DNA of 64,000 bases from Fodinibius salinus (GTDB taxonomy: Bacteria > Bacteroidota > Rhodothermia > Balneolales > Balneolaceae): contig NZ_VNHY01000002.1 in assembly GCF_008124865.1 (NCBI RefSeq), forward strand, positions 620,001 to 684,000, given 5' to 3'. Below are positions 1-64,000 of this stretch, in pieces. Position 1 is the first letter of the stretch. Every line of letters starts with the position of its first letter. The notes under the pieces are model-generated. The model was not told the DNA's origin and did no database searches. It saw nothing but the letters and a program-made list of their open reading frames with translations. Made by a program: the position numbers and the translations under genes.

Positions 1-307
1 CTTTAAAAGCATCATCGGTTGGAGCAAATACTGTTAACGGTCCCGGATTAGCCAGTACATTTTGGATGCCGGCTGCTTCTATCGCTTTAGCAAGAATAGT
101 ATGATCAGGGGATTCTTTAGCAATTTGCAGGATGTGCGCTTTAGATGCATCATCTTTTACACCCGCCTGTCCTGTTGTAGATGCAGAGGTAGTCTCATTT
201 TGGGTTGTTGTATTATTGGGTTTTTCTTTTGTATTTCCACACGAAATTAGTGCTGTAGAAATTATCATCACCAACGCTGTCGAGGCTATTTTTTGTACGA
301 TACTCAT
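1..307 (-). CDS. Fasciclin (FAS1) domain lipoprotein, N-terminal part
   Basis: Reading leftwards from the ATG at 307, 102 codons are visible before the window ends, so the gene is cut off at its 3' side. The protein opens with a lipoprotein signal peptide (hydrophobic stretch, then Cys23 followed by Gly) and a Thr/Asn/Ser-rich linker to about residue 50. A FAS1 domain then begins, recognisable by the motif GPLTVFAPTDDAF. FAS1 lipoproteins are surface or periplasmic adhesion-type domains; the ligand cannot be told from sequence. Confidence in the domain is good because this motif is the family hallmark. Confidence 0.85.
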   Translation of the reverse strand, partial: MSIVQKIASTALVMIISTALISCGNTKEKPNNTTTQNETTSASTTGQAGVKDDASKAHILQIAKESPDHTILAKAIEAAGIQNVLANPGPLTVFAPTDDAFK

Positions 308-732
308 AACTGTAATGGGTTTATTTTATATCTTGTAATAAGAAAAAAAGATCTTTATCTCTTAATTTATGAAAAAAATCTATTACTCCCAATAATAAAT
401 CTGGTATAATGTTGCTTGTCTCTTTACTCTGTTTTCCTATCCAACGCATCAACACAAGATAGAATAACTCCATACTATTATGGTGCTAGTAGCAATAGTT
501 GATGGTAGGGCGAAGGAACAGCACGACTTTTCTCGTCATCTTCTCTTTGGGAATAGTGATAAAAAAATCCAGGTACACTACTATGTGGAAGGTTGGACAA
601 CATCTCGTTATTAACCCAGGACAACTATTTAAATTATAGAATCTCAAAAATAAAAAAGTCATTCTACCTGATGGTCAGATAGAATGACTTTGTAATAAGG
701 AAATTGAAGTAAGAGGGATTTTGTAAAAAGCG
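308..732. other. Intergenic stretch, no gene seen
   Basis: Both strands were read and no credible coding frame was found. The only structure I can support is the terminator at 655-691 at the rplS end. Since the fasciclin gene reads leftwards from 307, its promoter should also lie here, but no clear promoter stands out. Confidence 0.6.
655..691 (-). terminator. Rho-independent terminator after rplS
   Basis: Positions 655-666 and 680-691 form a perfect 12-bp inverted repeat (AAAGTCATTCTA / TAGAATGACTTT) with a 13-nt loop. On the minus strand the stem is followed by a T-rich run (649-654 region), as expected of an intrinsic terminator closing the ffh-side ribosomal operon. Confidence 0.85.
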
Positions 733-1167
733 TTACTCCTCTTCGGAGCCAGAATTTTGCTGATCGTTAGCTTCAGCTTTTTTTTCTGCCTGGCGGTTTA
801 TTTCGCGAATCGTATCTTGATTTTGGTCTTTCTCCTTAATACGGGCTGATTTACCTTGACGTTCGCGTAGATAATATAGCTTGGAACGTCTGATATCGCC
901 TTGCTTTTTCAGTTTAATTTTTGCGATAAACGGAGAATGAAGTGGGAAAATACGTTCAACGCCAATATTTCCCTCCGAAATTTTACGCACCATAAAAGTC
1001 TGGTTGGCACCAGAACCGCTGCGTGAGATAACAAGTCCTTCAAACTTCTGAATTCTCTCTTTATCTCCTTCGCGCACGCGGTAGTGCACATTCACGGTAT
1101 CACCGGTTTGAAACTCGGGATACTCGTCGTTAATCAATGTCTGTTCTGCTAGTTTTAACTTATCCAT
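733..1167 (-). CDS. rplS: 50S ribosomal protein L19
   Basis: L19 sits at the 30S-50S interface. The 144-residue product has the family's N-terminal KOW/SH3-like core (motifs [30 protein letters not shown] and the SKLYYLR segment near residue 96-102). After about residue 115 it carries a short charged tail rich in Glu, Lys and Gln that is longer than in E. coli L19 (115 residues). It is the last gene of the rpsP-rimM-trmD-rplS block, 6 bp behind trmD and followed by a strong terminator. That gene order is classical in bacteria and supports all four calls. Confidence 0.97.
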
Positions 1168-1173
1168 AATAAC

Positions 1174-1872
1174 TTACTGTTGTTCATTTCGAAATTTTTT
1201 GTACATATCAGGACGTACGTTCTTCGTACGCTCCAGCGATTGTTCTAATCGCCATTGTTTTACTTTTTGATGATCACCTGACCGCAGCACTTTTGGTACT
1301 TCCATATCCCGGTATTTAGCAGGGCGCGTATAAACCGGACCTTCCAGTAAATCATTTTGGAAAGAGTCCGTTAATGCGCTTTCCGCGTCACCTAGTGCGC
1401 CGGGTAACAGCCGGACAATGGAATCTACCATTACGGCCGCCGGCAGCTCACCGCCGGAAAGTACTACATCGCCAATGCTGTAGGTCTCGGTAATTAGTGA
1501 ATCTATAACACGCTGATCGACTCCTTTATAGTGCCCGCACAAAAACATCAGGTTTTGGCTGATAGATAATTTATTAGCACTTTCCTGCTCGAATGGATCT
1601 CCATTCGGAGCTGTAAAGATGATTTCATCATATTCCCTTTGGCTCTGCAGTTTTTCAATGCATGAGAAAATCGGCTGGGGCGTAAGCACCATGCCGGCTC
1701 CACCACCGTAGGGATAGTCATCTACTTTCTTGTGCTTATCCTCGGAGTAATCGCGCAGGTCGTGAATATGGATTTCAACCAAACCATTTTCCCGGGCGTT
1801 ACCCACAATACTGTGTTTCAGCGGACTCTCGAGCAGCTGCGGTACGGCCGATATGATATCAATGCGCATCAT
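1174..1872 (-). CDS. trmD: tRNA (guanine-37-N1)-methyltransferase
   Basis: TrmD methylates G37 next to the anticodon of tRNAs reading CNN codons, using S-adenosylmethionine, and prevents +1 frameshifts. The 232-residue protein has the SPOUT-family landmarks: MRIDIISAVP at the start, GGGAGMVLTP near residue 55-65, the cofactor-knot segment LSGGELPAAVMVD and the PxKYRDMEVP region. Two ATGs lie back to back at the start; the second (1869) matches the usual MRIDI beginning. The gene directly abuts the rimM stop codon, so the two are probably translated from one message. Confidence 0.97.
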   Translation of the reverse strand: MMRIDIISAVPQLLESPLKHSIVGNARENGLVEIHIHDLRDYSEDKHKKVDDYPYGGGAGMVLTPQPIFSCIEKLQSQREYDEIIFTAPNGDPFEQESANKLSISQNLMFLCGHYKGVDQRVIDSLITETYSIGDVVLSGGELPAAVMVDSIVRLLPGALGDAESALTDSFQNDLLEGPVYTRPAKYRDMEVPKVLRSGDHQKVKQWRLEQSLERTKNVRPDMYKKFRNEQQ

Positions 1873-2412
1873 TTATAGTCCTTTCAGTTGGTCCAGGTTT
1901 TGGCATTGTATTTCTTCTTTTCCTTCATCAATATCGACAACGTACTCATCCACAAGTGGTATTAACAGTTGCTCTTGGTTGCTGGTCGAGACCTCGATAA
2001 TCGGATGCGCCGGATTTTTTTGCATAGCTTTGACGGAGCCGACTAATTGTTTATCAGCCAGAACGTCAAACGAGCTTAGGTCCAGCGGAATTTTCTCCGA
2101 ATCCAGCTGATTGTCTACTGCTTTGCGATCTGCATAGACGGCAAAGTTTTTCAGCTTTTCGGCCTGCGTGCGATCAGTCACGTGTTCAAATTTTACAAAG
2201 AACGAAAGTCGGTTGTTCTTTTCTTGCACCCGGACCGACTCAATCCGAGCAGGGACCAAATCCCCTCTGGTGTTTGCAATATGCACCAAGTCAAGAGCAT
2301 CAAAAAGTGTTGGAGCGTAAATATCGGGGATGATTAACACATCACCCGCTACGCCATGAGATCGGGAAATAACCCCGATCTTTGTGTACTGGTTTTCAAT
2401 AGGTTCCAGCAT
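1873..2412 (-). CDS. rimM: 16S rRNA processing protein RimM
   Basis: RimM binds ribosomal protein S19 and assists maturation of the 30S head. The 179-residue product has the N-terminal RimM barrel (YTKIGVISRSHGVAGDV, residues 9-25) and a C-terminal PRC-barrel-like half ending in VDIDEGKEEI..LDQLKGL. Length and order are normal for the family. It lies between rpsP (43 bp upstream) and trmD (no gap) in the conserved block. Confidence 0.93.
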   Translation of the reverse strand: MLEPIENQYTKIGVISRSHGVAGDVLIIPDIYAPTLFDALDLVHIANTRGDLVPARIESVRVQEKNNRLSFFVKFEHVTDRTQAEKLKNFAVYADRKAVDNQLDSEKIPLDLSSFDVLADKQLVGSVKAMQKNPAHPIIEVSTSNQEQLLIPLVDEYVVDIDEGKEEIQCQNLDQLKGL

Positions 2413-2455
2413 CTTTATTACCTTTAAACTTTACGAAAATTCGTAAAGCTAGTAT

Positions 2456-3361
2456 CTAATCATTTTCTTTTTTTTCATCCAAAGCACGCTGAACGGTTAC
2501 CCGATCTTCGTCTTCAGGCACAAAACCTTCAAGCTCATCAAGAGGCGTGTTTTTGATATGGCTGATAGCTTCTTTCGCCAGCATATTAGTAGATACTTTT
2601 GCCTCAGAGTCTTCACTGTCAGCTTCCTCAGCCTCATCAGTGTCTTCGGTTTCTGAAGATTCTTCTTCGTCTTCCTGCTCTTCATCACCAGAAGTTTCAA
2701 CCTCTTCAGCAGACTCTTCATCCTCGTCAGATTCATCTTCCTGAGCTTCAGCAGCTTTCTTTTCATCAACGTCGTCTTCAGCAGCAGTATCTTCTTCAGC
2801 TTCAACTGCTTCCTCGGCTTCTTGCGTGTCTTCTTCGGCCGAAGCTTCCTGAGTATCTTCCTCTGTTTCTGTTGATTCTTCATCAGTTTCGTCATCTTCT
2901 TCAGAAGAAAGAGCTTCCTGCTTAGCCTTTTCCTTGGCGGCTTCTTCTGCTTTTTTCTGAAGCTGCTTCTGGAATTCTTTTTCTTCGGCTTCGAGCAGTG
3001 CCTGCTGGCGTTCTTTGCGTGTGGGAACTTCATCTTCTTTCTCATCACGCTGTTCACGCCATTCGCTTAGTGTTTCTTCTATTTCTTCTTCCGATTTGTC
3101 CAAACGAATCAGATGCATGTGATACATCAGTCCTTCATCCTTAAAAATAGAACGGACAGTATCACTGGGTTGTGCTCCTTTTTTAAGCCAGTGCAGTGCC
3201 CGATCATAGTCCAGATCAAGTTGATTGTTTGGAGTTACATTATCAAAACGACCTATATCTTCGATGATTCGACCATCACGAGGTTTGCGGTTATCGGCCA
3301 CAACAATGTGATGAATCGGTCGTTTTTTTCGACCTCTACGTTGTAATCTAATTCTTAACAA
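2456..3361 (-). CDS. rpsP: 30S ribosomal protein S16 with very long acidic C-terminal extension
   Basis: Residues 1 to about 85 are an ordinary S16 (MLRIRLQRRGRKKRP, GRIIEDIGRFDN, LKKGAQPSDTVRSI), a primary 16S rRNA-binding protein. S16 is typically 80-100 residues, but this frame runs to 301. After a Lys/Glu helical segment (about 95-150), residues 150-250 are almost only Glu, Asp, Ser, Ala and Thr in low-complexity runs. The last 45 residues (VSTNMLAKEAI, LDELEGFVPEDEDRVTV, RALDEKK) look like a separate folded helical unit. The frame is open without interruption and the other frames are meaningless repeats of Lys or Ser, so the extension is real coding. It is first in the rpsP-rimM-trmD-rplS block. 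The role of the tail is unknown. Confidence 0.95.
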   Translation of the reverse strand: MLRIRLQRRGRKKRPIHHIVVADNRKPRDGRIIEDIGRFDNVTPNNQLDLDYDRALHWLKKGAQPSDTVRSIFKDEGLMYHMHLIRLDKSEEEIEETLSEWREQRDEKEDEVPTRKERQQALLEAEEKEFQKQLQKKAEEAAKEKAKQEALSSEEDDETDEESTETEEDTQEASAEEDTQEAEEAVEAEEDTAAEDDVDEKKAAEAQEDESDEDEESAEEVETSGDEEQEDEEESSETEDTDEAEEADSEDSEAKVSTNMLAKEAISHIKNTPLDELEGFVPEDEDRVTVQRALDEKKEND

Positions 3362-3444
3362 TGGATTATTTTCTCAATTTTATGTTAGTATTACTTTGAT
3401 TATAAATAGAGGATATTGTCGGAATCTTGCGCAATATTTAATAG

Positions 3445-3479
3445 TGATGCCGGGCTGGGCTAAACAGCACATGGCATCA
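3445..3479 (-). terminator. Weak hairpin between ffh and rpsP
   Basis: TGATGCC (3445-3451) and GGCATCA (3473-3479) form a 7-bp stem with a 21-nt loop in the gap downstream of ffh. Only a loose A/T-rich stretch follows on the minus strand, so this may be a partial terminator or attenuator rather than a full stop. Confidence 0.35.
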
Positions 3480-3485
3480 GTTTGG

Positions 3486-4841
3486 TTATCCAAATGGTAA
3501 ATTTCCTTTCATTCCCTTCATCCCCTGCATCATCTGACCCATCTTGCCCATGCCTGAGAAAGACTTCATCATTTTCTTCATTTGTTCAAATTGTTTTAGC
3601 AGGTCATTAATATCAGAAACACGAGTTCCTGATCCCTGGGCAATACGTCGCTTTCGGGTCGCATTCAGTATGTCCGGATTATGCTTTTCTTCCGGAGTCA
3701 TCGAGCAAATGATGGCTTCAATAGGTTTGAAGGATTCTTCATTAATTTCTTGATCAGAGTTTTGCAGTGCTTGGCCGGCGCCCGGAATCATGCCCACCAA
3801 GTCTGATATGTTGCCCATGTTTTTCACCTGCTGCAGCTGTTCGTAAAAATCTTCCAGGTCAAAACTGTCAGATTTAATCTTTTTCTGTAGTTCCTGGGCC
3901 TCTTTTTCATCAAACTCTTTTTGGGCTTTCTCTACAAGTGAAACAACATCACCCATGCCGAGGATGCGTTGCGACATACGCTCGGGGTAAAAGGGTGCAA
4001 GGGCGTCCAGCTGTTCTCCGGTACTTACAAACTTGATCGGTTTTTGGACTACATTCTTAATCGAAAGAGCCGCCCCGCCGCGGGTATCACCGTCAAGCTT
4101 GGTTAAAACTACCCCATCATAATTGATGGTTTCATTAAATTCTTTGGCCGTATTCACGGCATCTTGTCCCGTCATGGAATCCACAACGAACAGTGTTTCA
4201 TCCGGTTCAACGGCTTCTTTAATGTCCGCCACTTCGTCCATCATTTCCTCATCAACGTGCATGCGTCCAGCCGTATCAATAATAACAGTATCAAGTGCCA
4301 GGCTCTTGGCCATGGATACCGCCTCTTTGGCAGCACGGACGGCATCTTGTTGATCGATGGAATATACCGGCACGTCAATGGAATCGCCCAGCGTTTTAAG
4401 CTGATCAATAGCAGCCGGGCGATAAACATCGGCGGCCGCCATTATAGGGCTGCGATTATTTTCTTCTTTTAGATACCGAGCCAGCTTAGAACTAAAGGTT
4501 GTTTTACCAGAACCTTGCAGGCCGGCAATCAGGATTACGGTCGGCGGCGTGTGTGCCACAGATATATCTACACGTTCCTGACCAAGGATATTAGTCAGTT
4601 CATCATGTACAATCTTGGTAAACTGCTGTCCGGGATTTACAGCCGTTAATACATCTTCGCCCATGGCCCGCTCTTTAACTTTGTTCGTGAACTCTTTGGC
4701 AACTTCATAGTTCACATCCGCATCGAGCAGGGCGCGACGTATTTCTCTCACCGTCTCCGCAATGTTGACGTCGGTAATCTTAGATTCCCCTTTCAGCTTT
4801 TGAAAGGCGCTATCTAATTTTGATGAGAGATCTTGAAACAT
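3486..4841 (-). CDS. ffh: Signal recognition particle protein Ffh
   Basis: Ffh with 4.5S RNA targets ribosomes making membrane proteins to FtsY. The 451-residue product has an N-terminal four-helix N domain, the GTPase G domain with P-loop GLQGSGKTT (107-115), DTAGRMHVDEE and TKLDGDTRGG, and a C-terminal methionine-rich M domain (QMKKMMKSFSGMGKMGQMM) that binds signal peptides and SRP RNA. Length is standard. It lies upstream of rpsP on the same strand, 124 bp away, an arrangement common in bacteria. No SRP RNA gene was seen nearby. Confidence 0.98.
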   Translation of the reverse strand: MFQDLSSKLDSAFQKLKGESKITDVNIAETVREIRRALLDADVNYEVAKEFTNKVKERAMGEDVLTAVNPGQQFTKIVHDELTNILGQERVDISVAHTPPTVILIAGLQGSGKTTFSSKLARYLKEENNRSPIMAAADVYRPAAIDQLKTLGDSIDVPVYSIDQQDAVRAAKEAVSMAKSLALDTVIIDTAGRMHVDEEMMDEVADIKEAVEPDETLFVVDSMTGQDAVNTAKEFNETINYDGVVLTKLDGDTRGGAALSIKNVVQKPIKFVSTGEQLDALAPFYPERMSQRILGMGDVVSLVEKAQKEFDEKEAQELQKKIKSDSFDLEDFYEQLQQVKNMGNISDLVGMIPGAGQALQNSDQEINEESFKPIEAIICSMTPEEKHNPDILNATRKRRIAQGSGTRVSDINDLLKQFEQMKKMMKSFSGMGKMGQMMQGMKGMKGNLPFG

Positions 4842-5065
4842 CTGTTATCGTGTCTTTTTAAAACATTGAAATCTGTTTGCTTATCCCTGATACAGTATTG
4901 GGACAAAGTTTCGAAAAATAAGGACAAATAACTGTCTTATCAACAGAATTATCAACAAAAAATTATAGCACCTTTTAAGAGAATTCAAATTTCGGATTTG
5001 ATGGCTGAGTTTTGTTATTTTCGTGCAGAACATTTTTAAACAGTATAATTGAGGATTAACTATTT

Positions 5066-5911
5066 ATGTCTGACCAACAGGGATATGGATTATTAACAGG
5101 AAAAAAAGGATTAATTTTCGGTGCACTTGATGAGCGCAGCATCGCTTGGCGTATTGCGTTGGCATGTCAGCGAGAGGGAGCAGAGTTTTCACTTTCCAAT
5201 GCTCCGGTGGCATTGCGCTTTGGAGAATTGGATGAGCTGGCCGAAGAAACAGGCGCCGAGGTATTTCCTTGTGATGTAACGGACGAGGATGAAATTGAAG
5301 AGCTGATGCAAAATGTAAAAGAGGAGCATGGCAAGATAGATTTTATGCTCCATGCCATAGGCATGTCGCCCAACGTGCGCAAGAAAAAAGGCTATAAGGA
5401 ACTGAACTACCAGTGGATGCAGCAGACGCTGGATATTTCGTCTATTTCTCTGCATAAAGTAATTCGTTATGCTGATGAGGCCGACATCTTGAACGATGGT
5501 GCCAGTATTTTGGCGCTGAGTTATATTGGTGCGCAGCGTATTTTCTCAAAATACGGTGATATGAATGATGCCAAAGCCTTACTCGAAAGTATCGCACGTA
5601 ATTATGGCAGCCGACTGGCCGATCGTGGCATCCGCGTGAATACCGTTTCGCAAGCACCAACCAAAACATCAGCGGGCAGTGGTATTAAGGGTTTTGACGG
5701 CATGTACACTTTCGCCGATAAGTTGGCGCCGCTTGGCAATCCCTCGGCTGATGAGTGTGCAGATTACTGTGTGACACTCTTTTCTGATCTGACCCGCAAA
5801 GTGACGATGCAGAACCTTTATCATGACGGCGGATTCGTTACAGCCGGCATCAACGAAGATATGATCAACGACCTGGCGGAGATGTATGCTGATGAGGAAG
5901 ATGAAGGATAA
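5066..5911 (+). CDS. fabI: Enoyl-ACP reductase (NADH), FabI type
   Basis: FabI reduces trans-2-enoyl-ACP in the last step of each fatty-acid elongation cycle. The 281-residue protein is a short-chain dehydrogenase with the divergent glycine-poor FabI cofactor motif (GALDERSIAWRIA, 19-31) and the catalytic pair Tyr163 and Lys170 in the YxxxxxxK spacing specific to FabI (YGDMNDAK). Tyr153 in SYIGA is the second conserved tyrosine. The start at 5066 has GAGG about 10 nt upstream and TATAAT at 5044-5049, a possible -10 element. It is divergent from ffh with 224 bp between. Confidence 0.96.
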   Translation: MSDQQGYGLLTGKKGLIFGALDERSIAWRIALACQREGAEFSLSNAPVALRFGELDELAEETGAEVFPCDVTDEDEIEELMQNVKEEHGKIDFMLHAIGMSPNVRKKKGYKELNYQWMQQTLDISSISLHKVIRYADEADILNDGASILALSYIGAQRIFSKYGDMNDAKALLESIARNYGSRLADRGIRVNTVSQAPTKTSAGSGIKGFDGMYTFADKLAPLGNPSADECADYCVTLFSDLTRKVTMQNLYHDGGFVTAGINEDMINDLAEMYADEEDEG

Positions 5912-6030
5912 GCAGATTCTTATTTAGAATAGAAGCTTAGTGCTCGGCACGTTCACATCTGCCGGTTTTTATTTTTCTGCAAAAGTAGTTACTTATCCTT
6001 TGGTCTAAATCTCCAATCAAACAAGCAGTT

Positions 6031-8496
6031 ATGAAACGATTTGCCACGCTTATCTATCTTCTAATTTTTGCAACCTCGCTAACCTTTGCGCAAGAGATCC
6101 CCACCATCACTAAGAAAACAAAGGGGCTCGAAAAGCACGAGGGATACTTTAACTATTACTGGGATGAAGCCAGTGGAAAGCTTTGGCTGGAGATCGACAA
6201 ATTTGATACCGAACTTCTGTATGTCAATTCTTTGACTGCGGGTGTAGGTTCCAATGATATCGGTCTCGATCGTAATCAGCTGGGTGATGATCGTATCATC
6301 AGGTTTGAGCGTCGAGGTCCTAAGGTGCTAATGGTACAGCCCAATTATTCTTATCGTGCTATTACCGATAATCAGAAAGAAAAGCAGTCGGTGAGTGATG
6401 CTTTTGCGCAGTCAGTGCTTTGGGGGTTTGAAGTGGTAGCCCAGGAAGAGGGAAGGGTGCTCGTAGATATGACGGATTTTCTGCTGCGGGATGCCCACGA
6501 TGTGAGTGTCACGCTGAAAAGAAATGACGAAGGCAATTTTAATGTGGATAAAAGTCGCTCTGCGCTGTACAAGAAAGGGACTATGAACTTCCCAAAGAAC
6601 ACTGAATTTGAAGCTACACTTACCTTTACGGGAAGTGATGCCGGTGGACAAGTGCGATCCGTAACCCCCACTCCGGATGCAATTACCGTACGCCAGCATC
6701 ATTCGTTTGTGCAGCTGCCCGACGATAATTTTGAACCTCGTCAATTTGATCCGCGTGCCGGATATTTTGGCATAAGCTATCAGGATTATAGCACCCCCAT
6801 CAGTGAATCAATTGATAAGCGACTGATTACAAAGCATCGGCTTAAAAAGAAAAATCCTGATGCCAAGATAAGCGAGCCGGTCGAGCCCATTGTTTATTAT
6901 CTGGATCCCGGTACGCCCGAACCGGTGCGCAGTGCACTGCTGGATGGTGCCCGGTGGTGGAACCAAGCTTTCAGGGCGGCTGGTTATAAAAACGCATTTC
7001 AGGTGAAGGTGCTGCCCGATAGCGCTCATCCCATGGATGTGCGGTACAATATGATTAATTGGGTACACCGGTCGACGAGAGGTTGGTCGTATGGTACTTC
7101 CGTCGTGGATCCGCGGACGGGAGAAATTATTAAAGGTCACGTATTGCTTGGTTCGCTACGGGTGCGACAGGATTATCTGCTGGCCGAGGGGCTGTTATCA
7201 CCTTATAAAGAAGGTATGAGTTTTGATGAAAATAATCCCATGCTGGAGATGGCACTGGCGCGAATTAGGCAGCTGGCTGCCCATGAGGTCGGCCACACAC
7301 TGGGACTGGCTCACAATTTCGCAGCTAGCACTAACAATCGTGCTTCCGTTATGGATTATCCAGCGCCCAAAGTGAATATCACCCAAGATAGTACGCTCGA
7401 TTTATCAAATGCCTATGACACCGGTATTGGCGAATGGGATAAGGTGTCGATTACGTATGGATACAAAGACCTCACTAATCTGCCGAGCGAAGATGTTGCT
7501 CTCAACAATGTGTTGAAGAATGCAATTGATGACGGACTGTTATTTATTTCGGATTATGATGCACGTCCCGAGGGTGGTGCTCATCCCAAAGCACATCTCT
7601 GGGACAATGGAAAAGATGCCGTAGAGCAGCTGCACCATATTATGGATGTTCGAGAAATTGCACTGCAGAATTTTTCGGAAACTAATATTCCGCAGGGAAC
7701 GCCCATGGCAACATTAGAGGATGTGCTGGTGCCCATGTACTTGTATCACCGCTATCAAATTGCCGGAACTGCTAAGCTTGTTGGTGGACTCAATTACAGT
7801 TATAATCTGCGCGGTGATAGCCAGACCGGCCCTGAATGGGTGGCGGACAGCAAACAGCGGGCAGCTCTGGATGCTATGTTACAGACGATAACGCCCGAAG
7901 CACTGGATATGCCCGATCGGATCGTAGATTTAATACCTCCTCGTCCCCTTGGCTATTATGATTCCCGGGAACTGTTTAACAGTCATACTGATCCTGCCTT
8001 TGACCCATTGGGAGCTGCAGAAACAGCCGCCTCTATGTCAGCAAATCTGTTGTTCAACACCAATCGTGCCGCCCGTCTTATAGATGCCGAAGCCCGTGAT
8101 TCTACGAATCTGGGTCTTGGTGATATGCTCGAAAAAGTGATAGAGAAAACTTGGCGGCAACCGGTGTCTAAAGGATATCAGGGGGCTGTACAAAATACGA
8201 TTAATCATGTAGTGTTGTTTGAGATGATGAACTTAGCCTCGAATGAGGGCGCCTCATCTCAAGTACGAGCCGTCACGAATCTTAAACTTGAGAAGCTCCG
8301 TGAGTGGATGAAGATGGAGGCCGAAAATCATGCGGAAGGTGAACAGCGCAAAGCGTCGCTATTATATGGATATCGAATGCTGGAGCAGTTTAAAGACAAG
8401 GGCGAAATGGTTATGCCAACACGGACATTGGATCCACCGCCCGGTTCGCCCATCGGTAGTAGTGATTCTACCTTTTTGCAGTGCAGTTTTCGTTGA
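6031..8496 (+). CDS. Secreted zinc-dependent metalloprotease (DUF5117/DUF5118 type)
   Basis: The 821-residue protein starts with a Sec signal peptide (MKRFATLIYLLIFATSLTFA) and should be exported. The zinc site is HEVGHTLGLAH (His418, Glu419, His422, His428), the extended metzincin-like motif of this Bacteroidota/Balneolota family, followed by a Met in SVMDYP that may be the Met-turn. The N-terminal part (to about 300) matches the DUF5117/5118 regions, and the C-terminal part after about 500 carries the usual helical domain. The end DPPPGSPIG is typical for the family, so the gene looks complete. Substrates are unknown. A terminator follows at 8563-8598. Confidence 0.9.
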   Translation: MKRFATLIYLLIFATSLTFAQEIPTITKKTKGLEKHEGYFNYYWDEASGKLWLEIDKFDTELLYVNSLTAGVGSNDIGLDRNQLGDDRIIRFERRGPKVLMVQPNYSYRAITDNQKEKQSVSDAFAQSVLWGFEVVAQEEGRVLVDMTDFLLRDAHDVSVTLKRNDEGNFNVDKSRSALYKKGTMNFPKNTEFEATLTFTGSDAGGQVRSVTPTPDAITVRQHHSFVQLPDDNFEPRQFDPRAGYFGISYQDYSTPISESIDKRLITKHRLKKKNPDAKISEPVEPIVYYLDPGTPEPVRSALLDGARWWNQAFRAAGYKNAFQVKVLPDSAHPMDVRYNMINWVHRSTRGWSYGTSVVDPRTGEIIKGHVLLGSLRVRQDYLLAEGLLSPYKEGMSFDENNPMLEMALARIRQLAAHEVGHTLGLAHNFAASTNNRASVMDYPAPKVNITQDSTLDLSNAYDTGIGEWDKVSITYGYKDLTNLPSEDVALNNVLKNAIDDGLLFISDYDARPEGGAHPKAHLWDNGKDAVEQLHHIMDVREIALQNFSETNIPQGTPMATLEDVLVPMYLYHRYQIAGTAKLVGGLNYSYNLRGDSQTGPEWVADSKQRAALDAMLQTITPEALDMPDRIVDLIPPRPLGYYDSRELFNSHTDPAFDPLGAAETAASMSANLLFNTNRAARLIDAEARDSTNLGLGDMLEKVIEKTWRQPVSKGYQGAVQNTINHVVLFEMMNLASNEGASSQVRAVTNLKLEKLREWMKMEAENHAEGEQRKASLLYGYRMLEQFKDKGEMVMPTRTLDPPPGSPIGSSDSTFLQCSFR

Positions 8497-8562
8497 TAGA
8501 CTTATTAACACCCTCAAGGTTTCCAAATATGCTAAGGGGGTTGTACATCTGGTTACATATTT

Positions 8563-8598
8563 GGTTGCGTAGCTTTGCTGCGCAACCTTTATTTTATT
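8563..8598 (+). terminator. Strong Rho-independent terminator
   Basis: GGTTGCG (8563-8569) pairs with CGCAACC (8581-8587), and the stem continues inwards (TAGC with GCTG) to an 11-bp hairpin with a 3-nt loop, followed by TTTATTTTATT. It ends the transcript of the metalloprotease gene at 8496. Confidence 0.9.
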
Positions 8599-8680
8599 AA
8601 ATACAATGGTTTCAGTTGAGTTATTTACAGTAAATCCAGATACATGAATGTCAGGATCTCCAGGAAACAGTAAAATATAG

Positions 8681-9274
8681 ATGATTGATCCTCAAGAGTT
8701 ATTAAATGCTTATGCCAACGGCTTATTCCCAATGGCTGATTCGCGGGATGATCCTGAGGCCAAATGGTACACTTCGCGTCGTCGGGGTATTATCCCGATG
8801 GATAAGTTTCGGGTTTCATCGAATGTACAACGCATAGTGCGAAATAAACACTATCATATCAAGGTCGACTATAATTTTCGCAAAGTGATGGAGGCGTGTG
8901 CCGATCGTGACTCTACGTGGATTTCGGATGAAATCATTGATTCTTACTGCCGCTTACACAAACTCAATTATGCTCACTCGGTAAGTGTGTATAATCAGAA
9001 GTGGGAATTGGTCGGCGGACAGTATGGCGTATCGCTGGGAGGGGCATACTTTGGTGAATCGGTGTTTGGTTGGGCAAAGGAGGCTTCTAAAGTAGCGCTG
9101 TATTGGACACATCAGGCACTGCAGCAGGGTGGTTTTGAACTATGGGATACTCAGTTCTGGAGTGAGCACCTGGCGCAGTTTGGGTGTATTGAGATTACAG
9201 CCGGTGAATATGAGAAAAAGCTCAAATCCGCATTGCGAAAGAAAGCAAAATTTGAAACAGTGCCAGCACAATAA
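8681..9274 (+). CDS. aat: Leucyl/phenylalanyl-tRNA-protein transferase
   Basis: Aat transfers Leu or Phe from aminoacyl-tRNA to proteins beginning with Lys or Arg, marking them for ClpS/ClpAP in the N-end rule pathway. The 197-residue product has the family motifs ANGLFPMAD (12-20), WISDEII, the GGxYGVxLGxxxFGESVF core and WDTQFWSEHLAQFG. Length fits the short form of the enzyme. It is a stand-alone gene downstream of a terminator; its 3' neighbour dxs converges on it. Confidence 0.95.
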   Translation: MIDPQELLNAYANGLFPMADSRDDPEAKWYTSRRRGIIPMDKFRVSSNVQRIVRNKHYHIKVDYNFRKVMEACADRDSTWISDEIIDSYCRLHKLNYAHSVSVYNQKWELVGGQYGVSLGGAYFGESVFGWAKEASKVALYWTHQALQQGGFELWDTQFWSEHLAQFGCIEITAGEYEKKLKSALRKKAKFETVPAQ

Positions 9275-9519
9275 ACAGTTATTAGTAACTGATAGTCCTT
9301 AATTATTGATAGCTGTTTGCCAATAAATTGTTTTTACTATTCCCGTACTGAAATAAGTTCATTATCTGCTTGCGGTTAGAATTTGTAAGTGGAGCTGTAT
9401 AGCAATTTTTATTGTACTGGTTGAGAAGTGTGATCCAGGCTGGGCGTTTTTTGAGGCCCCGGCTCATGCTTCTTCTATCGTACTTTAATAAATGGTCTGA
9501 TTTTAATAGAGCTGTTAGT

Positions 9520-11442
9520 TCAAGCGTTGAGGGATTGTGCCTGCATTACTTCTTTTACTTTTTCTTTAATACCTTTGGGATCAAGTCCGACTTCATCATG
9601 GAGCTCTTCTTGTGTGCCGTGTTCAACAATACGGTCGGGCACACCCATGATTGTTGTGGGAATGTGATGTGGTTTGTCTGCCAGATATTCTGTTACTGCG
9701 CTGCCAAATCCGCCAAGCTTGGTACCGTCTTCAATAGTAATAATATGTTCGTAAGTGTGACATACTTCATCAATAAGATCGGTGTCGAGTGGTTTAGCAA
9801 AGCGCATATCAAAATGGCCAACTTTAATTCCCTCTTCGGACAGATCATCAGCGGCATCCATTACATAGTTGCCAAATGGTCCAAAGCTAAGGATAGCAAT
9901 ATCATCACCTTCACGAAGGCGCTGTCCTTTGCCAATTTCCATTGAGCTAAATTCTTCGGGATAATCCATGCCGGTTGCACGTCCCCGCGGATACCGAATA
10001 GCCCAGGCATAGTCGTCAAAGTTAGAGGCTGTAAACATCATATTGCGCAATTCCTCTTCATTGAGTGGTGATGATACAATCATATTAGGTACGTTGCGCA
10101 GGTACGAAATATCATATATTCCATGGTGGGTGGGACCATCAGCGCCTACAAGGCCGGCACGGTCAATACAGAAAACAACAGGCAGTTTTTGGATGGCTAC
10201 ATCATGAATGACCTGATCATAAGCACGTTGTAGAAAGGTAGAGTAAATAGCGGCAAATGCTTTTTTGCCTTCGGCGGCCAGTCCTGCTGCAAAGGTGATG
10301 GAGTGTTGTTCAGCTATACCTACATCAAAAGCACGATCGGGGTATTTATTCATCAGTGGCCAAAGGCTAGATCCGCTGGGCATAGCCGGTGTAATACCTA
10401 CAATGTCTTCGTTTTCGTCGGCTAATTCTACGACTGCTTCGCCAAACACATGCTGATATTTGGGCGGTTTGGGCTCAGTGTCGGGATCCAGCTGTTTACC
10501 GGTAATCTTATCAAATGGACTGCTTTGGGCATGCCATTTGGTTTGTTCACGTTCGGCGGGGGCAAAACCTTTACCCTTAACGGTTACTGCATGCAGTAAC
10601 TTTGGGCCGGGAATATCTTTAAGATCTTCGAGATGGCGGCGCATGGTATCAACATTATGGCCGTCAACGGGTCCGTAGTATTTGAAGCCTAGTGCCTGGA
10701 AAAGTCCACCGGGTGTAATAGCAGTCGTTACGGCTTTCTCGAGTCTTGATGCTACTTTGCGCATTTTTTTACCTGCGGATTTAAAATGACCCAGCATATC
10801 ATAAATTTCATCGCGCAATTTGTTATAGGTTTTGCTGGTGGTAATATCAACCAGGTATTCATTGAGAGCCCCTACATTGGGATCAATGGACATATTATTG
10901 TCGTTGAGAATTACAAGAATGTCAGAGTCAAGAAATCCGGCGTTGTTTAATCCTTCGAAGGCTAGTCCGGCTGTCATGGCGCCATCGCCGGTAACGGTGA
11001 CTACTTTTTTGTCACTTTCATCTAGGTCGCGCGCAACAGCCATCCCCAATCCCGCAGAAATTGATGTGCTGGAGTGACCAACGCCAAAGGTATCATACTT
11101 GCTTTCACTTCGTTTGGGAAATCCCGACAACCCACCGTATTCCCGGTTGGTATGGAATTGTTCCCGCCGACCGGTTAAAATTTTGTGTCCATAAGCTTGG
11201 TGGCCAACATCCCAAAGCAGCAGATCTTCAGGAGTATCATACACATAATGGAGAGCTACGGTCATTTCAACAACGCCGAGGCTTGCTCCAAAATGGCCGC
11301 CGTGGATAGAAACCATATCGATAATATAATCGCGCAGCTCGTCGGATACTTCAACAAGTTGTTCTTCGTCTAGTTTTTTGAGATCATCCGGAGAGTGAAT
11401 ATCTGCAAGCAGAGGACCGGGAGTAATTTCTTCAAATTCCAT
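9520..11442 (-). CDS. dxs: 1-deoxy-D-xylulose-5-phosphate synthase
   Basis: Dxs condenses pyruvate and glyceraldehyde-3-phosphate with thiamine diphosphate, the first step of the MEP isoprenoid pathway. The 640-residue protein has the transketolase-type domains in order: GHQAYGHKILTGR, the diphosphate-binding GDGAMTAGLAFEGLNNAG, YYGPVDGHN, then the pyrimidine and C-terminal domains with GIAEQHSITFAAG and DRAGLVGADGPTHHG. It ends in SLNA. xseB precedes it by 7 bp on the same strand, a widespread xseB-dxs arrangement. Confidence 0.98.
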   Translation of the reverse strand: MEFEEITPGPLLADIHSPDDLKKLDEEQLVEVSDELRDYIIDMVSIHGGHFGASLGVVEMTVALHYVYDTPEDLLLWDVGHQAYGHKILTGRREQFHTNREYGGLSGFPKRSESKYDTFGVGHSSTSISAGLGMAVARDLDESDKKVVTVTGDGAMTAGLAFEGLNNAGFLDSDILVILNDNNMSIDPNVGALNEYLVDITTSKTYNKLRDEIYDMLGHFKSAGKKMRKVASRLEKAVTTAITPGGLFQALGFKYYGPVDGHNVDTMRRHLEDLKDIPGPKLLHAVTVKGKGFAPAEREQTKWHAQSSPFDKITGKQLDPDTEPKPPKYQHVFGEAVVELADENEDIVGITPAMPSGSSLWPLMNKYPDRAFDVGIAEQHSITFAAGLAAEGKKAFAAIYSTFLQRAYDQVIHDVAIQKLPVVFCIDRAGLVGADGPTHHGIYDISYLRNVPNMIVSSPLNEEELRNMMFTASNFDDYAWAIRYPRGRATGMDYPEEFSSMEIGKGQRLREGDDIAILSFGPFGNYVMDAADDLSEEGIKVGHFDMRFAKPLDTDLIDEVCHTYEHIITIEDGTKLGGFGSAVTEYLADKPHHIPTTIMGVPDRIVEHGTQEELHDEVGLDPKGIKEKVKEVMQAQSLNA

Positions 11443-11449
11443 AAATCAC

Positions 11450-11668
11450 CTATTCATTCTCATTATTGTTAGCCTGTTTTTCGGCTACCTTTTTGATACG
11501 TAGTTCGGCATTTTCTAATGTTTGGGTGCAAAAATCAGAAAGTTCAATGCCCTTTTCATATAGATCAATAGATTTGTCTAATGAAATAGACTCATCTTCG
11601 AGTTTATTAACAACATCCTCGAGTTTTGATAAAGCCTGTTCGAAGCTCAGTCGTTCCGAATTACTCAT
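11450..11668 (-). CDS. xseB: Exodeoxyribonuclease VII small subunit
   Basis: XseB is the small helical subunit that coats the large XseA subunit of the single-strand nuclease. The 72-residue product has the family signature LSFEQALSKLEDVVNKLEDESISLDKS and LYEKGIEL. xseA is not in the window, so the large subunit must be encoded elsewhere. The gene lies 7 bp upstream of dxs and 54 bp downstream of the AI-2E-family permease gene, likely one transcript. Confidence 0.95.
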   Translation of the reverse strand: MSNSERLSFEQALSKLEDVVNKLEDESISLDKSIDLYEKGIELSDFCTQTLENAELRIKKVAEKQANNNENE

Positions 11669-11722
11669 ATAATTATTTTGATTGTAGGCTTGTCTATCTG
11701 CAAAACCGTATAATACAAAGTT

Positions 11723-13039
11723 TTACCGGTCAGTATCCAACTCTTTTTCCATTTCCTCTTCTTTCTTCTTTTTTTGTTTTTGGGATTCTCGATCAAATTG
11801 CTGCATAAAAGAGTCAAGTTCACTTCCGCTTAAAAAGGCAATTTTCTTAGTCTCTTTATATTGTTCGTAAAATACGGAAATTAGCGCAGCCGACGGAACG
11901 GCAATAAGCAATCCCAATAGTCCAAACATAAATCCAAATAACAGCAGTGATACCATGACGAGCAGTGGGTGCAGACCTACATGTCGTCCAACGACCCGGG
12001 GAACAATAAATCCTGATTCAAGCACTTGTTCGATGGCAAAAACGAGATAGATGCCGGGTAAAAACTCATACCAGGGTTGCCCCACAGAGATACCTACCAA
12101 GCTGCATACGGTAACGCTAAACCAGAGTCCAAAGGTGGGTACAAAATTCGTAAGTCCGGCTAAAATCCCCAATACTATGCCATAGGGTACTCCAACCAGA
12201 TAGAAGCCGAGGCTCAGATTTACAGCACTGATAAGTACAACAATAAATTGCCCTCGTAGATATGAGCCCACAATGCGGCTAATTTCGGTGGTATAATCGG
12301 TAGAAACATTATTAGGAGTAATTAGCGAGCGGACAAAAACGCCAATCTTTTCATAGTCGCGAATCATGAAAAAGCATAGAAAAGGCATCAGAATTAAAAA
12401 GAACAGAACAGTGACAACACTTCCCACACCAGAAATGTATGTTGCTGACAGGGAGGTCACCCCTTGGTAAAACTCTTCCATCAACATATTAAGTTGCGTT
12501 ACCAGCTGAGTCTTAATTGAAACAGCATCCAACCCAAAATATTCGATTAAAGAAAGGATACCCGTACTTTCGACGACCGCTTCAGTATTGTTTGACATAT
12601 CCTGGATGAGGGATCCCAATTTTGAAAGCTGCTCGGTAAGCAATGGTATGGCAAAGAACAGCCCCAGTCCTATAAGGCCCAAGCTTACAAAGGTGAAAAC
12701 GCCCGCAATGGCGCCCCGCGGAATACGTCTTTTTTCGAGCATTTCCACAACCGGATTAATGATAAAAGCAATAATATAGGCCAGCACAAAAGGGATAAGC
12801 AGGTGCCCGGAGTCATAGATAAGCCAGAGTCCCGCCGAAAAAGTAGTTGCATACAGTAGGGCACGGGCTACCGGTTGTTTGCGAATAGGATACAAAACAA
12901 TGCCAATCAGTAATCCATAGCCGAGGGGGTTTATCAGGTGTTCTAGCAGATACATCAAAAATAGCAATCCGGCTACTCCGCCTGCCATCAAAATAAGTTG
13001 TCCCCGTTCATTGAGCCACGACTGGGAATGCTTGGCCAT
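11723..13039 (-). CDS. AI-2E family transporter (PerM-like permease)
   Basis: The 438-residue integral membrane protein has the pattern of the AI-2E/PerM family: two N-terminal hydrophobic segments (about 14-50 and 57-90), a loop, then a membrane block with the family motifs LRGQFIVVLISAVNLSLG, GVPYGIVLGILAGLTNFVP and PRVVGRHVGLHPLLVM. The last 45 residues are a charged cytosolic tail. Family members export small molecules or act as Na+/H+ antiporters, so the substrate is not predictable. Downstream are xseB and dxs on the same strand. Confidence 0.9.
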   Translation of the reverse strand: MAKHSQSWLNERGQLILMAGGVAGLLFLMYLLEHLINPLGYGLLIGIVLYPIRKQPVARALLYATTFSAGLWLIYDSGHLLIPFVLAYIIAFIINPVVEMLEKRRIPRGAIAGVFTFVSLGLIGLGLFFAIPLLTEQLSKLGSLIQDMSNNTEAVVESTGILSLIEYFGLDAVSIKTQLVTQLNMLMEEFYQGVTSLSATYISGVGSVVTVLFFLILMPFLCFFMIRDYEKIGVFVRSLITPNNVSTDYTTEISRIVGSYLRGQFIVVLISAVNLSLGFYLVGVPYGIVLGILAGLTNFVPTFGLWFSVTVCSLVGISVGQPWYEFLPGIYLVFAIEQVLESGFIVPRVVGRHVGLHPLLVMVSLLLFGFMFGLLGLLIAVPSAALISVFYEQYKETKKIAFLSGSELDSFMQQFDRESQKQKKKKEEEMEKELDTDR

Positions 13040-13279
13040 AAGTTAGCTACTTGGTATTAGAAAATGTTACACTTTCATTAAAAACAGGAATTAACGCTTT
13101 AATATATTGATTGAAGTACAAAGGGAAAGTGAAAATTTCAGATTATTTTTTGAAATGTAACAACTATGAGCAAGCCTTCTGTAAACCATTTACATTGGAT
13201 GATAAAAAAGTGTCTAAATTCCTGCTGCCAGCGTCAGGATTTGGGAGGCAAAGCATGAGAAGTATATAATTAGTATTGT

Positions 13280-15697
13280 TTATTTCTCTATTCGAATGCG
13301 AGAACCATCAGACCACAGTTGTATGGCTCCGGTAAGGCTGGTGAAATATAGCGACACTGAGTCTTGCTGCAGGCGTTGTATAGCTGCAGGGTGCGGATGA
13401 TGAAACTGATTTTGTTTACTAAGCGAAATAATTCCGGCTTTAGCATCCGCTTGTTGTAAAAGAGGAGTACTTGAGCTCGTTTTACTACCATGGTGACCTA
13501 CTTTTAAAAAATCTGTTGCTATTAATTGCGGATAGTGCCTGGCAATGCGCTGCTCCTGCTGATGTTCAGCGTCGCCCATAAACAGCATCTGTGTTTGTCC
13601 ATAGATCAATTCCAGTATTAAGGATCGATTATTAACATTTGCATCGGATATATTTTGAGCGGGTCCATAGATAAATATTCGCATCGATGGATCTAGAACA
13701 ACTTGTTGTCCGGCTGTAAGTGGAACAATCGGAATTGTTTTCTCCGTTGCTTTTCGCCGATAGGTATCATATAGTTGCGAATCATATTTAGCTCCAGAAT
13801 TATATATAGTGTCGATAGCAATGTTGTCAATAAGTTCCGGCATACCGCCGATATGGTCGGCATGCGGATGCGAAAGAAAAATCCCGTCGAGTTTTTCGAT
13901 CCCTTTTTGTTTTAGATAAGGTATAATGATGTATTTACCGCTGTTGTAGTCGGGCTGCCACCGGCCTGTATCGATGAGAAAATGCTTTCCCGCGGGCGTT
14001 TTGACAAGTGCTGCATCGCCCTGACCGACATCAAAAAAAGTGATATGCAATTTAGCCGGCTGTATCTTTTGGATAATATTTTGAGCCTGATCCACACAGA
14101 GTAGGGCTAGTACAATAGCCAACCATTTCCACCGCATTTTGGGAATAGGAAGCGAAGCAATAAGAAAGATAATGGCTGTCCATATCGAAAAGAATAGCAG
14201 GCTACGGATGTGGACTTGCATCCAGCTCCAGGGCCAATTGGCCGTAAGTGTAACAAACCAGTCAAGCAGCCCTAGAAAATAGTCAATTGGTATATTGAGT
14301 GTGTGAGCCAAATCGGGAAGAAAACTACTCAACGGAAGGAGTAATAACCCGACCGGTACGGCAATTCCCAATATCGGAACTACAATGGCGTTAGCAAATG
14401 GTCCGATAATAGAAAATTCACCAAAATGGTAGGCCAGCAGCGGAAAAAGTCCCAGCTGTACAATAAATGAGATTATAACCACCATCACCGGCTGTCCATA
14501 CCAGCGGTATTGAATCCAAGCGGGGAGTTTGCGTGAAATAATGGGCGCGGTGAGTAGAATAACATAAACAGCACTGAATGAAAGCTGAAAACCAATGGTA
14601 AACAGATTACCGGGATTTATTAATAACAATATAAGTGCGGCTACGGCCGTCAGATTTTTCGAATTGCGTACTTTGTTAAAAAGTTTGCCATAGGCTAAGA
14701 ATCCACCTACTAATGAAGCACGCATGACTGAGGCAGAGAAGCCAGTCAGCCCGGCATAAAAGAACAGGAGCATCAATAATAAAAACAGCCCGATTTCTTT
14801 TCCGTAGCGAAAGGTCCAGAACAGGGGTATACAAATCCAAAAAGGTGCTAAGATAAATCCCACATGAAGGCCCGATACGGCCATGATATGGGATAGGCCA
14901 GCACGGGAAAAGGCAATCTTTTCTTCACGCTTGAGTTCATTTTTATGGCCTATTAACAATGCTTTGGCTAGTGGCACTGTTTGCTTGCTAAAGTTATGTT
15001 CGATCGCATCTAATACTTTTTGACGAAGGCTCGTCCATCGAAAAACGGAAGCGGGAGAAGAATGAATGTTCCCAATATTTGTGATTCCCGCTTGTGTATA
15101 AATCCCGATGGAGCTCAGGTAATCTTTATAGTCGAATTGACCGGGGTTTCGCTTTGGATCCAGTGGATAGATGATAGCTGAAAAATTTATTTGATCGCCC
15201 AGCTCCAAGCCATTGGGAAATGGAATATCTGCGGGATCGAGAATAGTACGGATACGATAAGATTTATCCCAAAGAATGTCATTGGGGTAAAGGGTGGTAT
15301 CTACGTTGGTGTCAATCTGATACTTGCCGGTGTTGGTCTGCCTTATTTGATGGACGGTGCCCGAAAAGGTGAGTTCCTTCCAGGTGTAAGCATTCAGGAT
15401 TTGTGCTTCCTCAGGTGGGGTGCGATAGTCAAAAAAGGAGTGCCAAGAGGCTCCAAAAGCGATAATGAGTATCAAATAACAGCAGATGGCAGTATTGTAT
15501 AATCCAGCTTTCAGAAATTCTTGATAAAAATATTCACTGAGCAGATAAATAGAAGCTGATGTTGCGAACAGGCCAAGCCAAATATAAGAACTCACCTGAA
15601 GGTGATAATCCAGTAATATACCTGCGGCCATCAGCAGGAGAAGGCGTACCGCTGGATAGGAGGCAAAAGGAAACTGATATGATTGTTTGATCTCCAC
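13280..15697 (-). CDS. comEC: ComEC/Rec2 DNA uptake channel with metallo-beta-lactamase domain
   Basis: ComEC forms the inner-membrane channel for single-stranded DNA in natural transformation. The 805-residue product has N-terminal membrane spans and a DUF4131-like region (1-200), the Competence domain (motif HIMAVSGLHVGF, many spans, about 225-510), and a C-terminal metallo-beta-lactamase domain starting at FFDVGQGDAALV with the zinc motif SHPHADH near residue 607. All three parts are intact, so the gene looks functional. No other competence genes lie nearby. It is divergent from the asparaginase gene. Confidence 0.94.
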   Translation of the reverse strand: MEIKQSYQFPFASYPAVRLLLLMAAGILLDYHLQVSSYIWLGLFATSASIYLLSEYFYQEFLKAGLYNTAICCYLILIIAFGASWHSFFDYRTPPEEAQILNAYTWKELTFSGTVHQIRQTNTGKYQIDTNVDTTLYPNDILWDKSYRIRTILDPADIPFPNGLELGDQINFSAIIYPLDPKRNPGQFDYKDYLSSIGIYTQAGITNIGNIHSSPASVFRWTSLRQKVLDAIEHNFSKQTVPLAKALLIGHKNELKREEKIAFSRAGLSHIMAVSGLHVGFILAPFWICIPLFWTFRYGKEIGLFLLLMLLFFYAGLTGFSASVMRASLVGGFLAYGKLFNKVRNSKNLTAVAALILLLINPGNLFTIGFQLSFSAVYVILLTAPIISRKLPAWIQYRWYGQPVMVVIISFIVQLGLFPLLAYHFGEFSIIGPFANAIVVPILGIAVPVGLLLLPLSSFLPDLAHTLNIPIDYFLGLLDWFVTLTANWPWSWMQVHIRSLLFFSIWTAIIFLIASLPIPKMRWKWLAIVLALLCVDQAQNIIQKIQPAKLHITFFDVGQGDAALVKTPAGKHFLIDTGRWQPDYNSGKYIIIPYLKQKGIEKLDGIFLSHPHADHIGGMPELIDNIAIDTIYNSGAKYDSQLYDTYRRKATEKTIPIVPLTAGQQVVLDPSMRIFIYGPAQNISDANVNNRSLILELIYGQTQMLFMGDAEHQQEQRIARHYPQLIATDFLKVGHHGSKTSSSTPLLQQADAKAGIISLSKQNQFHHPHPAAIQRLQQDSVSLYFTSLTGAIQLWSDGSRIRIEK

Positions 15698-15829
15698 ATA
15701 GGTATGATCGTTTTTGGACCAAATCCTTACGGAATAGTTTGTTTTTGAGTTTTAATGCAAAGCCCGACTTTGAAATGGCCAAGAGGGTGCTTATAATTTG
15801 AGAAATCAGTCAAATTAATACGGACAAAT

Positions 15830-16876
15830 ATGATGTTTGCAAAACAACTAGTCGGGCTACTGGTAATTGTAATGGCGATAGGATGTACAAAAATGGAAGG
15901 ACAAAATAAGGCAGCGAATCAAGATACGACCAAAAAAGACTGGGCTCTGGTCATTCATGGTGGTGCCGGAACGATATCCAAAGAAAAACCTGATTCGGTG
16001 GTTAAAGCGTATAAAAGTGATCTGGATGAAGCTTTATCGGTTGGCGAAAAAATTCTTAAAGAAGGAGGAAGTGCTCTTGATGCGGTTGAAAGTGTGATTA
16101 ACTACTTAGAGAATAACCCTAAATTTAATGCCGGTAAGGGAGCGGTATTTACGCACGATGGAGGTCATGAATTGGATGCTGCTATTATGTTAGGTAATAA
16201 CCGTAAGGCCGGAACGATTACCGGCGTAAAGACGATCAAAAACCCAATATCACTAGCACGCTTGGTGATGGAAAATTCAAAACACATAATGTTTGCCGGT
16301 GAGGGAGCTGAAGAATATGCCAATCAATTTGATTTGGAGCGCGTAAACCAAGAGTATTTTTACACCGAAAGCCGACACAAAGCCTGGAAGCGAGCCATTG
16401 AAGAGGAGAAACAAGACGGAGCACAGTCCAGCGTTATTGAGCCTGGTATCCCCGGTGACTTTTTTGATGAGAAAAAACTTGGTACGGTAGGAGCCGTAGC
16501 TGTTGATAAGGATGGACAAATTGTTGCAGGAACCTCCACTGGAGGCATGACGAATAAAAAGTTTGGCCGTGTGGGCGATGTACCCATTGTGGGAGCCGGA
16601 ACGTACGCTAGTAATGAAGTAGCAGTATCTATGACGGGCTGGGGCGAAAAAATTATGCAGGCTGTATCAGGACATACCGTCAGCGCCTATATGAAACACA
16701 AACCTGCAACTGTTCAGGAAGCTGGTAATTATTTGTTGCAAGATGTGCTTAACGAAGGCGAAGCGGGCATGATAGCCGTTGATAAAAATGGCAATACCTA
16801 CCTGAATATGAATACCCAAGGCATGTTTCGTGGCACGTCTGATTCAGAAGGGAATCGTAAGGTGGCAATTTGGTAG
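15830..16876 (+). CDS. Isoaspartyl peptidase / L-asparaginase, T2 family, lipoprotein
   Basis: The 348-residue protein is an Ntn-hydrolase precursor that should cleave itself before Thr219 in the motif GTVGAVAVD to expose the catalytic threonine; family members hydrolyse asparagine or isoaspartyl dipeptides. GGAGT near residue 45 and DAVESVINYLE match the alpha subunit, and AGTSTGGMTNK and GAGTYAS match the beta subunit. The N-terminus is a lipoprotein signal (MAIGC, Cys at about 19), placing it in the periplasm, as in many Bacteroidota. It is a single gene. Confidence 0.93.
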   Translation: MMFAKQLVGLLVIVMAIGCTKMEGQNKAANQDTTKKDWALVIHGGAGTISKEKPDSVVKAYKSDLDEALSVGEKILKEGGSALDAVESVINYLENNPKFNAGKGAVFTHDGGHELDAAIMLGNNRKAGTITGVKTIKNPISLARLVMENSKHIMFAGEGAEEYANQFDLERVNQEYFYTESRHKAWKRAIEEEKQDGAQSSVIEPGIPGDFFDEKKLGTVGAVAVDKDGQIVAGTSTGGMTNKKFGRVGDVPIVGAGTYASNEVAVSMTGWGEKIMQAVSGHTVSAYMKHKPATVQEAGNYLLQDVLNEGEAGMIAVDKNGNTYLNMNTQGMFRGTSDSEGNRKVAIW

Positions 16877-16915
16877 TTGCTTGAGGACTTTGTCTTGTAC
16901 AACCCCAATGCTTGT

Positions 16916-17001
16916 TCATTCTGAGCTTATCGACTCCGACAGATTGGGAGCAGATAATGTTTAGCCTTTTGAGGAAGGCCTTTTAATCTTGTTCAGAGTG
17001 A
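16916..17001. repeat. Palindromic intergenic element (possible REP/MITE-like)
   Basis: The ends TCATTCTGAGC (16916-16926) and GTTCAGAGTGA (16991-17001) are inverted copies with 9 of 11 positions matching, enclosing 64 bp. Inside, GCCTT (16964-16968) and AAGGC (16975-16979) form a small hairpin followed by CTTTTAATC that could end transcription of the asparaginase gene. End sequences of this kind recur as interspersed repeats in many environmental genomes; only one copy is visible here, so copy number is unproven. Confidence 0.4.
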
Positions 17002-17128
17002 TAGCCTAGTTGCCAAAGCTCTCTACTTTTTTTACAGAGTTATTCTTGCCACCTACGTAGAGGATTGTTGATTTTCGGATTCCTTTGAGATGAATACAGG
17101 AATGCCGATGACGCAGTATTTGGTTAGC

Positions 17129-17965
17129 TTATACCCGGGTTAAAAAATCTTTAATAATACGCGTCATATCAGGTTCGGCCATTTCTGCTGCTTCTACAAC
17201 GTCTTCAATACTTACTGGTTCGAGTGCATCGGGGAAGCACTCGTCAGTAATAGCAGAAATGCCGAGTACTTGCATGTCCATGTGAACAGCAGTGATAACT
17301 TCAGGTACAGTACTCATCCCTACCACATCAGCACCGATCATCCGTAAAAAACGGTATTCGGCCTTGGTTTCCAGGGTGGGGCCACTGAGTGCAAGATAAA
17401 CACCTTCGTGCATTTTGATTCCCTTATCCAGTGCTACTTGCTCGGCAATATTGCGGAGTTCTTTGGTATAGGGATCACTCATATCCGGGAAACGCGGGCC
17501 GAGGTCATCGTCATTGGGACCGATAAGGGGGTTGTCGCCCAGCATATTGATGTGGTCATTAATCAACATGATATCACCGCGCTGGTAGTTCGGATTCATG
17601 CCGCCGCATGAGTTGCTGACGATCATCATTTGTACGCTTAGTGCATGCAGTACGCGGATGGGGAAGGCAATTTCTTGCATAGAATAGCCTTCGTAGTAGT
17701 GGAATCGTCCCTGCATAGCCACAACTTTCTTTCCGCTTAGCGATCCAAAGATCAATTGTCCCTCGTGACTTTGCACGGTTGAAACTGGGAAGTGGGGAAT
17801 ATTGGCATAGGAAATAGCTGCCTCCACATCAATTTCATCTGCAAGGTTACCTAATCCCGTACCAAGAATAATCAGATGCTCAGGCCGCTGCTGAGTTTGC
17901 TCTTCGAGATAAGAAAGTGCTTCATCGCGTTTTTTGCGAAATTCAGTGACAGATTCTCGATTCAT
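17129..17965 (-). CDS. Purine-nucleoside phosphorylase
   Basis: Cleaves inosine or guanosine with phosphate to base and ribose-1-phosphate for purine salvage. The 278-residue product matches the trimeric PNP family: phosphate-binding GTGLGNLADE (35-44), the family signature around VVAMQGRFHYYEGY, NSCGGMNPNYQRGDIMLINDHIN (split in the base-binding region) and GADVVGMSTVPEV. The length and these motifs distinguish it from the hexameric DeoD type. It follows divIVA on the same strand by 101 bp. Confidence 0.95.
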   Translation of the reverse strand: MNRESVTEFRKKRDEALSYLEEQTQQRPEHLIILGTGLGNLADEIDVEAAISYANIPHFPVSTVQSHEGQLIFGSLSGKKVVAMQGRFHYYEGYSMQEIAFPIRVLHALSVQMMIVSNSCGGMNPNYQRGDIMLINDHINMLGDNPLIGPNDDDLGPRFPDMSDPYTKELRNIAEQVALDKGIKMHEGVYLALSGPTLETKAEYRFLRMIGADVVGMSTVPEVITAVHMDMQVLGISAITDECFPDALEPVSIEDVVEAAEMAEPDMTRIIKDFLTRV

Positions 17966-18066
17966 TTGTTTTTATTCGTTTTATTAAAACAAAATTGAAG
18001 ATACGAAAAGGAGAGCAGAAAAGAATGTTGAGGAAAACGACCGTTGATGCTCACTTCTAACGCCTG

Positions 18067-18693
18067 TTAGTCCATGTCATCGATGAGGTCATCCATATCT
18101 TCGGTTCCCGGTGGTAGTGGTTGACTGTCTGTCTCTACATCTTCATCTGTTTCTTCAGAAAGTGCTTTTACCCGTCGCTTTGCCTTTTCATTCAGGCTTT
18201 CTGAAAATTCATCTTCATCGGAAGGAACATCAAACAGAGCAGCTTCATCTTTAGAAAATTGTTCAAGCGATTCTTGGGCCATCTCTAGGTATGATCGAAT
18301 ACCGCTGATAATTTCTTTACGGCGGTCAAGCAGCCGGATGATGCTTTGGCGAACTTGCTGGCGCTGTTGTGTAGCTTCGCGGATAATGGATTCGGCTTCC
18401 ATTTCAGCTTTTTCCACCTTGTTGCGGGCGTCTTTGCGGGCCCCGGTCAGCTTCTGTTCGGCTGATTCTTTGGCTGTCTGCAGTGTTTCATGGAGTGCTT
18501 CTTCAACGCGCTCGTAGTGTTTTAATTTTTCTTCCAGTTCATCAATGCGTTCTTCCAGCTCACGGTTTTTCCCGACCAGGTGTTCCCATTCGTTAGACAT
18601 CAGGTTGAGAAAAGCTTCTACCTCATCCTTGTCGTAGCCGCGAAAGGATTTCTCAAATTCCTGTTGCTTAATTTCAAGTGCTGTCAGTTTCAT
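18067..18693 (-). CDS. DivIVA-domain protein
   Basis: DivIVA proteins bind curved membrane at division sites or poles through an N-terminal domain and scaffold other proteins with a coiled coil. The 208-residue product has the domain signature at its start (LTALEIKQQEFEKSFRGYD then KDEVEAFLNLM), a long coiled coil from about 35 to 165, and an acidic tail ending DDLIDDMD. The gene lies downstream of yggS and two membrane coiled-coil proteins. In Gram-positive bacteria divIVA also lies near the yggS homologue ylmE, which makes the linkage meaningful. The cellular role in this lineage is not established. Confidence 0.9.
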   Translation of the reverse strand: MKLTALEIKQQEFEKSFRGYDKDEVEAFLNLMSNEWEHLVGKNRELEERIDELEEKLKHYERVEEALHETLQTAKESAEQKLTGARKDARNKVEKAEMEAESIIREATQQRQQVRQSIIRLLDRRKEIISGIRSYLEMAQESLEQFSKDEAALFDVPSDEDEFSESLNEKAKRRVKALSEETDEDVETDSQPLPPGTEDMDDLIDDMD

Positions 18694-18738
18694 AGCTTGT
18701 CTCCTAAATAATCAGATAAATTTGTGTAATGTAACGTG

Positions 18739-19101
18739 CTACTCTCGTAGCATATTCTGTAGGTTATTATCGTCCTTGGAACTGGATTGTTCCTTGGACG
18801 TTTCCCGATCTTCAATTTCAATACTCTCTTTGGGCGCTTCAATCTCTGGAGAATTAGCTGATGCTTGTTCCGTGTCTTCGTCAGCAATAATAGCCTCTAA
18901 GTGTTCTATGCGCTTGGTTGTATCTTTTTTGTATTCTACAAAGGCTTTGGCCAATCGGTTGAATTGTTCTTCTTCAATTGAGCTGTTATTTCTGTTTATC
19001 CACGCTTTTATGATTCCAAACGTTTTGGCGGCCAAGTAGCCAAAGAGCGCAAATGCTCCAATTGAAACCACTAATGCAACTACCATTTCTTGAAAAGTCA
19101 T
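18739..19101 (-). CDS. Small membrane-anchored coiled-coil protein (paralogue A)
   Basis: I do not recognise a named family. The 120-residue product has one N-terminal membrane span (about 7-28, VVALVVSIGAFALFGYLAA) followed by a charged helix with the motif FNRLAKAFVEYKK..KRIEHLEAIIADE (two pieces) and a disordered Glu/Ser-rich tail. The segment KRIEHLEAIIADE is nearly repeated in the protein at 19352-19666 and in the broken copy between them, so these are tandem paralogues. Its ATG overlaps the TGA of the broken copy in an ATGA, and it ends 45 bp before divIVA. A role with DivIVA or division is inference from position. Confidence 0.75.
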   Translation of the reverse strand: MTFQEMVVALVVSIGAFALFGYLAAKTFGIIKAWINRNNSSIEEEQFNRLAKAFVEYKKDTTKRIEHLEAIIADEDTEQASANSPEIEAPKESIEIEDRETSKEQSSSKDDNNLQNMLRE

Positions 19102-19294
19102 AATAGAAGCTGGTTTTTCGATTTTAAATCATTTGCCAAATTATCACTTTCTTGAAGAACCTCAATTTTTGAGAAATACCCGTCACGTTTTCCTTCCTCA
19201 GCAATAATAGTTTTTAAATATTGTATTCGCTTAGCCATATCCTTTTATGTTTTGTAAACGATTCAGTCAGCTTGTTAAATCTGTTTGAAGCCTA
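19098..19294 (-). pseudogene. Decayed third paralogue of the membrane coiled-coil proteins
   Basis: Read leftwards from a TAG at 19292-19294, one frame gives SNRFNKLTESFTKHK; after a one-base frame change it continues KDMAKRIQYLKTIIAEEG and runs to the TGA at 19098-19100. This matches FNRLAKAFVEYKK..KRIEHLEAIIADE of the 18739-19101 protein. The membrane span is missing and the frame is broken, so it is a remnant. A 46-codon frame from the ATG at 19238 to the stop remains open and its TGA overlaps the next start codon (ATGA), so it could still be translated as a coupling leader. Confidence 0.7.
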
Positions 19295-19351
19295 CTTTGT
19301 ATGAAGGTTAGTCCCTGTTGTATAGGTAATTCATGATTGTCTCAGAACCTA

Positions 19352-19666
19352 TTATTTGTTCCTGCGTTTGTCTGCGATATCTGAAACTTTTTGTTGATTT
19401 TGCTCTTTAACAGATGGTTCTTCTTCAATTTCAATTTCACTCATACCAGTTCCTGCCCCGGTCTTAAAGTCATCGGGTTCACCCGCAGCAATGGCTTCGA
19501 GGTTTTCAATACGCTTTTTTAGTGAATTGATAAGCTTTCGCAGATCTTCAACCTCTTCTTCGTTTTGGCGGCTTTTATTTTTTATTTCTAATTTATTGCG
19601 CTGGTATTCGATAGCCAGTCCGCCAATAATGGAAACCAATACAATCAGAAAAATCCAAACTGTCAT
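19352..19666 (-). CDS. Small membrane-anchored coiled-coil protein (paralogue B)
   Basis: The 104-residue product has an N-terminal membrane span (about 3-20, VWIFLIVLVSIIGGLAI), a basic stretch, a coiled-coil segment with LRKLINSLKKRIENLEAIAAGE, and an acidic disordered tail (SEIEIEEEPSVKE). The core KKRIENLEAIAAGE parallels KRIEHLEAIIADE in paralogue A. It has no family name I can give. It stands 82 bp after yggS and shares its direction, with a decayed copy and paralogue A between it and divIVA. Confidence 0.75.
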   Translation of the reverse strand: MTVWIFLIVLVSIIGGLAIEYQRNKLEIKNKSRQNEEEVEDLRKLINSLKKRIENLEAIAAGEPDDFKTGAGTGMSEIEIEEEPSVKEQNQQKVSDIADKRRNK

Positions 19667-19748
19667 AACACTTTGCTTTCGTTAGTAACTGTAATGTACT
19701 AAATCTGAGATAGATTGAAAGCACTTATACTGACATTCTAACGAATAG

Positions 19749-20456
19749 TTACGTATAGTTACGTTCGCCAAAAATGGCGCGCCCTACCCGAAGCATGGTG
19801 GATCCTTCTTCTATCGCTACTTCCATGTCGTTGGTCATGCCCATAGAAAGTTCATCAAGCGACACATTTTCGGTTTCATATTTTCGATGTTCGTCGCGCA
19901 GTTTACGCAACATGGCAAATTGGGGACGTACTTGTTCAACTTCATCAGGATCTACAAAGCTGGCCATGCCCATCAGTCCGTGGATACGAACGTGATCAAG
20001 CCCTTGGGCATATTCCAAAATTTCAGGCAGCTGTTCAGCTTCGCAGCCACTTTTTTGATCCTCTCCGCTGATGTTAATTTGAACCAAGGTGTTGACGACC
20101 CGATCTATGCGAGAGGCTCGTTTTTCAATTTCTCTCAAATATTTCGATTTACTAATTGAATGGATCCAGTTAACGCGATCTACTATATATTTAATTTTAT
20201 TGGTCTGTAAATTGCCAACCATGTGCCACTGAATTTCTTCTTCCCCATATTCGCCCATCTTTTCTTGCAGTTCCTTGGCGCGGTTTTCCCCGAAATGCAG
20301 TTGTCCACAACCAAAAGCTTCTTTAATATTACTCAGTGGCTTCATTTTGCTGACGGCCACCAACGTAATTTCATCGGGATTTCGCCCTGCTTTTTCGCAG
20401 GCATTAGAAATACGTTGTTGTAAACTATCCAGGTTTTGACAAATGTCTTTACTCAT
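19749..20456 (-). CDS. yggS: PLP homeostasis protein, YggS/PLPBP family
   Basis: Binds pyridoxal phosphate and buffers its level; no enzyme activity is known for the family. The 235-residue single-domain TIM barrel has the PLP lysine at Lys37 in VAVSKMKP, HFGENRAKELQEK, WHMVGNLQTNK and the C-terminal signature LSMGMTNDMEVAIEEGSTMLRVGRAIFGER. This is the first gene of the leftward yggS-to-divIVA group. In Firmicutes the homologue ylmE precedes sepF, ylmG, ylmH and divIVA. Confidence 0.95.
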   Translation of the reverse strand: MSKDICQNLDSLQQRISNACEKAGRNPDEITLVAVSKMKPLSNIKEAFGCGQLHFGENRAKELQEKMGEYGEEEIQWHMVGNLQTNKIKYIVDRVNWIHSISKSKYLREIEKRASRIDRVVNTLVQINISGEDQKSGCEAEQLPEILEYAQGLDHVRIHGLMGMASFVDPDEVEQVRPQFAMLRKLRDEHRKYETENVSLDELSMGMTNDMEVAIEEGSTMLRVGRAIFGERNYT

Positions 20457-20698
20457 TAACAGGTATTTTCTATAGGAGGTTTATTATAATAAGTAGTCTT
20501 AACAAAGTTCAGAATTCTATTGAAAAATAAGCTTTTAAGAAAGCTATTAAAATCATATTTTAAAGGACTGAATTAAATAATTGAATTTACGTTGATTAGG
20601 AAAACGACGGGTATTTTTAATTTCGAGTCTGATATAACCAGTTTCCATCTCAGGCCAAAGAAAATGGCAACGACAAAAAACCGAGGTGGATCGCCCAA

Positions 20699-21739
20699 AT
20701 GAATATTCAGGTTCGGCATATTTCCACCTTTCTTAACCAATGGGCTCCCCCCAGTACCAAACTAGATTATGACAACGTCGGGCTCCTTGTCGGCGATCCG
20801 GATCAAGAGATTTCACGTGCGCTAACCTGTCTGGATGTAACACTGGATGTTGTTGGCGAAGCCATCCAGAATGATTGCGATCTGATTGTTGCCCACCACC
20901 CGCTCATTTTTAACGGTATTGATCGTATAAATCCCACAAATGAGCAGGGTAAAATCACTTTTAAGCTTATCAAAAATGATATTGCGCTCATTGCTGCTCA
21001 CACTAATCTTGATGCTGCGCTTGATGGTGTATCATTTGTGTTGGCCCAGCAGTTAGGGCTCGAGAATCTGCAGTTTTTAGATAGCAGCTATAATATCAGC
21101 CGTAAGATTGTACTTACCACCGACCATTCTGATGAAGATTCAGTACTCAAGCTTCTCAATTATTATTCGGCTGAGGAAGCTCATTATTATGAGGTAAAAG
21201 GCAAGAAGGATGGCCAGCGAACCTATGAAGCTATCATGGATGAGCATCATGTAGCGGATTTAAAAAGTGAGCTTGAAAAAAACGGATTGTTGCATGAAGG
21301 TAGCTTTCAAGTGATGGAGGTTGCGAGCCCCTCTAATAACGTAGGTATGGGGGTGGTTGGATTTTACCGTAACAAAGGATTGACGAAACAGCAATTTTTA
21401 GATGGCATTGCCGATGCATTGAATGTTAAGGCTGTACGCTATTCAGGTTCTGTGGATCGCATTAAAAAGGTAGCTGTTTGCGGTGGAGCGGGAGTTTCGC
21501 TAGCACGGCAGGCAGTAGGACAAGGTGCGCAGGCCTTTGTGACATCAGATATTAAATACCACGATTATTTTACCGATACCGATGACTTTTTACTGATTGA
21601 TGTAGGACATTATGAAAGTGAAGTGCCCATTGTGGCAGCACTAAAACAAGAACTTACCGAAGCTTTTGAACAGCTGGATGTTTTTGAAACAGGGATTAAT
21701 ACGAATCCTATGCAGGTTTTTATACCTGACAATAAATAA
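20699..21739 (+). CDS. Nif3-like dinuclear metal centre protein
   Basis: The 346-residue product belongs to the Nif3/YbgI family (GTP cyclohydrolase I type 2-like), toroidal hexamers with a two-metal site of uncertain function. The metal ligands are visible: VAHHPLIF (His66, His67), AAHTNLDAA near residue 100, and DVGHYESE near the C-terminus. The insertion between the two halves (about 125-235, like the YqfO insert) makes it longer than YbgI, as in Bacillus YqfO. The start at 20699 matches the family's beginning and overlaps a 12-codon upstream frame in ATGA. The next gene follows by 34 bp. Confidence 0.92.
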   Translation: MNIQVRHISTFLNQWAPPSTKLDYDNVGLLVGDPDQEISRALTCLDVTLDVVGEAIQNDCDLIVAHHPLIFNGIDRINPTNEQGKITFKLIKNDIALIAAHTNLDAALDGVSFVLAQQLGLENLQFLDSSYNISRKIVLTTDHSDEDSVLKLLNYYSAEEAHYYEVKGKKDGQRTYEAIMDEHHVADLKSELEKNGLLHEGSFQVMEVASPSNNVGMGVVGFYRNKGLTKQQFLDGIADALNVKAVRYSGSVDRIKKVAVCGGAGVSLARQAVGQGAQAFVTSDIKYHDYFTDTDDFLLIDVGHYESEVPIVAALKQELTEAFEQLDVFETGINTNPMQVFIPDNK

Positions 21740-21773
21740 AATCCGCAGGAATAAACGACGACAATAATTACTT

Positions 21774-22508
21774 ATGGAAGAAGTACTTCAACAGTTAGCT
21801 AATCTTCAATATATCGACAGCAGAATTGATGAGCTTAAACAGCTGCGGGGTGATCTACCGGAGGAAATTCTCGATATAGAGACTGATATAAATCGATTTG
21901 AGGCTAAAATTGATCGGCTAGAGGAAGAGAAAAAAGACCTAAAGGTTGAAAATGATAACCTCGAGCTGGAGATCAAAGATGCCGAAAATAAGATGGAAAA
22001 ATATGAAGAACAGCAGATGTCGGTCCGTAATAATCGAGAGTATGATGCGCTGACTAAAGAGATTGAGTCTCAAAAGCAGATTATTGAGAACTCACAATCT
22101 CGAAAAGAAGAAATTGAGAAGCGCCTTCAAGAAATTGACCCCCAGATGGAAAAGATTCAAGAGCAGCTGGAGGACACTAAAGAGCTCTACGAGGAAAAAC
22201 AGGAAGAGCTTGAAGAGGTAAAAGAAAATACTCAGAAAGAAGAGGATATGCTTGAGGAAAAGCGTGAGGAGGTTGAGAAAGATATCGACGAGCGTTACCT
22301 AAAGAGTTATAATCGTCTTCGCAATGGCCTTTCAAACGGTCTTGCTGTTGTTCCGATGGAAAAAGGAGCTGCCCTTGGAATGGCATTGCCGCCGCAAACA
22401 CAAGTAGAAGTTCGTCATAAAAACAAGATTATCATTGATGAAAACAGCGGACGTATTGTAGTGCATGAGTCCTTTTTTGAAACGGCTGAAGAAGAACTGT
22501 CGCTCTAG
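21774..22508 (+). CDS. Long coiled-coil protein of the zinc-ribbon (CdsZ/zf-RING_7) family, cysteines lost
   Basis: Residues 1 to about 175 form an uninterrupted Glu/Lys-rich antiparallel coiled coil. The C-terminal 55 residues align with the C4 zinc ribbon of this family (LPPQTQVEVR, KNKIIIDENSGRIVV), but the positions normally held by two CxxC pairs are other residues; the second pair reads Asp222 and Ser225. The whole protein has no cysteine. Relatives in Bacteroidota are linked to stress or RNA/DNA binding, but the role here is not known. It pairs with the Nif3-like gene 34 bp upstream, a frequent gene couple, and ends at a strong terminator. Confidence 0.85.
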   Translation: MEEVLQQLANLQYIDSRIDELKQLRGDLPEEILDIETDINRFEAKIDRLEEEKKDLKVENDNLELEIKDAENKMEKYEEQQMSVRNNREYDALTKEIESQKQIIENSQSRKEEIEKRLQEIDPQMEKIQEQLEDTKELYEEKQEELEEVKENTQKEEDMLEEKREEVEKDIDERYLKSYNRLRNGLSNGLAVVPMEKGAALGMALPPQTQVEVRHKNKIIIDENSGRIVVHESFFETAEEELSL

Positions 22509-22538
22509 AAGTAACGGTATCAAATTAGTTTCTACTTA

Positions 22539-22579
22539 AAAGATGTACCGCATCGACTTAGATGCGGTATATCTTTTTT
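22539..22579 (+). terminator. Strong Rho-independent terminator
   Basis: A 16-bp stem (22539-22554 with 22561-22576, one G-U pair) and a 6-nt loop GACTTA are followed by TTTTTT. It ends the Nif3-like/coiled-coil transcript 30 bp after the stop codon. Confidence 0.93.
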
Positions 22580-22766
22580 CAACATTCTTACTAAGAAATT
22601 TATTTCGCTTCTTCCCTATGGTACAGAACAAGATATTTATTAGTGGGGAGTAGCTTACTATCACTTCTCGAGATGGATACTCATTATAGCAGTTTACTGT
22701 TATGATTAGGCTGCTAAATTGTTCCATCAAATAAAATATTCCGAAGATTTTTGTATATTTAATAAT

Positions 22767-23105
22767 GGATGATCGGGCAACCGCTCACCTGTCAGGTGAG
22801 AGGAAAGTCCGAACACCAACGAGTACTGTGTTTCCTAACGGGAAGATTCGGGCAACCGGATAGAAGAAAGTGCCACAGAAAAATAAACTACCCGGCATGT
22901 ATGCTGGGAAAAGGTGAAAAGGTGAGGTAAGAGCTCACCGTCCCGCATCGCAAGGTGGGGAGCAGGGCAAACCTCACAGGGTGCAAGCTCATGTAGGTCG
23001 TACGCCGCTCGTCGTTATACGGCCGGGTGGAGTGCTTAAGTTCCGGGGCGACCCGGGAATTAGATAAATGATTGCCTCTGACAGAATTCGGCTTACAGAT
23101 CATCC
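22767..23105 (+). ncRNA. rnpB: RNase P RNA, bacterial class A
   Basis: The catalytic RNA that cuts 5' leaders from pre-tRNAs. The universal core is clear: GAGGAAAGTCC near 22799-22809 (P4 5' strand region), AGGGTGCAAGCTC-like joining region, GGCGACCCGGG, and AGAATTCGGCTTACA at 23083-23097. The 5' GGATGATC (22767-22774) pairs perfectly with GATCATCC (23098-23105) to close helix P1, which fixes both ends. Length about 339 nt is normal. A TATATTTA box at 22754-22761 may be the promoter -7/-10 element. Short reading frames inside are not genes. Confidence 0.96.
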
Positions 23106-23119
23106 CATGAAATTATATC

Positions 23120-23147
23120 AAAGGGCTGCCCGAAAGGGTGGCCTTTT
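23120..23147 (+). terminator. Terminator after rnpB
   Basis: AAAGGGCTGCCC and GGGTGGCCTTTT form a 12-bp stem (three G-U pairs) capped by a GAAA tetraloop and ending in TTTTG, 14 nt after the rnpB 3' end. Confidence 0.8.
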
Positions 23148-23204
23148 GTATAGTAAGAGATGTGAACAGCTGTTTTTAATTTAAACGTATGCCGTAATGT
23201 AACA

Positions 23205-24452
23205 CTATTCGGCTGGCGGCATGCCGTAACTAAATACTGTTGATTCGCGCTGAACGGTTTCAGGCATTCGTTTATAAACAATCCATGTACCAATAATAGT
23301 TGCTATTCCGATAACGATAAACGGCAGCTCGAAGAAAAAGACCGTTAACAGTCCCGCAAATAGCGGACCAACGGCAATTCCGAGTCCAAAGCCCATCGTG
23401 ACCACGCTCATCTGACGTCCTTCGCCACCTGTTTTGGATAGATCAGCAGCGAGAGCAAAAGCAGGAGCTGCAACCCCGGCAGCGGCAATACCCTGTAGGA
23501 GGCGGACGATAATGAGCTGTGTTAATGTTTGTACTTCACCCATTATAATAGTGGTTAAGCCCATGATTGCAAGGCCGCCCAGGATAAATGGTTTACGGCC
23601 GAACTTATCAGAAAAATGGCCCAGGGGCACTTGGGAAATAAGTCGGCCGACCATCAGCATACTAAAGGCGATGCTGAAGCCGATGGCGGTCATTTCGAGT
23701 CGGGCATTAAACTCATTTTCGAGTGTGGTAACCATTGAGAAGCAGCAAGCCATTGCAAAAGTAGCCAAAGCTGCAGTGAGAATCCCGTCACCGTATAGGG
23801 ATAAATCAAATACTTTGAGGTGGCGCGTAACTTCTTTATCAGTCTCAATCTTAACCTCTTTAACCCAACTTTGAACGAGTAACATTGACAGAATGATAAA
23901 TCCCGACCCCAGGTAAAAAGCGGCGTCAAAACCGTAGTGAACCTGCAGGTATCCACCGACAACAGGCCCAATGGCAAAACCGATAATCCGAAAGGTGCTA
24001 TATACGCCCATCGATCCACCGCGGGTACTTCGTTCCGTGATGAGGGTCATCAGCGAAAGAACAGCTGGGATGGTGATGGCTACGCCCAATCCCTGCAGTG
24101 TACGTAAAATGAGCAGATGAATGAAGTTGTCTGCAAAGATAAAAAATAAGGTACTTATGCCGATGAGGCCCAGACCAGCCTGGATTAGTTTTTTTCGCAT
24201 GTTGAGCTTGTCGCTGAGTGCACCCATCACCGGCTGAAAAATAGCAGCAATAAACCCAAACAGAGAAATTAAAATACCCACAAGAATAGGGACCGGAAAA
24301 TCGACAAAGTTGCTGGGCAGTTTAGCTACATAAAGTGGAATAAGAATGAACAAGATGCTGTTGCCCATGGCATCGGCCATGCGTGCAACAGAGAGCGCTA
24401 GCACTCCTTTGTTAATACCGAGTGTCTTGATAAGCTTATCTTTGAGGGGCAA
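23205..24452 (-). CDS. MFS transporter, multidrug-efflux-like
   Basis: The 415-residue protein has twelve hydrophobic segments with a central cytosolic loop at about 200-220, the pattern of the major facilitator superfamily. The loop after helix 2 carries MGALSDKLNMRKK and the one after helix 8 carries GHFSDKFGRKP, the two copies of MFS motif A. Helix 5 has IIGFAIGPVVGG, resembling the motif C of drug antiporters. The substrate cannot be predicted. It converges on rnpB and stands apart from the peptidase gene upstream by 107 bp. Confidence 0.9.
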   Translation of the reverse strand: MPLKDKLIKTLGINKGVLALSVARMADAMGNSILFILIPLYVAKLPSNFVDFPVPILVGILISLFGFIAAIFQPVMGALSDKLNMRKKLIQAGLGLIGISTLFFIFADNFIHLLILRTLQGLGVAITIPAVLSLMTLITERSTRGGSMGVYSTFRIIGFAIGPVVGGYLQVHYGFDAAFYLGSGFIILSMLLVQSWVKEVKIETDKEVTRHLKVFDLSLYGDGILTAALATFAMACCFSMVTTLENEFNARLEMTAIGFSIAFSMLMVGRLISQVPLGHFSDKFGRKPFILGGLAIMGLTTIIMGEVQTLTQLIIVRLLQGIAAAGVAAPAFALAADLSKTGGEGRQMSVVTMGFGLGIAVGPLFAGLLTVFFFELPFIVIGIATIIGTWIVYKRMPETVQRESTVFSYGMPPAE

Positions 24453-24559
24453 AAAGTGGTTGCTTACTATTTTTATGATTGGCTATTTGATCATAGAATG
24501 AGAACGGTTTTCAGAGGTAATCGTTCCATCCAACAGGCATCAAAAATAACAACCGAATG

Positions 24560-25336
24560 TTAAGATTTGATGTAGGTTTCAGGATCTTGTCGGTAAAACT
24601 CACTCAGTTGATGATACAGTTTGGGGTGTTGATTCTTAAGTTCTGTGGGTCTCTCAAAAAAGCATTCAGTTATAACGGCAAAAAATTCTGCTAAGTTTGT
24701 AGCGCCGTAAGAATCCAGCAGTGTCTCTCTGTTTCGCTGCAAATCAGAAACAAATTGTTGGTACTCATCGCCAACGACTCTGGCCCAAGACAGGAATTGG
24801 GATTCCTCATATTCGTCTTCTACTTGGCTGGTAGCCCCGTATTCATAATCCAGCTGGTGGGCAAATTCATGGAATACCAGGTTTTGTCCATCGTGGATGT
24901 CACGTGCGCCATTTTGAACCTGATCCCATGCCAGAACAATAGTTCCCCGGGACCAGGCCTCGCCATGTCTCTGCTGGAACCCTTCTTCCACAAAAAAACT
25001 GTTGTTCCGGTTTTTTATTTTAGCTACATAAGGCTTGGGATACACGAGAACCGATCGCAAATCATTATAGACAAACGAATAGTCATCAGTGCCGAGGATC
25101 AGGATGCAGGCTTGGGCAGCAATGGAAACACGAATTTTATCCGTAATTTCTAGTCCGGCACAGCCTTCAAAATTTGTTTCATTCAGAAATATAGTAATGA
25201 GCTCTTTTAATTTTTTCTGGAGCCCACCGGGCAGATGCTGTATGTAGGAAACGTTTTCAGAAAGAATGGATTCCCATTCTTGGGGAAAGGAACGTTTTGC
25301 AATGCGTTTTCGGCGCCAACTGGTAAACCCAAACAT
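24560..25336 (-). CDS. Zinc peptidase of the MtfA (M90) family
   Basis: The 258-residue cytosolic protein has the zinc motif HEFAHQLD (His156, Glu157, His160) and the later Glu-rich helix NLAEFFAVITECFFE that supplies the third ligand. In E. coli MtfA binds the Mlc repressor and controls glucose uptake; no Mlc or PTS genes are seen here, so that role may not apply. It follows smpB by 7 bp on the same strand and is likely co-transcribed with it. Confidence 0.92.
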   Translation of the reverse strand: MFGFTSWRRKRIAKRSFPQEWESILSENVSYIQHLPGGLQKKLKELITIFLNETNFEGCAGLEITDKIRVSIAAQACILILGTDDYSFVYNDLRSVLVYPKPYVAKIKNRNNSFFVEEGFQQRHGEAWSRGTIVLAWDQVQNGARDIHDGQNLVFHEFAHQLDYEYGATSQVEDEYEESQFLSWARVVGDEYQQFVSDLQRNRETLLDSYGATNLAEFFAVITECFFERPTELKNQHPKLYHQLSEFYRQDPETYIKS

Positions 25337-25343
25337 GGAGTGG

Positions 25344-25814
25344 TTACATATTTACTTTATAGGACCCTTTGTACTTGCGATCCAGTTCGCGCTTCATATC
25401 ACGTTCTTTAATGTCCTGGCGCTTGTCGTGCTTCTGTTTACCCTTGGCAATGCCAATTAAGACCTTGGCATACCCTTTTTTAAAATAGAGCTTGAGCGGG
25501 GCCAGCGTATATCCCTTTTTATTAACGGCTTTATCCATATCACGAATTTCACGCTTGTTAAGAAGTAGCTTGCGTTCCCTGCGCGGATCGTGGTTTTCAA
25601 AAGAACTGTGCTTGTACGGCTTAATATACATATCCCGTAGCCATACTTCCCCATCTTTGAGGTAGGCAAATGCTTCGCTGAGACTAGCCTTGCCGTTACG
25701 CAGTGACTTCACTTCGGTACCTCGTAAAACAAGCCCGGCCTCGTACGTTTCCTCAACATGATATTCGTGCCGTGCCTTCCGGTTTTTAATGGTTGGTGTG
25801 GAATTGTTGGACAT
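25344..25814 (-). CDS. smpB: SsrA-binding protein SmpB
   Basis: SmpB escorts tmRNA to stalled ribosomes in trans-translation. The 156-residue product has NRKARHEYHVEETYEAGLVL (split across 10-30), GTEVKSLRNGKASLSEAF, and the C-terminal basic tail with KGKQKHDKRQDIKERD that inserts into the mRNA channel. The length is standard. No tmRNA gene was found in the window. The MtfA-like gene follows by 7 bp. Confidence 0.97.
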   Translation of the reverse strand: MSNNSTPTIKNRKARHEYHVEETYEAGLVLRGTEVKSLRNGKASLSEAFAYLKDGEVWLRDMYIKPYKHSSFENHDPRRERKLLLNKREIRDMDKAVNKKGYTLAPLKLYFKKGYAKVLIGIAKGKQKHDKRQDIKERDMKRELDRKYKGSYKVNM

Positions 25815-25874
25815 TGTTTATAAAAACTATGTAAGGATTTGTGAGTGTTGGAGTCTTACTATAAGGTAAACAAT

Positions 25875-26300
25875 TAGCTTTCAGTCTTCAGCTATCAGCA
25901 ACTTATTAAATACTATTTATTATGAGAAATTTCAGAAATTTAAAAGTTTGGGAAAAGAGTCATAATCTGACCTTAATATTTACGAATATACATCTTCTTA
26001 TCCGACAGATGAACGTTATGGCTTAACAAGTCAAATGCGTCGATCGGTCTCTTCTATCCCCTCCAATATTGCAGAAGGTTGTGCAGGAATTCACAACCCC
26101 AATTTGCAAGATTTTTAAATATTGCATTTGGGTCTGCATCTGAATTGGAGTATCAGTTGATCTTGAGCAAAGATTTAGGATTTCTTAGTGAAGAAATATT
26201 TAAAAAACTGTTTGATAACGTCACAGAAATAAAGCGTATGATAAGCTCTTTTACTAAAAGAAGTTCAATCTGATAGCTGAATGCTAACTGCCGAAAGCTA
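25875..26300. mobile_element. Inverted-repeat-framed IVP (S23 four-helix-bundle) element
   Basis: The broken four-helix-bundle gene is framed by inverted repeats. TTCAGCTATCAG (25887-25898) is a perfect inverse of CTGATAGCTGAA (26270-26281), and TAGCTTTC (25875-25882) of GAAAGCTA (26293-26300), with spacers of 4 and 11 nt between the two blocks. The whole 426-bp unit sits between smpB and the stop codon of the next gene, which abuts the right arm. Genes of this family are also found in intervening sequences of 23S rRNA, where flanking repeats fold into a stem. Mobility is inferred, not shown. Confidence 0.55.
25922..26273 (+). pseudogene. Four-helix-bundle protein (23S rRNA intervening-sequence / S23 family), two frameshifts
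   Basis: From the ATG at 25922 the frame gives MRNFRNLKVWEKSHNLTL, then a one-base loss shifts it; the next frame reads IYEYTSSYPTDERYGLTSQM and RRSVSSIPSNIAEGC; a one-base gain near 26085 shifts it again to NSQPQFARFLNIAFGSASELEYQ and on to the TGA at 26271-26273. Joined, these make a complete member of the family (about 115 residues) with the conserved LTSQxRR and GSASELEYQL motifs. Two independent frameshifts make it a pseudogene unless they are sequencing errors. Confidence 0.85.
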
Positions 26301-26720
26301 TTAGTAATCAAATCCAAGTTCATTAAGGTCAGCAATAATTTCTTTGCCCGGTGATTTCTCTGGCATGGTACTGTAAATATCCATAATCTGCTTAATCTCA
26401 GACCGTGCCTTTTGGTTTTTGGGATTGATATTCAGTACAGCAATATATTGTTCCAGTGCCGAGGTCATCCTGCTTCGCATGGTACTGTCTTCCGGCCCGC
26501 GATATTCTAGGAAAAGACCATAATTGAGGTGTGCTTTTTCTTTAAGACGGCCAAGGTTAGCATTAGTATCTTCAGCCGAAGCATTGTTTAAAAGATCCAA
26601 TGCTCGTGTATAATTGTCATCTGCAATAAGCTGATCAATCCGTTTAGGTAAATCTTCGGGCGTGCTGTTACCGCAGGCGATAAACAGTGGAATCAAGAAT
26701 AGCAGCGAGAGATAGCGCAT
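26301..26720 (-). CDS. Small lipoprotein with TPR-like helices, function unknown
   Basis: The 139-residue product begins with a lipoprotein signal (MRYLSLLFLIPLFIACGN, Cys16). The rest is helical with a TPR-like pattern: LIADDNYTRALDLLNNA, then YIAVLNINPKNQKARSEI. It may help assemble or tether an envelope complex, but nothing specific can be said. The stop codon touches the right arm of the IVP element, and the gene follows the M50 protease region on the same strand without being clearly in an operon with it. Confidence 0.7.
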   Translation of the reverse strand: MRYLSLLFLIPLFIACGNSTPEDLPKRIDQLIADDNYTRALDLLNNASAEDTNANLGRLKEKAHLNYGLFLEYRGPEDSTMRSRMTSALEQYIAVLNINPKNQKARSEIKQIMDIYSTMPEKSPGKEIIADLNELGFDY

Positions 26721-26780
26721 AAAAATTAATTTTGATAAGGATCGAAGTTGTATTGAATGTATAAGATAACTAAAAGATCT

Positions 26781-28010
26781 CTAGATTAAATACAGGGGAT
26801 TGGGACTAATACAGAGCACAAAAATAACCATGCAAAGCCATCCCAGGAATCGGCGGGTAGGAGTCAGTTTGCGTTCACGCAGTGCCGGGGGATGCTCAAT
26901 TCCTACCAGGTAGGCAAGAAAAAATGACCAGAAAACCCAGATAAGTGAACCTGAGGTGGTGATGTTGCCCACATATAGATACAGGAATCCGGCCGAGCTG
27001 GCGATACTTGTAGCCAACGTAGGGATAATCCACTGTAGATCGCCTTTGAATGCTTTTCTGAGCAATGTATATAGTACGGCTGCCCAGATAATCCAGCTTA
27101 AGATGCCGAGGGAATTATCGAAATCGCCGAGATTCATATGGATAAAAGGAATGGCCTCTATACCCGCCAGCGTTATTAAAACTCCAAAAAACAGGCGGGC
27201 TACGATCTTGTGTTTTTTAAATCCGATAAGGGAATAGAGTATATGGCCCCCATCGAGCTGACCTATGGGCGTTAGGTTCAGTGCCGTAAAAAACAGCCCC
27301 AGCCATCCCGCAAACAGAAAGGGATAGTGATACATCTCCCACATGGGGGGTACGTTCTCATAAAATGAGGCCAGTGCACTGTAAAGAATGGTGTTACCCA
27401 CCATTAGTACGTTGCCGTTGGTTTCCTGCGGCGGATTATCAGGATATACGCCATTTTCTGCGACGTATTCTTTGACTGCTTCGTGGCCTTCAAAGTTTTG
27501 TATATAAGATGGTTCCGGCAGCGTCGAAAATCCATAGATGAGAACAACCAGCGATACTACAAAGCCGGCCAGTGGTCCAGAAGCGCCCACATCAAACATT
27601 TTATAGGTGTCATTAATTTTTTGTTTGATGCGGATAACGGCTCCAAACGTTCCAATGCCCAAGGGGATAGGGATAAAATAGGGCAGGGTAACTTTAATTT
27701 TATGATATACGGCTGCAAAATAATGACCAAATTCGTGTACACCCAAAAAACCTAAAAGTAGTCCCGCAAAAAGGAGACCCCGGAAAAAATCTGAGAGCGA
27801 TGGTAGTCCCAAGGGAAATGGTGCAGGATTGAATCCGACAAAGCTGGAGCCAGTTAGCGATACTGTGAGTACAGTAATCAGGAAAAGTGCTAGATGTTTA
27901 GCAATGGTCTTAGGATCCAGTTCCTGTCTAACTTGTTGAGAAAAGGAAGATTGAGCATTAACGAGATCGAGTTGAAAGTCTGTTGTTTCCGTTGGGGGTT
28001 TGTTATCCAA
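26781..28010 (-). CDS. Site-2-protease family membrane metalloprotease (M50)
   Basis: The 409-residue polytopic protein has the two M50 active-site motifs in membrane segments: HEFGHYFAA (His92, Glu93, His96) and LTPIGQLDGGHILYS, where the Asp of LDG completes the zinc site. No PDZ domain separates them, so it resembles the plant EGY or archaeal/cyanobacterial type rather than RseP. Family members cut membrane-bound regulators or process proteins. It starts 17 bp after the arcA stop on the same strand, so the two may share a transcript. Confidence 0.9.
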   Translation of the reverse strand: MDNKPPTETTDFQLDLVNAQSSFSQQVRQELDPKTIAKHLALFLITVLTVSLTGSSFVGFNPAPFPLGLPSLSDFFRGLLFAGLLLGFLGVHEFGHYFAAVYHKIKVTLPYFIPIPLGIGTFGAVIRIKQKINDTYKMFDVGASGPLAGFVVSLVVLIYGFSTLPEPSYIQNFEGHEAVKEYVAENGVYPDNPPQETNGNVLMVGNTILYSALASFYENVPPMWEMYHYPFLFAGWLGLFFTALNLTPIGQLDGGHILYSLIGFKKHKIVARLFFGVLITLAGIEAIPFIHMNLGDFDNSLGILSWIIWAAVLYTLLRKAFKGDLQWIIPTLATSIASSAGFLYLYVGNITTSGSLIWVFWSFFLAYLVGIEHPPALRERKLTPTRRFLGWLCMVIFVLCISPNPLYLI

Positions 28011-28027
28011 AAGTATTAGTACGTTTA

Positions 28028-29248
28028 TTAAGTTCTTGTAATGGGCATCGTCATACAGCGCGCGCCGCCCCGCCCGCGGCAGAGTTCGTGGCCGCGAAAG
28101 CTAATGGCAATTTTTTTATCTGACGGATCAAAGTTGCGATCACTGTATTCTTCGACAAATTCGTATTGGTCCATTAGCTGGTAGCCGTGATTTTTTAGTT
28201 CCCGAAATGTATTGGTGTTCCGTTCATATCCAACAATAACGCCGGGAGCCAATGCAAAAACGTTTGCACCGTCAGTCCATTGTTCACGAAATTGATTGGT
28301 ACGCTGGTCTCCTCCACAATTGATAAAGGTGAAGTCACGATTCATAAGTTCGGTGAGTGCCTTTTTTAGCGAAGGCATCGATTCTGTAATAATAGAGCCA
28401 TTCTGTGATCGCAGTGCCACTACATTGTTTTGACGCTGAGTGATATCCGGAGGAAATGCAATACATTCATGCTCACTGGAAAAAGTGAAAATAGTATCCA
28501 GGTGCATCGATGAACGTTTCTTGGGGATGTCCACAGCCAGCACGTGCTCAACACCTTGTTCCAGTAATCCTTCGGTAGCTGTCATCAATCCGCTAAACGA
28601 AGTGCGGGCACTCATGCCAATGAGTACAACTTTTTCGGATGCTACCAACACATCACCGCCTTCAATAGATTCTTGCTCATCAATGCGTATAGTGTTTTTC
28701 TTAATGTCAGCAAATAGCGGGTGATGCTGTATGAGCGTTTCCATAAGGATGGATTCACGAATACGGGCTTTTCTAGCCGGCTGTGAAAGTAGTATGCTAT
28801 CATTGACGACTGCTGCGAGGTCGCGGGTAAATAGCAGATTGGGCGTGGGATGGAGTGTAAAGTTCTGTATCGAATCTGTGGCTCCATTAATAACAAAGCG
28901 GAGCAGTTCATCTGCATCCAGGGCAAAGAGTTCGTCTTCAATAGTATGAAGATTTTGTTCGCTGAGCCGCCCAATCAGCTTTTCAATAAAAAAAGATCGA
29001 GCATTATCCTGCTTGAAACACTCCCTCAGTAGATCAGTAATTTCATAAATGGTTCCGTCTTCGGGCATGGCAGCTTTAAAAACGTTGAGCATATCAAGGT
29101 GCTCACGGCGGGCATCTTCTTCAAAAATGATATCATCGAACAAAAGCTCGTCTTTTAATTCTGGGTTTACAAGCGATACTTCGGTGCCCGGAGTGTGAAC
29201 GATGACACTTTTAAGCTGAGCCGTTTCTGATGTGACGGATAAATCCAT
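28028..29248 (-). CDS. arcA: Arginine deiminase
   Basis: Hydrolyses arginine to citrulline and ammonia. The 406-residue protein has the family's active-site motifs: FTRDLAAVVNDS (substrate-binding Asp), EGGDVLV, MHLDTIFTF (catalytic His and Asp) and the terminal RGGARCMTMP with nucleophile Cys398. Length is normal. No arcB, arcC or arcD genes lie near, so a full fermentative ADI pathway is not encoded here; the enzyme may serve acid/ammonia balance or citrulline supply. The M50 protease gene follows by 17 bp. Confidence 0.95.
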   Translation of the reverse strand: MDLSVTSETAQLKSVIVHTPGTEVSLVNPELKDELLFDDIIFEEDARREHLDMLNVFKAAMPEDGTIYEITDLLRECFKQDNARSFFIEKLIGRLSEQNLHTIEDELFALDADELLRFVINGATDSIQNFTLHPTPNLLFTRDLAAVVNDSILLSQPARKARIRESILMETLIQHHPLFADIKKNTIRIDEQESIEGGDVLVASEKVVLIGMSARTSFSGLMTATEGLLEQGVEHVLAVDIPKKRSSMHLDTIFTFSSEHECIAFPPDITQRQNNVVALRSQNGSIITESMPSLKKALTELMNRDFTFINCGGDQRTNQFREQWTDGANVFALAPGVIVGYERNTNTFRELKNHGYQLMDQYEFVEEYSDRNFDPSDKKIAISFRGHELCRGRGGARCMTMPITRT

Positions 29249-29476
29249 TGAGGCAATTTGCTTTATTGGGTTTTAATGAGCTGAAGATACAGTTTTTAGA
29301 CTGTAACCACTCACTAGTGCTGATTCCAAATATACATGTTGATCGGGCAATTTTTAAATCCTAATTAAAGTAGAAAAGTAGTATAGAATTTCTCTATATT
29401 TTCGCACGATTGGCAGTGAAAAACTGTTAATTTGTTTCATTAGTCGAACACCACTTTATATTGGATTGATAATTAT

Positions 29477-30337
29477 ATGTCATCATCGTCTGAAATAGAA
29501 TCGCTGGTTTATTTGCTTGAGGACCCGGATCCTTATGTGCAGGATAAGGTAAGATCGCGGCTTTTTGAGCTGGGTGAACAGGCAGTGCCGCTGCTTGACC
29601 AGCAGAAAAATAATACTCAGGATGAGGGTGAGCGTGAGCTGATCAGCGAAATAATCCGGTGGATTACCTACAGCAGCGTTGAGAATGACTTTATGGATGT
29701 GGTAAGTGGCGGACTTAATAATTTAAAAGAGCTTGAAGATGCTATTTTTATTCTGTCACGATTTAACAATCCTACCTTGCGTGCCAGTGAATATAAGAAA
29801 AAGCTAGACCGGTTTGCCGAAACTATTGGTGATGAAGTGCGCTATGCTCTTGATGACAGTCAGAAAATGCATGTTGTGCTCGATTATGTTTTTGCCGAAC
29901 TGGACTTTAGTGGAAGCACCAAGGATTATTACAACCCTGAAAATTCATACTTGAATTGCGTGATTGATCGGCGGCAAGGATTACCCATTACACTATCACT
30001 TATTGTGTTGTTTATTGGTCGCCGGCTACAGCTTCCTTTTCATGGTATAAATATGCCCATCCACTTTATGTTAACTTACCAAGGGGAAATGGAAGAGGTA
30101 CTTATTGATCCTTTTGATCACGGTAAGTTGGTAGATTATAGCCAGTGCTATTATTTCTTAAAGCAGAATGGTATTGATCCTAAAAGCAAGCACTTTTCGG
30201 TTGCTTCCGAGATAACTATTCTGGCTCGCTGTATCCGGAATCTTATTAACAGCTACGAAAAATTGGACCAGTTGGATACAGCAGAAAACCTGAAAAACTT
30301 ACTCAGTACGGTAGAAACTATAGCCGCCCAACACTAA
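29477..30337 (+). CDS. SirB1-family transglutaminase-like protein
   Basis: The 286-residue product opens with HEAT-like helices (about 1-60) and then carries the SirB1 N-terminal transglutaminase-like fold: NPENSYLNCVIDRRQGLPI, TLSLIVLFIGRRLQLPFHGI and HFMLTYQGEMEEVLIDPF with DHG following. The usual nucleophile Cys is probably the Cys of LNCVIDRR. Relatives in other bacteria sit near prfA/prmC, but not here. The biochemical role is unknown. A terminator follows at 30432-30466. Confidence 0.85.
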   Translation: MSSSSEIESLVYLLEDPDPYVQDKVRSRLFELGEQAVPLLDQQKNNTQDEGERELISEIIRWITYSSVENDFMDVVSGGLNNLKELEDAIFILSRFNNPTLRASEYKKKLDRFAETIGDEVRYALDDSQKMHVVLDYVFAELDFSGSTKDYYNPENSYLNCVIDRRQGLPITLSLIVLFIGRRLQLPFHGINMPIHFMLTYQGEMEEVLIDPFDHGKLVDYSQCYYFLKQNGIDPKSKHFSVASEITILARCIRNLINSYEKLDQLDTAENLKNLLSTVETIAAQH

Positions 30338-30431
30338 GTCTGTTTATGAAATTAAAGGGATAGTTGAAGAAGTCCTCTTTTTGCAGCAGCTTACAATGCG
30401 CCTATTGAAGGCGTCTCTCTTGATGAATAAC

Positions 30432-30466
30432 GGAAGCCCGCTTTGAACGGTGGGGCTTTCTTTTAT
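30432..30466 (+). terminator. Terminator after the SirB1-like gene
   Basis: GGAAGCCC (30432-30439) pairs with GGGCTTTC (30453-30460) with one G-U pair and a 13-nt loop, followed by TTTTATTATAT. It lies 95 bp past the stop codon. Confidence 0.7.
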
Positions 30467-30623
30467 TATATGTGAGTGTTTAGGCTGGGCTTATTGAGAG
30501 CTTATCTCAGACAATTTTCGGCATAGTGCGTAATTATATGCTAGTAAAGGCACTATAGGCAGGCCACGGGGCGAAAAGATATATTACTACTGGCAGCTTA
30601 CACTTAGGATAGCATGTAACGCC

Positions 30624-32897
30624 CTACAACGAGAACCCAAAGGTATCTTGTTTCTCATTTGCAAATTCAAAGGGATTGATTTGTTCAGCTATCTTATAAA
30701 AAGACTGTGCTTCTTCTTGGTTGTTATTAAAACGATGAATATCGCCGGCTAGTTTGTAGACCATAGGATTTGAGGGGGCTTCATCCATCAGGTATTTGAG
30801 TTTGGGGATGGCATCATCCAGGTTTTTGTTATCTACATTAATAGCCAGGCGATAGAGGTCGGCCCGCAACGAGTTGTTTTGCGGCTTGAGCCGATCCAGG
30901 TAATGCAAGCACCGCGAATAGATATTGCGTTCATAATAAAAACGCACCAGTTGAAATATCAGTGCAGCAGATAACTCAACATCATCAAGCTGATCTTCAA
31001 GACGGCGCATGATTTCGCGTTCTTCCATTACCATAAACAAGTGAACAAGTCGGCAAATCGTATCATCATCATGTTCCGCCTTTAGTATTTCGGTTTTTAA
31101 TTCATCGGTAAAAAGTCTGTGGAACTGTTCTATAATTTTTTCTTCAGGGAAGAGCGGGTTTACCAGTTCATCAAGCGCAAGCAGCTGGTCGAAAGTACTT
31201 AGAGATTTCAATTCTTCTTCTGAAAAGACTTCAATATTCCACTTCTCATTAAAGTAAGCTATATTTTTCCAATATTGTTCACTGTTGGTATCCAGATCAA
31301 GAGAAAAGGTGGTGGTGCCCAGATGGTGCTTAACATTTATATGTGGAGCAAGGCCCACCTTGTGACCATCTGACCGGGCCTGAAAACAAAAATCGATGTC
31401 TTCAAAAAATGCCATTTCAAACTCTTCATCCATCTGTAGGTTGGCATCAGTACGGATCATCATGCAAAAACTGTCAAGATATTCAGTACGGATCAGCGTG
31501 GGGGCGTCATCGTCAACATTTCGTTCCGCCTGATCGGGATTCAGCGTCTTGTTGGTAGAAGGTCCCATCACCGCGTATTGGGGGTTATTATCCATTAGCT
31601 TCGTTAGGTGCGCAATAGCATCGTCAGTAAACTCAACGTCATTGTGGAGCACGCAGGCATACTTGCCATTGGCTTTTTCAAGTCCACGATTGACCGAGGC
31701 TGCAAAACCGACATTTTTAGGATGCGTAATAACAGTGCAGTCCAAAAATTGCTTTTCCTGAAGCTCGTCCAAATAGTCGTGAGTATTATCTAGACTGGCA
31801 TTGTCAATAACGATAAGCTCTAGGGGGGAGGTGTCACAGTGTTCAGAAATTGAGAGTAGACAGTGTTCTAGGGCTGGTTTTCCGTATGCTGTTGTGGGGA
31901 TGATAAGACTGACCTTTGGTTTTTTCGTGTCAGTTGGTTCAGTTGTTTTCCTTGGTTTTTGTTCTTCCGATTTACTTACCTCATGCTTGAGTTCGGATGC
32001 CTCAACAAACCGACGTTTCTTTTCGAGTACTTCAATTTTTAGCTGACTTGCTGCCTGATGGTTGGGATGGTTCTGTAGAACTTCTTCAATGAGTTCTAGT
32101 GCAGCATTGAAGCGCCCGTCTTTTTTCATGTTTTCAGCTTCGCTCAGTAAATTGTTATCAAATGATTTTTGGCCGGTAGAGGAATCCTGCTCTTGTAGTT
32201 GTTCAAGTACTTGGGTAACCGATTCCCGACTGTCCGCACGATAATCAGTTTGTCTAAGTAGAGTCATTATAATCTCTTCCCGATCCCGCACGGTTATATT
32301 TGGAGATTCGAGGAAACTATTGGTTGTATGCCACGACTCTGATTCCATAAATGAGGAGTCGCCCAGCCGGGCCGCGAGTTCGAGGCTGTGGTAGTGCTGC
32401 AAATATGGGTTGAAAAAGCGATTACCTGATGCAATCGTAGATAAATTCCAAATGAAATGGCTATCCTGTGGCCAGTGGCTGTTTTGTAAGAAAGATAACC
32501 ATTGGTCGTGGCCGGTCGGTAGATTGGTGTCTTGAACGAGAGCCGAATATGAAGATTGGTTCAGTTTTTTTAGCTGTCGGGCAAGTAGATTTTCATTGAT
32601 ATCCTGAAGTGTTTCGGGCGCCCAGAATACCGAGCCGTTGCATTCTAGTAACACTTCGTTGAGGGCGTTACCGCGTCCTGATGGCTGATTGTGAGAAAAG
32701 AAGAAAGTATGCTCATGCTGATAATAATCTAGCAGTGAGGTTATGGCATCAGTCGTTCCATCGGTAGAGCCATCATCAATAACAAAAAGTTCAAAAGAAA
32801 ATGCAGAGATGTCATAAAGAGTATCCAGAGTTGGTTCAATAACATCTCGTTGATTTTGGAAAACAAAAGCAACCGAAAGCAGTGGTTTGTCAGCCAT
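30624..32897 (-). CDS. Glycosyltransferase with two family-2 domains and TPR-like repeats
   Basis: I place the start at the ATG 32897 (757 residues), because the frame above it is AT-rich, non-conserved and would overlap the next gene. Residues 1-220 form a GT-A fold of family 2 (VAFVFQNQRDVIEP, ELFVIDDGSTDGTTDA) but the expected DxD is replaced by VFWAPET. A coiled/TPR linker (about 250-320) leads to a second GT2 domain, PKVSLIIPTTAYGKPALEHC, VIDNASLDNT, VLHNDVEFTDDA and FFEDIDFCFQARSDG, which has intact catalytic features. The C-terminal 150 residues are TPR-like. It probably builds a surface polysaccharide or glycoprotein. It stands alone. Confidence 0.87.
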   Translation of the reverse strand: MADKPLLSVAFVFQNQRDVIEPTLDTLYDISAFSFELFVIDDGSTDGTTDAITSLLDYYQHEHTFFFSHNQPSGRGNALNEVLLECNGSVFWAPETLQDINENLLARQLKKLNQSSYSALVQDTNLPTGHDQWLSFLQNSHWPQDSHFIWNLSTIASGNRFFNPYLQHYHSLELAARLGDSSFMESESWHTTNSFLESPNITVRDREEIIMTLLRQTDYRADSRESVTQVLEQLQEQDSSTGQKSFDNNLLSEAENMKKDGRFNAALELIEEVLQNHPNHQAASQLKIEVLEKKRRFVEASELKHEVSKSEEQKPRKTTEPTDTKKPKVSLIIPTTAYGKPALEHCLLSISEHCDTSPLELIVIDNASLDNTHDYLDELQEKQFLDCTVITHPKNVGFAASVNRGLEKANGKYACVLHNDVEFTDDAIAHLTKLMDNNPQYAVMGPSTNKTLNPDQAERNVDDDAPTLIRTEYLDSFCMMIRTDANLQMDEEFEMAFFEDIDFCFQARSDGHKVGLAPHINVKHHLGTTTFSLDLDTNSEQYWKNIAYFNEKWNIEVFSEEELKSLSTFDQLLALDELVNPLFPEEKIIEQFHRLFTDELKTEILKAEHDDDTICRLVHLFMVMEEREIMRRLEDQLDDVELSAALIFQLVRFYYERNIYSRCLHYLDRLKPQNNSLRADLYRLAINVDNKNLDDAIPKLKYLMDEAPSNPMVYKLAGDIHRFNNNQEEAQSFYKIAEQINPFEFANEKQDTFGFSL

Positions 32898-33093
32898 AAA
32901 TGTGCATCCCGATTGGGCAGTTAGTTTACCGAAATATACGAGCTGAAGGTGAAAAGGCGAAAATGATTTCTTTACAAGAAAGGGGAGGAGGTACAGTTTG
33001 TTATAGGGGGTTTTTAAAAGGATTTGTAATTTGTCATATTTTATATATTCTATCATGAACAAATTCATAAATAATTTTATAATAATTTTGCTT

Positions 33094-33522
33094 ATGAAAG
33101 TTTTAAGGGAGATGCACTTGTCTATTATTATTCTTGCTGTTGCTATTATTGGATGTTCTAGTATGGGAACTATACAGGGCGATGCCTCAAAAGTTTATAG
33201 TGAAAAATATTCTAGAATGGGTGATGTTGTTGAACAAGCTATTAATAATAGATCGCTAAGTATTCAATCTATTAATGAGCCTTCATCTGGAGACAAGGTG
33301 GTTATAAAATTCAGTAAACCGATAAAGACATCGAGCCAAGATTATAGTAGTGAAAATGTTATTTCCGGGGATATTGCTGAAGTTATTATTGAAAAGGTTG
33401 ACACTAAAAAAACAAGAATTACGATCTTCAATCCAGAGTATCATTATTCTGTATCAAGTTCTGAGAGAAAAGAATATGCTAAACAATTGATGAATGATAT
33501 TGATGAAATCCTTGGTCGTTAG
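33094..33522 (+). CDS. Small lipoprotein, function unknown
   Basis: The preferred start is the ATG at 33094 (142 residues), giving a clean signal peptide with a lipobox ending IIGCSS; the longer frame from 33031 only adds Asn/Ile-rich residues. The mature part has a compact alpha/beta pattern with VVIKFSKPIKTSSQDY and KTRITIFNPEYHYSVSSSERK, a size and layout seen in many uncharacterised envelope lipoproteins. It is distinctly more AT-rich than its neighbours, as is the 371-bp stretch after it, which may reflect recent acquisition. Confidence 0.65.
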   Translation: MKVLREMHLSIIILAVAIIGCSSMGTIQGDASKVYSEKYSRMGDVVEQAINNRSLSIQSINEPSSGDKVVIKFSKPIKTSSQDYSSENVISGDIAEVIIEKVDTKKTRITIFNPEYHYSVSSSERKEYAKQLMNDIDEILGR

Positions 33523-33893
33523 TATTTGACTGTGATTTTTTGAGCAGTTGAATGACGATTTTCTCTGTATGTATATTTATCGCTATCTGAATTTGGATCG
33601 CTATTTTCATCATTGCTCTCTGTGAGTCTATACAGACGATTCCCCATTTTGAAAGGGCAAAATAATTTGGTCAGGTAAAGCAGTAGTAATTACGAATTAT
33701 AGATTAATTACAGTTTGCAAAATAAAGTTAGTCAGAATTGGATTAAACGCTTTGAACTTATTAAGATTTGCTATAAAAAATTTTCTTATGGAAATAGTGA
33801 TTGTGGAAAACGGAAGATTCAGTTGGATAGTTATTGCATTTAGCTTTCAAGGGTATTCTGCATTAAGTTTGACCAATTAGTACATATATAGAT
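33523..33893. other. AT-rich intergenic stretch, no gene seen
   Basis: No coding frame, RNA gene or strong hairpin is visible. It must carry the promoter of the M61 protease gene that starts at 33894, but no clear -10 or -7 element stands out among the many A/T runs. Confidence 0.5.
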
Positions 33894-35756
33894 ATGAGAG
33901 AGATATTACTAGTTACATTTATTTTCAGTTTGGGAATTGCAGGCTGTAAATCCGGTACAGATTCTAGCCCTTCGGTGCAGTATGATGTTCGTTTTTCAAA
34001 TGCAGAGCACAACGAAGCTGACATCACGTTAACGGCGAAGAATCTGTTACCCGGTCCTGTAACGGTATCAATGAGCAGAACATCACCAGGCCGTTATGCC
34101 CTACACGAGTTTGCCAAGAATGTATATGAGGTGACGGCTGTAAACAGCACTGGTGACACTCTCGAAATTGACCGTCCGGACTTGCATAACTGGACGGTAA
34201 AAGGGCACGACGGAACCGTCAAGTTTAACTATACGCTTTACGGCCGCCATGCCGACGGCACTTATTCGGGCATCAACGAAGAGCATGCGCACTTAAATAT
34301 GCCGGCGACTTTTGCGTGGATTCGCGGACTCTCTTCAACACCGGTAACGGTTAACTTTTATCCGCCCCAAAATAGCAGCTGGGACGTAGCTACGCAGCTG
34401 CAAAAGACCGACGATCCATATACTTTTAAAGCACCTGATTACTACTACTTTCTGGATAGCCCCACGGAGCTCAGTAATTTTGATACAGCATCTTGGGAGG
34501 CCTCTGCCGATACGAGTGGACAAACTATTCAGATGGCTGTACATCATAATGGTACACAGCAACAGGTGAATGAATATGCGGATATGGCCCAAAAAGTTGT
34601 GGCCGAACAGGTTGCAGTTTATGGCATGCCCGTTGATTTTGACTTTGATCAATATACATTTATTGTAGATTATCTGCCGTATGTACATAGTGATGGCATG
34701 GAACATCGCAACTCTACAATATTGACTAGCCAAACGGCACTCAAGGGTGATGGCGCGCTACAAAATTTGTATACGCTCTCCCATGAATTTTTTCACAGTT
34801 GGAATGTAGAACGAATGCGCCCGAAGTCGCTAGAGCCATTCAATTTTATGGAGGCTAATGTCTCCGGGGCGCTTTGGTTTGCTGAAGGATTTACCAGTTA
34901 TTACGATGATTTGACCATCCGTCGGGCTGGAATCATATCCAACGAAAAATATGCGGCCGATTGGGCGGGCACGCTCAATTATGTGTTGAACTCGGTCGGT
35001 AATCAGTATTATAGTCCTATCGAAATGAGCCAGCAGGCACCTTTTGTGGACGCAGCTACTTCTGTAGATGCACAAAATAAATCCAATACCTTTATTTCGT
35101 ATTATTCGTGGGGTGCTACTATTGGTCTCGGGCTTGATTTAACCCTGCGATCTACCTTCGAGGATGTATCCCTTGATGATTATATGCGTGCTGTTTGGAA
35201 GAAGTACGGTATCACCGAAAAACCCTATACTATTGATGATTTGCAGCAAACACTGGCTGAAGTAACAGACAGTACCCAATTTGCTGAAACCTTTTTTGAC
35301 AAACATATCCGAAGTGGTAAGCAGGTGAACTTAAAGCCGTTGTTGGCAAATGCCGGATTTGTACTGCAGAAAGCGCATGCTAACCAATCGGTAATCAGTT
35401 TGGGAGGTGCAAAGATTAGTTATGAGGATGGCAAAGCGACTATATCTGAAAATACCCAGGTTGGTAGTCCACTGTACAGTGCTGGTCTGGATGTTGGAGA
35501 TGAAATACAGTCAATAGATGGGCAGGCCATTGATAACGCTCGCGATATGCAGCAGTTGTTAGCAGCACATGATCCCGGTAGTGAGCTTTCAATTACCTAT
35601 ACATCGCTCGGCGAATCGTATGAGTCAATGGTTACGTTAGTAGAAAATCCTCAGCTTCAAGTTGTACCCTTTGAACAGGTTGATAAAACTGTAACGGACA
35701 GTATTAATCAGTTCCGGGAAGACTGGCTGGGAAGCAAAGCTACAGCATCCCAATAG
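33894..35756 (+). CDS. M61 glycyl-aminopeptidase-like protease with PDZ domain, lipoprotein
   Basis: The 620-residue protein has a lipoprotein signal (FSLGIAGCKSG, Cys18), an N-terminal beta domain, and the M61 catalytic domain with HEFFHSWNVERMRP (His297, Glu298, His301) and the downstream Glu in LWFAEGFTSYYDD. A PDZ domain follows near 510-590 (SPLYSAGLDVGDEIQSIDG). Family members are periplasmic aminopeptidases with preference for Gly or Ala. It is 67 bp upstream of the DUF72 gene, and both read forward. Confidence 0.92.
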   Translation: MREILLVTFIFSLGIAGCKSGTDSSPSVQYDVRFSNAEHNEADITLTAKNLLPGPVTVSMSRTSPGRYALHEFAKNVYEVTAVNSTGDTLEIDRPDLHNWTVKGHDGTVKFNYTLYGRHADGTYSGINEEHAHLNMPATFAWIRGLSSTPVTVNFYPPQNSSWDVATQLQKTDDPYTFKAPDYYYFLDSPTELSNFDTASWEASADTSGQTIQMAVHHNGTQQQVNEYADMAQKVVAEQVAVYGMPVDFDFDQYTFIVDYLPYVHSDGMEHRNSTILTSQTALKGDGALQNLYTLSHEFFHSWNVERMRPKSLEPFNFMEANVSGALWFAEGFTSYYDDLTIRRAGIISNEKYAADWAGTLNYVLNSVGNQYYSPIEMSQQAPFVDAATSVDAQNKSNTFISYYSWGATIGLGLDLTLRSTFEDVSLDDYMRAVWKKYGITEKPYTIDDLQQTLAEVTDSTQFAETFFDKHIRSGKQVNLKPLLANAGFVLQKAHANQSVISLGGAKISYEDGKATISENTQVGSPLYSAGLDVGDEIQSIDGQAIDNARDMQQLLAAHDPGSELSITYTSLGESYESMVTLVENPQLQVVPFEQVDKTVTDSINQFREDWLGSKATASQ

Positions 35757-35823
35757 CACCACACTTGAACGATTAGTCACCTTTACCAATTGCTTATAAG
35801 CAAAAGGAAATTATAATTCGAGC

Positions 35824-36690
35824 ATGCCTATTCGAAAATATCATATTGGCTGTACCGGGTGGAGTCTTAAAGAGTGGGTTGGTAATTTTTTTACTGATGA
35901 TGCGAAGCAGAGGGAATTTCTAAAACAGTATGCTTCGGTCTTTAATTCTGTGGAAGGTAATACTACGTTCTATAACATTCCTGCACAAAGGACAGTGCAA
36001 AAATGGGGCAAAGCAACGCCGGATGAGTTTAAGTTTTGTTTCAAATTTCACCGTTCTATTACCCACGAAAAGCAGCTGAAAAATGTAGAAAGTGACATTT
36101 TGGAATTTTTGGAGGTCTTTGATCCTATTGCTGACCGCCTCGGGCCTTTTATGATTCAGCTGCCGCCGCAATTTTCTCCCGAATCTTTTTCACGATTAGA
36201 GACGATGGTGGGGGTGCTGCCCAGCTCGTACAGCTATGCGGTAGAGGTTCGCCATCCCGATTTCTATAACCAGGGGCGAGAAGAGCATCGCCTTAACCGC
36301 CTGTTGCGTAGTTATAACATTGATCGCGTGGTTTTTGATACGCGCAAACTACATGCTATGAAGCCCACCGATCCTTCGGTGCAGAAAGCCCAAAAGAAAA
36401 AGCCCAATTCGCCGGTACGATTTAATAATACGGGTTCGCGTCCTATGGTTCGTTTTGTGGGGGGCAACGACCCGGTAGCGAATGAGTCGTATTTAAAAGA
36501 ATGGGCTATTGTCGTGGCCGACTGGATTAAAGAGGGACTGCATCCGTATTTTTTTCCGCATTCACCGGATAGGGTCAGTCAGCCTAAAATAGCCCGCACC
36601 TTTCATCGAATGCTGACTGAACTTGTTGATTTGGAGCCGATGCCGGCATGGCCTATTGACCGGCAGGATAAGCAAATAGATTTGTTTTGA
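35824..36690 (+). CDS. DUF72 (YecE-like) protein
   Basis: The 288-residue protein has the DUF72 TIM-barrel signature from its start (HIGCTGWSLKEWVGNFF), with FNSVEGNTTFYNIP, FKFCFKFHRSITHEK, LGPFMIQLPPQFSP and YAVEVRHPDF. The function of this widespread family is unknown. The final segment HPYFFPHSPDRVSQPKIART matches the usual C-terminal part. It is probably a single gene, 140 bp upstream of prfC. Confidence 0.9.
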   Translation: MPIRKYHIGCTGWSLKEWVGNFFTDDAKQREFLKQYASVFNSVEGNTTFYNIPAQRTVQKWGKATPDEFKFCFKFHRSITHEKQLKNVESDILEFLEVFDPIADRLGPFMIQLPPQFSPESFSRLETMVGVLPSSYSYAVEVRHPDFYNQGREEHRLNRLLRSYNIDRVVFDTRKLHAMKPTDPSVQKAQKKKPNSPVRFNNTGSRPMVRFVGGNDPVANESYLKEWAIVVADWIKEGLHPYFFPHSPDRVSQPKIARTFHRMLTELVDLEPMPAWPIDRQDKQIDLF

Positions 36691-36829
36691 TATAGAATGC
36701 AGGTTACACGGATCTTCAAATAGCCTTTCTGTTTAAATCTCTTAATCTATCTCCTATATCAGAGGTGAAATAACATCCGAATTTCCTTATCTTTACAGGC
36801 TTTTGAATACCCAACTTTGAAATCTCTTC

Positions 36830-38446
36830 ATGTCTAAGACCGATACCAAAACGAAACAGCAGCAAGAAATTATAGAAGAGGCTAAGCGTCGACGCACTTT
36901 TGCTATTATTTCTCATCCTGATGCCGGTAAGACGACCCTCACTGAAAAATTGCTGCTTTACGGTGGAGCTATCCACGAGGCAGGCTCCATTCGTCAGCGT
37001 AAGGCTAATCGCTATGCCGCTTCCGACTGGATGGCCATTGAAAAAGATCGCGGTATTTCGGTGACGTCGTCGGTACTTCGTTTTGAGAAAGATGACATCA
37101 AGTTTAACCTGTTGGATACGCCGGGGCACAAAGATTTTTCTGAAGATACCCTTCGTACACTGGTTGCTGCCGATACGGCACTTATGGTGATTGATGTTGC
37201 CAAAGGTGTTGAGGAGCAGACCGAAAAACTCTTTGAAGTGTGTAAGATGAGGGAGATTCCCATCATCACTTTTGTGAATAAGTGTGATCGACCGGGACTG
37301 GAACCGCTCGAGGTTATCAGTAATATCGAGAATCAGCTGGGTATTGAAGCAGTGCCGGCCTCATGGCCGTTGGGCTACGGCAGGGATTTCCAGGGCATTT
37401 ACGATTTGATTGGTAAAGAATTGCATCTGCAGAAAAAAGAAGAGCACGGGGCCAAAAAAGCCGAAACAGAAGTCTATGATCTGGAAGAAGGTATTGAGGC
37501 ATCGCACCTTTCTGATTATGACAAAGAGAAGTTCCGTGAGGAAGTGCTGCTAACTGAAGATATGATGGATATGATGGATGAAGAGGCCTTTTTGAACGGA
37601 AAGGCTACGCCTGTTTTCTTTGGTTCAGCGCTCAATAACTTTGGTTTGGATGTGTTTCTGGAGTACTTCTCAGAGTTGGCAAATCCGCCACAGCCCTATG
37701 CGGACGAAAACCAAGAAGACCGCGATCTTGATCGTGGATTTTCGGGCTTTGTTTTTAAGATGCAGGCCAATATGAATCCGGATCACCGTGATTGTGCAGC
37801 CTTTATCCGTATCACATCAGGTAAATTTGAGCGTAATATTGAAGTTACGGAAAGTAATACGGGGCAAAAGGTAAAAATGTCTACCCCACATACGTTAATG
37901 GGAGATGAGCGAAATATTCTCGAGGAAGCCTATCCCGGGGATGTAGTTTCTTTGTTTAACCCGGGATCGTTTCGTATTGGTACAACTATTTACAGTGATG
38001 ATCCCGTAAAGTTTGATGTTATCCCGCTCTTTACGCCTGAGCACTTTATGAAGTGTTCTACTAAAGATCCCTTTAAGCGAAAGCAGTTGCGTGAGGGACT
38101 TAAGCAGCTGGCAGAAGAAGGAGTAGTTCATGTGTTTGAAGTCCCCAATGGCGTAGGAAACGAGTTGCTACTGGGAACGGTGGGTGCACTGCAGTTTGAT
38201 GTGGTAGAGCATCGGATGAAAACCGAGTACAATACTGAGCTGCACATGAATTCGGTGTCGTACCATGCGGCGCGCTGGTTAAGTGATGATCCAGATGTAA
38301 TGGACAAGCTAAAAAGTAGCTATTCTACACATGTTACTAAGGATATGGAAGGTCATCCTATTGTACTGTTCGACAGTGGCTATGCACTCAATCAGGCTGA
38401 AGACAAAGTAGGCGCCGAAAATCTATTTAAGTTCAAGCAAAGTTAG
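36830..38446 (+). CDS. prfC: Peptide chain release factor 3
   Basis: RF3 is the GTPase that recycles RF1/RF2 from the ribosome after termination. The 538-residue product has the G1 motif SHPDAGKTTLTEKLL, the switch region ISVTSSVLRFE, the DTPGHKDFSEDT motif, NKCD, and the RF3-specific domains (PASWPLGYG, ATPVFFGSALNNFG, MGDERNILEEAYPGD). Length matches E. coli RF3 (529). Overlapping frames on the other strand are shadows. A 13-bp hairpin lies just after the stop. Confidence 0.97.
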   Translation: MSKTDTKTKQQQEIIEEAKRRRTFAIISHPDAGKTTLTEKLLLYGGAIHEAGSIRQRKANRYAASDWMAIEKDRGISVTSSVLRFEKDDIKFNLLDTPGHKDFSEDTLRTLVAADTALMVIDVAKGVEEQTEKLFEVCKMREIPIITFVNKCDRPGLEPLEVISNIENQLGIEAVPASWPLGYGRDFQGIYDLIGKELHLQKKEEHGAKKAETEVYDLEEGIEASHLSDYDKEKFREEVLLTEDMMDMMDEEAFLNGKATPVFFGSALNNFGLDVFLEYFSELANPPQPYADENQEDRDLDRGFSGFVFKMQANMNPDHRDCAAFIRITSGKFERNIEVTESNTGQKVKMSTPHTLMGDERNILEEAYPGDVVSLFNPGSFRIGTTIYSDDPVKFDVIPLFTPEHFMKCSTKDPFKRKQLREGLKQLAEEGVVHVFEVPNGVGNELLLGTVGALQFDVVEHRMKTEYNTELHMNSVSYHAARWLSDDPDVMDKLKSSYSTHVTKDMEGHPIVLFDSGYALNQAEDKVGAENLFKFKQS

Positions 38447-38460
38447 CAGAAGGCAAATGA

Positions 38461-38494
38461 CAGAAAGTAGCAAGCCCACTGTTGCTATTTTCTG
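38461..38494. terminator. Hairpin after prfC
   Basis: CAGAAAGTAGCAA (38461-38473) and TTGCTATTTTCTG (38482-38494) form a 13-bp stem (one G-U pair) with loop GCCCACTG, 15 bp after the prfC stop. The sequence after it is not T-rich, so it may stabilise the mRNA end rather than terminate by itself. Confidence 0.5.
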
Positions 38495-38529
38495 ATTACA
38501 ATTCTTACGGGGTTTTGCAAAACGTTGTC

Positions 38530-38625
38530 TCATTGCGAATGGAGTGAATGAAATGAGCGAAATGTGGCAATCGCCACTATATTGGGGGTCGCCACGCCCC
38601 CAAAATCGTGGGGCTCGTGATGACA
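38530..38625. repeat. REP-like interspersed element (degenerate)
   Basis: The run TCATTGCGA (38530-38538) followed by TGTGGCAATCGCC (38563-38575) is the pattern of intergenic repeats known from many Bacteroidota and other genomes. A perfect 7-bp GC-rich hairpin TTGGGGG/CCCCCAA (38582-38603) lies inside, and TCGTGATGAC (38616-38624 area) is a degenerate inverse of the left end. It lies between convergent genes, where such repeats usually sit. Only one copy is visible here. Confidence 0.5.
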
Positions 38626-38667
38626 ATTGCAGATTGTGTGGTTTTGCAAAGGATTCTCTTACTAAAA

Positions 38668-39441
38668 CTATTTTCCGCCATTCGCCTGTAGGTCGTTGAT
38701 ACATAAATCATCAAGAGGGGGAACACTGCCGCTAAAGTTGGAAAAGAAATCGGTAGTGCGAACCGAAGGTTTCATGAGGCAGCCGTCGGTTGTACAGTGG
38801 GCACTTCCGCTCGTTTTATGATCCGTTTGCATAGGACTGCCATTATCAACCAGACCCATATTATGGGCAAATTCGTGGCGAAATACGGTACTTTCAATTT
38901 TTTCTTCGCTGGGAGCTGCCGGTGGAGTACCACTGATATCTTCTATGGTTTTTCCAAAGAAAGCTACAGAGGTATTCCAGTATGCAATACCCAACACGTT
39001 GGACTGGCTGTACTCACCATCAAGAACCAAGAAGTAAACGTGTAGGGTGTTTCCATCGGTGCTGGTAAATTGATCACGATATTGATCTTCGAGATTTCGA
39101 ACATCCGATGAAGTATAGGAGCTTTGCCCCGCAGAAGGTACCTCAGTAGGAGTGCTGAATGTGACGGTTTGTTTATGTAGTCGTTCTTCTAAAAAGGTTT
39201 TGGCGCTGTTTAGTCCGTCTGTGGTGGGTTTATGGCCCGGCATATAATCAATTTCTACCTCTAATGAGGTGTATTGATCCCCGTTAAGAAATAACTCTGC
39301 AGATTGCCCGGGTCCTTTCTTGCTGTCAAGTTGAGTTTGGGATGTTTCATTAGATCCCGTTGAAGAGTCTGAGCAGCTTATGGTTACCACTACCAGTGAA
39401 CAACAGACCAAAAATAAGGCTAATCGTTTAAATAAAGTCAT
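38668..39441 (-). CDS. Secreted metzincin-like zinc protease, lipoprotein
   Basis: From the ATG at 39441 the product (257 residues) has a lipoprotein signal ending VVVTISC; in-frame ATGs at 39456 and 39477 give longer forms, but the last overlaps a palindrome. The zinc motif HEFAHNMGLVDNG is followed by HCTTDGCLMKP, whose Met may be the metzincin Met-turn. The N-terminal region (EVEIDYMPGHKP, AKTFLEERL) matches the membrane metalloprotease group of Bacteroidota. Substrate unknown. It reads leftward and converges on prfC. Confidence 0.82.
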   Translation of the reverse strand: MTLFKRLALFLVCCSLVVVTISCSDSSTGSNETSQTQLDSKKGPGQSAELFLNGDQYTSLEVEIDYMPGHKPTTDGLNSAKTFLEERLHKQTVTFSTPTEVPSAGQSSYTSSDVRNLEDQYRDQFTSTDGNTLHVYFLVLDGEYSQSNVLGIAYWNTSVAFFGKTIEDISGTPPAAPSEEKIESTVFRHEFAHNMGLVDNGSPMQTDHKTSGSAHCTTDGCLMKPSVRTTDFFSNFSGSVPPLDDLCINDLQANGGK

Positions 39442-39471
39442 AACAAATATTCTCATAATCCGGTAACGTTT

Positions 39472-39488
39472 ATTCACATTTTGTGAAT
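39472..39488. promoter_or_regulatory. Perfect palindrome before the secreted protease gene
   Basis: ATTCACA-TTT-TGTGAAT is a perfect 7+3+7 inverted repeat, 31-47 bp upstream of the preferred start (39441). Size and position suit an operator for a dimeric regulator. If translation began at 39477 the site would overlap the start codon, which argues for the shorter form. The bound protein is unknown. Confidence 0.45.
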
Positions 39489-39541
39489 GTTCGTTGTAAA
39501 CAGGATTAAGCTAAAAAAGTTTCGATGGGTCTGATTTCTTA

Positions 39542-39560
39542 ATATGATTTAATATCATAT
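39542..39560. promoter_or_regulatory. Inverted repeat upstream of lpd
   Basis: ATATGAT-N5-ATCATAT (39542-39548, 39554-39560) is a perfect 7-bp inverted repeat in the 259-bp gap between the divergent protease and lpd genes. It is AT-rich, so chance occurrence is possible. Confidence 0.3.
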
Positions 39561-39736
39561 ATCTATGAGTTATTCTTAGATGAATTTTATAGGTTGACAC
39601 CTTATATCTCTCGTCTTTATTCCTTAAATTAGAGGGCTTTTTAATTAGTGGATAGCTATCAAACATTTCAGAACTATTTTCTGATTGGTTATGTACTAAT
39701 TGAACTATCCAAAATTCAACAAATCAAGATTTTCTC

Positions 39737-41143
39737 ATGGCTAAAGAATTTGATGTCTGCGTAATAGGATCCGGCCCCGGTGGATATGTGGCTGCGATTC
39801 GTGCATCACAACTCGGTTTTGACACAGCAATTATTGAAAAACGTCACCTCGGCGGGGTATGCCTGAATATTGGTTGTATTCCTACAAAAGCACTGCTCCG
39901 ATCAGCAGAAGTTTTTGAAAGCATTGACCATGCCGATGATTATGGAGTAAACGTGGAAGATTATTCCGCTGATTTTGGCGGTATGATAGATCGCAGTCGT
40001 AACGTGGCTAATAAAATGAGCAAGGGCGTTCAGTTTCTCATGAAGGCCAATAAGATTGATGTCTTTGAAGGTAAAGGGGTCTTTGAATCCAAAGATCAAG
40101 TCAATGTTTTGAACGATGATGACGAAGTTGAGGAAGATATTACCGCTGACAACTTTATCATTGCTACCGGCGCGCATCCGCGTGAACTGCCCAATATTCC
40201 CATCGACGGTGAAATGGTTATTGATTCAGAACGTGCTATGCAGCTCGAAGAGAAGCCTGACAAAATGGTGGTTATGGGAGCCGGTGCTATTGGCGTCGAA
40301 TTTGCGTATTTCTATAATACCATCGGCACTGATGTGACTATTGTTGAGCTTAAAGATTCGCTGGTGCCCGTTGAAGATAAAGAAATCGGGAAAGAGCTTG
40401 GCAAGATTTATAAGAAAAAAGGCATGGATATCCGCACGGGCAGCACTGTTGACAATATCGAAGAAGACGGTGATGGCGTGAAGGTTACCATCAAGACTGG
40501 CGACGATGAAGAAGTTGTAGAAGCTGATGTATTGCTTTCTGCCGTTGGTGTAGCGGGTAATGTAGAAGGTATCGGGCTGGATAAGATTGGTGTTGAATAT
40601 GAAAATGGTGCCATCCAGGTTGACAAAGAAACGTATCAAACGAATGTAGAAGGTATATATGCTATCGGTGATGTAGCCGGTGGTCCTTGGCTGGCACACA
40701 AAGCATCGCATGAAGGTACGGTATGCGTAGAGAACTTAGCCGGTGAAGATCCTATGCCTATTAATTATAATAATATTCCTGGTTGTACCTACTGCGAACC
40801 ACAAATTGCTTCGGTGGGCTATACCGAAGAGCAGGCTAAAGAGGAAGGGTACGATGTGAAAGTAGGCAAGTTCCCATTCTCTGCCAGTGGTAAAGCTACG
40901 GGACTCGGTCACGAAGAAGGATTTGTGAAGGTCGTCTTTGATGAAAAATATGGCGAATGGTTGGGATGCCACATGATTGGTTCTCACGTTACCGAATTGA
41001 TTGCTGAAGCAGTAGTAGCTCGTGATCTTGAAACTACAGGACATGAAATTATCAGTGCCGTGCATCCGCACCCAACGATGTCAGAAGCCGTAATGGAAGC
41101 TGTTGCAGAAGCCTACGGCGAAGGTGTCCACTTGGGAAGCTAA
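39737..41143 (+). CDS. lpdA: Dihydrolipoyl dehydrogenase (E3)
   Basis: The FAD flavoprotein reoxidises lipoyl groups in pyruvate, 2-oxoglutarate or branched-chain dehydrogenases and the glycine cleavage system. The 468-residue product has the FAD motif VIGSGPGGYVAA, the redox disulfide Cys42-Cys47 (GGVCLNIGCIPTK), the NAD motif VVMGAGAIGVEFAYF, AIGDVAGGPWLAHKA, and the C-terminal active-site His445 and Glu450 (HPHPTMSE). It is unusually acidic. lipB and lipA, which make its lipoyl cofactor, follow directly. Confidence 0.97.
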   Translation: MAKEFDVCVIGSGPGGYVAAIRASQLGFDTAIIEKRHLGGVCLNIGCIPTKALLRSAEVFESIDHADDYGVNVEDYSADFGGMIDRSRNVANKMSKGVQFLMKANKIDVFEGKGVFESKDQVNVLNDDDEVEEDITADNFIIATGAHPRELPNIPIDGEMVIDSERAMQLEEKPDKMVVMGAGAIGVEFAYFYNTIGTDVTIVELKDSLVPVEDKEIGKELGKIYKKKGMDIRTGSTVDNIEEDGDGVKVTIKTGDDEEVVEADVLLSAVGVAGNVEGIGLDKIGVEYENGAIQVDKETYQTNVEGIYAIGDVAGGPWLAHKASHEGTVCVENLAGEDPMPINYNNIPGCTYCEPQIASVGYTEEQAKEEGYDVKVGKFPFSASGKATGLGHEEGFVKVVFDEKYGEWLGCHMIGSHVTELIAEAVVARDLETTGHEIISAVHPHPTMSEAVMEAVAEAYGEGVHLGS

Positions 41144-41214
41144 TAGCAGCACGATTTTTCTGAGAATTTGTGTTGGCATGTTAGCTGACGAACAGAAAAT
41201 CCTAAATTAGGAAT

Positions 41215-41261
41215 AAGGAATTAGGAAATGAGGAGAACAGTATGCCTCATTTCTAATTCTT
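41215..41261 (+). terminator. Long hairpin between lpd and lipB
   Basis: AAGGAATTAGGAAATGAGG (41215-41233) and CCTCATTTCTAATTCTT (41245-41261) form a long imperfect stem (about 17 pairs with two bulges) with loop AGAACAGTATG, followed by AATCTTTTAATT. It may be the lpd terminator or a 5' structure of the lipB message, since lipB starts 26 bp later. Confidence 0.5.
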
Positions 41262-41286
41262 AATCTTTTAATTCCTGATTGGTACT

Positions 41287-42051
41287 ATGAATAAGGTAGA
41301 ACTTTATGACCTCGGCCACGCCCCTTACCGTCCTGTTTGGGATTTACAGACGGCTATTCAGCAGCGGCTGGTAGATGAAAAAATGGCTCGTCGTAAAGAG
41401 CAAAAGTTGTACAAGCCCGGCGATGAAAGCAACGATGTACTGCTTTTTGTAGAGCATCCCCACGTTTATACACTGGGTAAGAGCGGTGATAAAGCAAATA
41501 TGCTAAAGGGGATGGCTGAACTGGCAGATATCGACGCTGAATTTATCGAAATTGACCGAGGCGGTGATATTACCTACCACGGACCCGGACAGGTTGTGGG
41601 ATATCCTATCTTTGATATGGATCGCCATTTTACTGACATCCACAAATATCTGCGTTATCTCGAAGAAGTCATCATCAAAACATGTGCTGAGTACGATATT
41701 GAAGCAGGCCGTATTGACGGATTGACCGGGGTTTGGGTAGGCGACAAAAAGATTTGTGCTATGGGCATTCGGTGCTCTCGCTGGGTTACCATGCACGGTT
41801 TTGCTTTTAACGTTAATGTCGATTTAAGCTATTTCAATCATATTGTTCCCTGTGGTATCTCTGATAAAGAAGTAACCAGCCTGCAGGATTTGTTGGGTCG
41901 CAAAGTGGACCCGACCGAAGTGAAAGCACATTTGGTTACACACTTTCAGGAAGTGTTTGAAATATCCATATCAGAGGTTGATTCACTGCCTGAACTGGAC
42001 AATGAATTTTCGTATCTTGTGCAATCTGATATCCAAGCAGCACCTCATTAA
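41287..42051 (+). CDS. lipB: Octanoyl-(acyl-carrier-protein):protein octanoyltransferase
   Basis: LipB moves octanoyl from ACP to lipoyl domains, the first step of lipoate synthesis. The 254-residue product has HPHVYTLGKSGD, the signature RGGDITYHGPGQ, the lysine of KICAMGIR and the acyl-holding Cys in FNHIVPCGISDKEVTSL. Length is somewhat longer than E. coli LipB (213) due to the N-terminal stretch and a C-terminal tail. lipA starts 17 bp downstream. Confidence 0.96.
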   Translation: MNKVELYDLGHAPYRPVWDLQTAIQQRLVDEKMARRKEQKLYKPGDESNDVLLFVEHPHVYTLGKSGDKANMLKGMAELADIDAEFIEIDRGGDITYHGPGQVVGYPIFDMDRHFTDIHKYLRYLEEVIIKTCAEYDIEAGRIDGLTGVWVGDKKICAMGIRCSRWVTMHGFAFNVNVDLSYFNHIVPCGISDKEVTSLQDLLGRKVDPTEVKAHLVTHFQEVFEISISEVDSLPELDNEFSYLVQSDIQAAPH

Positions 42052-42068
42052 TTTTTTATTTTAGTGCT

Positions 42069-42947
42069 ATGATTAAAGAACTGAATGTTGTTGATCGAAA
42101 TGAAACCACCCAGCGCCGCCCCGAATGGCTGCGCGTAAAGTTACCATCCGGCGAAAAATTTAAGGAAGTGTCGGAGACCGTTCAGGAAAAGTCATTAAAC
42201 ACAGTGTGTTCCGAGGCGCGCTGCCCAAATATGGGAGAATGTTGGGGACGAGGTACTGCAACCTTCATGATTTTGGGTGATGTTTGTACGCGTTCCTGCT
42301 CATTTTGTGCCGTAAAAACCGGTCGGCCCATGCAGGGCCTGGATTGGGATGAGCCGCGCCGCGTGACAGAAGCAGCGGAGGAAATGGATCTTAAACATGT
42401 TGTATTGACTTCTGTAAATCGCGATGAACGTGATGACGGCGGAGCACCTATCTTTGCAGAAACACACCGCCAGCTGCGCGAAGCTATTGATGGTGTAACA
42501 ATCGAATCCTTGATCCCCGACTTTCGCGGAGAGTGGGATGCCCTGCAGATTGTGATTGATACTCCGCCCGATGTATTGAGCCACAATTTGGAAACAGTGC
42601 CGGATCTTTATCGCACCATTCGTCCGCAAGCAAAATATGAGCGCTCGCTGGAATTGTTGCAGCGTGTAAAAGATCAGGGCATTAAATCCAAGACTGGTAT
42701 TATGGTTGGGTTTGGCGAAAAACGCGAACAGGTCATCGAGCTGATGCAGGATTGTGTAGATCACGATGTAGATGTGTTGACCATCGGCCAGTATATGCAG
42801 CCTACAAAGATGCACCAGCCGGTTGAAGAGTGGGTGCATCCCGATCAATTTGCAGAATATAAAGAAATTGGAGAAGAGCTTGGGCTGAAACATGTTGAAA
42901 GTGGGCCGCTGGTTCGTTCATCTTACCACGCTGAAGAGCACGTGTAA
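42069..42947 (+). CDS. lipA: Lipoyl synthase
   Basis: A radical-SAM enzyme that inserts two sulfurs into the octanoyl group. The 292-residue product has both clusters: the auxiliary 4Fe-4S set Cys47, Cys52, Cys58 (CSEARCPNMGECW) and the radical-SAM set Cys73, Cys77, Cys80 (CTRSCSFC). GDDGGAPIFAET-like and SLIPDFRG regions and KTGIMVGFGE follow in order, and the terminal RSSYHAEE contains the Ser that completes the auxiliary cluster. It forms an operon with lipB. Confidence 0.97.
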   Translation: MIKELNVVDRNETTQRRPEWLRVKLPSGEKFKEVSETVQEKSLNTVCSEARCPNMGECWGRGTATFMILGDVCTRSCSFCAVKTGRPMQGLDWDEPRRVTEAAEEMDLKHVVLTSVNRDERDDGGAPIFAETHRQLREAIDGVTIESLIPDFRGEWDALQIVIDTPPDVLSHNLETVPDLYRTIRPQAKYERSLELLQRVKDQGIKSKTGIMVGFGEKREQVIELMQDCVDHDVDVLTIGQYMQPTKMHQPVEEWVHPDQFAEYKEIGEELGLKHVESGPLVRSSYHAEEHV

Positions 42948-43037
42948 TTAGCTTCAAGAATTTTTAAAATTACCATCGAGATTTAGCTCTCATCTCTTAT
43001 ATTTTAGATGGTTAGCTTTTTCAATTAATCAACGTAT

Positions 43038-43739
43038 ATGCTAGCACTTGCTGTTGTTGTAGTGATAAGTTATTTGGTTGGATCCATCCCTTCATCTATT
43101 TGGGTAGGTAAGATTGTGAAGGGGGTGGATATCCGCAATCATGGCAGTGGCAATGCCGGTGCTACTAACACCTTTCGCCTGTTAGGTTGGCCATCAGGCG
43201 TAGCAGTATTGGCGATAGACTTTTTTAAAGGTTTTGCCAGCTCGTTGTGGATTAGTCAGCTGGCCTATCATATTGGATCCGGCCCCATTACCTTTTCTTT
43301 TTGGGATGTTGATCCTTTTCTAATGATTGTTTGTGGGGTGTTTGCTATTGTCGGACACATGTTTCCGCTTTATGCCAACTTCGACGGCGGCAAAGGCATG
43401 GCCACAGCTGCTGGTATGCTGTGTGGAATTGAGCCCGTTTCCGTAGGCATTGCAGCGGTAGTATTTGCTATTATTATGTTTTCAACCCGATATGTTTCCC
43501 TTGCTTCTCTCGTTACAGCCTTTGTGTATCCATTACTGTTGGTGATGTTGAAGCATGGTTTCGGTTGGAATCTTGATGGAAGCGTCCTTTTGCTGGGTGG
43601 AATTGTAGGTCTTGGAATCATTATAAAGCACCGTGGCAATATTAAGCGATTACTGAATGGAACTGAGAACAGGGTAAGTTCATTTGAGCCGGCCGTAGGG
43701 TGGCTTAATAAAGAAGAAAAACCGCAATCCGGTAACTAA
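43038..43739 (+). CDS. plsY: Glycerol-3-phosphate acyltransferase PlsY
   Basis: PlsY acylates glycerol-3-phosphate from acyl-phosphate at the inner membrane, the first step of phospholipid synthesis. The 233-residue polytopic protein has the family motifs GSIPSSIWVGK, RNHGSGNAGATNTFRLLG, and FDGGKGMATAAG near residue 115-125, plus HRGNIKRLLNGTE at the end. gpsA, which makes its substrate, starts 6 bp later with GTG, so the two are coupled functionally and probably translationally. Confidence 0.96.
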   Translation: MLALAVVVVISYLVGSIPSSIWVGKIVKGVDIRNHGSGNAGATNTFRLLGWPSGVAVLAIDFFKGFASSLWISQLAYHIGSGPITFSFWDVDPFLMIVCGVFAIVGHMFPLYANFDGGKGMATAAGMLCGIEPVSVGIAAVVFAIIMFSTRYVSLASLVTAFVYPLLLVMLKHGFGWNLDGSVLLLGGIVGLGIIIKHRGNIKRLLNGTENRVSSFEPAVGWLNKEEKPQSGN

Positions 43740-43745
43740 AATATA

Positions 43746-44756
43746 GTGAAACAGATAACCATTGTTGGAGCAGGTAGTTTTGGAACCGCATTATCGGTAG
43801 TGCTGGCACGTGCGGGTAACAAGGTGCAATTATGGGCACGCGAGTCTGAAGTGGCCTACGGTATTAACAAACGCCATCGCAATCCATCCTATATTTCGGA
43901 TGTAACCCTGCCGGATTCGGTGGCGAGTTCTACAGATCCCGAAGAATGTTTTGATGATCCCGAGATGGTCGTATTTGCTACGCCTTCGCACACCATGCGT
44001 GATGTGGCTACCAACATTAAACCATATCTTAATGGTGATGAAATTGTGGTAAGCGTAGCAAAGGGCATCGAAAAGGATACGTTTATGACGATGTCACAAG
44101 TGCTGAGTGAAGTGCTTGAAGACAAAATTATTGATGATCACATCGGAGTTATATCGGGCCCAAGCCATGCTGAAGAGGTCAGTAAGTTTAAGCCCACCAC
44201 AGTTGTAGCCAGCTCCTATTCAAAACGTACCGCCGAGAATATTCAGGAGACATTTTTGACGCCTATGTTCCGTGTCTATCTGAATTATGATATTATTGGT
44301 GTAGAGATAGGAGCATCGGTAAAAAATATCATGGCTATTGCCGCTGGTATTGTGGATGGTGCTAATCTTGGTGACAATGCGACCGCAGCACTTATTACAC
44401 GCGGATTACATGAGATGAAGCGGCTGGGAATGAAGCTGGGTGCTTCGCAGGATACCTTTTCAGGCTTGTCCGGTATGGGCGATTTGGTAGTAACCTGTAC
44501 CAGTGAACACAGCCGAAACCGATTTGTAGGTTACAATATTGGTCAGGGCAAGAGTTTAGATGAAGTCATCTCGACCATGAATATGGTAGCCGAGGGCGTA
44601 AAAACAACAAAGTCAGTTTTGGAATGGAGCCGCAAACTAGATGTGGAAATGCCTATTACGGCGGCGGTACATCGGGTGTTATTTGAACAGGAAGATCCCA
44701 AAGATATGCTGTATGATCTGATGACTCGGAACCCTAAAGAAGAGATTGTGATATAG
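43746..44756 (+). CDS. gpsA: Glycerol-3-phosphate dehydrogenase (NAD(P)+)
   Basis: Reduces dihydroxyacetone phosphate to sn-glycerol-3-phosphate. The 336-residue product has the nucleotide motif IVGAGSFGTALSVVLA, KGIEKDTF, SGPSHAEEV, and the catalytic-lysine region GASVKNIMAIAAGI, followed by GLSGMGDLVVTCTSEHSRN. The start is a GTG at 43746 giving MKQITIVGAGSFG; no closer ATG fits the family. It follows plsY by 6 bp. Confidence 0.97.
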   Translation: MKQITIVGAGSFGTALSVVLARAGNKVQLWARESEVAYGINKRHRNPSYISDVTLPDSVASSTDPEECFDDPEMVVFATPSHTMRDVATNIKPYLNGDEIVVSVAKGIEKDTFMTMSQVLSEVLEDKIIDDHIGVISGPSHAEEVSKFKPTTVVASSYSKRTAENIQETFLTPMFRVYLNYDIIGVEIGASVKNIMAIAAGIVDGANLGDNATAALITRGLHEMKRLGMKLGASQDTFSGLSGMGDLVVTCTSEHSRNRFVGYNIGQGKSLDEVISTMNMVAEGVKTTKSVLEWSRKLDVEMPITAAVHRVLFEQEDPKDMLYDLMTRNPKEEIVI

Positions 44757-44899
44757 AGTGTTAACTTTGTGATTCGATGAGATCCTGAAATGAAGTCAGT
44801 ACATGCTATAGGATCTTATAAGTTGTGTTCGGTTTGTTCATTATTACTTAATATTTTGTGATTACCTTCGTTAGCGAGTGAACCAAAGACGAAGTACCT

Positions 44900-45568
44900 A
44901 TGAATCCTGACAATCGAAGTACCGCTTCGCTTTCCCAAATGGACTATCTGGATGTTAAGAATCTGGCCCAGACAGGAGAAGGTACCTATCTCGAATTCAA
45001 GCGGACTATTCCATCCGCATATAAAATAGCGCGCGAAATTGCCGCTTTTGCGAATACCAATGGAGGTACACTGCTTATTGGAGTGGATGATGACCAGTCG
45101 CTGGTAGGAGTGCTGGGCTATCAGGAAGAAGAATTTTTGCTGAAAAAGGCTGCCCAGGAGCTTTGTGAACCTACCGTTGACATTGTGATTGAAATCGTTC
45201 ACTTTGGCGAACGGGATTTGCTGGTAATTAAAGTACCCGAAGTTTCGAATAAGCCGGTGTTTGTGGAAGGCGAAGATGAAGATACCGTATTTATGCGCGA
45301 GGAGGATCGGAATAAAGTAGCCAGTAAAGAACTTATTAAAATTATTGAGAAGCGAAATTCTGATGAAGGGATAACTTTTGAGTACGGTCCCGACGAACAG
45401 AAACTGTTTCGTTATCTGAATGAGTACGGCGAAATTACTGTTGATAAATTTGCGCAACTGGTGGATGTGCCCAGAGCCAAAGCTTCAGGTACACTCGTGA
45501 ATCTCGTTAGTGCTGACATCCTAAACCTGTTTCGCAAAGACAATGTTGATTACTTTACGTACTCATAA
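44900..45568 (+). CDS. AlbA_2 (Schlafen-like) domain protein, predicted DNA/RNA-binding
   Basis: The 222-residue product has an AlbA_2 domain: YLEFKRTIPS, REIAAFANTNGGTLLIGVDDD and the later VFMREEDRNKVAS at about 130-145. A winged-helix-like C-terminal part (about 160-215) with EITVDKFAQLVDVPRAKASG could bind DNA. The N-terminal AlbA_2 fold is found in Schlafen nucleases and in putative transcription regulators; its job here is unknown. It lies between gpsA (143 bp away) and the Fe-S carrier gene (37 bp ahead). Confidence 0.85.
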   Translation: MNPDNRSTASLSQMDYLDVKNLAQTGEGTYLEFKRTIPSAYKIAREIAAFANTNGGTLLIGVDDDQSLVGVLGYQEEEFLLKKAAQELCEPTVDIVIEIVHFGERDLLVIKVPEVSNKPVFVEGEDEDTVFMREEDRNKVASKELIKIIEKRNSDEGITFEYGPDEQKLFRYLNEYGEITVDKFAQLVDVPRAKASGTLVNLVSADILNLFRKDNVDYFTYS

Positions 45569-45605
45569 AAGTGTTGAAACCTAATTTTTAAAATGAACAA
45601 CTGTT

Positions 45606-46067
45606 ATGCCTTCTGAACAGGGAGAACAATTAGATGATGTAATAGCGGATCTCGTTGATGAAGATGATGATTCTACAGATCAAAACGGACAGTCTCCATT
45701 AGAAGAGATGCAGGCCCCTGATGATGTGGAATTTTCTGGCCCTCCGGTATCATTGACCGAGCGTGCAGCAGAACAGGTGCGTAGTATCCGTGAGGATGAG
45801 AACTTGGAAGATGATCTTAAGCTGCGTGTTGCCGTAGAAGGCGGCGGCTGTTCGGGATTAAGTTATAAGTTAGGTTTTGACCACAAATCGGATGATGATG
45901 AGGTGCTTGTGAGCAAAGGTATTGAAATTATCGTTGATCCGAAGCATATGATGTATCTGAAAGGCATTTCGATTAATTACCCCGATGGACTTGATGCCCG
46001 TGGCTTTACTTTTGACAACCCTAATGCTTCCGAAACCTGTGGTTGTGGAAGCTCCTTTGCTACTTAG
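45606..46067 (+). CDS. A-type iron-sulfur carrier protein (IscA/ErpA/SufA type)
   Basis: A-type carriers receive Fe-S clusters from the scaffold and pass them to targets such as lipoyl synthase. The 153-residue product has the three conserved cysteines in GGGCSGLSY and the C-terminal ETCGCGSSF, with the family spacing. An extra 45-residue acidic N-terminal segment (DDVIADLVDEDDDSTDQ) is not part of the normal domain (about 105 residues). Its target might include LipA encoded upstream. It converges on the P1 peptidase gene, 39 bp away. Confidence 0.93.
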   Translation: MPSEQGEQLDDVIADLVDEDDDSTDQNGQSPLEEMQAPDDVEFSGPPVSLTERAAEQVRSIREDENLEDDLKLRVAVEGGGCSGLSYKLGFDHKSDDDEVLVSKGIEIIVDPKHMMYLKGISINYPDGLDARGFTFDNPNASETCGCGSSFAT

Positions 46068-46106
46068 TAATATGTAATTGATGTTTTTAGATTTGAAGGG
46101 GAGATA

Positions 46107-47246
46107 TTATTGTGATCCTCGTCCATATTTCCCCATCAGTTTAAGTACGGAGTCAACCGGTAACTCATTGATCGTATGCCCGTTGCGTCCGCTCATCGTT
46201 TGGGCCTGGAACAGTGAGTTAATAATGGCTTCTTCCGTGGCTTCGTTTACAGCCATAAACAGAGGAGACAGAGCGTTGTTTTTAAGTATGGTTTTCTCCT
46301 GGGTACGATTAGCCGATTGGTGAGAAATACGATTTTCTTTGGCTGTAGAAAAGGCAATGATATAATCACCGCTTCCGTTCGAGGCAATACCGCCTGTTTT
46401 GGCCAGCCCCAGGACCGCTCGTTTTGCCAACCGCTCAAGGTTTCTTGCAGCTAATGGGGCGTCGGTAGCTACTATAATCATACAAGAGCCGTCCGGAGAC
46501 TCATTAAGCCGATCGCTGAGATAATATTTATTGAGCTCCTTACCAATTGGGACCCCCGAAATTTGCAGAACGCCGCCAAAATTAGATTGTACCAGTACGC
46601 CAACAGTATAACCGCCCATGTCTGCAGGGAGCTTCCGTGAAGCGGTACCAATGCCACCCTTAAATCCAAAGGCGATAGTGCCGGTGCCTGCTCCTACGTT
46701 GCCTTGTTTAATGCTATCCGACTTCGCATTTTTAATGGCAGCTAATACATGCTCTTTGGATACATGCCGCCCGCGGATGTCATTAAGATAGCCATCGTTT
46801 GTTTCTCCAACTACAGGATTTACGGACCGGACATTACGGTTTTCTCTAAACTGAAAGGTGTAGTCAATGAGGGCATCGGCCGCAGTAGGGACGCTCAGCG
46901 TATTGGTTAAAATAATAGGAGTTTCCAGGTTACCAAGTTCTTCAATTTGTGTTGAGCCGGCCAGCTTTCCGAATCCGTTACCCACATATACTGCAGCCGG
47001 AACTTTCTGCTGAAAAATATTGCCGGGATGAGGGCGAATAGCCGTGACCCCCGTACGAATACTGTCGCCCTTTATAATAGTTCGATGACCAACTTTTACG
47101 CCTGCGACATCAGTGATGGCATTGAGGCTGTCCGTTTCCATGACACCTATTTCAATACCGTACTGACGAAGGTTCTGGTCTTGAGCGGTTGCCGAGATGG
47201 AGATAAGCAAGAAAGCAAAAAAACCCAGAAGTTGTAGGCGTCGCAT
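46107..47246 (-). CDS. P1-family aminopeptidase (DmpA/BapA-like), secreted
   Basis: Ntn-hydrolase-like enzymes that cut themselves into two chains and release N-terminal D-amino acids or beta-alanyl residues. The 379-residue product has a signal peptide (MRRLQLLGFFAFLLISISATAQ split after Ala20), DVAGVKVGHRT, GNGFGKLAGSTQIEELG, and the cleavage region LAKTGGIASNGSGDYIIAFS, where the nucleophile is one of the serines; I cannot say which. It is expected in the periplasm. It lies 205 bp after the ndh-type gene. Confidence 0.9.
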   Translation of the reverse strand: MRRLQLLGFFAFLLISISATAQDQNLRQYGIEIGVMETDSLNAITDVAGVKVGHRTIIKGDSIRTGVTAIRPHPGNIFQQKVPAAVYVGNGFGKLAGSTQIEELGNLETPIILTNTLSVPTAADALIDYTFQFRENRNVRSVNPVVGETNDGYLNDIRGRHVSKEHVLAAIKNAKSDSIKQGNVGAGTGTIAFGFKGGIGTASRKLPADMGGYTVGVLVQSNFGGVLQISGVPIGKELNKYYLSDRLNESPDGSCMIIVATDAPLAARNLERLAKRAVLGLAKTGGIASNGSGDYIIAFSTAKENRISHQSANRTQEKTILKNNALSPLFMAVNEATEEAIINSLFQAQTMSGRNGHTINELPVDSVLKLMGKYGRGSQ

Positions 47247-47451
47247 GATACTCCCAACTATTAATTATGTATTGTTGCACCTAATATAATAGAGAGAAGC
47301 CAGTAATTCGATTCTCAGCTAATTAGCAGGTTCCAAGAATTGTCTGTAAAGCACATTATTGCCTAAATAGAATTATAAAACCATATAAATTAGCTCGACT
47401 GGGGATATCTGTTTCTATCAAAAATAGCAGCCTTTATTATTACATTGATGG

Positions 47452-48711
47452 CTAGTCATTATTGGTAAACCGATCAGTAATGAGTCGCACGCCACGCTTA
47501 AAGGTGAAGTAGTGCCACATCCATTCAACAAATACACGGAAGCGGCTTCTAAAACCAATAAGGAAAAAGATGTGTACTACCGACCACAGTATCCAGGCAA
47601 AAAATCCGCTGAACTTAAAGCCGCGAATATCGGCCACTGCTTTCGCACGACCTATGGTTGCCATCGTTCCCTTGTCGGCATAGCGGAAGGGTGTTCGTTC
47701 GTTACCGGCAATCTCTTTTTTAATAAGCTTTCCGATATATTTGCCCTGCTGCATCGCAACAGGCGCCAGGGCAGGCAGCGGATTACCGTCGTCATCTTTT
47801 TTATGAGCTGCATCACCGATTACAAAAATATGATCATCATCTGGGATAGAAAGATCGTCCGTGACTTTAACCCGGCCCGTCCGGTCCTGTTCAGTATCCA
47901 GTGTAGATAAGAGCGGAGAAGCAGCAACGCCGGCGGCCCAGATGATATTGGGAGTTTCAATAGTTCCTTCAGAAAAAGTCACATTATTATTACTAATATC
48001 GGTAACCGGCGTATCAGTGAGTACGCGTACGCCCATATCTTCGAGCGTCTGTTGCGCCTTTTGGGCAAGAGATTCTGGGTAGCCGTTAAGAATTCGAGGC
48101 GCAGCCTCAACCAGGAAGATGCGTGTTTCATTTTTGCTAAAAGTGCTATAGTCGCGCATCATGTTGCGCTTGGCAATTTCGCCTATAGCCCCAGCCATCT
48201 CTACACCCGTAGGTCCGCCGCCGATAATAACGTAGGTTAGGTAAGGTTCGCGGAGCTTGGGGTCTTCGAGCTGTTCGGCCTTTTCAAGGGAAAATAAGAT
48301 CTGTTCTCGTACCTGCAGAGCATCGCCAATAGATTTTAAGCCGGGTGCGTGATTTTCCCATTCATCATTGCCAAAATAGTTGTATTGGGCTCCCGGAGCA
48401 GCTATCAAGTAATCGAAGTCCACCGTCTTGCCGTCTTCAAGTTCAACATGTTGTGCTTCTTTGTTGATGCTGACGACATTGCCAAGCAGCACTTTCATAC
48501 CTTTATGTTCTCCAAGAACGGCACGAATGGGAACGGCAATATCACCCGGAGAGAGGGCTGCTGTTGCTACCTGGTACAGCAGTGGCTGAAAGAGATGATG
48601 GTTATTTTTATCGATGAGCGTGACATCTACCTCAGCCTTTTTTAGTTGTTTTGCCGCTGAAATACCGCCGAATCCGCCTCCAATGATGACTACATGATTG
48701 CGCTCACTCAT
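47452..48711 (-). CDS. ndh: Type II NADH dehydrogenase (NDH-2)
   Basis: Single-subunit flavoprotein passing electrons from NADH to quinone without pumping. The 419-residue product has two dinucleotide motifs, VIIGGGFGGISAAKQL (9-24) and YVIIGGGPTGVEMAGAI (about 155-171), the AAPGAQYNYFG segment and IFVIGDAAH. The hydrophobic C-terminal helix FSGFFAWILWSVVHIFFLIG anchors it to the membrane. It follows hslO by 19 bp. Confidence 0.93.
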   Translation of the reverse strand: MSERNHVVIIGGGFGGISAAKQLKKAEVDVTLIDKNNHHLFQPLLYQVATAALSPGDIAVPIRAVLGEHKGMKVLLGNVVSINKEAQHVELEDGKTVDFDYLIAAPGAQYNYFGNDEWENHAPGLKSIGDALQVREQILFSLEKAEQLEDPKLREPYLTYVIIGGGPTGVEMAGAIGEIAKRNMMRDYSTFSKNETRIFLVEAAPRILNGYPESLAQKAQQTLEDMGVRVLTDTPVTDISNNNVTFSEGTIETPNIIWAAGVAASPLLSTLDTEQDRTGRVKVTDDLSIPDDDHIFVIGDAAHKKDDDGNPLPALAPVAMQQGKYIGKLIKKEIAGNERTPFRYADKGTMATIGRAKAVADIRGFKFSGFFAWILWSVVHIFFLIGFRSRFRVFVEWMWHYFTFKRGVRLITDRFTNND

Positions 48712-48730
48712 AGTATGGGATGTACTGCGA

Positions 48731-49633
48731 TCAGTTCATTTTGGCTTTTGTCTCAACTAACAGTTCTTCAATTTCGTCTTCTGTCACATTATACCGCTCA
48801 TTACAGAAATGGCAAACAAGTTCTTGTCCCTCGTCACTAATTTCTTGAAGATCCTCAAAACCGAGCATAGACAATGCATGTATAAAGCGCTCTCGGGTGC
48901 ATCGGCAAAAGAAATCAACAGGTTGGCGGTCCAGTTCTTTTACTTCAATGGGATTCATTGCCATTTCCATGATGTCATCAATATAATAACCGTTAGCAAG
49001 CAGGCTGTCGATAGATTCAAACTCCAGCATTTTCTCCTGGATTTGGTCTATAATGCCTTCCTGTGCTTCGGGCATTCGTTGAATGAGGAGGCCGCCGGCT
49101 TGGGTAACATTCCCCTGCTGGTCGATACCAACATCAAGTAATATGGCAGAAGGAATTTGCTCTGACTGCACCATATAGTAGGCCAGATCATCCGTAATAT
49201 TTCCATTGACCAGTTCAATTGAACTGTGTTTTGGTTTGGCCTCGTTGTATAAAATCTTGCTGAATGTTAATACTCCCAGTCCCAGTCCGTCGCCAAGGCT
49301 TACATCTTTTGAATAATCGAGTTCTACTTCCGGGTTTTGCACATAGCCCCGTACTTCGCCTACGCAATTTGCTTCGGCTGTAAGGAGGCCTACCGGACCG
49401 TCGCCTTCGATGCGCATTTTAATACGTTCTTCCCCCTTCAGTTCAGAAGCCATAAGCATCGTACCAATCATACCCCGGCCAAGCAAAATAGTATTCAGCA
49501 GTGAAAGGTTATGTTTTTCCTTGGCCGTTTTAACGACATCCGTCATTTTAACAACGGATATTTTTAATCCCTCATTATTACTAATGCCCTTAATGAGACG
49601 ATCTTTATTTTTAAATTGCTTTTTAGAAAACAT
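48731..49633 (-). CDS. hslO: Redox-regulated chaperone Hsp33
   Basis: Hsp33 is activated by oxidation when its zinc-bound cysteines form disulfides. The 300-residue product has the N-terminal core with LLSSxTLGR-type features (LLNTILLGRGMIGTMLMA, GEVRGYVQNPEVEL) and all four zinc cysteines in FFCRCTRERF and CHFCNERY near the C-terminus. Thus its redox switch looks complete. It sits 51 bp after the branched-chain amino-acid dehydrogenase gene and 19 bp before ndh, likely one operon. Confidence 0.95.
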   Translation of the reverse strand: MFSKKQFKNKDRLIKGISNNEGLKISVVKMTDVVKTAKEKHNLSLLNTILLGRGMIGTMLMASELKGEERIKMRIEGDGPVGLLTAEANCVGEVRGYVQNPEVELDYSKDVSLGDGLGLGVLTFSKILYNEAKPKHSSIELVNGNITDDLAYYMVQSEQIPSAILLDVGIDQQGNVTQAGGLLIQRMPEAQEGIIDQIQEKMLEFESIDSLLANGYYIDDIMEMAMNPIEVKELDRQPVDFFCRCTRERFIHALSMLGFEDLQEISDEGQELVCHFCNERYNVTEDEIEELLVETKAKMN

Positions 49634-49684
49634 AAAATGTACTGGGATTAATTGATGATGTAGGCAACATCCGACAGCATATTG

Positions 49685-50857
49685 TTATACGATGTTATTA
49701 TATAAATCTCCCAAGTGACCGGAAAATTTGCTTTCGGATGTATATATCTGATTAATTTTGCCTGTATTTTTAATTCGTTCTTCAGCTAGAATATTAGAAG
49801 CTACATAAGTGGGTGTGTCATTTTCTTCAGAATAATTCAGAATATCTAAAATAGTATCGTAGATTTTAGAAGCTTGATCATGTGCACGCTGTTCATTGTA
49901 GCCTTCCAGCTCACTGGCCACGTTGATGAGTCCACCGGCATTGATTACATAGTCGGGTGCATATAAAATATTATGATCCAGCAGCATTTGTCCATGCTTT
50001 TCTTCCTCTTCGAGCACATTATTTGCTGCACCGGCAATAATATCGCACGTAAGCTCACTTATTGTCTCATCATTGATAACGCCGCCCAGCGCACAGGGGC
50101 TAAAAATGTCAACGTCCAGTCCGTAAATATCATCGGGATCTACAACTTCGGCTCCCACTTCCTCTGCAAGGCTTTTCACTTTGTCCTCGTAAATGTCACA
50201 GATAAATAGTTCAGCACCTTCTTCGCTCAAGAACTTTGCTAAACTTGAACTTACGTGACCCGCTCCCTGAATGGAAATGCGCTTACCTTCTAGAGAATCA
50301 GATCCATAGGCTTTTTTAGCGCATGCTTTCATTCCCTGATATACCCCATAGGCCGTAACAGGAGAGGGATCGCCGCTTCCCCCAATGGTTTTTGGTAGTC
50401 CCGTAACATAATTGGTTTCCATCCGAACCCACTCCATATTTTGCACGTCAATACCTACATCTTCGGCAGTAATGTATCGCCCGCCGAGCCCGTCAACATA
50501 TCGACCAAAGGCGCGGAAGAGTGCTTCGCTTTTTTCTTCCCGCGAATCGCCGATAATGACAGCTTTTCCTCCGCCCAGGTTCAGCCCCGAAATAGCAGCT
50601 TTGTACGTCATGCCGCGGGAGAGGCGAAGGACATCGCGAATTGCTTCTTGCTCATTGTTATAGGGCCACATGCGAACACCGCCAAGCGCTGGCCCCAGCG
50701 TGGTATCGTGGACGGCAATAATAGCTTTTAATCCCAGATCGGGTTCCGAGCAGATAACAAGCTGCTCGTGATCATAAGACTGAAGTTTTTTAAAAAGAGG
50801 AAAGTTTTCCATTACATCATTACTTGTTTCTTTATCTATTGTCGTAGATGGTTCCAT
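49685..50857 (-). CDS. Leucine/valine-type amino-acid dehydrogenase
   Basis: Belongs to the Glu/Leu/Phe/Val dehydrogenases, which deaminate branched-chain amino acids with NAD+. The 390-residue product has the substrate-binding lysine Lys86 (RGMTYKAAISGLNLGGGKAV, catalytic Lys98 at its end), RYITAEDVGI, and the NAD motif QGAGHVSSSLAKFL. The closest subfamily by length and motifs is leucine dehydrogenase, but valine or phenylalanine specificity cannot be excluded. It is the first gene of the group with hslO and ndh. Confidence 0.92.
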   Translation of the reverse strand: MEPSTTIDKETSNDVMENFPLFKKLQSYDHEQLVICSEPDLGLKAIIAVHDTTLGPALGGVRMWPYNNEQEAIRDVLRLSRGMTYKAAISGLNLGGGKAVIIGDSREEKSEALFRAFGRYVDGLGGRYITAEDVGIDVQNMEWVRMETNYVTGLPKTIGGSGDPSPVTAYGVYQGMKACAKKAYGSDSLEGKRISIQGAGHVSSSLAKFLSEEGAELFICDIYEDKVKSLAEEVGAEVVDPDDIYGLDVDIFSPCALGGVINDETISELTCDIIAGAANNVLEEEEKHGQMLLDHNILYAPDYVINAGGLINVASELEGYNEQRAHDQASKIYDTILDILNYSEENDTPTYVASNILAEERIKNTGKINQIYTSESKFSGHLGDLYNNIV

Positions 50858-51229
50858 TATAATGGGATTAAATCATTAACACTTTCATTAGAAAAGGATC
50901 TCACACGGTGATTGATTAGCAAAAAATCCAATATGTGAGAGCCAAAATTTATGTTAAGCATATGTATTATTGGATTCAGCAGTAAATGCGGCTAAAATCA
51001 AGTATCCGAAGATACAAAAAAAAGCCTGCATGTGATAGTGGTTTCAAGGTATTTAAAAACGCCTTCTATGAAGGAGTGCTGCAAACAATTAGTACAACTT
51101 ATAATGAATTTTGGCAATGAAATTGTATCTTAATATAAGAATTAAACACTATTGCTTTTGCAGTAGCGTAGCTGTCCGGTTTGACAGTCGACATGCTATT
51201 TATGAAAACAAAGAAAAAAACACATAATT
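50858..51229. other. Divergent promoter region, no gene seen
   Basis: The 372-bp gap separates two divergent genes and must hold both promoters. A small hairpin CTGTC/GACAG (51172-51176, 51183-51187) and another CCTTC/GAAGG near 51063-51075 are visible, but no clear -10 or -7 box can be assigned. No coding frame was found. Confidence 0.5.
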
Positions 51230-52945
51230 ATGTCTTTCCGATGGGTATATACAGAGCCCGAACAGGAGGAGACCGTATCAACATTGCAGGAAGAGCTGGG
51301 TGTATCTCAACAGATCGCGAAGCTACTTGTTCTGCGCGGCATAGATTCCTATGACAAAGCTAAAGATTTTTTCCGTCCTGACTTAAGCGGTATCCATGAT
51401 CCCTTTCTGATGAAAGATATGGACGAGGGAGCCAAGCGCCTGGCCGAGGCCATTCGTGAGGGCCAACGCATATTGGTGTATGGCGATTACGATGTGGACG
51501 GTACTACATCTACATCTATTTTATATATTTTTCTGAGCCGATTTGGCGTTGATGTGGATTTCTATATTCCTCATCGTTTTAAAGAAGGATACGGTATTAA
51601 CGAGGAAGGAATACAGCACGCCATCGATACGAATGTTGATCTCATTGTTTCGGTTGATTGTGGAATTACTGCCGTGGAAGAAACAGAGCGAGCAAAAGAG
51701 CACGGCATAGATGTGATAATTTGTGATCATCACAATGTGGCCGATGAAATCCCCGATGCCGTAGCTGTTTTGGATCCGAAGCGGGAAGATTGCAATTATC
51801 CCTTCGAAGGACTTTCCGGCGCCGGCGTTGCGTTTAAGTTAGTGCAAGCCACTATCGATAAGCTGGGCCTCAGCGAAAGCATGGGCTTTGAACTGCTGGA
51901 TTTGGTTGCCATTTCTATTGCCTCTGATATTGTGCCCATCCACGACGAAAACCGGATTTTAATGTCAGAGGGACTCAGGCAGATTAATGAACAGCCTCGC
52001 GTTGGTGTGCAGGCACTGCTTGATGTTATTAATATGACGCCGGGTACCCTTGACACCTCAAATATTGTGTTTTCCATTGGTCCCCGTATTAACGCCGCCG
52101 GACGTATGGGAGATGCCTCCAAAGCCGTGCGGTTGCTAATTTCAGAGACTGATTCGGAGGCTACCTCCAGGGCCCATGAGCTCGAAAGTATTAATGTGGC
52201 CCGTCGCGACAAAGACAGTGAGACCCTGGAAGAGGCTCAGGCCATTATTGATGAAGAATATGATATGGATGATGCTTCGTCGCTGGTATTGCACCAACCC
52301 GATTGGCATCTCGGTGTTATTGGCATTGTTGCTTCTCGGCTCGTTGATAGCTACAGCCGTCCGGTGGTGATGCTGAGTACGGTGGACGGCAAAATTAAAG
52401 GATCGGCGCGCAGTATAGAAGGATTTAATATTTACGAAGCGTTCAAAGAATGCGCTGACTTACTAGAACAGTTCGGCGGGCACGAGCATGCAGCGGGATT
52501 GACGATCAAGAAAGAAAACCTCGACTCCTTTCGCCGGCAGATGGATGATATTGCTGCCAACCGACTTACCAAGGATGATTTTGTGCCGGACCTGCGTATC
52601 GAAGGCGACCTGGAGCTGGCTGATGTGAACAAGGGATTTTGGAAGCTGCTCAGCCAGTTTGAGCCTTTTGGTCCTTCGAACCTGCGGCCCGTTTTTGCCA
52701 GCCGCGATGTAGAAGTGGTGGGTGTTCCCACCGTTGTGGGAAAGGGACATCTGAAAATGAAAGTATCCCAGGAAGGAGCTGGCACTTTTGATGTTATTGG
52801 ATTTAATATGCACGAATATCTGCCGGTTGTTCGCAACAGCGGCGACGAGAAGATCGATATTGCTTATTCGCTGGAAGAAAATCACTGGAATGGCCGCCGC
52901 TCACTGCAAATTCGCCTCCGAGATGTACAAATTCGCGAACCGTAA
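51230..52945 (+). CDS. recJ: Single-stranded-DNA-specific exonuclease RecJ
   Basis: A 5'-3' single-strand exonuclease of the DHH family used in RecFOR recombination and repair. The 571-residue product has motif I with DYDVDGTTS (about 84-92), motif III DHHNVADEIPDA, GAGVAFKLVQA, and the C-terminal DHHA1 region with KGSARSIEGFNIYEA and FGGHEHAAGLTI. A final OB-fold-like part closes the protein. It is followed 76 bp later by tRNA-Phe. Confidence 0.97.
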   Translation: MSFRWVYTEPEQEETVSTLQEELGVSQQIAKLLVLRGIDSYDKAKDFFRPDLSGIHDPFLMKDMDEGAKRLAEAIREGQRILVYGDYDVDGTTSTSILYIFLSRFGVDVDFYIPHRFKEGYGINEEGIQHAIDTNVDLIVSVDCGITAVEETERAKEHGIDVIICDHHNVADEIPDAVAVLDPKREDCNYPFEGLSGAGVAFKLVQATIDKLGLSESMGFELLDLVAISIASDIVPIHDENRILMSEGLRQINEQPRVGVQALLDVINMTPGTLDTSNIVFSIGPRINAAGRMGDASKAVRLLISETDSEATSRAHELESINVARRDKDSETLEEAQAIIDEEYDMDDASSLVLHQPDWHLGVIGIVASRLVDSYSRPVVMLSTVDGKIKGSARSIEGFNIYEAFKECADLLEQFGGHEHAAGLTIKKENLDSFRRQMDDIAANRLTKDDFVPDLRIEGDLELADVNKGFWKLLSQFEPFGPSNLRPVFASRDVEVVGVPTVVGKGHLKMKVSQEGAGTFDVIGFNMHEYLPVVRNSGDEKIDIAYSLEENHWNGRRSLQIRLRDVQIREP

Positions 52946-53021
52946 AAACACAGAATTATCTCTTTCGATAAAGATGAAAACGTTTTATATTTGGCAACTC
53001 TTATTGCTCTAGTATTGCACT

Positions 53022-53094
53022 GGGACTGTAGCTCAGCCGGTAGAGCACGCGACTGAAAATCGCGGTGTCGGCGGTTCGATTCCGCCCGGTCCCA
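53022..53094 (+). tRNA. tRNA-Phe (anticodon GAA)
   Basis: A 73-nt cloverleaf: acceptor GGGACTG pairs with CGGTCCC (one T-G), the D arm has GCTC..GAGC, the anticodon stem CGCGA/TCGCG holds the loop CTGAAAA with anticodon GAA, and the T arm is GGCGG TTCGATT CCGCC. A discriminator A ends it at 53094 and CCA is not encoded. A strong terminator follows at once. Confidence 0.97.
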
Positions 53095-53097
53095 CGC

Positions 53098-53137
53098 AAA
53101 AGCCCTGTAACTCTTTTGAGTTGCAGGGCTTTTTTAT
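53098..53137 (+). terminator. Terminator after tRNA-Phe
   Basis: AAAGCCCTGTAACTC pairs with GAGTTGCAGGGCTTT (about 15 bp, one mismatch/wobble) around a TTTT loop, followed by TTTTATTTT. It starts within 5 bp of the tRNA end. Confidence 0.95.
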
Positions 53138-53188
53138 TTTGGAGGTTTTGGGCGCCCTTATTTCTGCTGTTGCTTTACGATAAAATTA

Positions 53189-53236
53189 TTTCATATATTT
53201 TCATGTGTTTTTTCATATGAAATGTATTATAATAAA
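53189..53236 (+). promoter_or_regulatory. Candidate lexA promoter with overlapping operator
   Basis: TTTCATATGAAA (53211-53222) is a perfect 12-bp palindrome just before TATAAT (53228-53233), a likely -10 box; the ATG at 53242 would leave an almost leaderless message. Two further TTCAT half-copies precede it at 53190-53194 and 53200-53204, spaced 10 and 12 bp, about one helical turn apart. Such an array fits autoregulation by a dimeric LexA, but the binding sequence in this lineage is not known, so this is a candidate site. Confidence 0.55.
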
Positions 53237-53241
53237 CTCTT

Positions 53242-53889
53242 ATGAAGTCACTTACCGACAAACAGCGACAGCTTTGGGAATTTATCCTCCAGTTTTATGA
53301 GGACTACAGCCAGTTCCCAACCTACGATGACATGCAGAATGAATTTGGATATAGCTCCACAAATAGTATCTACCAGCACCTGCAGGGGCTAACCAAGAAA
53401 AATTACTTGTCCAAAATGGGGCAAGGACACTACGAAATCCATCACAGCAAGCGGAATCAGTTATCGGATTTTTATCCCGGGGTTCCGATCAAAGGACGTA
53501 TTGCCGCCGGAGCGATGCATCAGGCGATAAGTGAAAATCTTGGCCATTTGCCCGTCGAAATACATCCTGAAAAGTCGGATCACTACTTTGCTCTTATCGT
53601 TGACGGAGACAGTATGATTGATGCCGATATCCGCGACGGTGATTATATTATTATTGACCCTCGTGAGCCAAAAGACGGGGAAATTGGAGCAATTCGATAT
53701 CGCGGGGAGACCACCTTGAAAACGATTAACAAACGGTCCGACGGCATTACGTTACAGCCCGAAAATTCCTCCTACGAGCCTATTGATATTACCCCGGATG
53801 AATGGGAGGAAGTGACCGTATATGGAACTTATATTGGCAAAGCATGGAAAAAGGACGGAAACTGGGGGGTAATCTTCCGATCCGGGTAG
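53242..53889 (+). CDS. lexA: LexA-type SOS repressor
   Basis: LexA represses SOS genes and cuts itself when RecA is activated. The 215-residue product has a winged-helix DNA-binding domain (1-70: RQRQLWEFILQFYEDY-like start, FGYSSTNSIYQHLQGL) and a peptidase S24 domain. The cleavage bond is Ala89-Gly90 (IAAGAMHQ), the catalytic serine Ser124 (GDSMI) and lysine Lys160 (ETTLKTINK), with spacing close to E. coli LexA (84/119/156). A candidate operator lies at its promoter, and the stop codon is in the loop of its terminator. Confidence 0.93.
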   Translation: MKSLTDKQRQLWEFILQFYEDYSQFPTYDDMQNEFGYSSTNSIYQHLQGLTKKNYLSKMGQGHYEIHHSKRNQLSDFYPGVPIKGRIAAGAMHQAISENLGHLPVEIHPEKSDHYFALIVDGDSMIDADIRDGDYIIIDPREPKDGEIGAIRYRGETTLKTINKRSDGITLQPENSSYEPIDITPDEWEEVTVYGTYIGKAWKKDGNWGVIFRSG

Positions 53890-53902
53890 CCCGGTATTTT
53901 TT
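53882..53902 (+). terminator. Terminator overlapping the lexA stop codon
   Basis: CCGGG (53882-53886) and CCCGG (53890-53894) form a GC stem whose 3-nt loop is the TAG stop codon of lexA, followed by TATTTTTTC. Termination is thus built into the end of the coding region. Confidence 0.75.
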
Positions 53903-54023
53903 CGTCTGTCCAATGGAAAATACTTAGATACAGCACTTCATATAATGTAGGACAGGGAAAACTGATTGCAAACTGCTCCGGCATTGCTTATCCTGATATA
54001 AATATTCTGAATAGTACAGGGTT

Positions 54024-55046
54024 ATGTCGAAAAATATCGTCATACTTGCCGACGGCACGGGACAAGAGGGAGGAGAGGGATACAATTCGAACGTCTATAA
54101 AATATTCAACATCATTGAGGATCGGACGAAGAAACAGATTGTCTATTACGATCCGGGCTTGGGGACCAATGGATTTGAGCTGATTAAGCAGGCAACAGGG
54201 TTGGGTATTTCCAAGAATATCAAAGACTGTTACGAGTTTTTGTTTGAACATTTCGAGTCAGGTGACCAAATTTATCTGATTGGATTTAGCCGTGGTGCTG
54301 CTACCGTTCGAAGCCTCTCTGCCTTTATTCATCACTTTGGAATTTTGCCCCAATCCCGTCCCGACCTAATCAGCGATGCTTACGATATTTATCGTACTCG
54401 AGATGATGACGAGCTGGAGAAAAAGGCTAAGAATTTTATCGGGAGGCATCATACGATGTGGACCAAAATAAAATTTTTGGGATGTTTTGACACTGTGGAT
54501 GCATTAGGATTTCCTGTAAAATGGATAAGTACCATTTTAAATATAATTCCCTGCCTTAAACATCGTTTTCATGATTTTCAACTTAGTAAAAGCGTTGAAA
54601 ATGCCGTTCATGCTTTAGCTATTGATGACAAACGAAAGACCTTTCATCCCGTGCTTTGGAAATCGGAAGTCAATGAGGATCAGTCCCTCGAACAAGTGTG
54701 GTTTCCCGGCATGCATACGGATGTAGGTGGTGGATACAGGGAGCATGGGCTTTCAGACTTGTCGTTAATCTGGATGTGTCGAAAAGCTATTGATCATGGG
54801 CTTCGGATTTATGACAAAAACAGGATCAGGCTCAATCCTGATCCCGCAGGAGTAATGCATGATTCCCGTGGCGAATGGTGGAAGAAAATTTATCGTAAAG
54901 AAGTCCGGAGCTGGCCGGAAAAACGTTCGGATATTCCCGTAGTCCACGAAAGCGTATTGAAACGGGCCGAGCAAGAAGATTACCAGCCGTGGATTTTACA
55001 AAGTGATTATCAGGTAGAATCCCAGCAAGATTTTAATTCTTTCTAA
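54024..55046 (+). CDS. DUF2235 alpha/beta hydrolase
   Basis: The 340-residue product has the DUF2235 fold: start NIVILADGTGQ, nucleophile Ser89 in IGFSRGAATVRSL, and the distal motif WFPGMHTDVGGGY with the catalytic Asp and His. This fold is found in T6SS phospholipase effectors (Tle1 group) and in uncharacterised cellular hydrolases. No signal peptide, immunity gene or secretion gene is near, so an intracellular lipase or esterase role is equally possible. It follows lexA by 134 bp after its terminator. Confidence 0.88.
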   Translation: MSKNIVILADGTGQEGGEGYNSNVYKIFNIIEDRTKKQIVYYDPGLGTNGFELIKQATGLGISKNIKDCYEFLFEHFESGDQIYLIGFSRGAATVRSLSAFIHHFGILPQSRPDLISDAYDIYRTRDDDELEKKAKNFIGRHHTMWTKIKFLGCFDTVDALGFPVKWISTILNIIPCLKHRFHDFQLSKSVENAVHALAIDDKRKTFHPVLWKSEVNEDQSLEQVWFPGMHTDVGGGYREHGLSDLSLIWMCRKAIDHGLRIYDKNRIRLNPDPAGVMHDSRGEWWKKIYRKEVRSWPEKRSDIPVVHESVLKRAEQEDYQPWILQSDYQVESQQDFNSF

Positions 55047-55118
55047 ACTATTCTGCGACCTGCTTTTAGGACAAAAATATTCGCAGTGTGGGTGCTATTT
55101 GGTGCAAATCACAAAAAA

Positions 55119-55334
55119 ATGGCTGATGGTAAAGTATTAATCGTAGAAGATGAGGTGTTGCTTGCAATGTTATCATCCTCACTGAGTCCAAACAGATATT
55201 CTATGGCGCCAAAGGGCGGATCTTCCCAGGCCATTTCAATGATTCGGCTTATTTCGGAATCCAATAGCTATTGTATGTTGTTGGAGATGACATTTTTTAA
55301 CGAATTATATGGTGCGCATTCAGAACGTTATTAA
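55119..55334 (+). pseudogene. Truncated, degenerate copy of the response-regulator gene
   Basis: The first 19 codons from ATG 55119 (MADGKVLIVEDEVLLAM) are nearly identical to the response regulator at 60988, and about 20 bp upstream also match (TTGGTGCAAAT(C/T)AC). After that the frame degenerates: the helix is altered, the region GGSSQAI only resembles ENGPQAI, and the phosphoacceptor Asp with its neighbours reads LLEMTFF instead of IIMDITL. It stops after 71 residues without the rest of the receiver. It is best read as a duplicated remnant, though it might still be translated. Confidence 0.75.
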
Positions 55335-55383
55335 AAAGCTGAGCGTTTAAATACATCACTTGAAACTGCTCAACAACAATATT

Positions 55384-56034
55384 ATGGAACATTCTGTATG
55401 TATCAGCCGCGCTGATATTGATGATATGGATAGGGTGCACCGTCTTAAACTCATTAATGGCTTGTCAGGATTTAAAAGTGCCAATCTTATTGGTACAGGT
55501 AGTAAAGAGGACGGCGAAAATCTGGCCGTCTTTAGTTCGTTTATCCACCTGGGTTCAGACCCGCCACTGCTCGGGTGTATTTTACGACCGAATACCGTTC
55601 CGCGCCATACGTGGAACAACATTAAATCAGAAGGATGGTACACCGTAAATCATATTAATGAGGATATATATGAGCAGGCTCATCAGACATCCGGTAAATA
55701 TCACAAAGAAATCTCAGAGTTCGATGTATCTGATTTAACCCCATGGTATTCAAAAAAATGTACGGCACCATACGTCAACGAATCACGCATAAATATCGGA
55801 CTTAAGCCGATTGAGAAGCATATGATAGAAGCAAACCAGACCATGCTGCTCGTTGGGTCAATACAGGAAGTGTGGCTCAACAGATCATTTATAGATACCG
55901 ACGGGTTTCTGGATATTGAAAAAGCGGGTACTGTAGCAGTTAGTGGTCTGGATGGTTACCACAGCACATCGCTGCTGGATAAACTGGACTACGTGAGGGT
56001 AGAAAATGAAAAGAGCAGAGAAGAAAAAGAGTAA
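55384..56034 (+). CDS. Flavin reductase-like (FMN-binding split barrel) protein
   Basis: From the ATG at 55384 (216 residues; an upstream TTG at 55360 is in frame) the protein matches the flavin reductase-like domain: NGLSGFKSANLIGTGS, ENLAVFSSFIHLGSDPPLLG, ILRPNTVPRHTWNNI and YTVNHINED. The His-containing SGKYHKEISEFD segment resembles the FMN site of flavoredoxin-type proteins. Such proteins bind FMN and reduce it or other electron acceptors; substrate unknown. It converges on the AttH-type gene 26 bp away. Confidence 0.85.
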   Translation: MEHSVCISRADIDDMDRVHRLKLINGLSGFKSANLIGTGSKEDGENLAVFSSFIHLGSDPPLLGCILRPNTVPRHTWNNIKSEGWYTVNHINEDIYEQAHQTSGKYHKEISEFDVSDLTPWYSKKCTAPYVNESRINIGLKPIEKHMIEANQTMLLVGSIQEVWLNRSFIDTDGFLDIEKAGTVAVSGLDGYHSTSLLDKLDYVRVENEKSREEKE

Positions 56035-56060
56035 CTTGGTTAAGCGAGAGCGTACCTTCT

Positions 56061-57245
56061 TTACTTTTCTTCATATCCGGTCATCTCAATGAACCCGGTC
56101 CCCCCAATATCTTTTTCATTCATGGTTCCCGAAATAGATATTGTGCCTTCGTAGTATCGTACAGAGACGTCCATAACCTGGTCTGGAAATGATGTTTGTA
56201 GATCCAAAAACAAATTGGCTTTTGGAATGTTCATGGTCCATTTTGCGGGATATACCGATTTGCTATGTGGGCTTTTCCATTTATCCAGTACTTCAATATT
56301 GACATCATCGGGTCCAATTGTCGTTTTTTGACCATCCGGACCAATTAGTGAACCGGTCGTAAATTTGCTGATGGAACCGTCTTTGTTACGCAGCTGATAG
56401 TACATGAGATCGTAGCCGTTGGAAAGCTGAATTGAAAACCAGTCCCATCCTTCTTGTCTATTCCCCAGAGCTGAGGTACTCCACTCATGGTCCATCCAGC
56501 TGGTACCGGAGACACGGAACTGTTTCTCATTCTTGGTGATCATCCCTTCTGTTTTCATGCGTGTAAAAGAAAAATAATAAGAGGCGTTCCCTGCGTCGGT
56601 TCCTTTTCGGTCGTATCCCTTATCCCCTTGCAGAACCAGTGGTTTTGCGGGAGTTATATTGAGATCAATGGCGGCACCGCTTTGCATTTTGGCCTTGATG
56701 TGAACCGCGAAATTTTGGTCTCCGCTATTTGTTGAGTCCATTCGTTTAATCTCCCAGTTCTCAATCCAAATACGATAGGGATCGGCTTCGGCGCCGGCCA
56801 GCCCTACCGCTCCACGGCTGTAACGTTCCTCGAAAATATGGTCTTCATTTTCGACATCTGAGATGGCAAGATGACCCAAATAGAGCTGGTTGGTATTCCA
56901 GTTTGATGGTGCTTTTGAACGGTTGGCGACATCTGTTGGCGGAGTTAACTGATTTCTGAAAATGGTAAACTGATACCCGAATTGGCGTCCGCTTTCTGTA
57001 AATACATTTCCAGTATAGTACCACCATTCGGTTTTATATCCCGGATGTGCGCCATGGTCATCGGGAAAGATAAATTCTCGAGGCCCGGTCACTCGTTTAT
57101 ATCCTTCCATACCGCCGCTGTTCATGGCCTCTGCAACAGACACAGAGGCGCGAATCTCTTCCTTATCTTCAACGATGTACCATAATCCCACTGCTAATCC
57201 AATGGTCAATGGAACAGCCAGGATATACCAAAAAGAAGTTTTCAT
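56061..57245 (-). CDS. AttH/CrtC-like lipocalin-fold protein
   Basis: The 394-residue product has a single N-terminal membrane/signal segment (about 7-25) and the AttH (carotenoid 1,2-hydratase N-terminal-like) domain, with FPDDHGAHPGYKTEWWYYTGN (two pieces), FGYQFTIFRNQL, YLGHLAISDVE and SWMDHEWSTSALG. The domain binds hydrophobic ligands in a lipocalin-like barrel. It is the last gene of an operon with a FtsX-like permease (10 bp upstream) and its ATPase, the arrangement known as attEFGH-like, probably moving a lipid across the envelope. Confidence 0.9.
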   Translation of the reverse strand: MKTSFWYILAVPLTIGLAVGLWYIVEDKEEIRASVSVAEAMNSGGMEGYKRVTGPREFIFPDDHGAHPGYKTEWWYYTGNVFTESGRQFGYQFTIFRNQLTPPTDVANRSKAPSNWNTNQLYLGHLAISDVENEDHIFEERYSRGAVGLAGAEADPYRIWIENWEIKRMDSTNSGDQNFAVHIKAKMQSGAAIDLNITPAKPLVLQGDKGYDRKGTDAGNASYYFSFTRMKTEGMITKNEKQFRVSGTSWMDHEWSTSALGNRQEGWDWFSIQLSNGYDLMYYQLRNKDGSISKFTTGSLIGPDGQKTTIGPDDVNIEVLDKWKSPHSKSVYPAKWTMNIPKANLFLDLQTSFPDQVMDVSVRYYEGTISISGTMNEKDIGGTGFIEMTGYEEK

Positions 57246-57255
57246 TGTCTTTTAT

Positions 57256-59805
57256 TTATTCATTACGCAAGGCATCTGCAGGATTGGCCCGGGCCATTTT
57301 TATAGACGGGTAGATACCGGCTAGTAAAGCAGCGACAAAGGCCAGCCCTACCGCCTGTGCAAGCAGCCACGGAGAAAGCACAAACTGAAGGCTCCAGCCA
57401 AATGATCTCAAATTGATAACAAAGACTAAAATGTAGGCCATAAGAATACCCAGAGGCAACGATAAGATCCCAGCCATTAACCCCATCACTCCAGTTTGGG
57501 TAGTCACGTAGTTCCATAGTTGGGAGGGGGTCATTCCGTTAGCTCTCATCACGGCATGCTCTTGGGAGCGTTCCAGCTGAAGGGCCATCAGTGCGCTTAA
57601 AATACCGATGAATGCGACCAGCATGGCAAGCATTCGCAGAACAATGGTCACGGTAAAAGTACGATCAAAAATTGCGATGGAGGCTTCCCGAAGTCCGCGG
57701 TTCGATCGGATAAAGACCTCTTGTTGCCCCTCCGCTCTCTTTCTGAGTCGTTCTACGAGCTGGTCTACCTCGATGCCGTTTGCAGCATAGAGAGCGAGCC
57801 CGGAGATTGCCTTGTCGTTAAAATATTGGTCATATATACGTCGGTTAATGGTGATGGCGCCCATATCCGATGCGTAATCAAAATTTATGGCTTGTATTTG
57901 AAATCCGGTGCGTCCCCGATCGGTTTCAATAAAAATGGAGTCGCCCAATGCTACATTATTGCGATATGCATACGCTTCTGAAACCATAACGATATTTTCG
58001 CTTGTGTAGCGTTGCCAAAAGCCGGCTTTCTTTTTCTTAAGCTGATAGGTTTTTTGCGCACTGGGTCCCTGATTTATTGCTATCAGATTATCGGTTCCGT
58101 TGTTGGTTTGTGCATCCACACTGCGAACGGTGTGTGAGCGGGAAACACCTTCGGTTTCTTTAAGTAGATCTACGAGTCTTGGTTCAAGTTCTGTGTCTGT
58201 TTTGCGGGATACTGCACTAGGCGGCTGAATATATACATCAGCCTGGAGTTGAGCTTCAAGCCATGAAACTACGGTTGTGCGAAAACTGTCAACCATTACT
58301 CCCACGCCTACAGTTGCGGATACAGCTACTACGAGTGCAGCTATAGCAACCGATGTTCTGCTTAGTTCCGTAACTATTCCCCGGACCGACATTGTGCCAA
58401 TCAAGCCATTGAGTTTACCCAACAGTGGACGAAAAATCTGAGCGATTGCTACAATTATTAACGGGATGACCAATGAAAATCCCACGATCATAAATAGCAG
58501 AGAAGAATAGCCGGCTGCTATACCGCCATTTGGAATAAGTAAAATGGCCGCTCCCAACAGAATGGCACCGAGGCCCGATGCGGCAAGAATCCCTAATTTT
58601 CCTTTTATTTTTGATTCACTGGATGAGCGCTTCAATACGGTAGATACCTTTGCCTGCGAAGCTTCGCGGGCAGGCCAGTATGAAGCAAGCAGCGTGGCTC
58701 CCAATCCCAGTACGGCTGCTTTTGCCAGCGGATAAAATCCGATGGCGAGCTCTTGGACTGAGAGTACAAAATAGAGATCGTTTATGGATTGGGTGACTAG
58801 CTTGAGCAGCACTTTTGCTAAAAAGAGACCAGAGATAATGCCGACGATGGTACCTATTATTCCAATTAGTGCGGCTTCTTTAAGAATAATGGTGAGTATC
58901 TCTTTTTTTGTGACGCCTAAAGCACGCAGTCGACCAATAAGTTGACGCCGTTGTACAACTGAAAACGTCATGGTATTATAGATTAAAAACATCCCTACAA
59001 GCAGTGCAAGCATGCTTAGCGCTTCCAAGTTTAATTCAAAAGCGCGGGTCATTTGTGCTACTGTTTCTGACCTTGAATCGGAACGACTAATGGTGGACCC
59101 ACTGGGCAATAGGGATTGTATTTTGGGGATGATCTTTTTTTCATCCTCTTGAGGTATAATCAGGTCTATGCGGGATAGCTGTCCCTGCATGTTAAATAAT
59201 TGTTGGGCTGTACTTACATCTACGACCAGTAGATTTTGCAGTGCGCGTTGACTGCGATCGTTACCAGCGTTGATAAGTCCTGCTAACTGTACGCTGTAAG
59301 TGCGCCCACCCACTGAAACTGACAACGTATCTCCCACTGATGCTCCAATCTGCCGGGCTACCGGTTTGGCAATTATGCCTGTATTCTTTCCAGTTATAAA
59401 TTTTGGTAATTCGATTCCACCTTTTTGGCTGGCAAAATCGCGGAAGGGTGCTTCCGCAATGGGATCTATACCCATAATCTGAAAGGTTCGATTTATGCCT
59501 TCAATCTGTCCATATCCTTCGGCTACGGGTGCCGACTTTTTAACCATGCCATCTATCCGAACTGTTCGATATACCTCTTCATCTATATTTTCGCCGGCTC
59601 CCGTTATTTGGTGGGTCGCTTTGCCGGTGACGGCTTGGGTAGATAGTGAAAACGCTTTTTTAGCTGAGCTGTTGGAAAGGTCGATAGAAACAACAACAGA
59701 TACCCCCAGGGCTACTCCCAAAATGGAAAGTGCAAAGTGCCAGGGATGTTTCCATAAAAAGCGCAGGCTAGAAAGCCACAGCAAATTCTTTTTGTGTTTA
59801 CTCAT
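57256..59805 (-). CDS. ABC transporter permease, FtsX/LolCE-like
   Basis: The 849-residue membrane protein has an N-terminal span (about 15-38), a large extracytoplasmic domain, then a FtsX core (about 265-390) with LLVGMFLIYNTMTFSVVQR, a middle membrane block with SVRGIVTELSRTSVAIAALV, a second outer domain, and a C-terminal FtsX core (about 720-845) ending ANPADALRNE. Two FtsX cores in one chain match the long permeases of attFG type. Its start overlaps the ATPase stop by 4 nt (ATGA). Confidence 0.92.
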   Translation of the reverse strand: MSKHKKNLLWLSSLRFLWKHPWHFALSILGVALGVSVVVSIDLSNSSAKKAFSLSTQAVTGKATHQITGAGENIDEEVYRTVRIDGMVKKSAPVAEGYGQIEGINRTFQIMGIDPIAEAPFRDFASQKGGIELPKFITGKNTGIIAKPVARQIGASVGDTLSVSVGGRTYSVQLAGLINAGNDRSQRALQNLLVVDVSTAQQLFNMQGQLSRIDLIIPQEDEKKIIPKIQSLLPSGSTISRSDSRSETVAQMTRAFELNLEALSMLALLVGMFLIYNTMTFSVVQRRQLIGRLRALGVTKKEILTIILKEAALIGIIGTIVGIISGLFLAKVLLKLVTQSINDLYFVLSVQELAIGFYPLAKAAVLGLGATLLASYWPAREASQAKVSTVLKRSSSESKIKGKLGILAASGLGAILLGAAILLIPNGGIAAGYSSLLFMIVGFSLVIPLIIVAIAQIFRPLLGKLNGLIGTMSVRGIVTELSRTSVAIAALVVAVSATVGVGVMVDSFRTTVVSWLEAQLQADVYIQPPSAVSRKTDTELEPRLVDLLKETEGVSRSHTVRSVDAQTNNGTDNLIAINQGPSAQKTYQLKKKKAGFWQRYTSENIVMVSEAYAYRNNVALGDSIFIETDRGRTGFQIQAINFDYASDMGAITINRRIYDQYFNDKAISGLALYAANGIEVDQLVERLRKRAEGQQEVFIRSNRGLREASIAIFDRTFTVTIVLRMLAMLVAFIGILSALMALQLERSQEHAVMRANGMTPSQLWNYVTTQTGVMGLMAGILSLPLGILMAYILVFVINLRSFGWSLQFVLSPWLLAQAVGLAFVAALLAGIYPSIKMARANPADALRNE

Positions 59806-60551
59806 CTTCCTGTCACTTCAGCAACGTTATCGACTTCATGCAGTTTGCCGCCTTTTAATTCAAGAACACGATCCGCAATGTTGCATATGTCATGATCGTG
59901 AGTAGCAATAATCATTGTTCTGCCATTCTTGCGAACCAGATCATTCAGGACGCTCAGTATATCCCTCCCAGTTTTATAATCCAGATTGCCGGTTGGTTCG
60001 TCAGCCAGAATAAGCATTGGCTCATTTGCCAGAGCCCGGGCAATAGCTACTCGTTGCTGTTCACCTCCTGAAAGGCGATCAGGATAACTATCTCCTCTAT
60101 CCCCCAACCCTACTTCATCCAGAAACTGTTGAGCGTTATCAAGGGTCTGGCTATCCTTGATACCCTTTAACTTGAGTGGTAACAGTACGTTTTCGTGCGC
60201 GGTAAGTGTGGAGATAAGATTAAACGATTGGTAAACGAAGCCAATATTGTTACGTCGGAAAAGGGTTCGGTTTTTTTCATTCAGGGTTGTTAAGTCAGTC
60301 CCACCGATGCGCACCTCACCAGAATCTGGTTTGTCAACTCCACTCACCAAATTCAGCATAGTACTTTTGCCAGACCCAGATCTGCCCAATAGCACAAGCA
60401 TTTCTCCCTCTTGAACGGAAAGGTTGAGCTCATCCAACACGGAGCGGCTTTTTTCTCCTTCCTGATAAATTTTGGTCAACTGTTTTAACTGAATATGCGC
60501 CACTGCATCCATGGAGTTAGGTTTTCTTTTGATCATCGAACCAAATAACAT
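59802..60551 (-). CDS. ABC transporter ATP-binding protein, LolD/MacB-like
   Basis: The 249-residue ATPase has Walker [11 protein letters not shown], the Q-loop, the signature [16 protein letters not shown] and Walker [13 protein letters not shown]. The first in-frame ATG is 60551; two internal ATGs at residues 6 and 14 could also serve, and the family usually starts nearer the third. It is the first gene of the three-gene export operon, overlapping the permease start by 4 nt, and stands divergent from the response regulator. Confidence 0.93.
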
Positions 60552-60987
60552 ACCACCTTCTTCAATGGTTCCTCGGCTATCAAAGTATTGCTACAGAACC
60601 ATCACATTGCAGGCTCAACTGAAGTTGCATTAAGTAGTAGATTTTGAGAGAATCAAAACAATGCAGTATTAGGGAGGGGTAGCGTGTTTAAGATTGTCTT
60701 TGGATATCACTACGGAATGTGAAACGGTACTATTACTAATGAGCTAAATAGTTATGAGTCGCTGATTGATTTTAAAAAATGTATTAACACCTGATTGTTC
60801 ACTTCGGTTCGAAAAAACGACACCATTTGTGTTAGGTTAACACTGCAACGGGGATTCTCTATTTGCGTATTGTTAAAAATCCCTGAAGGGCAAAAATATA
60901 CTTGGATGTTAAAACATTTTAATTATTTTTTACAAATAGATTAAACTACAAGTTGGATTAATTCCACTTGGTGCAAATTACAGCAAA
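60552..60987. other. Divergent control region, no gene seen
   Basis: The 436-bp gap carries the promoters of the export operon (leftward) and the response regulator (rightward). No coding frame was found. The notable structure is the inverted repeat at 60829-60843; the sequence TTAACAC also occurs at 60784-60790. Confidence 0.5.
60829..60843. promoter_or_regulatory. Perfect inverted repeat GTGTTA-N3-TAACAC
   Basis: GTGTTA (60829-60834) and TAACAC (60838-60843) are exact inverses around GGT, in the gap between the ATPase and response-regulator genes. TTAACAC recurs 53 bp to the left (60784-60790). It could be an operator for either gene; the binding protein is unknown. Confidence 0.4.
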
Positions 60988-61407
60988 ATGGCTGACGGTA
61001 AGGTATTAATCGTAGAAGATGACCTCTTGCTTGCAATGGTAGAGGAGCGTATGGTCAAAAGGATTGGCTTTGAGGTGGTTGGTAAAGCTGAAAACGGTCC
61101 GCAGGCCATAGAGAAAACCTCTGAGTTAGAGCCTGACGTTATCATTATGGACATTACGCTTGAAGAGGGGATGGACGGTATTGAGGCCATGGAGGAGATT
61201 CGCACCTTTTCTGACGCATCCGTCATTTATCTTTCCGGAAGTTCCGACCGGTATAACTTTGAGCGTGCTAAAAAGACTGGTTTTGTAGAATTTCTTACCA
61301 AGCCGGTTACTAGTGCTGATGTTAAAATACCGCTTGAGAAAGTTTTGGGTAAGCCGTCCGAAGGATCAGAGTCAGGAGAAAATCGCCCGGCTAACTCTAC
61401 AACTTAA
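60988..61407 (+). CDS. Receiver-only response regulator (CheY-like)
   Basis: The 139-residue product is one receiver domain: acidic pair Asp11-Asp12, phosphoacceptor Asp55 in VIIMDITL, Ser83 in YLSGSS and Lys105 in FLTKPV, all intact. The last 25 residues are a Ser/Glu-rich tail and there is no output domain, so it acts by protein contact or as a phosphate relay. Its kinase is not in the window. A degenerate copy of its 5' end lies at 55119-55334. Its stop codon shares the palindrome TTAA with the stop of the convergent reductase gene. Confidence 0.93.
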   Translation: MADGKVLIVEDDLLLAMVEERMVKRIGFEVVGKAENGPQAIEKTSELEPDVIIMDITLEEGMDGIEAMEEIRTFSDASVIYLSGSSDRYNFERAKKTGFVEFLTKPVTSADVKIPLEKVLGKPSEGSESGENRPANSTT

Positions 61408-62402
61408 TCCGGTAGCTTAACGAGAACTCGGCCGACCTGTTGGCCTTCCAGAATTTTTGTAATCTCTTCTTGTATTGATTCCAGCGAGCACTCGTGGCTC
61501 AGCGATTCCAGATTTTGGGGTTTCCATGAGGAAGCAAGCTTATTCCACAGCTTTTTTCGAAGTTCCATCAGGCAATTGCCGCTGTCCATTCCAGCTAGAT
61601 TTATGCCCCGTAAAATAAACGGGTACACGTTGGTATGCAGCTCGTGCCCCAGCACATTTCCGCAGCAGGCTACTGTCCCATTGTGTTGTGTTTGGCGCAG
61701 AGCAGTATCGAGCATAATCCCGCCGACGGTATCAATAACGCCGGCCCATCGGCTAGAGAGTAGTGGCTTTGAAGATTCATCTTGCACTTCATCCCGATGA
61801 ATGACTGATGCCGCTCCCAGGTTTTTGAGAAAAGAAGACTGATCCAATTTGCCGGTAGCGGCTGTTACTTTGTAATCCAGCGCAGAAAGAATAGATACCG
61901 CCATAGTACCTACCCCGCCGGTGCCGCCGGTTACGAGAATGGATCCGTCATCAGGGGTAATGTTGTTATGACGCAGATGGTGAACGCCGATGGAGGCGGT
62001 AAATCCGGCTGTGCCTATGATCATGCTATCCCGAAGGCTTAAATTATCAGGCAAGGGGACAATCCAGTTTGCCGGCACGCGGATATATTGACCAAAACCG
62101 CCGAATGTATTTTGACCGAGGTCGTAGCCGGTTACCAGTACCTTATCCCCCTCATCAAAGGTAGAATCACCGGGACTTTCAATAATCCCCGCCGCATCGA
62201 TGCCGGGCACATGGGGATACGTTTTGGTAACGCCCTTGTTACCTGTGGCCGAAAGGGCATCTTTATAATTTAAGGATGAGTAATGGACCCGTACCAGTAC
62301 TTCGTGGTCGGGAAGTTTGTCGATAGGCCAGTCGCGCACGGATTGTGAGATGGTTCCTTCTGAATCTTCATCGACGACAAAGGCTTTAAAAGAATCAGTC
62401 AT
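61404..62402 (-). CDS. YhdH/AcuI-type quinone/acryloyl-CoA reductase
   Basis: A medium-chain dehydrogenase/reductase that uses NADPH. The 332-residue product has YSSLNYKDALSATG, GIDAAGIIES, VTGYDLGQNTFGGFGQY and the cofactor motif VTGGTGGVGTMAVSIL, which define the YhdH/YhfP group; E. coli YhdH reduces acryloyl-CoA, but the substrate here is not known. It overlaps the aldehyde dehydrogenase gene upstream by 4 nt (ATGA), so the two are translationally coupled. Confidence 0.92.
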   Translation of the reverse strand: MTDSFKAFVVDEDSEGTISQSVRDWPIDKLPDHEVLVRVHYSSLNYKDALSATGNKGVTKTYPHVPGIDAAGIIESPGDSTFDEGDKVLVTGYDLGQNTFGGFGQYIRVPANWIVPLPDNLSLRDSMIIGTAGFTASIGVHHLRHNNITPDDGSILVTGGTGGVGTMAVSILSALDYKVTAATGKLDQSSFLKNLGAASVIHRDEVQDESSKPLLSSRWAGVIDTVGGIMLDTALRQTQHNGTVACCGNVLGHELHTNVYPFILRGINLAGMDSGNCLMELRKKLWNKLASSWKPQNLESLSHECSLESIQEEITKILEGQQVGRVLVKLPD

Positions 62403-63766
62403 AATAAGTCAGTAAATTTTTTGAGCCATTTCAAATTCCCCTCATAAGGCGGATAGCGCAGTGGTATTTGGGGCCAGCCGGATTTTTTCATGATGCTTTT
62501 CTGATGCGAAAACTCATCAAAACCACTCTTCCCATGATATTGACCAAAACCGCTGTTACCGATCCCACCGAAAGGTAAATTAAGGTTTGCCAGGTGTGCA
62601 ACCGTGTCATTGATGCATCCGCCGCCGAATGGAATTTCATTAATTATTTTTTCTTGATTGTCGCTATCCGTACTGAACAGGTAAAGGGCCAGCGGACGGG
62701 AATGGGAATTGATAGTAGTGATTACGTCATCGAGATCGGCAAATGGAAGTACTGGGAGCAGAGGACCAAAAATTTCTTCTTGCATTACTGAATGGTTCCA
62801 GTCGGCGCGCGGCAAAATAGTGGGTTCAATATAAAGATCCTCCTCATTATATTGTCCCCCGATTACTTCGGACTGATCTTCCAGAAGACCGGTAATCCGA
62901 CTAAAATGGTTACGATTGATGATGCGTGCGTAGTCGGGACTTTGGCTGGGATCGTCCCCGTAAAATTCTGTTACATACTCCTTAAGATGTTGCAAAAAAG
63001 TTTTTTTCAGGCTCTTGTGAACATATACATAATCGGGACTGACGCAGGTTTGTCCCGCATTAATAAACTTACCCCAGCAAATGCGTTTGGCTGCAGTGGC
63101 AATATCAGCCGACTGGTCTACGATGGCGGGCGATTTACCACCCAGCTCGAGAGTTAGTGGAGTGAGCTGCTTGGCGGCAGCATGCATGATTTTTTTGCCT
63201 ACGGTAGTGCTGCCGGTAAAGAAAATATAGTCAAGTGGCTGATCCAGCAGAGATTGTGTGACCTCCGCGTCACCCTCAATGGCATGCAAAAATCCGGCTT
63301 CAAAATTTTCATTGATCATATTGGTCACCAGCCGAGAGGTATGTGAGGCGTGCTCCGATGGTTTAATGATGGTGGTATTGCCGGCTGCGATTGAGGACAA
63401 AGCGGGATTGAGACTGAGTTGTAGCGGATAGTTCCAGGCACCGATCACCAGCGACACACCATATGGCTGGGGATGAATATAATTTTGGGAAGGAAAGTTA
63501 AAAAATTCGCCGCTTACTTTGGTAGGGCTGGCCCAAGACGACAGGTTCGATAGCAGGTGGTCAATTTCATGTTTTAGGATAAGCAGCTCGGTCTCATAGG
63601 TTTCGAAGACCGGCTTTTTCAGATCTGCGAAGAGGGCGTCAAAAATATCGTCTTCATAAGTGTTGAGCAGCTTTTTAATTTTGCGCAGCTGTTCTTTGCG
63701 GAAATCCACATCACGAGTATGCCCTTGTTTGAAAAACTGCTGCTGTATGTTGACGATTTCTTCCAT
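62399..63766 (-). CDS. Aldehyde dehydrogenase, class 3-like
   Basis: Oxidises aldehydes to acids with NAD(P)+. The 455-residue product has GAWNYPLQLSLNP, NTTIIKPSEHAS, the glycine motif FTGSTTVGKKIM, the catalytic Glu in LELGGKSPAIV (about 205) and the nucleophile Cys in NAGQTCVSPDY (about 238). The C-terminal PFGGIGNSGFGQYHGKSGFD and hydrophobic tail match class 3 enzymes, which act on fatty or aromatic aldehydes. The SDR gene ends 4 bp upstream and the reductase gene overlaps downstream. Confidence 0.95.
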   Translation of the reverse strand: MEEIVNIQQQFFKQGHTRDVDFRKEQLRKIKKLLNTYEDDIFDALFADLKKPVFETYETELLILKHEIDHLLSNLSSWASPTKVSGEFFNFPSQNYIHPQPYGVSLVIGAWNYPLQLSLNPALSSIAAGNTTIIKPSEHASHTSRLVTNMINENFEAGFLHAIEGDAEVTQSLLDQPLDYIFFTGSTTVGKKIMHAAAKQLTPLTLELGGKSPAIVDQSADIATAAKRICWGKFINAGQTCVSPDYVYVHKSLKKTFLQHLKEYVTEFYGDDPSQSPDYARIINRNHFSRITGLLEDQSEVIGGQYNEEDLYIEPTILPRADWNHSVMQEEIFGPLLPVLPFADLDDVITTINSHSRPLALYLFSTDSDNQEKIINEIPFGGGCINDTVAHLANLNLPFGGIGNSGFGQYHGKSGFDEFSHQKSIMKKSGWPQIPLRYPPYEGNLKWLKKFTDLL

Positions 63767-63770
63767 ACTA

Positions 63771-64000
63771 TTAGTCTGAGTTTCGACCCGTGAACGTATC
63801 CATAGAGTGATAGGCTTTAAAGAGCTTGCCAGCTACAAAATCAAAAACTTTTGTGGGCAGTATGCCTTTTAAAAACGGGAGTATTTTTACCATGAATGGC
63901 GTGCGGAGATGCATTTTATTTTTCTCAACGGCCCGAAGGATGCGTCGGCTTAAATTTTCGGGATCCAAAAGGGGGGTGAGCAGCGGTGGTGTTACTCCTT
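63771..64000 (-). CDS. Short-chain dehydrogenase/reductase, C-terminal part
   Basis: The frame is open to the window edge, so only the last 76 codons are seen. The sequence (TPPLLTPLLDPENLSRRIL, RTPFMVKILPFLKGILP, FKAYHSMDTFTGR) is typical of the C-terminal end of membrane-associated SDRs of the retinol-dehydrogenase-like type, which act on hydrophobic alcohols or aldehydes. It ends 4 bp before the aldehyde dehydrogenase start; together with the YhdH-type gene this looks like one operon for hydrophobic alcohol/aldehyde metabolism. Confidence 0.8.
   Translation of the reverse strand, partial: GVTPPLLTPLLDPENLSRRILRAVEKNKMHLRTPFMVKILPFLKGILPTKVFDFVAGKLFKAYHSMDTFTGRNSD

Follow-up and report, generated by a model that had tools for sequence, protein, structure and literature searches.

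A DUF164 zinc-ribbon protein without cysteines in Fodinibius salinus, and graded loss of the zinc-site cysteines among its relatives

The locus and its gene content

The window analysed here is a stretch of 64,000 nucleotides from Fodinibius salinus (assembly GCF_008124865.1, contig NZ_VNHY01000002.1, positions 620,001 to 684,000). It encodes a COG1579/DUF164 protein, which stands between a NIF3/DUF34 gene and the RNase P RNA gene (Table 1). The original prediction had this reading frame right, both in frame and in coordinates, and the product of 244 residues contains no cysteine at all. Further along the window, a minus-strand M90 metallopeptidase gene adjoins smpB (24560-25336 and 25344-25814).

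Table 1. Features of the DUF164 locus (window coordinates) and ribosomal protein matches elsewhere in the same genome (coordinates beginning with G000)
Feature	Coordinates	Strand	Evidence or remark
COG1579/DUF164 (CT398/HP0958-like) protein, 244 aa, 0 Cys	21774..22508	+	ORF reading, Pfam, phmmer
Coiled-coil hairpin, residues 1-170	21774..22283	+	Predicted helices 2-83, 87-170; CT398_CC 19.7 bits, below cut-off
C-terminal ribbon region, residues 171-244, metal ligands gone	22284..22505	+	PF02591 match to residues 202-229
First-knuckle remnant G198-M203 (A200, Cys1 position; M203, Cys2 position)	22365..22382	+	141-protein alignment
Second knuckle D222-R227; Cys3 replaced by Asp, Cys4 by Ser	22437..22454	+	Alignments, codon reading
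NIF3/DUF34 protein, upstream	20699..21739	+	PF01784 250.2 bits
Terminator-like hairpin 3' of the ORF	22546..22569	.	One site, scored on minus strand; 2.0 expected in shuffles, weak
RNase P RNA (rnpB), downstream	22765..23111	+	RF00010 234.9 bits
L36 match, own genome (L196)	G000:C6:11643-11756		Only one; no cysteine in matched part
L31 match, own genome (L193)	G000:C1:618169-618372		Only one; no cysteine in matched part
S14 match, own genome (L197)	G000:C6:6695-6856		Only one; no CxxC pairs

Family identity and predicted structure

The assignment to the zinc-ribbon coiled-coil (DUF164) family, made from the sequence of the window, is borne out by near-full-length phmmer matches to CT398 (PDB 4ilo; E 4.1e-9, residues 1-232) and HP0958 (PDB 3na7; E 1.2e-6, residues 5-237). 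The LPPQ and GRIVV motifs that had been named as family signs are present, and the protein aligns and groups in trees with cysteine-bearing homologues. Both Pfam matches fall below their curated cut-offs, with 25.3 bits for PF02591 (Zn_ribbon_9, the C4-type zinc ribbon; cut-off 29.1) and 19.7 bits for PF24481 (CT398_CC, the coiled coil; cut-off 27). A phmmer search of the PDB with the last 74 residues alone, taken as far as E 1, matched nothing.

The predicted structure has the N-terminal coiled-coil hairpin and C-terminal ribbon region of the COG1579/DUF164 architecture. Mean pLDDT of this full-length model is 83, with residues 197-202 below 50 and the ribbon part of low confidence; the secondary structure predicted for the ribbon region runs helix, strand, helix, strand, strand. 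The model matched CT398 at a Foldseek E of 6.7e-8, and VIA-align returned HP0958, CT398, and MSMEG_4306 at Z 13.8-14.4 over 223-230 residues, in a comparison where unrelated helical chains reached Z 12.9 and the score came mostly from the helices. A ribbon-only model (74 residues, mean pLDDT 77) found HP0958 only at a Foldseek E of 2.0, and its VIA-align matches included no DUF164 family member. As to the original suggestion that the fold had moved to a metal-free form, the full-length model overlays the family, and the isolated ribbon found no clear match. Since unrelated chains score as high as Z 12.9, the ribbon model is of low confidence, and no clear ribbon-only partner emerged, we grade it as no more than likely that the ribbon fold is kept without zinc.

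Loss of the zinc-site cysteines in the window protein

The C4 type described by PF02591 is built on two CxxC pairs, and none of these four cysteines is found in the window protein. At the second pair stand D222 (codon GAT at 22437) and S225 (codon AGC at 22446), and codons and alignment alike confirm the replacement already proposed. The first pair, for which no substitutes had been specified, aligns with A200 and M203, the latter followed by a stretch two residues shorter; all four expected cysteines have indeed been replaced. Spacing between the second and third sites is 18 residues, and it is 20 in 38 of 54 proteins outside the loss groups. Comparison of codons indicates that a change from Cys to Asp takes two base changes. 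Outside the loss groups the cysteines are the rule, as had been assumed: all four are present (CCCC) in 54 of 54 proteins there, a sample skewed towards high PF02591 scores and not a census. With these ligands missing, the ribbon of the window protein would be metal-free.

Distribution across the class and phylum

The search of relatives recovered DUF164 in 36 of 38 genomes (the two misses, G019 and G037, are 78 and 82% complete), and the class search recovered it in 144 of 145 (all but G114); both totals include the own genome. PF02591 scored over its cut-off in 194 of 247 genomes, a passing score not implying four cysteines. The nearest copies in the contig scan belong to named records of Fodinibius and Aliifodinibius. 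Of the 24 named loci, A1/A2 used all but the incomplete L071, hence 23.

We aligned 141 proteins of the phylum, hand-picked and thus no census. Thirty loci (L092-L121) were the best PF02591 scorers and some others were chosen for low scores; L001-L004, L035-L071, L088 (partial), L123, and L125 were omitted, as were L138, L141, L144, L150, and L189 as repeats. All four site cysteines are present in 61 of these 141 proteins. The families of this analysis carry the codes f1 to f49, among which f1-f5 are called Balneolales-type after named records identical with or close to some of their loci. In f1-f5 the third site is Asp in all 34 proteins and the fourth is Ser in 33 and Thr in one; 29 of the 34 have no site cysteine, and Cys1 alone is kept in the remaining five (f2, f4, and f5). 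Meanwhile, families f7-f19 of the class display a different residue pattern. Here Cys3 alone is kept in 22 of 25 proteins, with Thr (once Ser) at the fourth site, and the other three (L082, L180, and L190, all f16) carry Ser-x-x-Asp and no site cysteine. Both proteins of f6, a family of the same class, are CCCC. The spacing between the second and third sites is 18 in 59 of 59 proteins of f1-f5 and f7-f19 as against 20 in both f6 proteins; therefore, a shorter first knuckle accompanies the loss.

The loss had been read as a mark of this organism, and it is instead fixed across the order, among the proteins sampled, and partly across the class. Chance is rejected, as the Asp-x-x-Ser/Thr pattern is fixed in all proteins of the order examined. 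Outside the class, Asp-x-x-Ser occurs in 17 of 17 proteins of f28, f30, and f37, in three of six of f38, and in one of three of f42, the remaining f38 and f42 proteins being CCCC. Proteins with Asp-x-x-Ser are not always free of cysteine, as those of f38 retain Cys at the second site and that of f42 at the first. L146 (G234, f42), a far relative, resembles Balneolales both in its DENSGR motif and in a first knuckle with a gap of two residues; its two family mates are CCCC.

We also looked for a cysteine-bearing paralogue in the own genome (98.5% complete), which had been raised as a possibility, and found none: there is no second PF02591 place at E < 0.01, three others standing at E 0.09, 0.31, and 8.1, all below cut-off. 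With a single such place, a switch between zinc and zinc-free paralogues is rejected for this genome. A 632-residue frame gave a weak match to the coiled coil only (residues 3-87, E 8e-4), and like ones occur in G065, G066, and G128; we take these to be chance.

Repeated origin of the Asp-x-x-Ser pair

A tree was built from the coiled coil only, leaving out the ribbon. On this tree the Asp-x-x-Ser label needs six changes. Well supported branches make five of them unavoidable, and these five include a later change to Asp-x-x-Thr inside the order, in L185 (a 1.5-Mb genome). Subtracting that change, and with Cys taken as ancestral, leaves at least four independent replacements of Cys-x-x-Cys by Asp-x-x-Ser on the coiled-coil tree. 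A single clade of the 27 rows with Asp-x-x-Ser or Asp-x-x-Thr is rejected, at a cost of 152 log units (p-AU 2e-45), for a group defined after the data had been seen. These AU tests used 98 of the 141 rows, thinned per family and leaving out L147, L168, L169, and L170; long end branches, including that of L146, were flagged. A single origin for f28, f30, and f37 is not rejected (p 0.45). One zinc loss in the class after the f6 split is possible: the grouping that corresponds to it appears in the best tree, at a support of 64/39.

A change from Cys to Asp takes two base changes and yet recurs, and this repeated arrival at Asp therefore points to selection on structure. Acquisition of a cysteine-free copy from outside is not favoured, since gene order and tree place the gene as native.

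Neighbouring genes and possible function

The upstream NIF3 gene lies on the same strand as DUF164 in 123 of 143 loci, a count in which some places were entered twice. Five of the 20 misses, those of f22, are loci where the overlap of about 60 bases slightly exceeds what the count permitted. The upstream search at L082 (f16) yielded no NIF3 gene. In the window, the description of the NIF3-like neighbour as a metal-binding protein finds support, its putative metal ligands being kept (HH at 66, HTNLD at 101, and DVGHYESE at 301). As the expected residues are kept, a tie between the DUF164 loss and an altered NIF3 site is rejected. COG1579 is given as the commonest operon partner of NIF3 in the accessible text of PMC8469502.

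Downstream, rnpB follows DUF164 in 15 of the 16 class loci tested (the miss being L032) and in none of four outside the class. The RNase P RNA gene of Borrelia burgdorferi likewise neighbours DUF164, according to the accessible part of PMC3372290. The same part of that paper describes how replacement of Cys202 or Cys223 of H. pylori HP0958 by Ser greatly reduces RpoN levels, so that zinc is needed for the job of at least one relative. RpoN was detected in 99 of 100 class genomes, G015 being the only one without it, so that an RpoN-related job has not simply vanished from the class; a tie between the DUF164 loss and loss of RpoN is rejected on the same count. If the window protein serves RpoN, it does so without a zinc site of the H. 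pylori type.

Zinc economy as a possible cause of the loss

Low zinc or oxidative conditions were the driver named originally: in lineages exposed to scarce zinc or oxidative stress, dispensable ribbons such as that of DUF164 would have been stripped of their zinc. We compared ribosomal proteins and DnaG at their expected zinc-ligand positions, along with the presumed zinc form of S14. In 21 genomes, L31 and L36 both lack CxxC in nine of nine with a broken DUF164 site and in five of 12 with a CCCC site, a difference with a one-sided Fisher p of 0.007, uncorrected for kinship. In the two f6 genomes L31 has four cysteines and DUF164 is CCCC, both proteins having broken sites in the five remaining class genomes of the comparison, and the S14 match of the own genome has no CxxC pairs.

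Against this stands a comparison that takes relatedness into account: among four independent pairs on supported branches, one differs in L31 and none in L36, which leaves the test no power. CxxC-less L31 and L36 are widespread regardless, in 16 of the 21 genomes each, and PMC3087516 tabulates zinc-free (C-) forms of both for Bacteroidetes, together with S14, L33, S18, L28, and S4. L36 already lacks CxxC in the f6 genomes, whose DUF164 has four cysteines. Furthermore, the own genome retains the zinc ligands of DnaG and has no zinc-switch pair of paralogues. We consider zinc economy a weakly supported cause, possible but rather unlikely. Besides the longer DnaG-type zinc-ribbon ORF at G000:C1:883060-883341, the genome has another at G000:C4:146269-146559 (L194), with an open frame of 266 residues.

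The replacements in the ribosomal proteins are diverse. Among 16 L36 sequences they are Ser..Asp in eight, Ser..Cys in six, and Asn..Asp and Ala..Asp in one each; among 16 of L31 they are Ser..Ser in seven, Asp..Asn in five, Asp..Ser in three, and Thr..Ser in one. We tentatively raise the idea that Bacteroidota possess a metal-free substitute for the zinc knuckle that can be used again and again, two residues drawn from Asp, Ser, and Asn taking the place of Cys-x-x-Cys in zinc-stripping lineages: Asp-x-x-Ser at least four times and, in f16, Ser-x-x-Asp in DUF164, and similar pairs in L31 and L36. The part-converted relatives, with Cys3 or Cys1 alone, would be living intermediates on the way from a metal-dependent to a metal-independent fold. 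This idea was doubtful from the start and we marked it down slightly further because Ser..Ser and Ser..Cys are as common in L31 and L36.

A proposed mechanism for a zinc-free ribbon

Collectively, we judge it quite likely that this is the only COG1579/DUF164 protein of the genome, inherited in place between NIF3 and rnpB, whose zinc site was lost stepwise as Cys-x-x-Cys became Asp-x-x-Ser, and whose ribbon is functional and probably metal-free. The ancestors would have shed the site in steps. Relatives retain one relict cysteine that differs between groups, Cys3 in f7-f19 and Cys1 in f2, f4, and f5, beside a first knuckle two residues shorter, and the window family retains none. The side chain of Asp222 may replace the Cys3 sulphur as acceptor of hydrogen bonds from the backbone in the tight turn that precedes G-R-I, and the hydroxyl of Ser225, in the place of Cys4, would close the turn. 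Both the Ser-x-x-Asp of f16 and the Cys-x-x-Thr of f7-f19 fit this scheme, in which the pair would hold the turn by hydrogen bonds. The ribbon could thus stay shaped for binding a partner without zinc, and NIF3 is a candidate for that partner.

We consider it improbable that metal binding persists at the site, with Asp222, Glu223, and other residues as ligands and with either a lower affinity or a different metal. There is a parallel in the degenerate one-cysteine zinc ribbon of TFE-alpha in the halophilic archaeon Haloferax, which still binds zinc weakly according to the accessible text of PMC5861453, and none of 24 aligned sequences departs from D222 or E223. However, the window protein offers no cysteine and its ribbon no invariant histidine (His215 and His231 vary), and Ala and Met occupy the two site positions of the first knuckle. 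Conservation of E223 extends to the cysteine forms (136 of 141 rows) and so calls for no new role.

The metal-free ribbon that we favour is probably in use, judging from codon comparisons. In eight comparisons within the Fodinibius group, dN of ribbon codons 189-231 is 0-0.058 and that of the coiled coil 0.068-0.127, the ribbon having the lower value in all eight, with synonymous sites near saturation. The 24 sequences that share D222 and E223 also share S225, G226, R227, I228, and V229 without exception. This is strong purifying selection, from which use of the ribbon probably follows. A ribbon in decay, with the coiled coil working alone, is therefore very hard to credit: the absence of all four ligands would suit decay, but the lower dN in every comparison and these seven invariant residues of the second-knuckle region speak against it. 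Finally, the chance that a different protein merely resembles DUF164, as sub-threshold Pfam scores and a ribbon without a PDB sequence match might suggest, is negligible given near-full-length phmmer matches to CT398 and HP0958, conserved neighbours, and trees that include cysteine-bearing homologues.

Novelty and comparison with known systems

Cysteine-less DUF164 proteins have been known since 2011. In the accessible text of Pereira et al. 2011 (PMC3372290), 43 of 349 DUF164 proteins lack one or more cysteines, mostly in Actinobacteria and Bacteroidetes. Our literature search, with subscription papers mostly outside its reach, returned no description of the Balneolales form. As far as these searches reach, the new elements are this form with its shortened first knuckle, the graded series within one class, and the repeated rise of Asp-x-x-Ser.

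These findings have implications for both annotation and the study of metal sites. A single class contains four-, one-, and zero-cysteine forms of one orthologue, for the most part with the same neighbouring genes, which opens the transition from a zinc-held to a zinc-free domain to study in natural steps. The label "C4 zinc ribbon" is wrong for the DUF164 proteins of Balneolales, and a role based on the zinc site, such as RpoN protection in H. pylori, is not transferable to them unchanged.

Among known systems, CT398 of Chlamydia trachomatis resembles the window protein in its coiled-coil hairpin, C-terminal ribbon, and near-full-length homology. It retains cysteines, partly visible in the alignment and presumably forming its zinc site, whereas the window protein has none. 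HP0958 (FlgZ) of Helicobacter pylori shares both the architecture and the upstream NIF3 gene, the latter according to the accessible part of PMC3372290. That source reports that Cys202 and Cys223 of FlgZ, the second and third site cysteines, are needed for normal RpoN; their counterparts in the window protein are Met203 and Asp222. The C- forms of L31 and L36 are alike in that CxxC pairs are replaced largely by Asp, Ser, or Asn, but they are unrelated proteins and have long been known, as the accessible text of PMC3087516 indicates. The closest parallel in the second knuckle is the DUF164 of Flavobacteria, of the same family, with no site cysteine and an Asp-x-x-Ser pair, its motif being given as SXXS-X20-DXXS in Pereira et al. 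2011 (PMC3372290); 14 proteins of f30 and f37 display this motif in our alignment. Unlike these, the window protein has a first knuckle of the Ala-x-Gly-Met type and an X18 spacing, two residues shorter, and the flavobacterial loss and that of the window protein are separate events on the tree.
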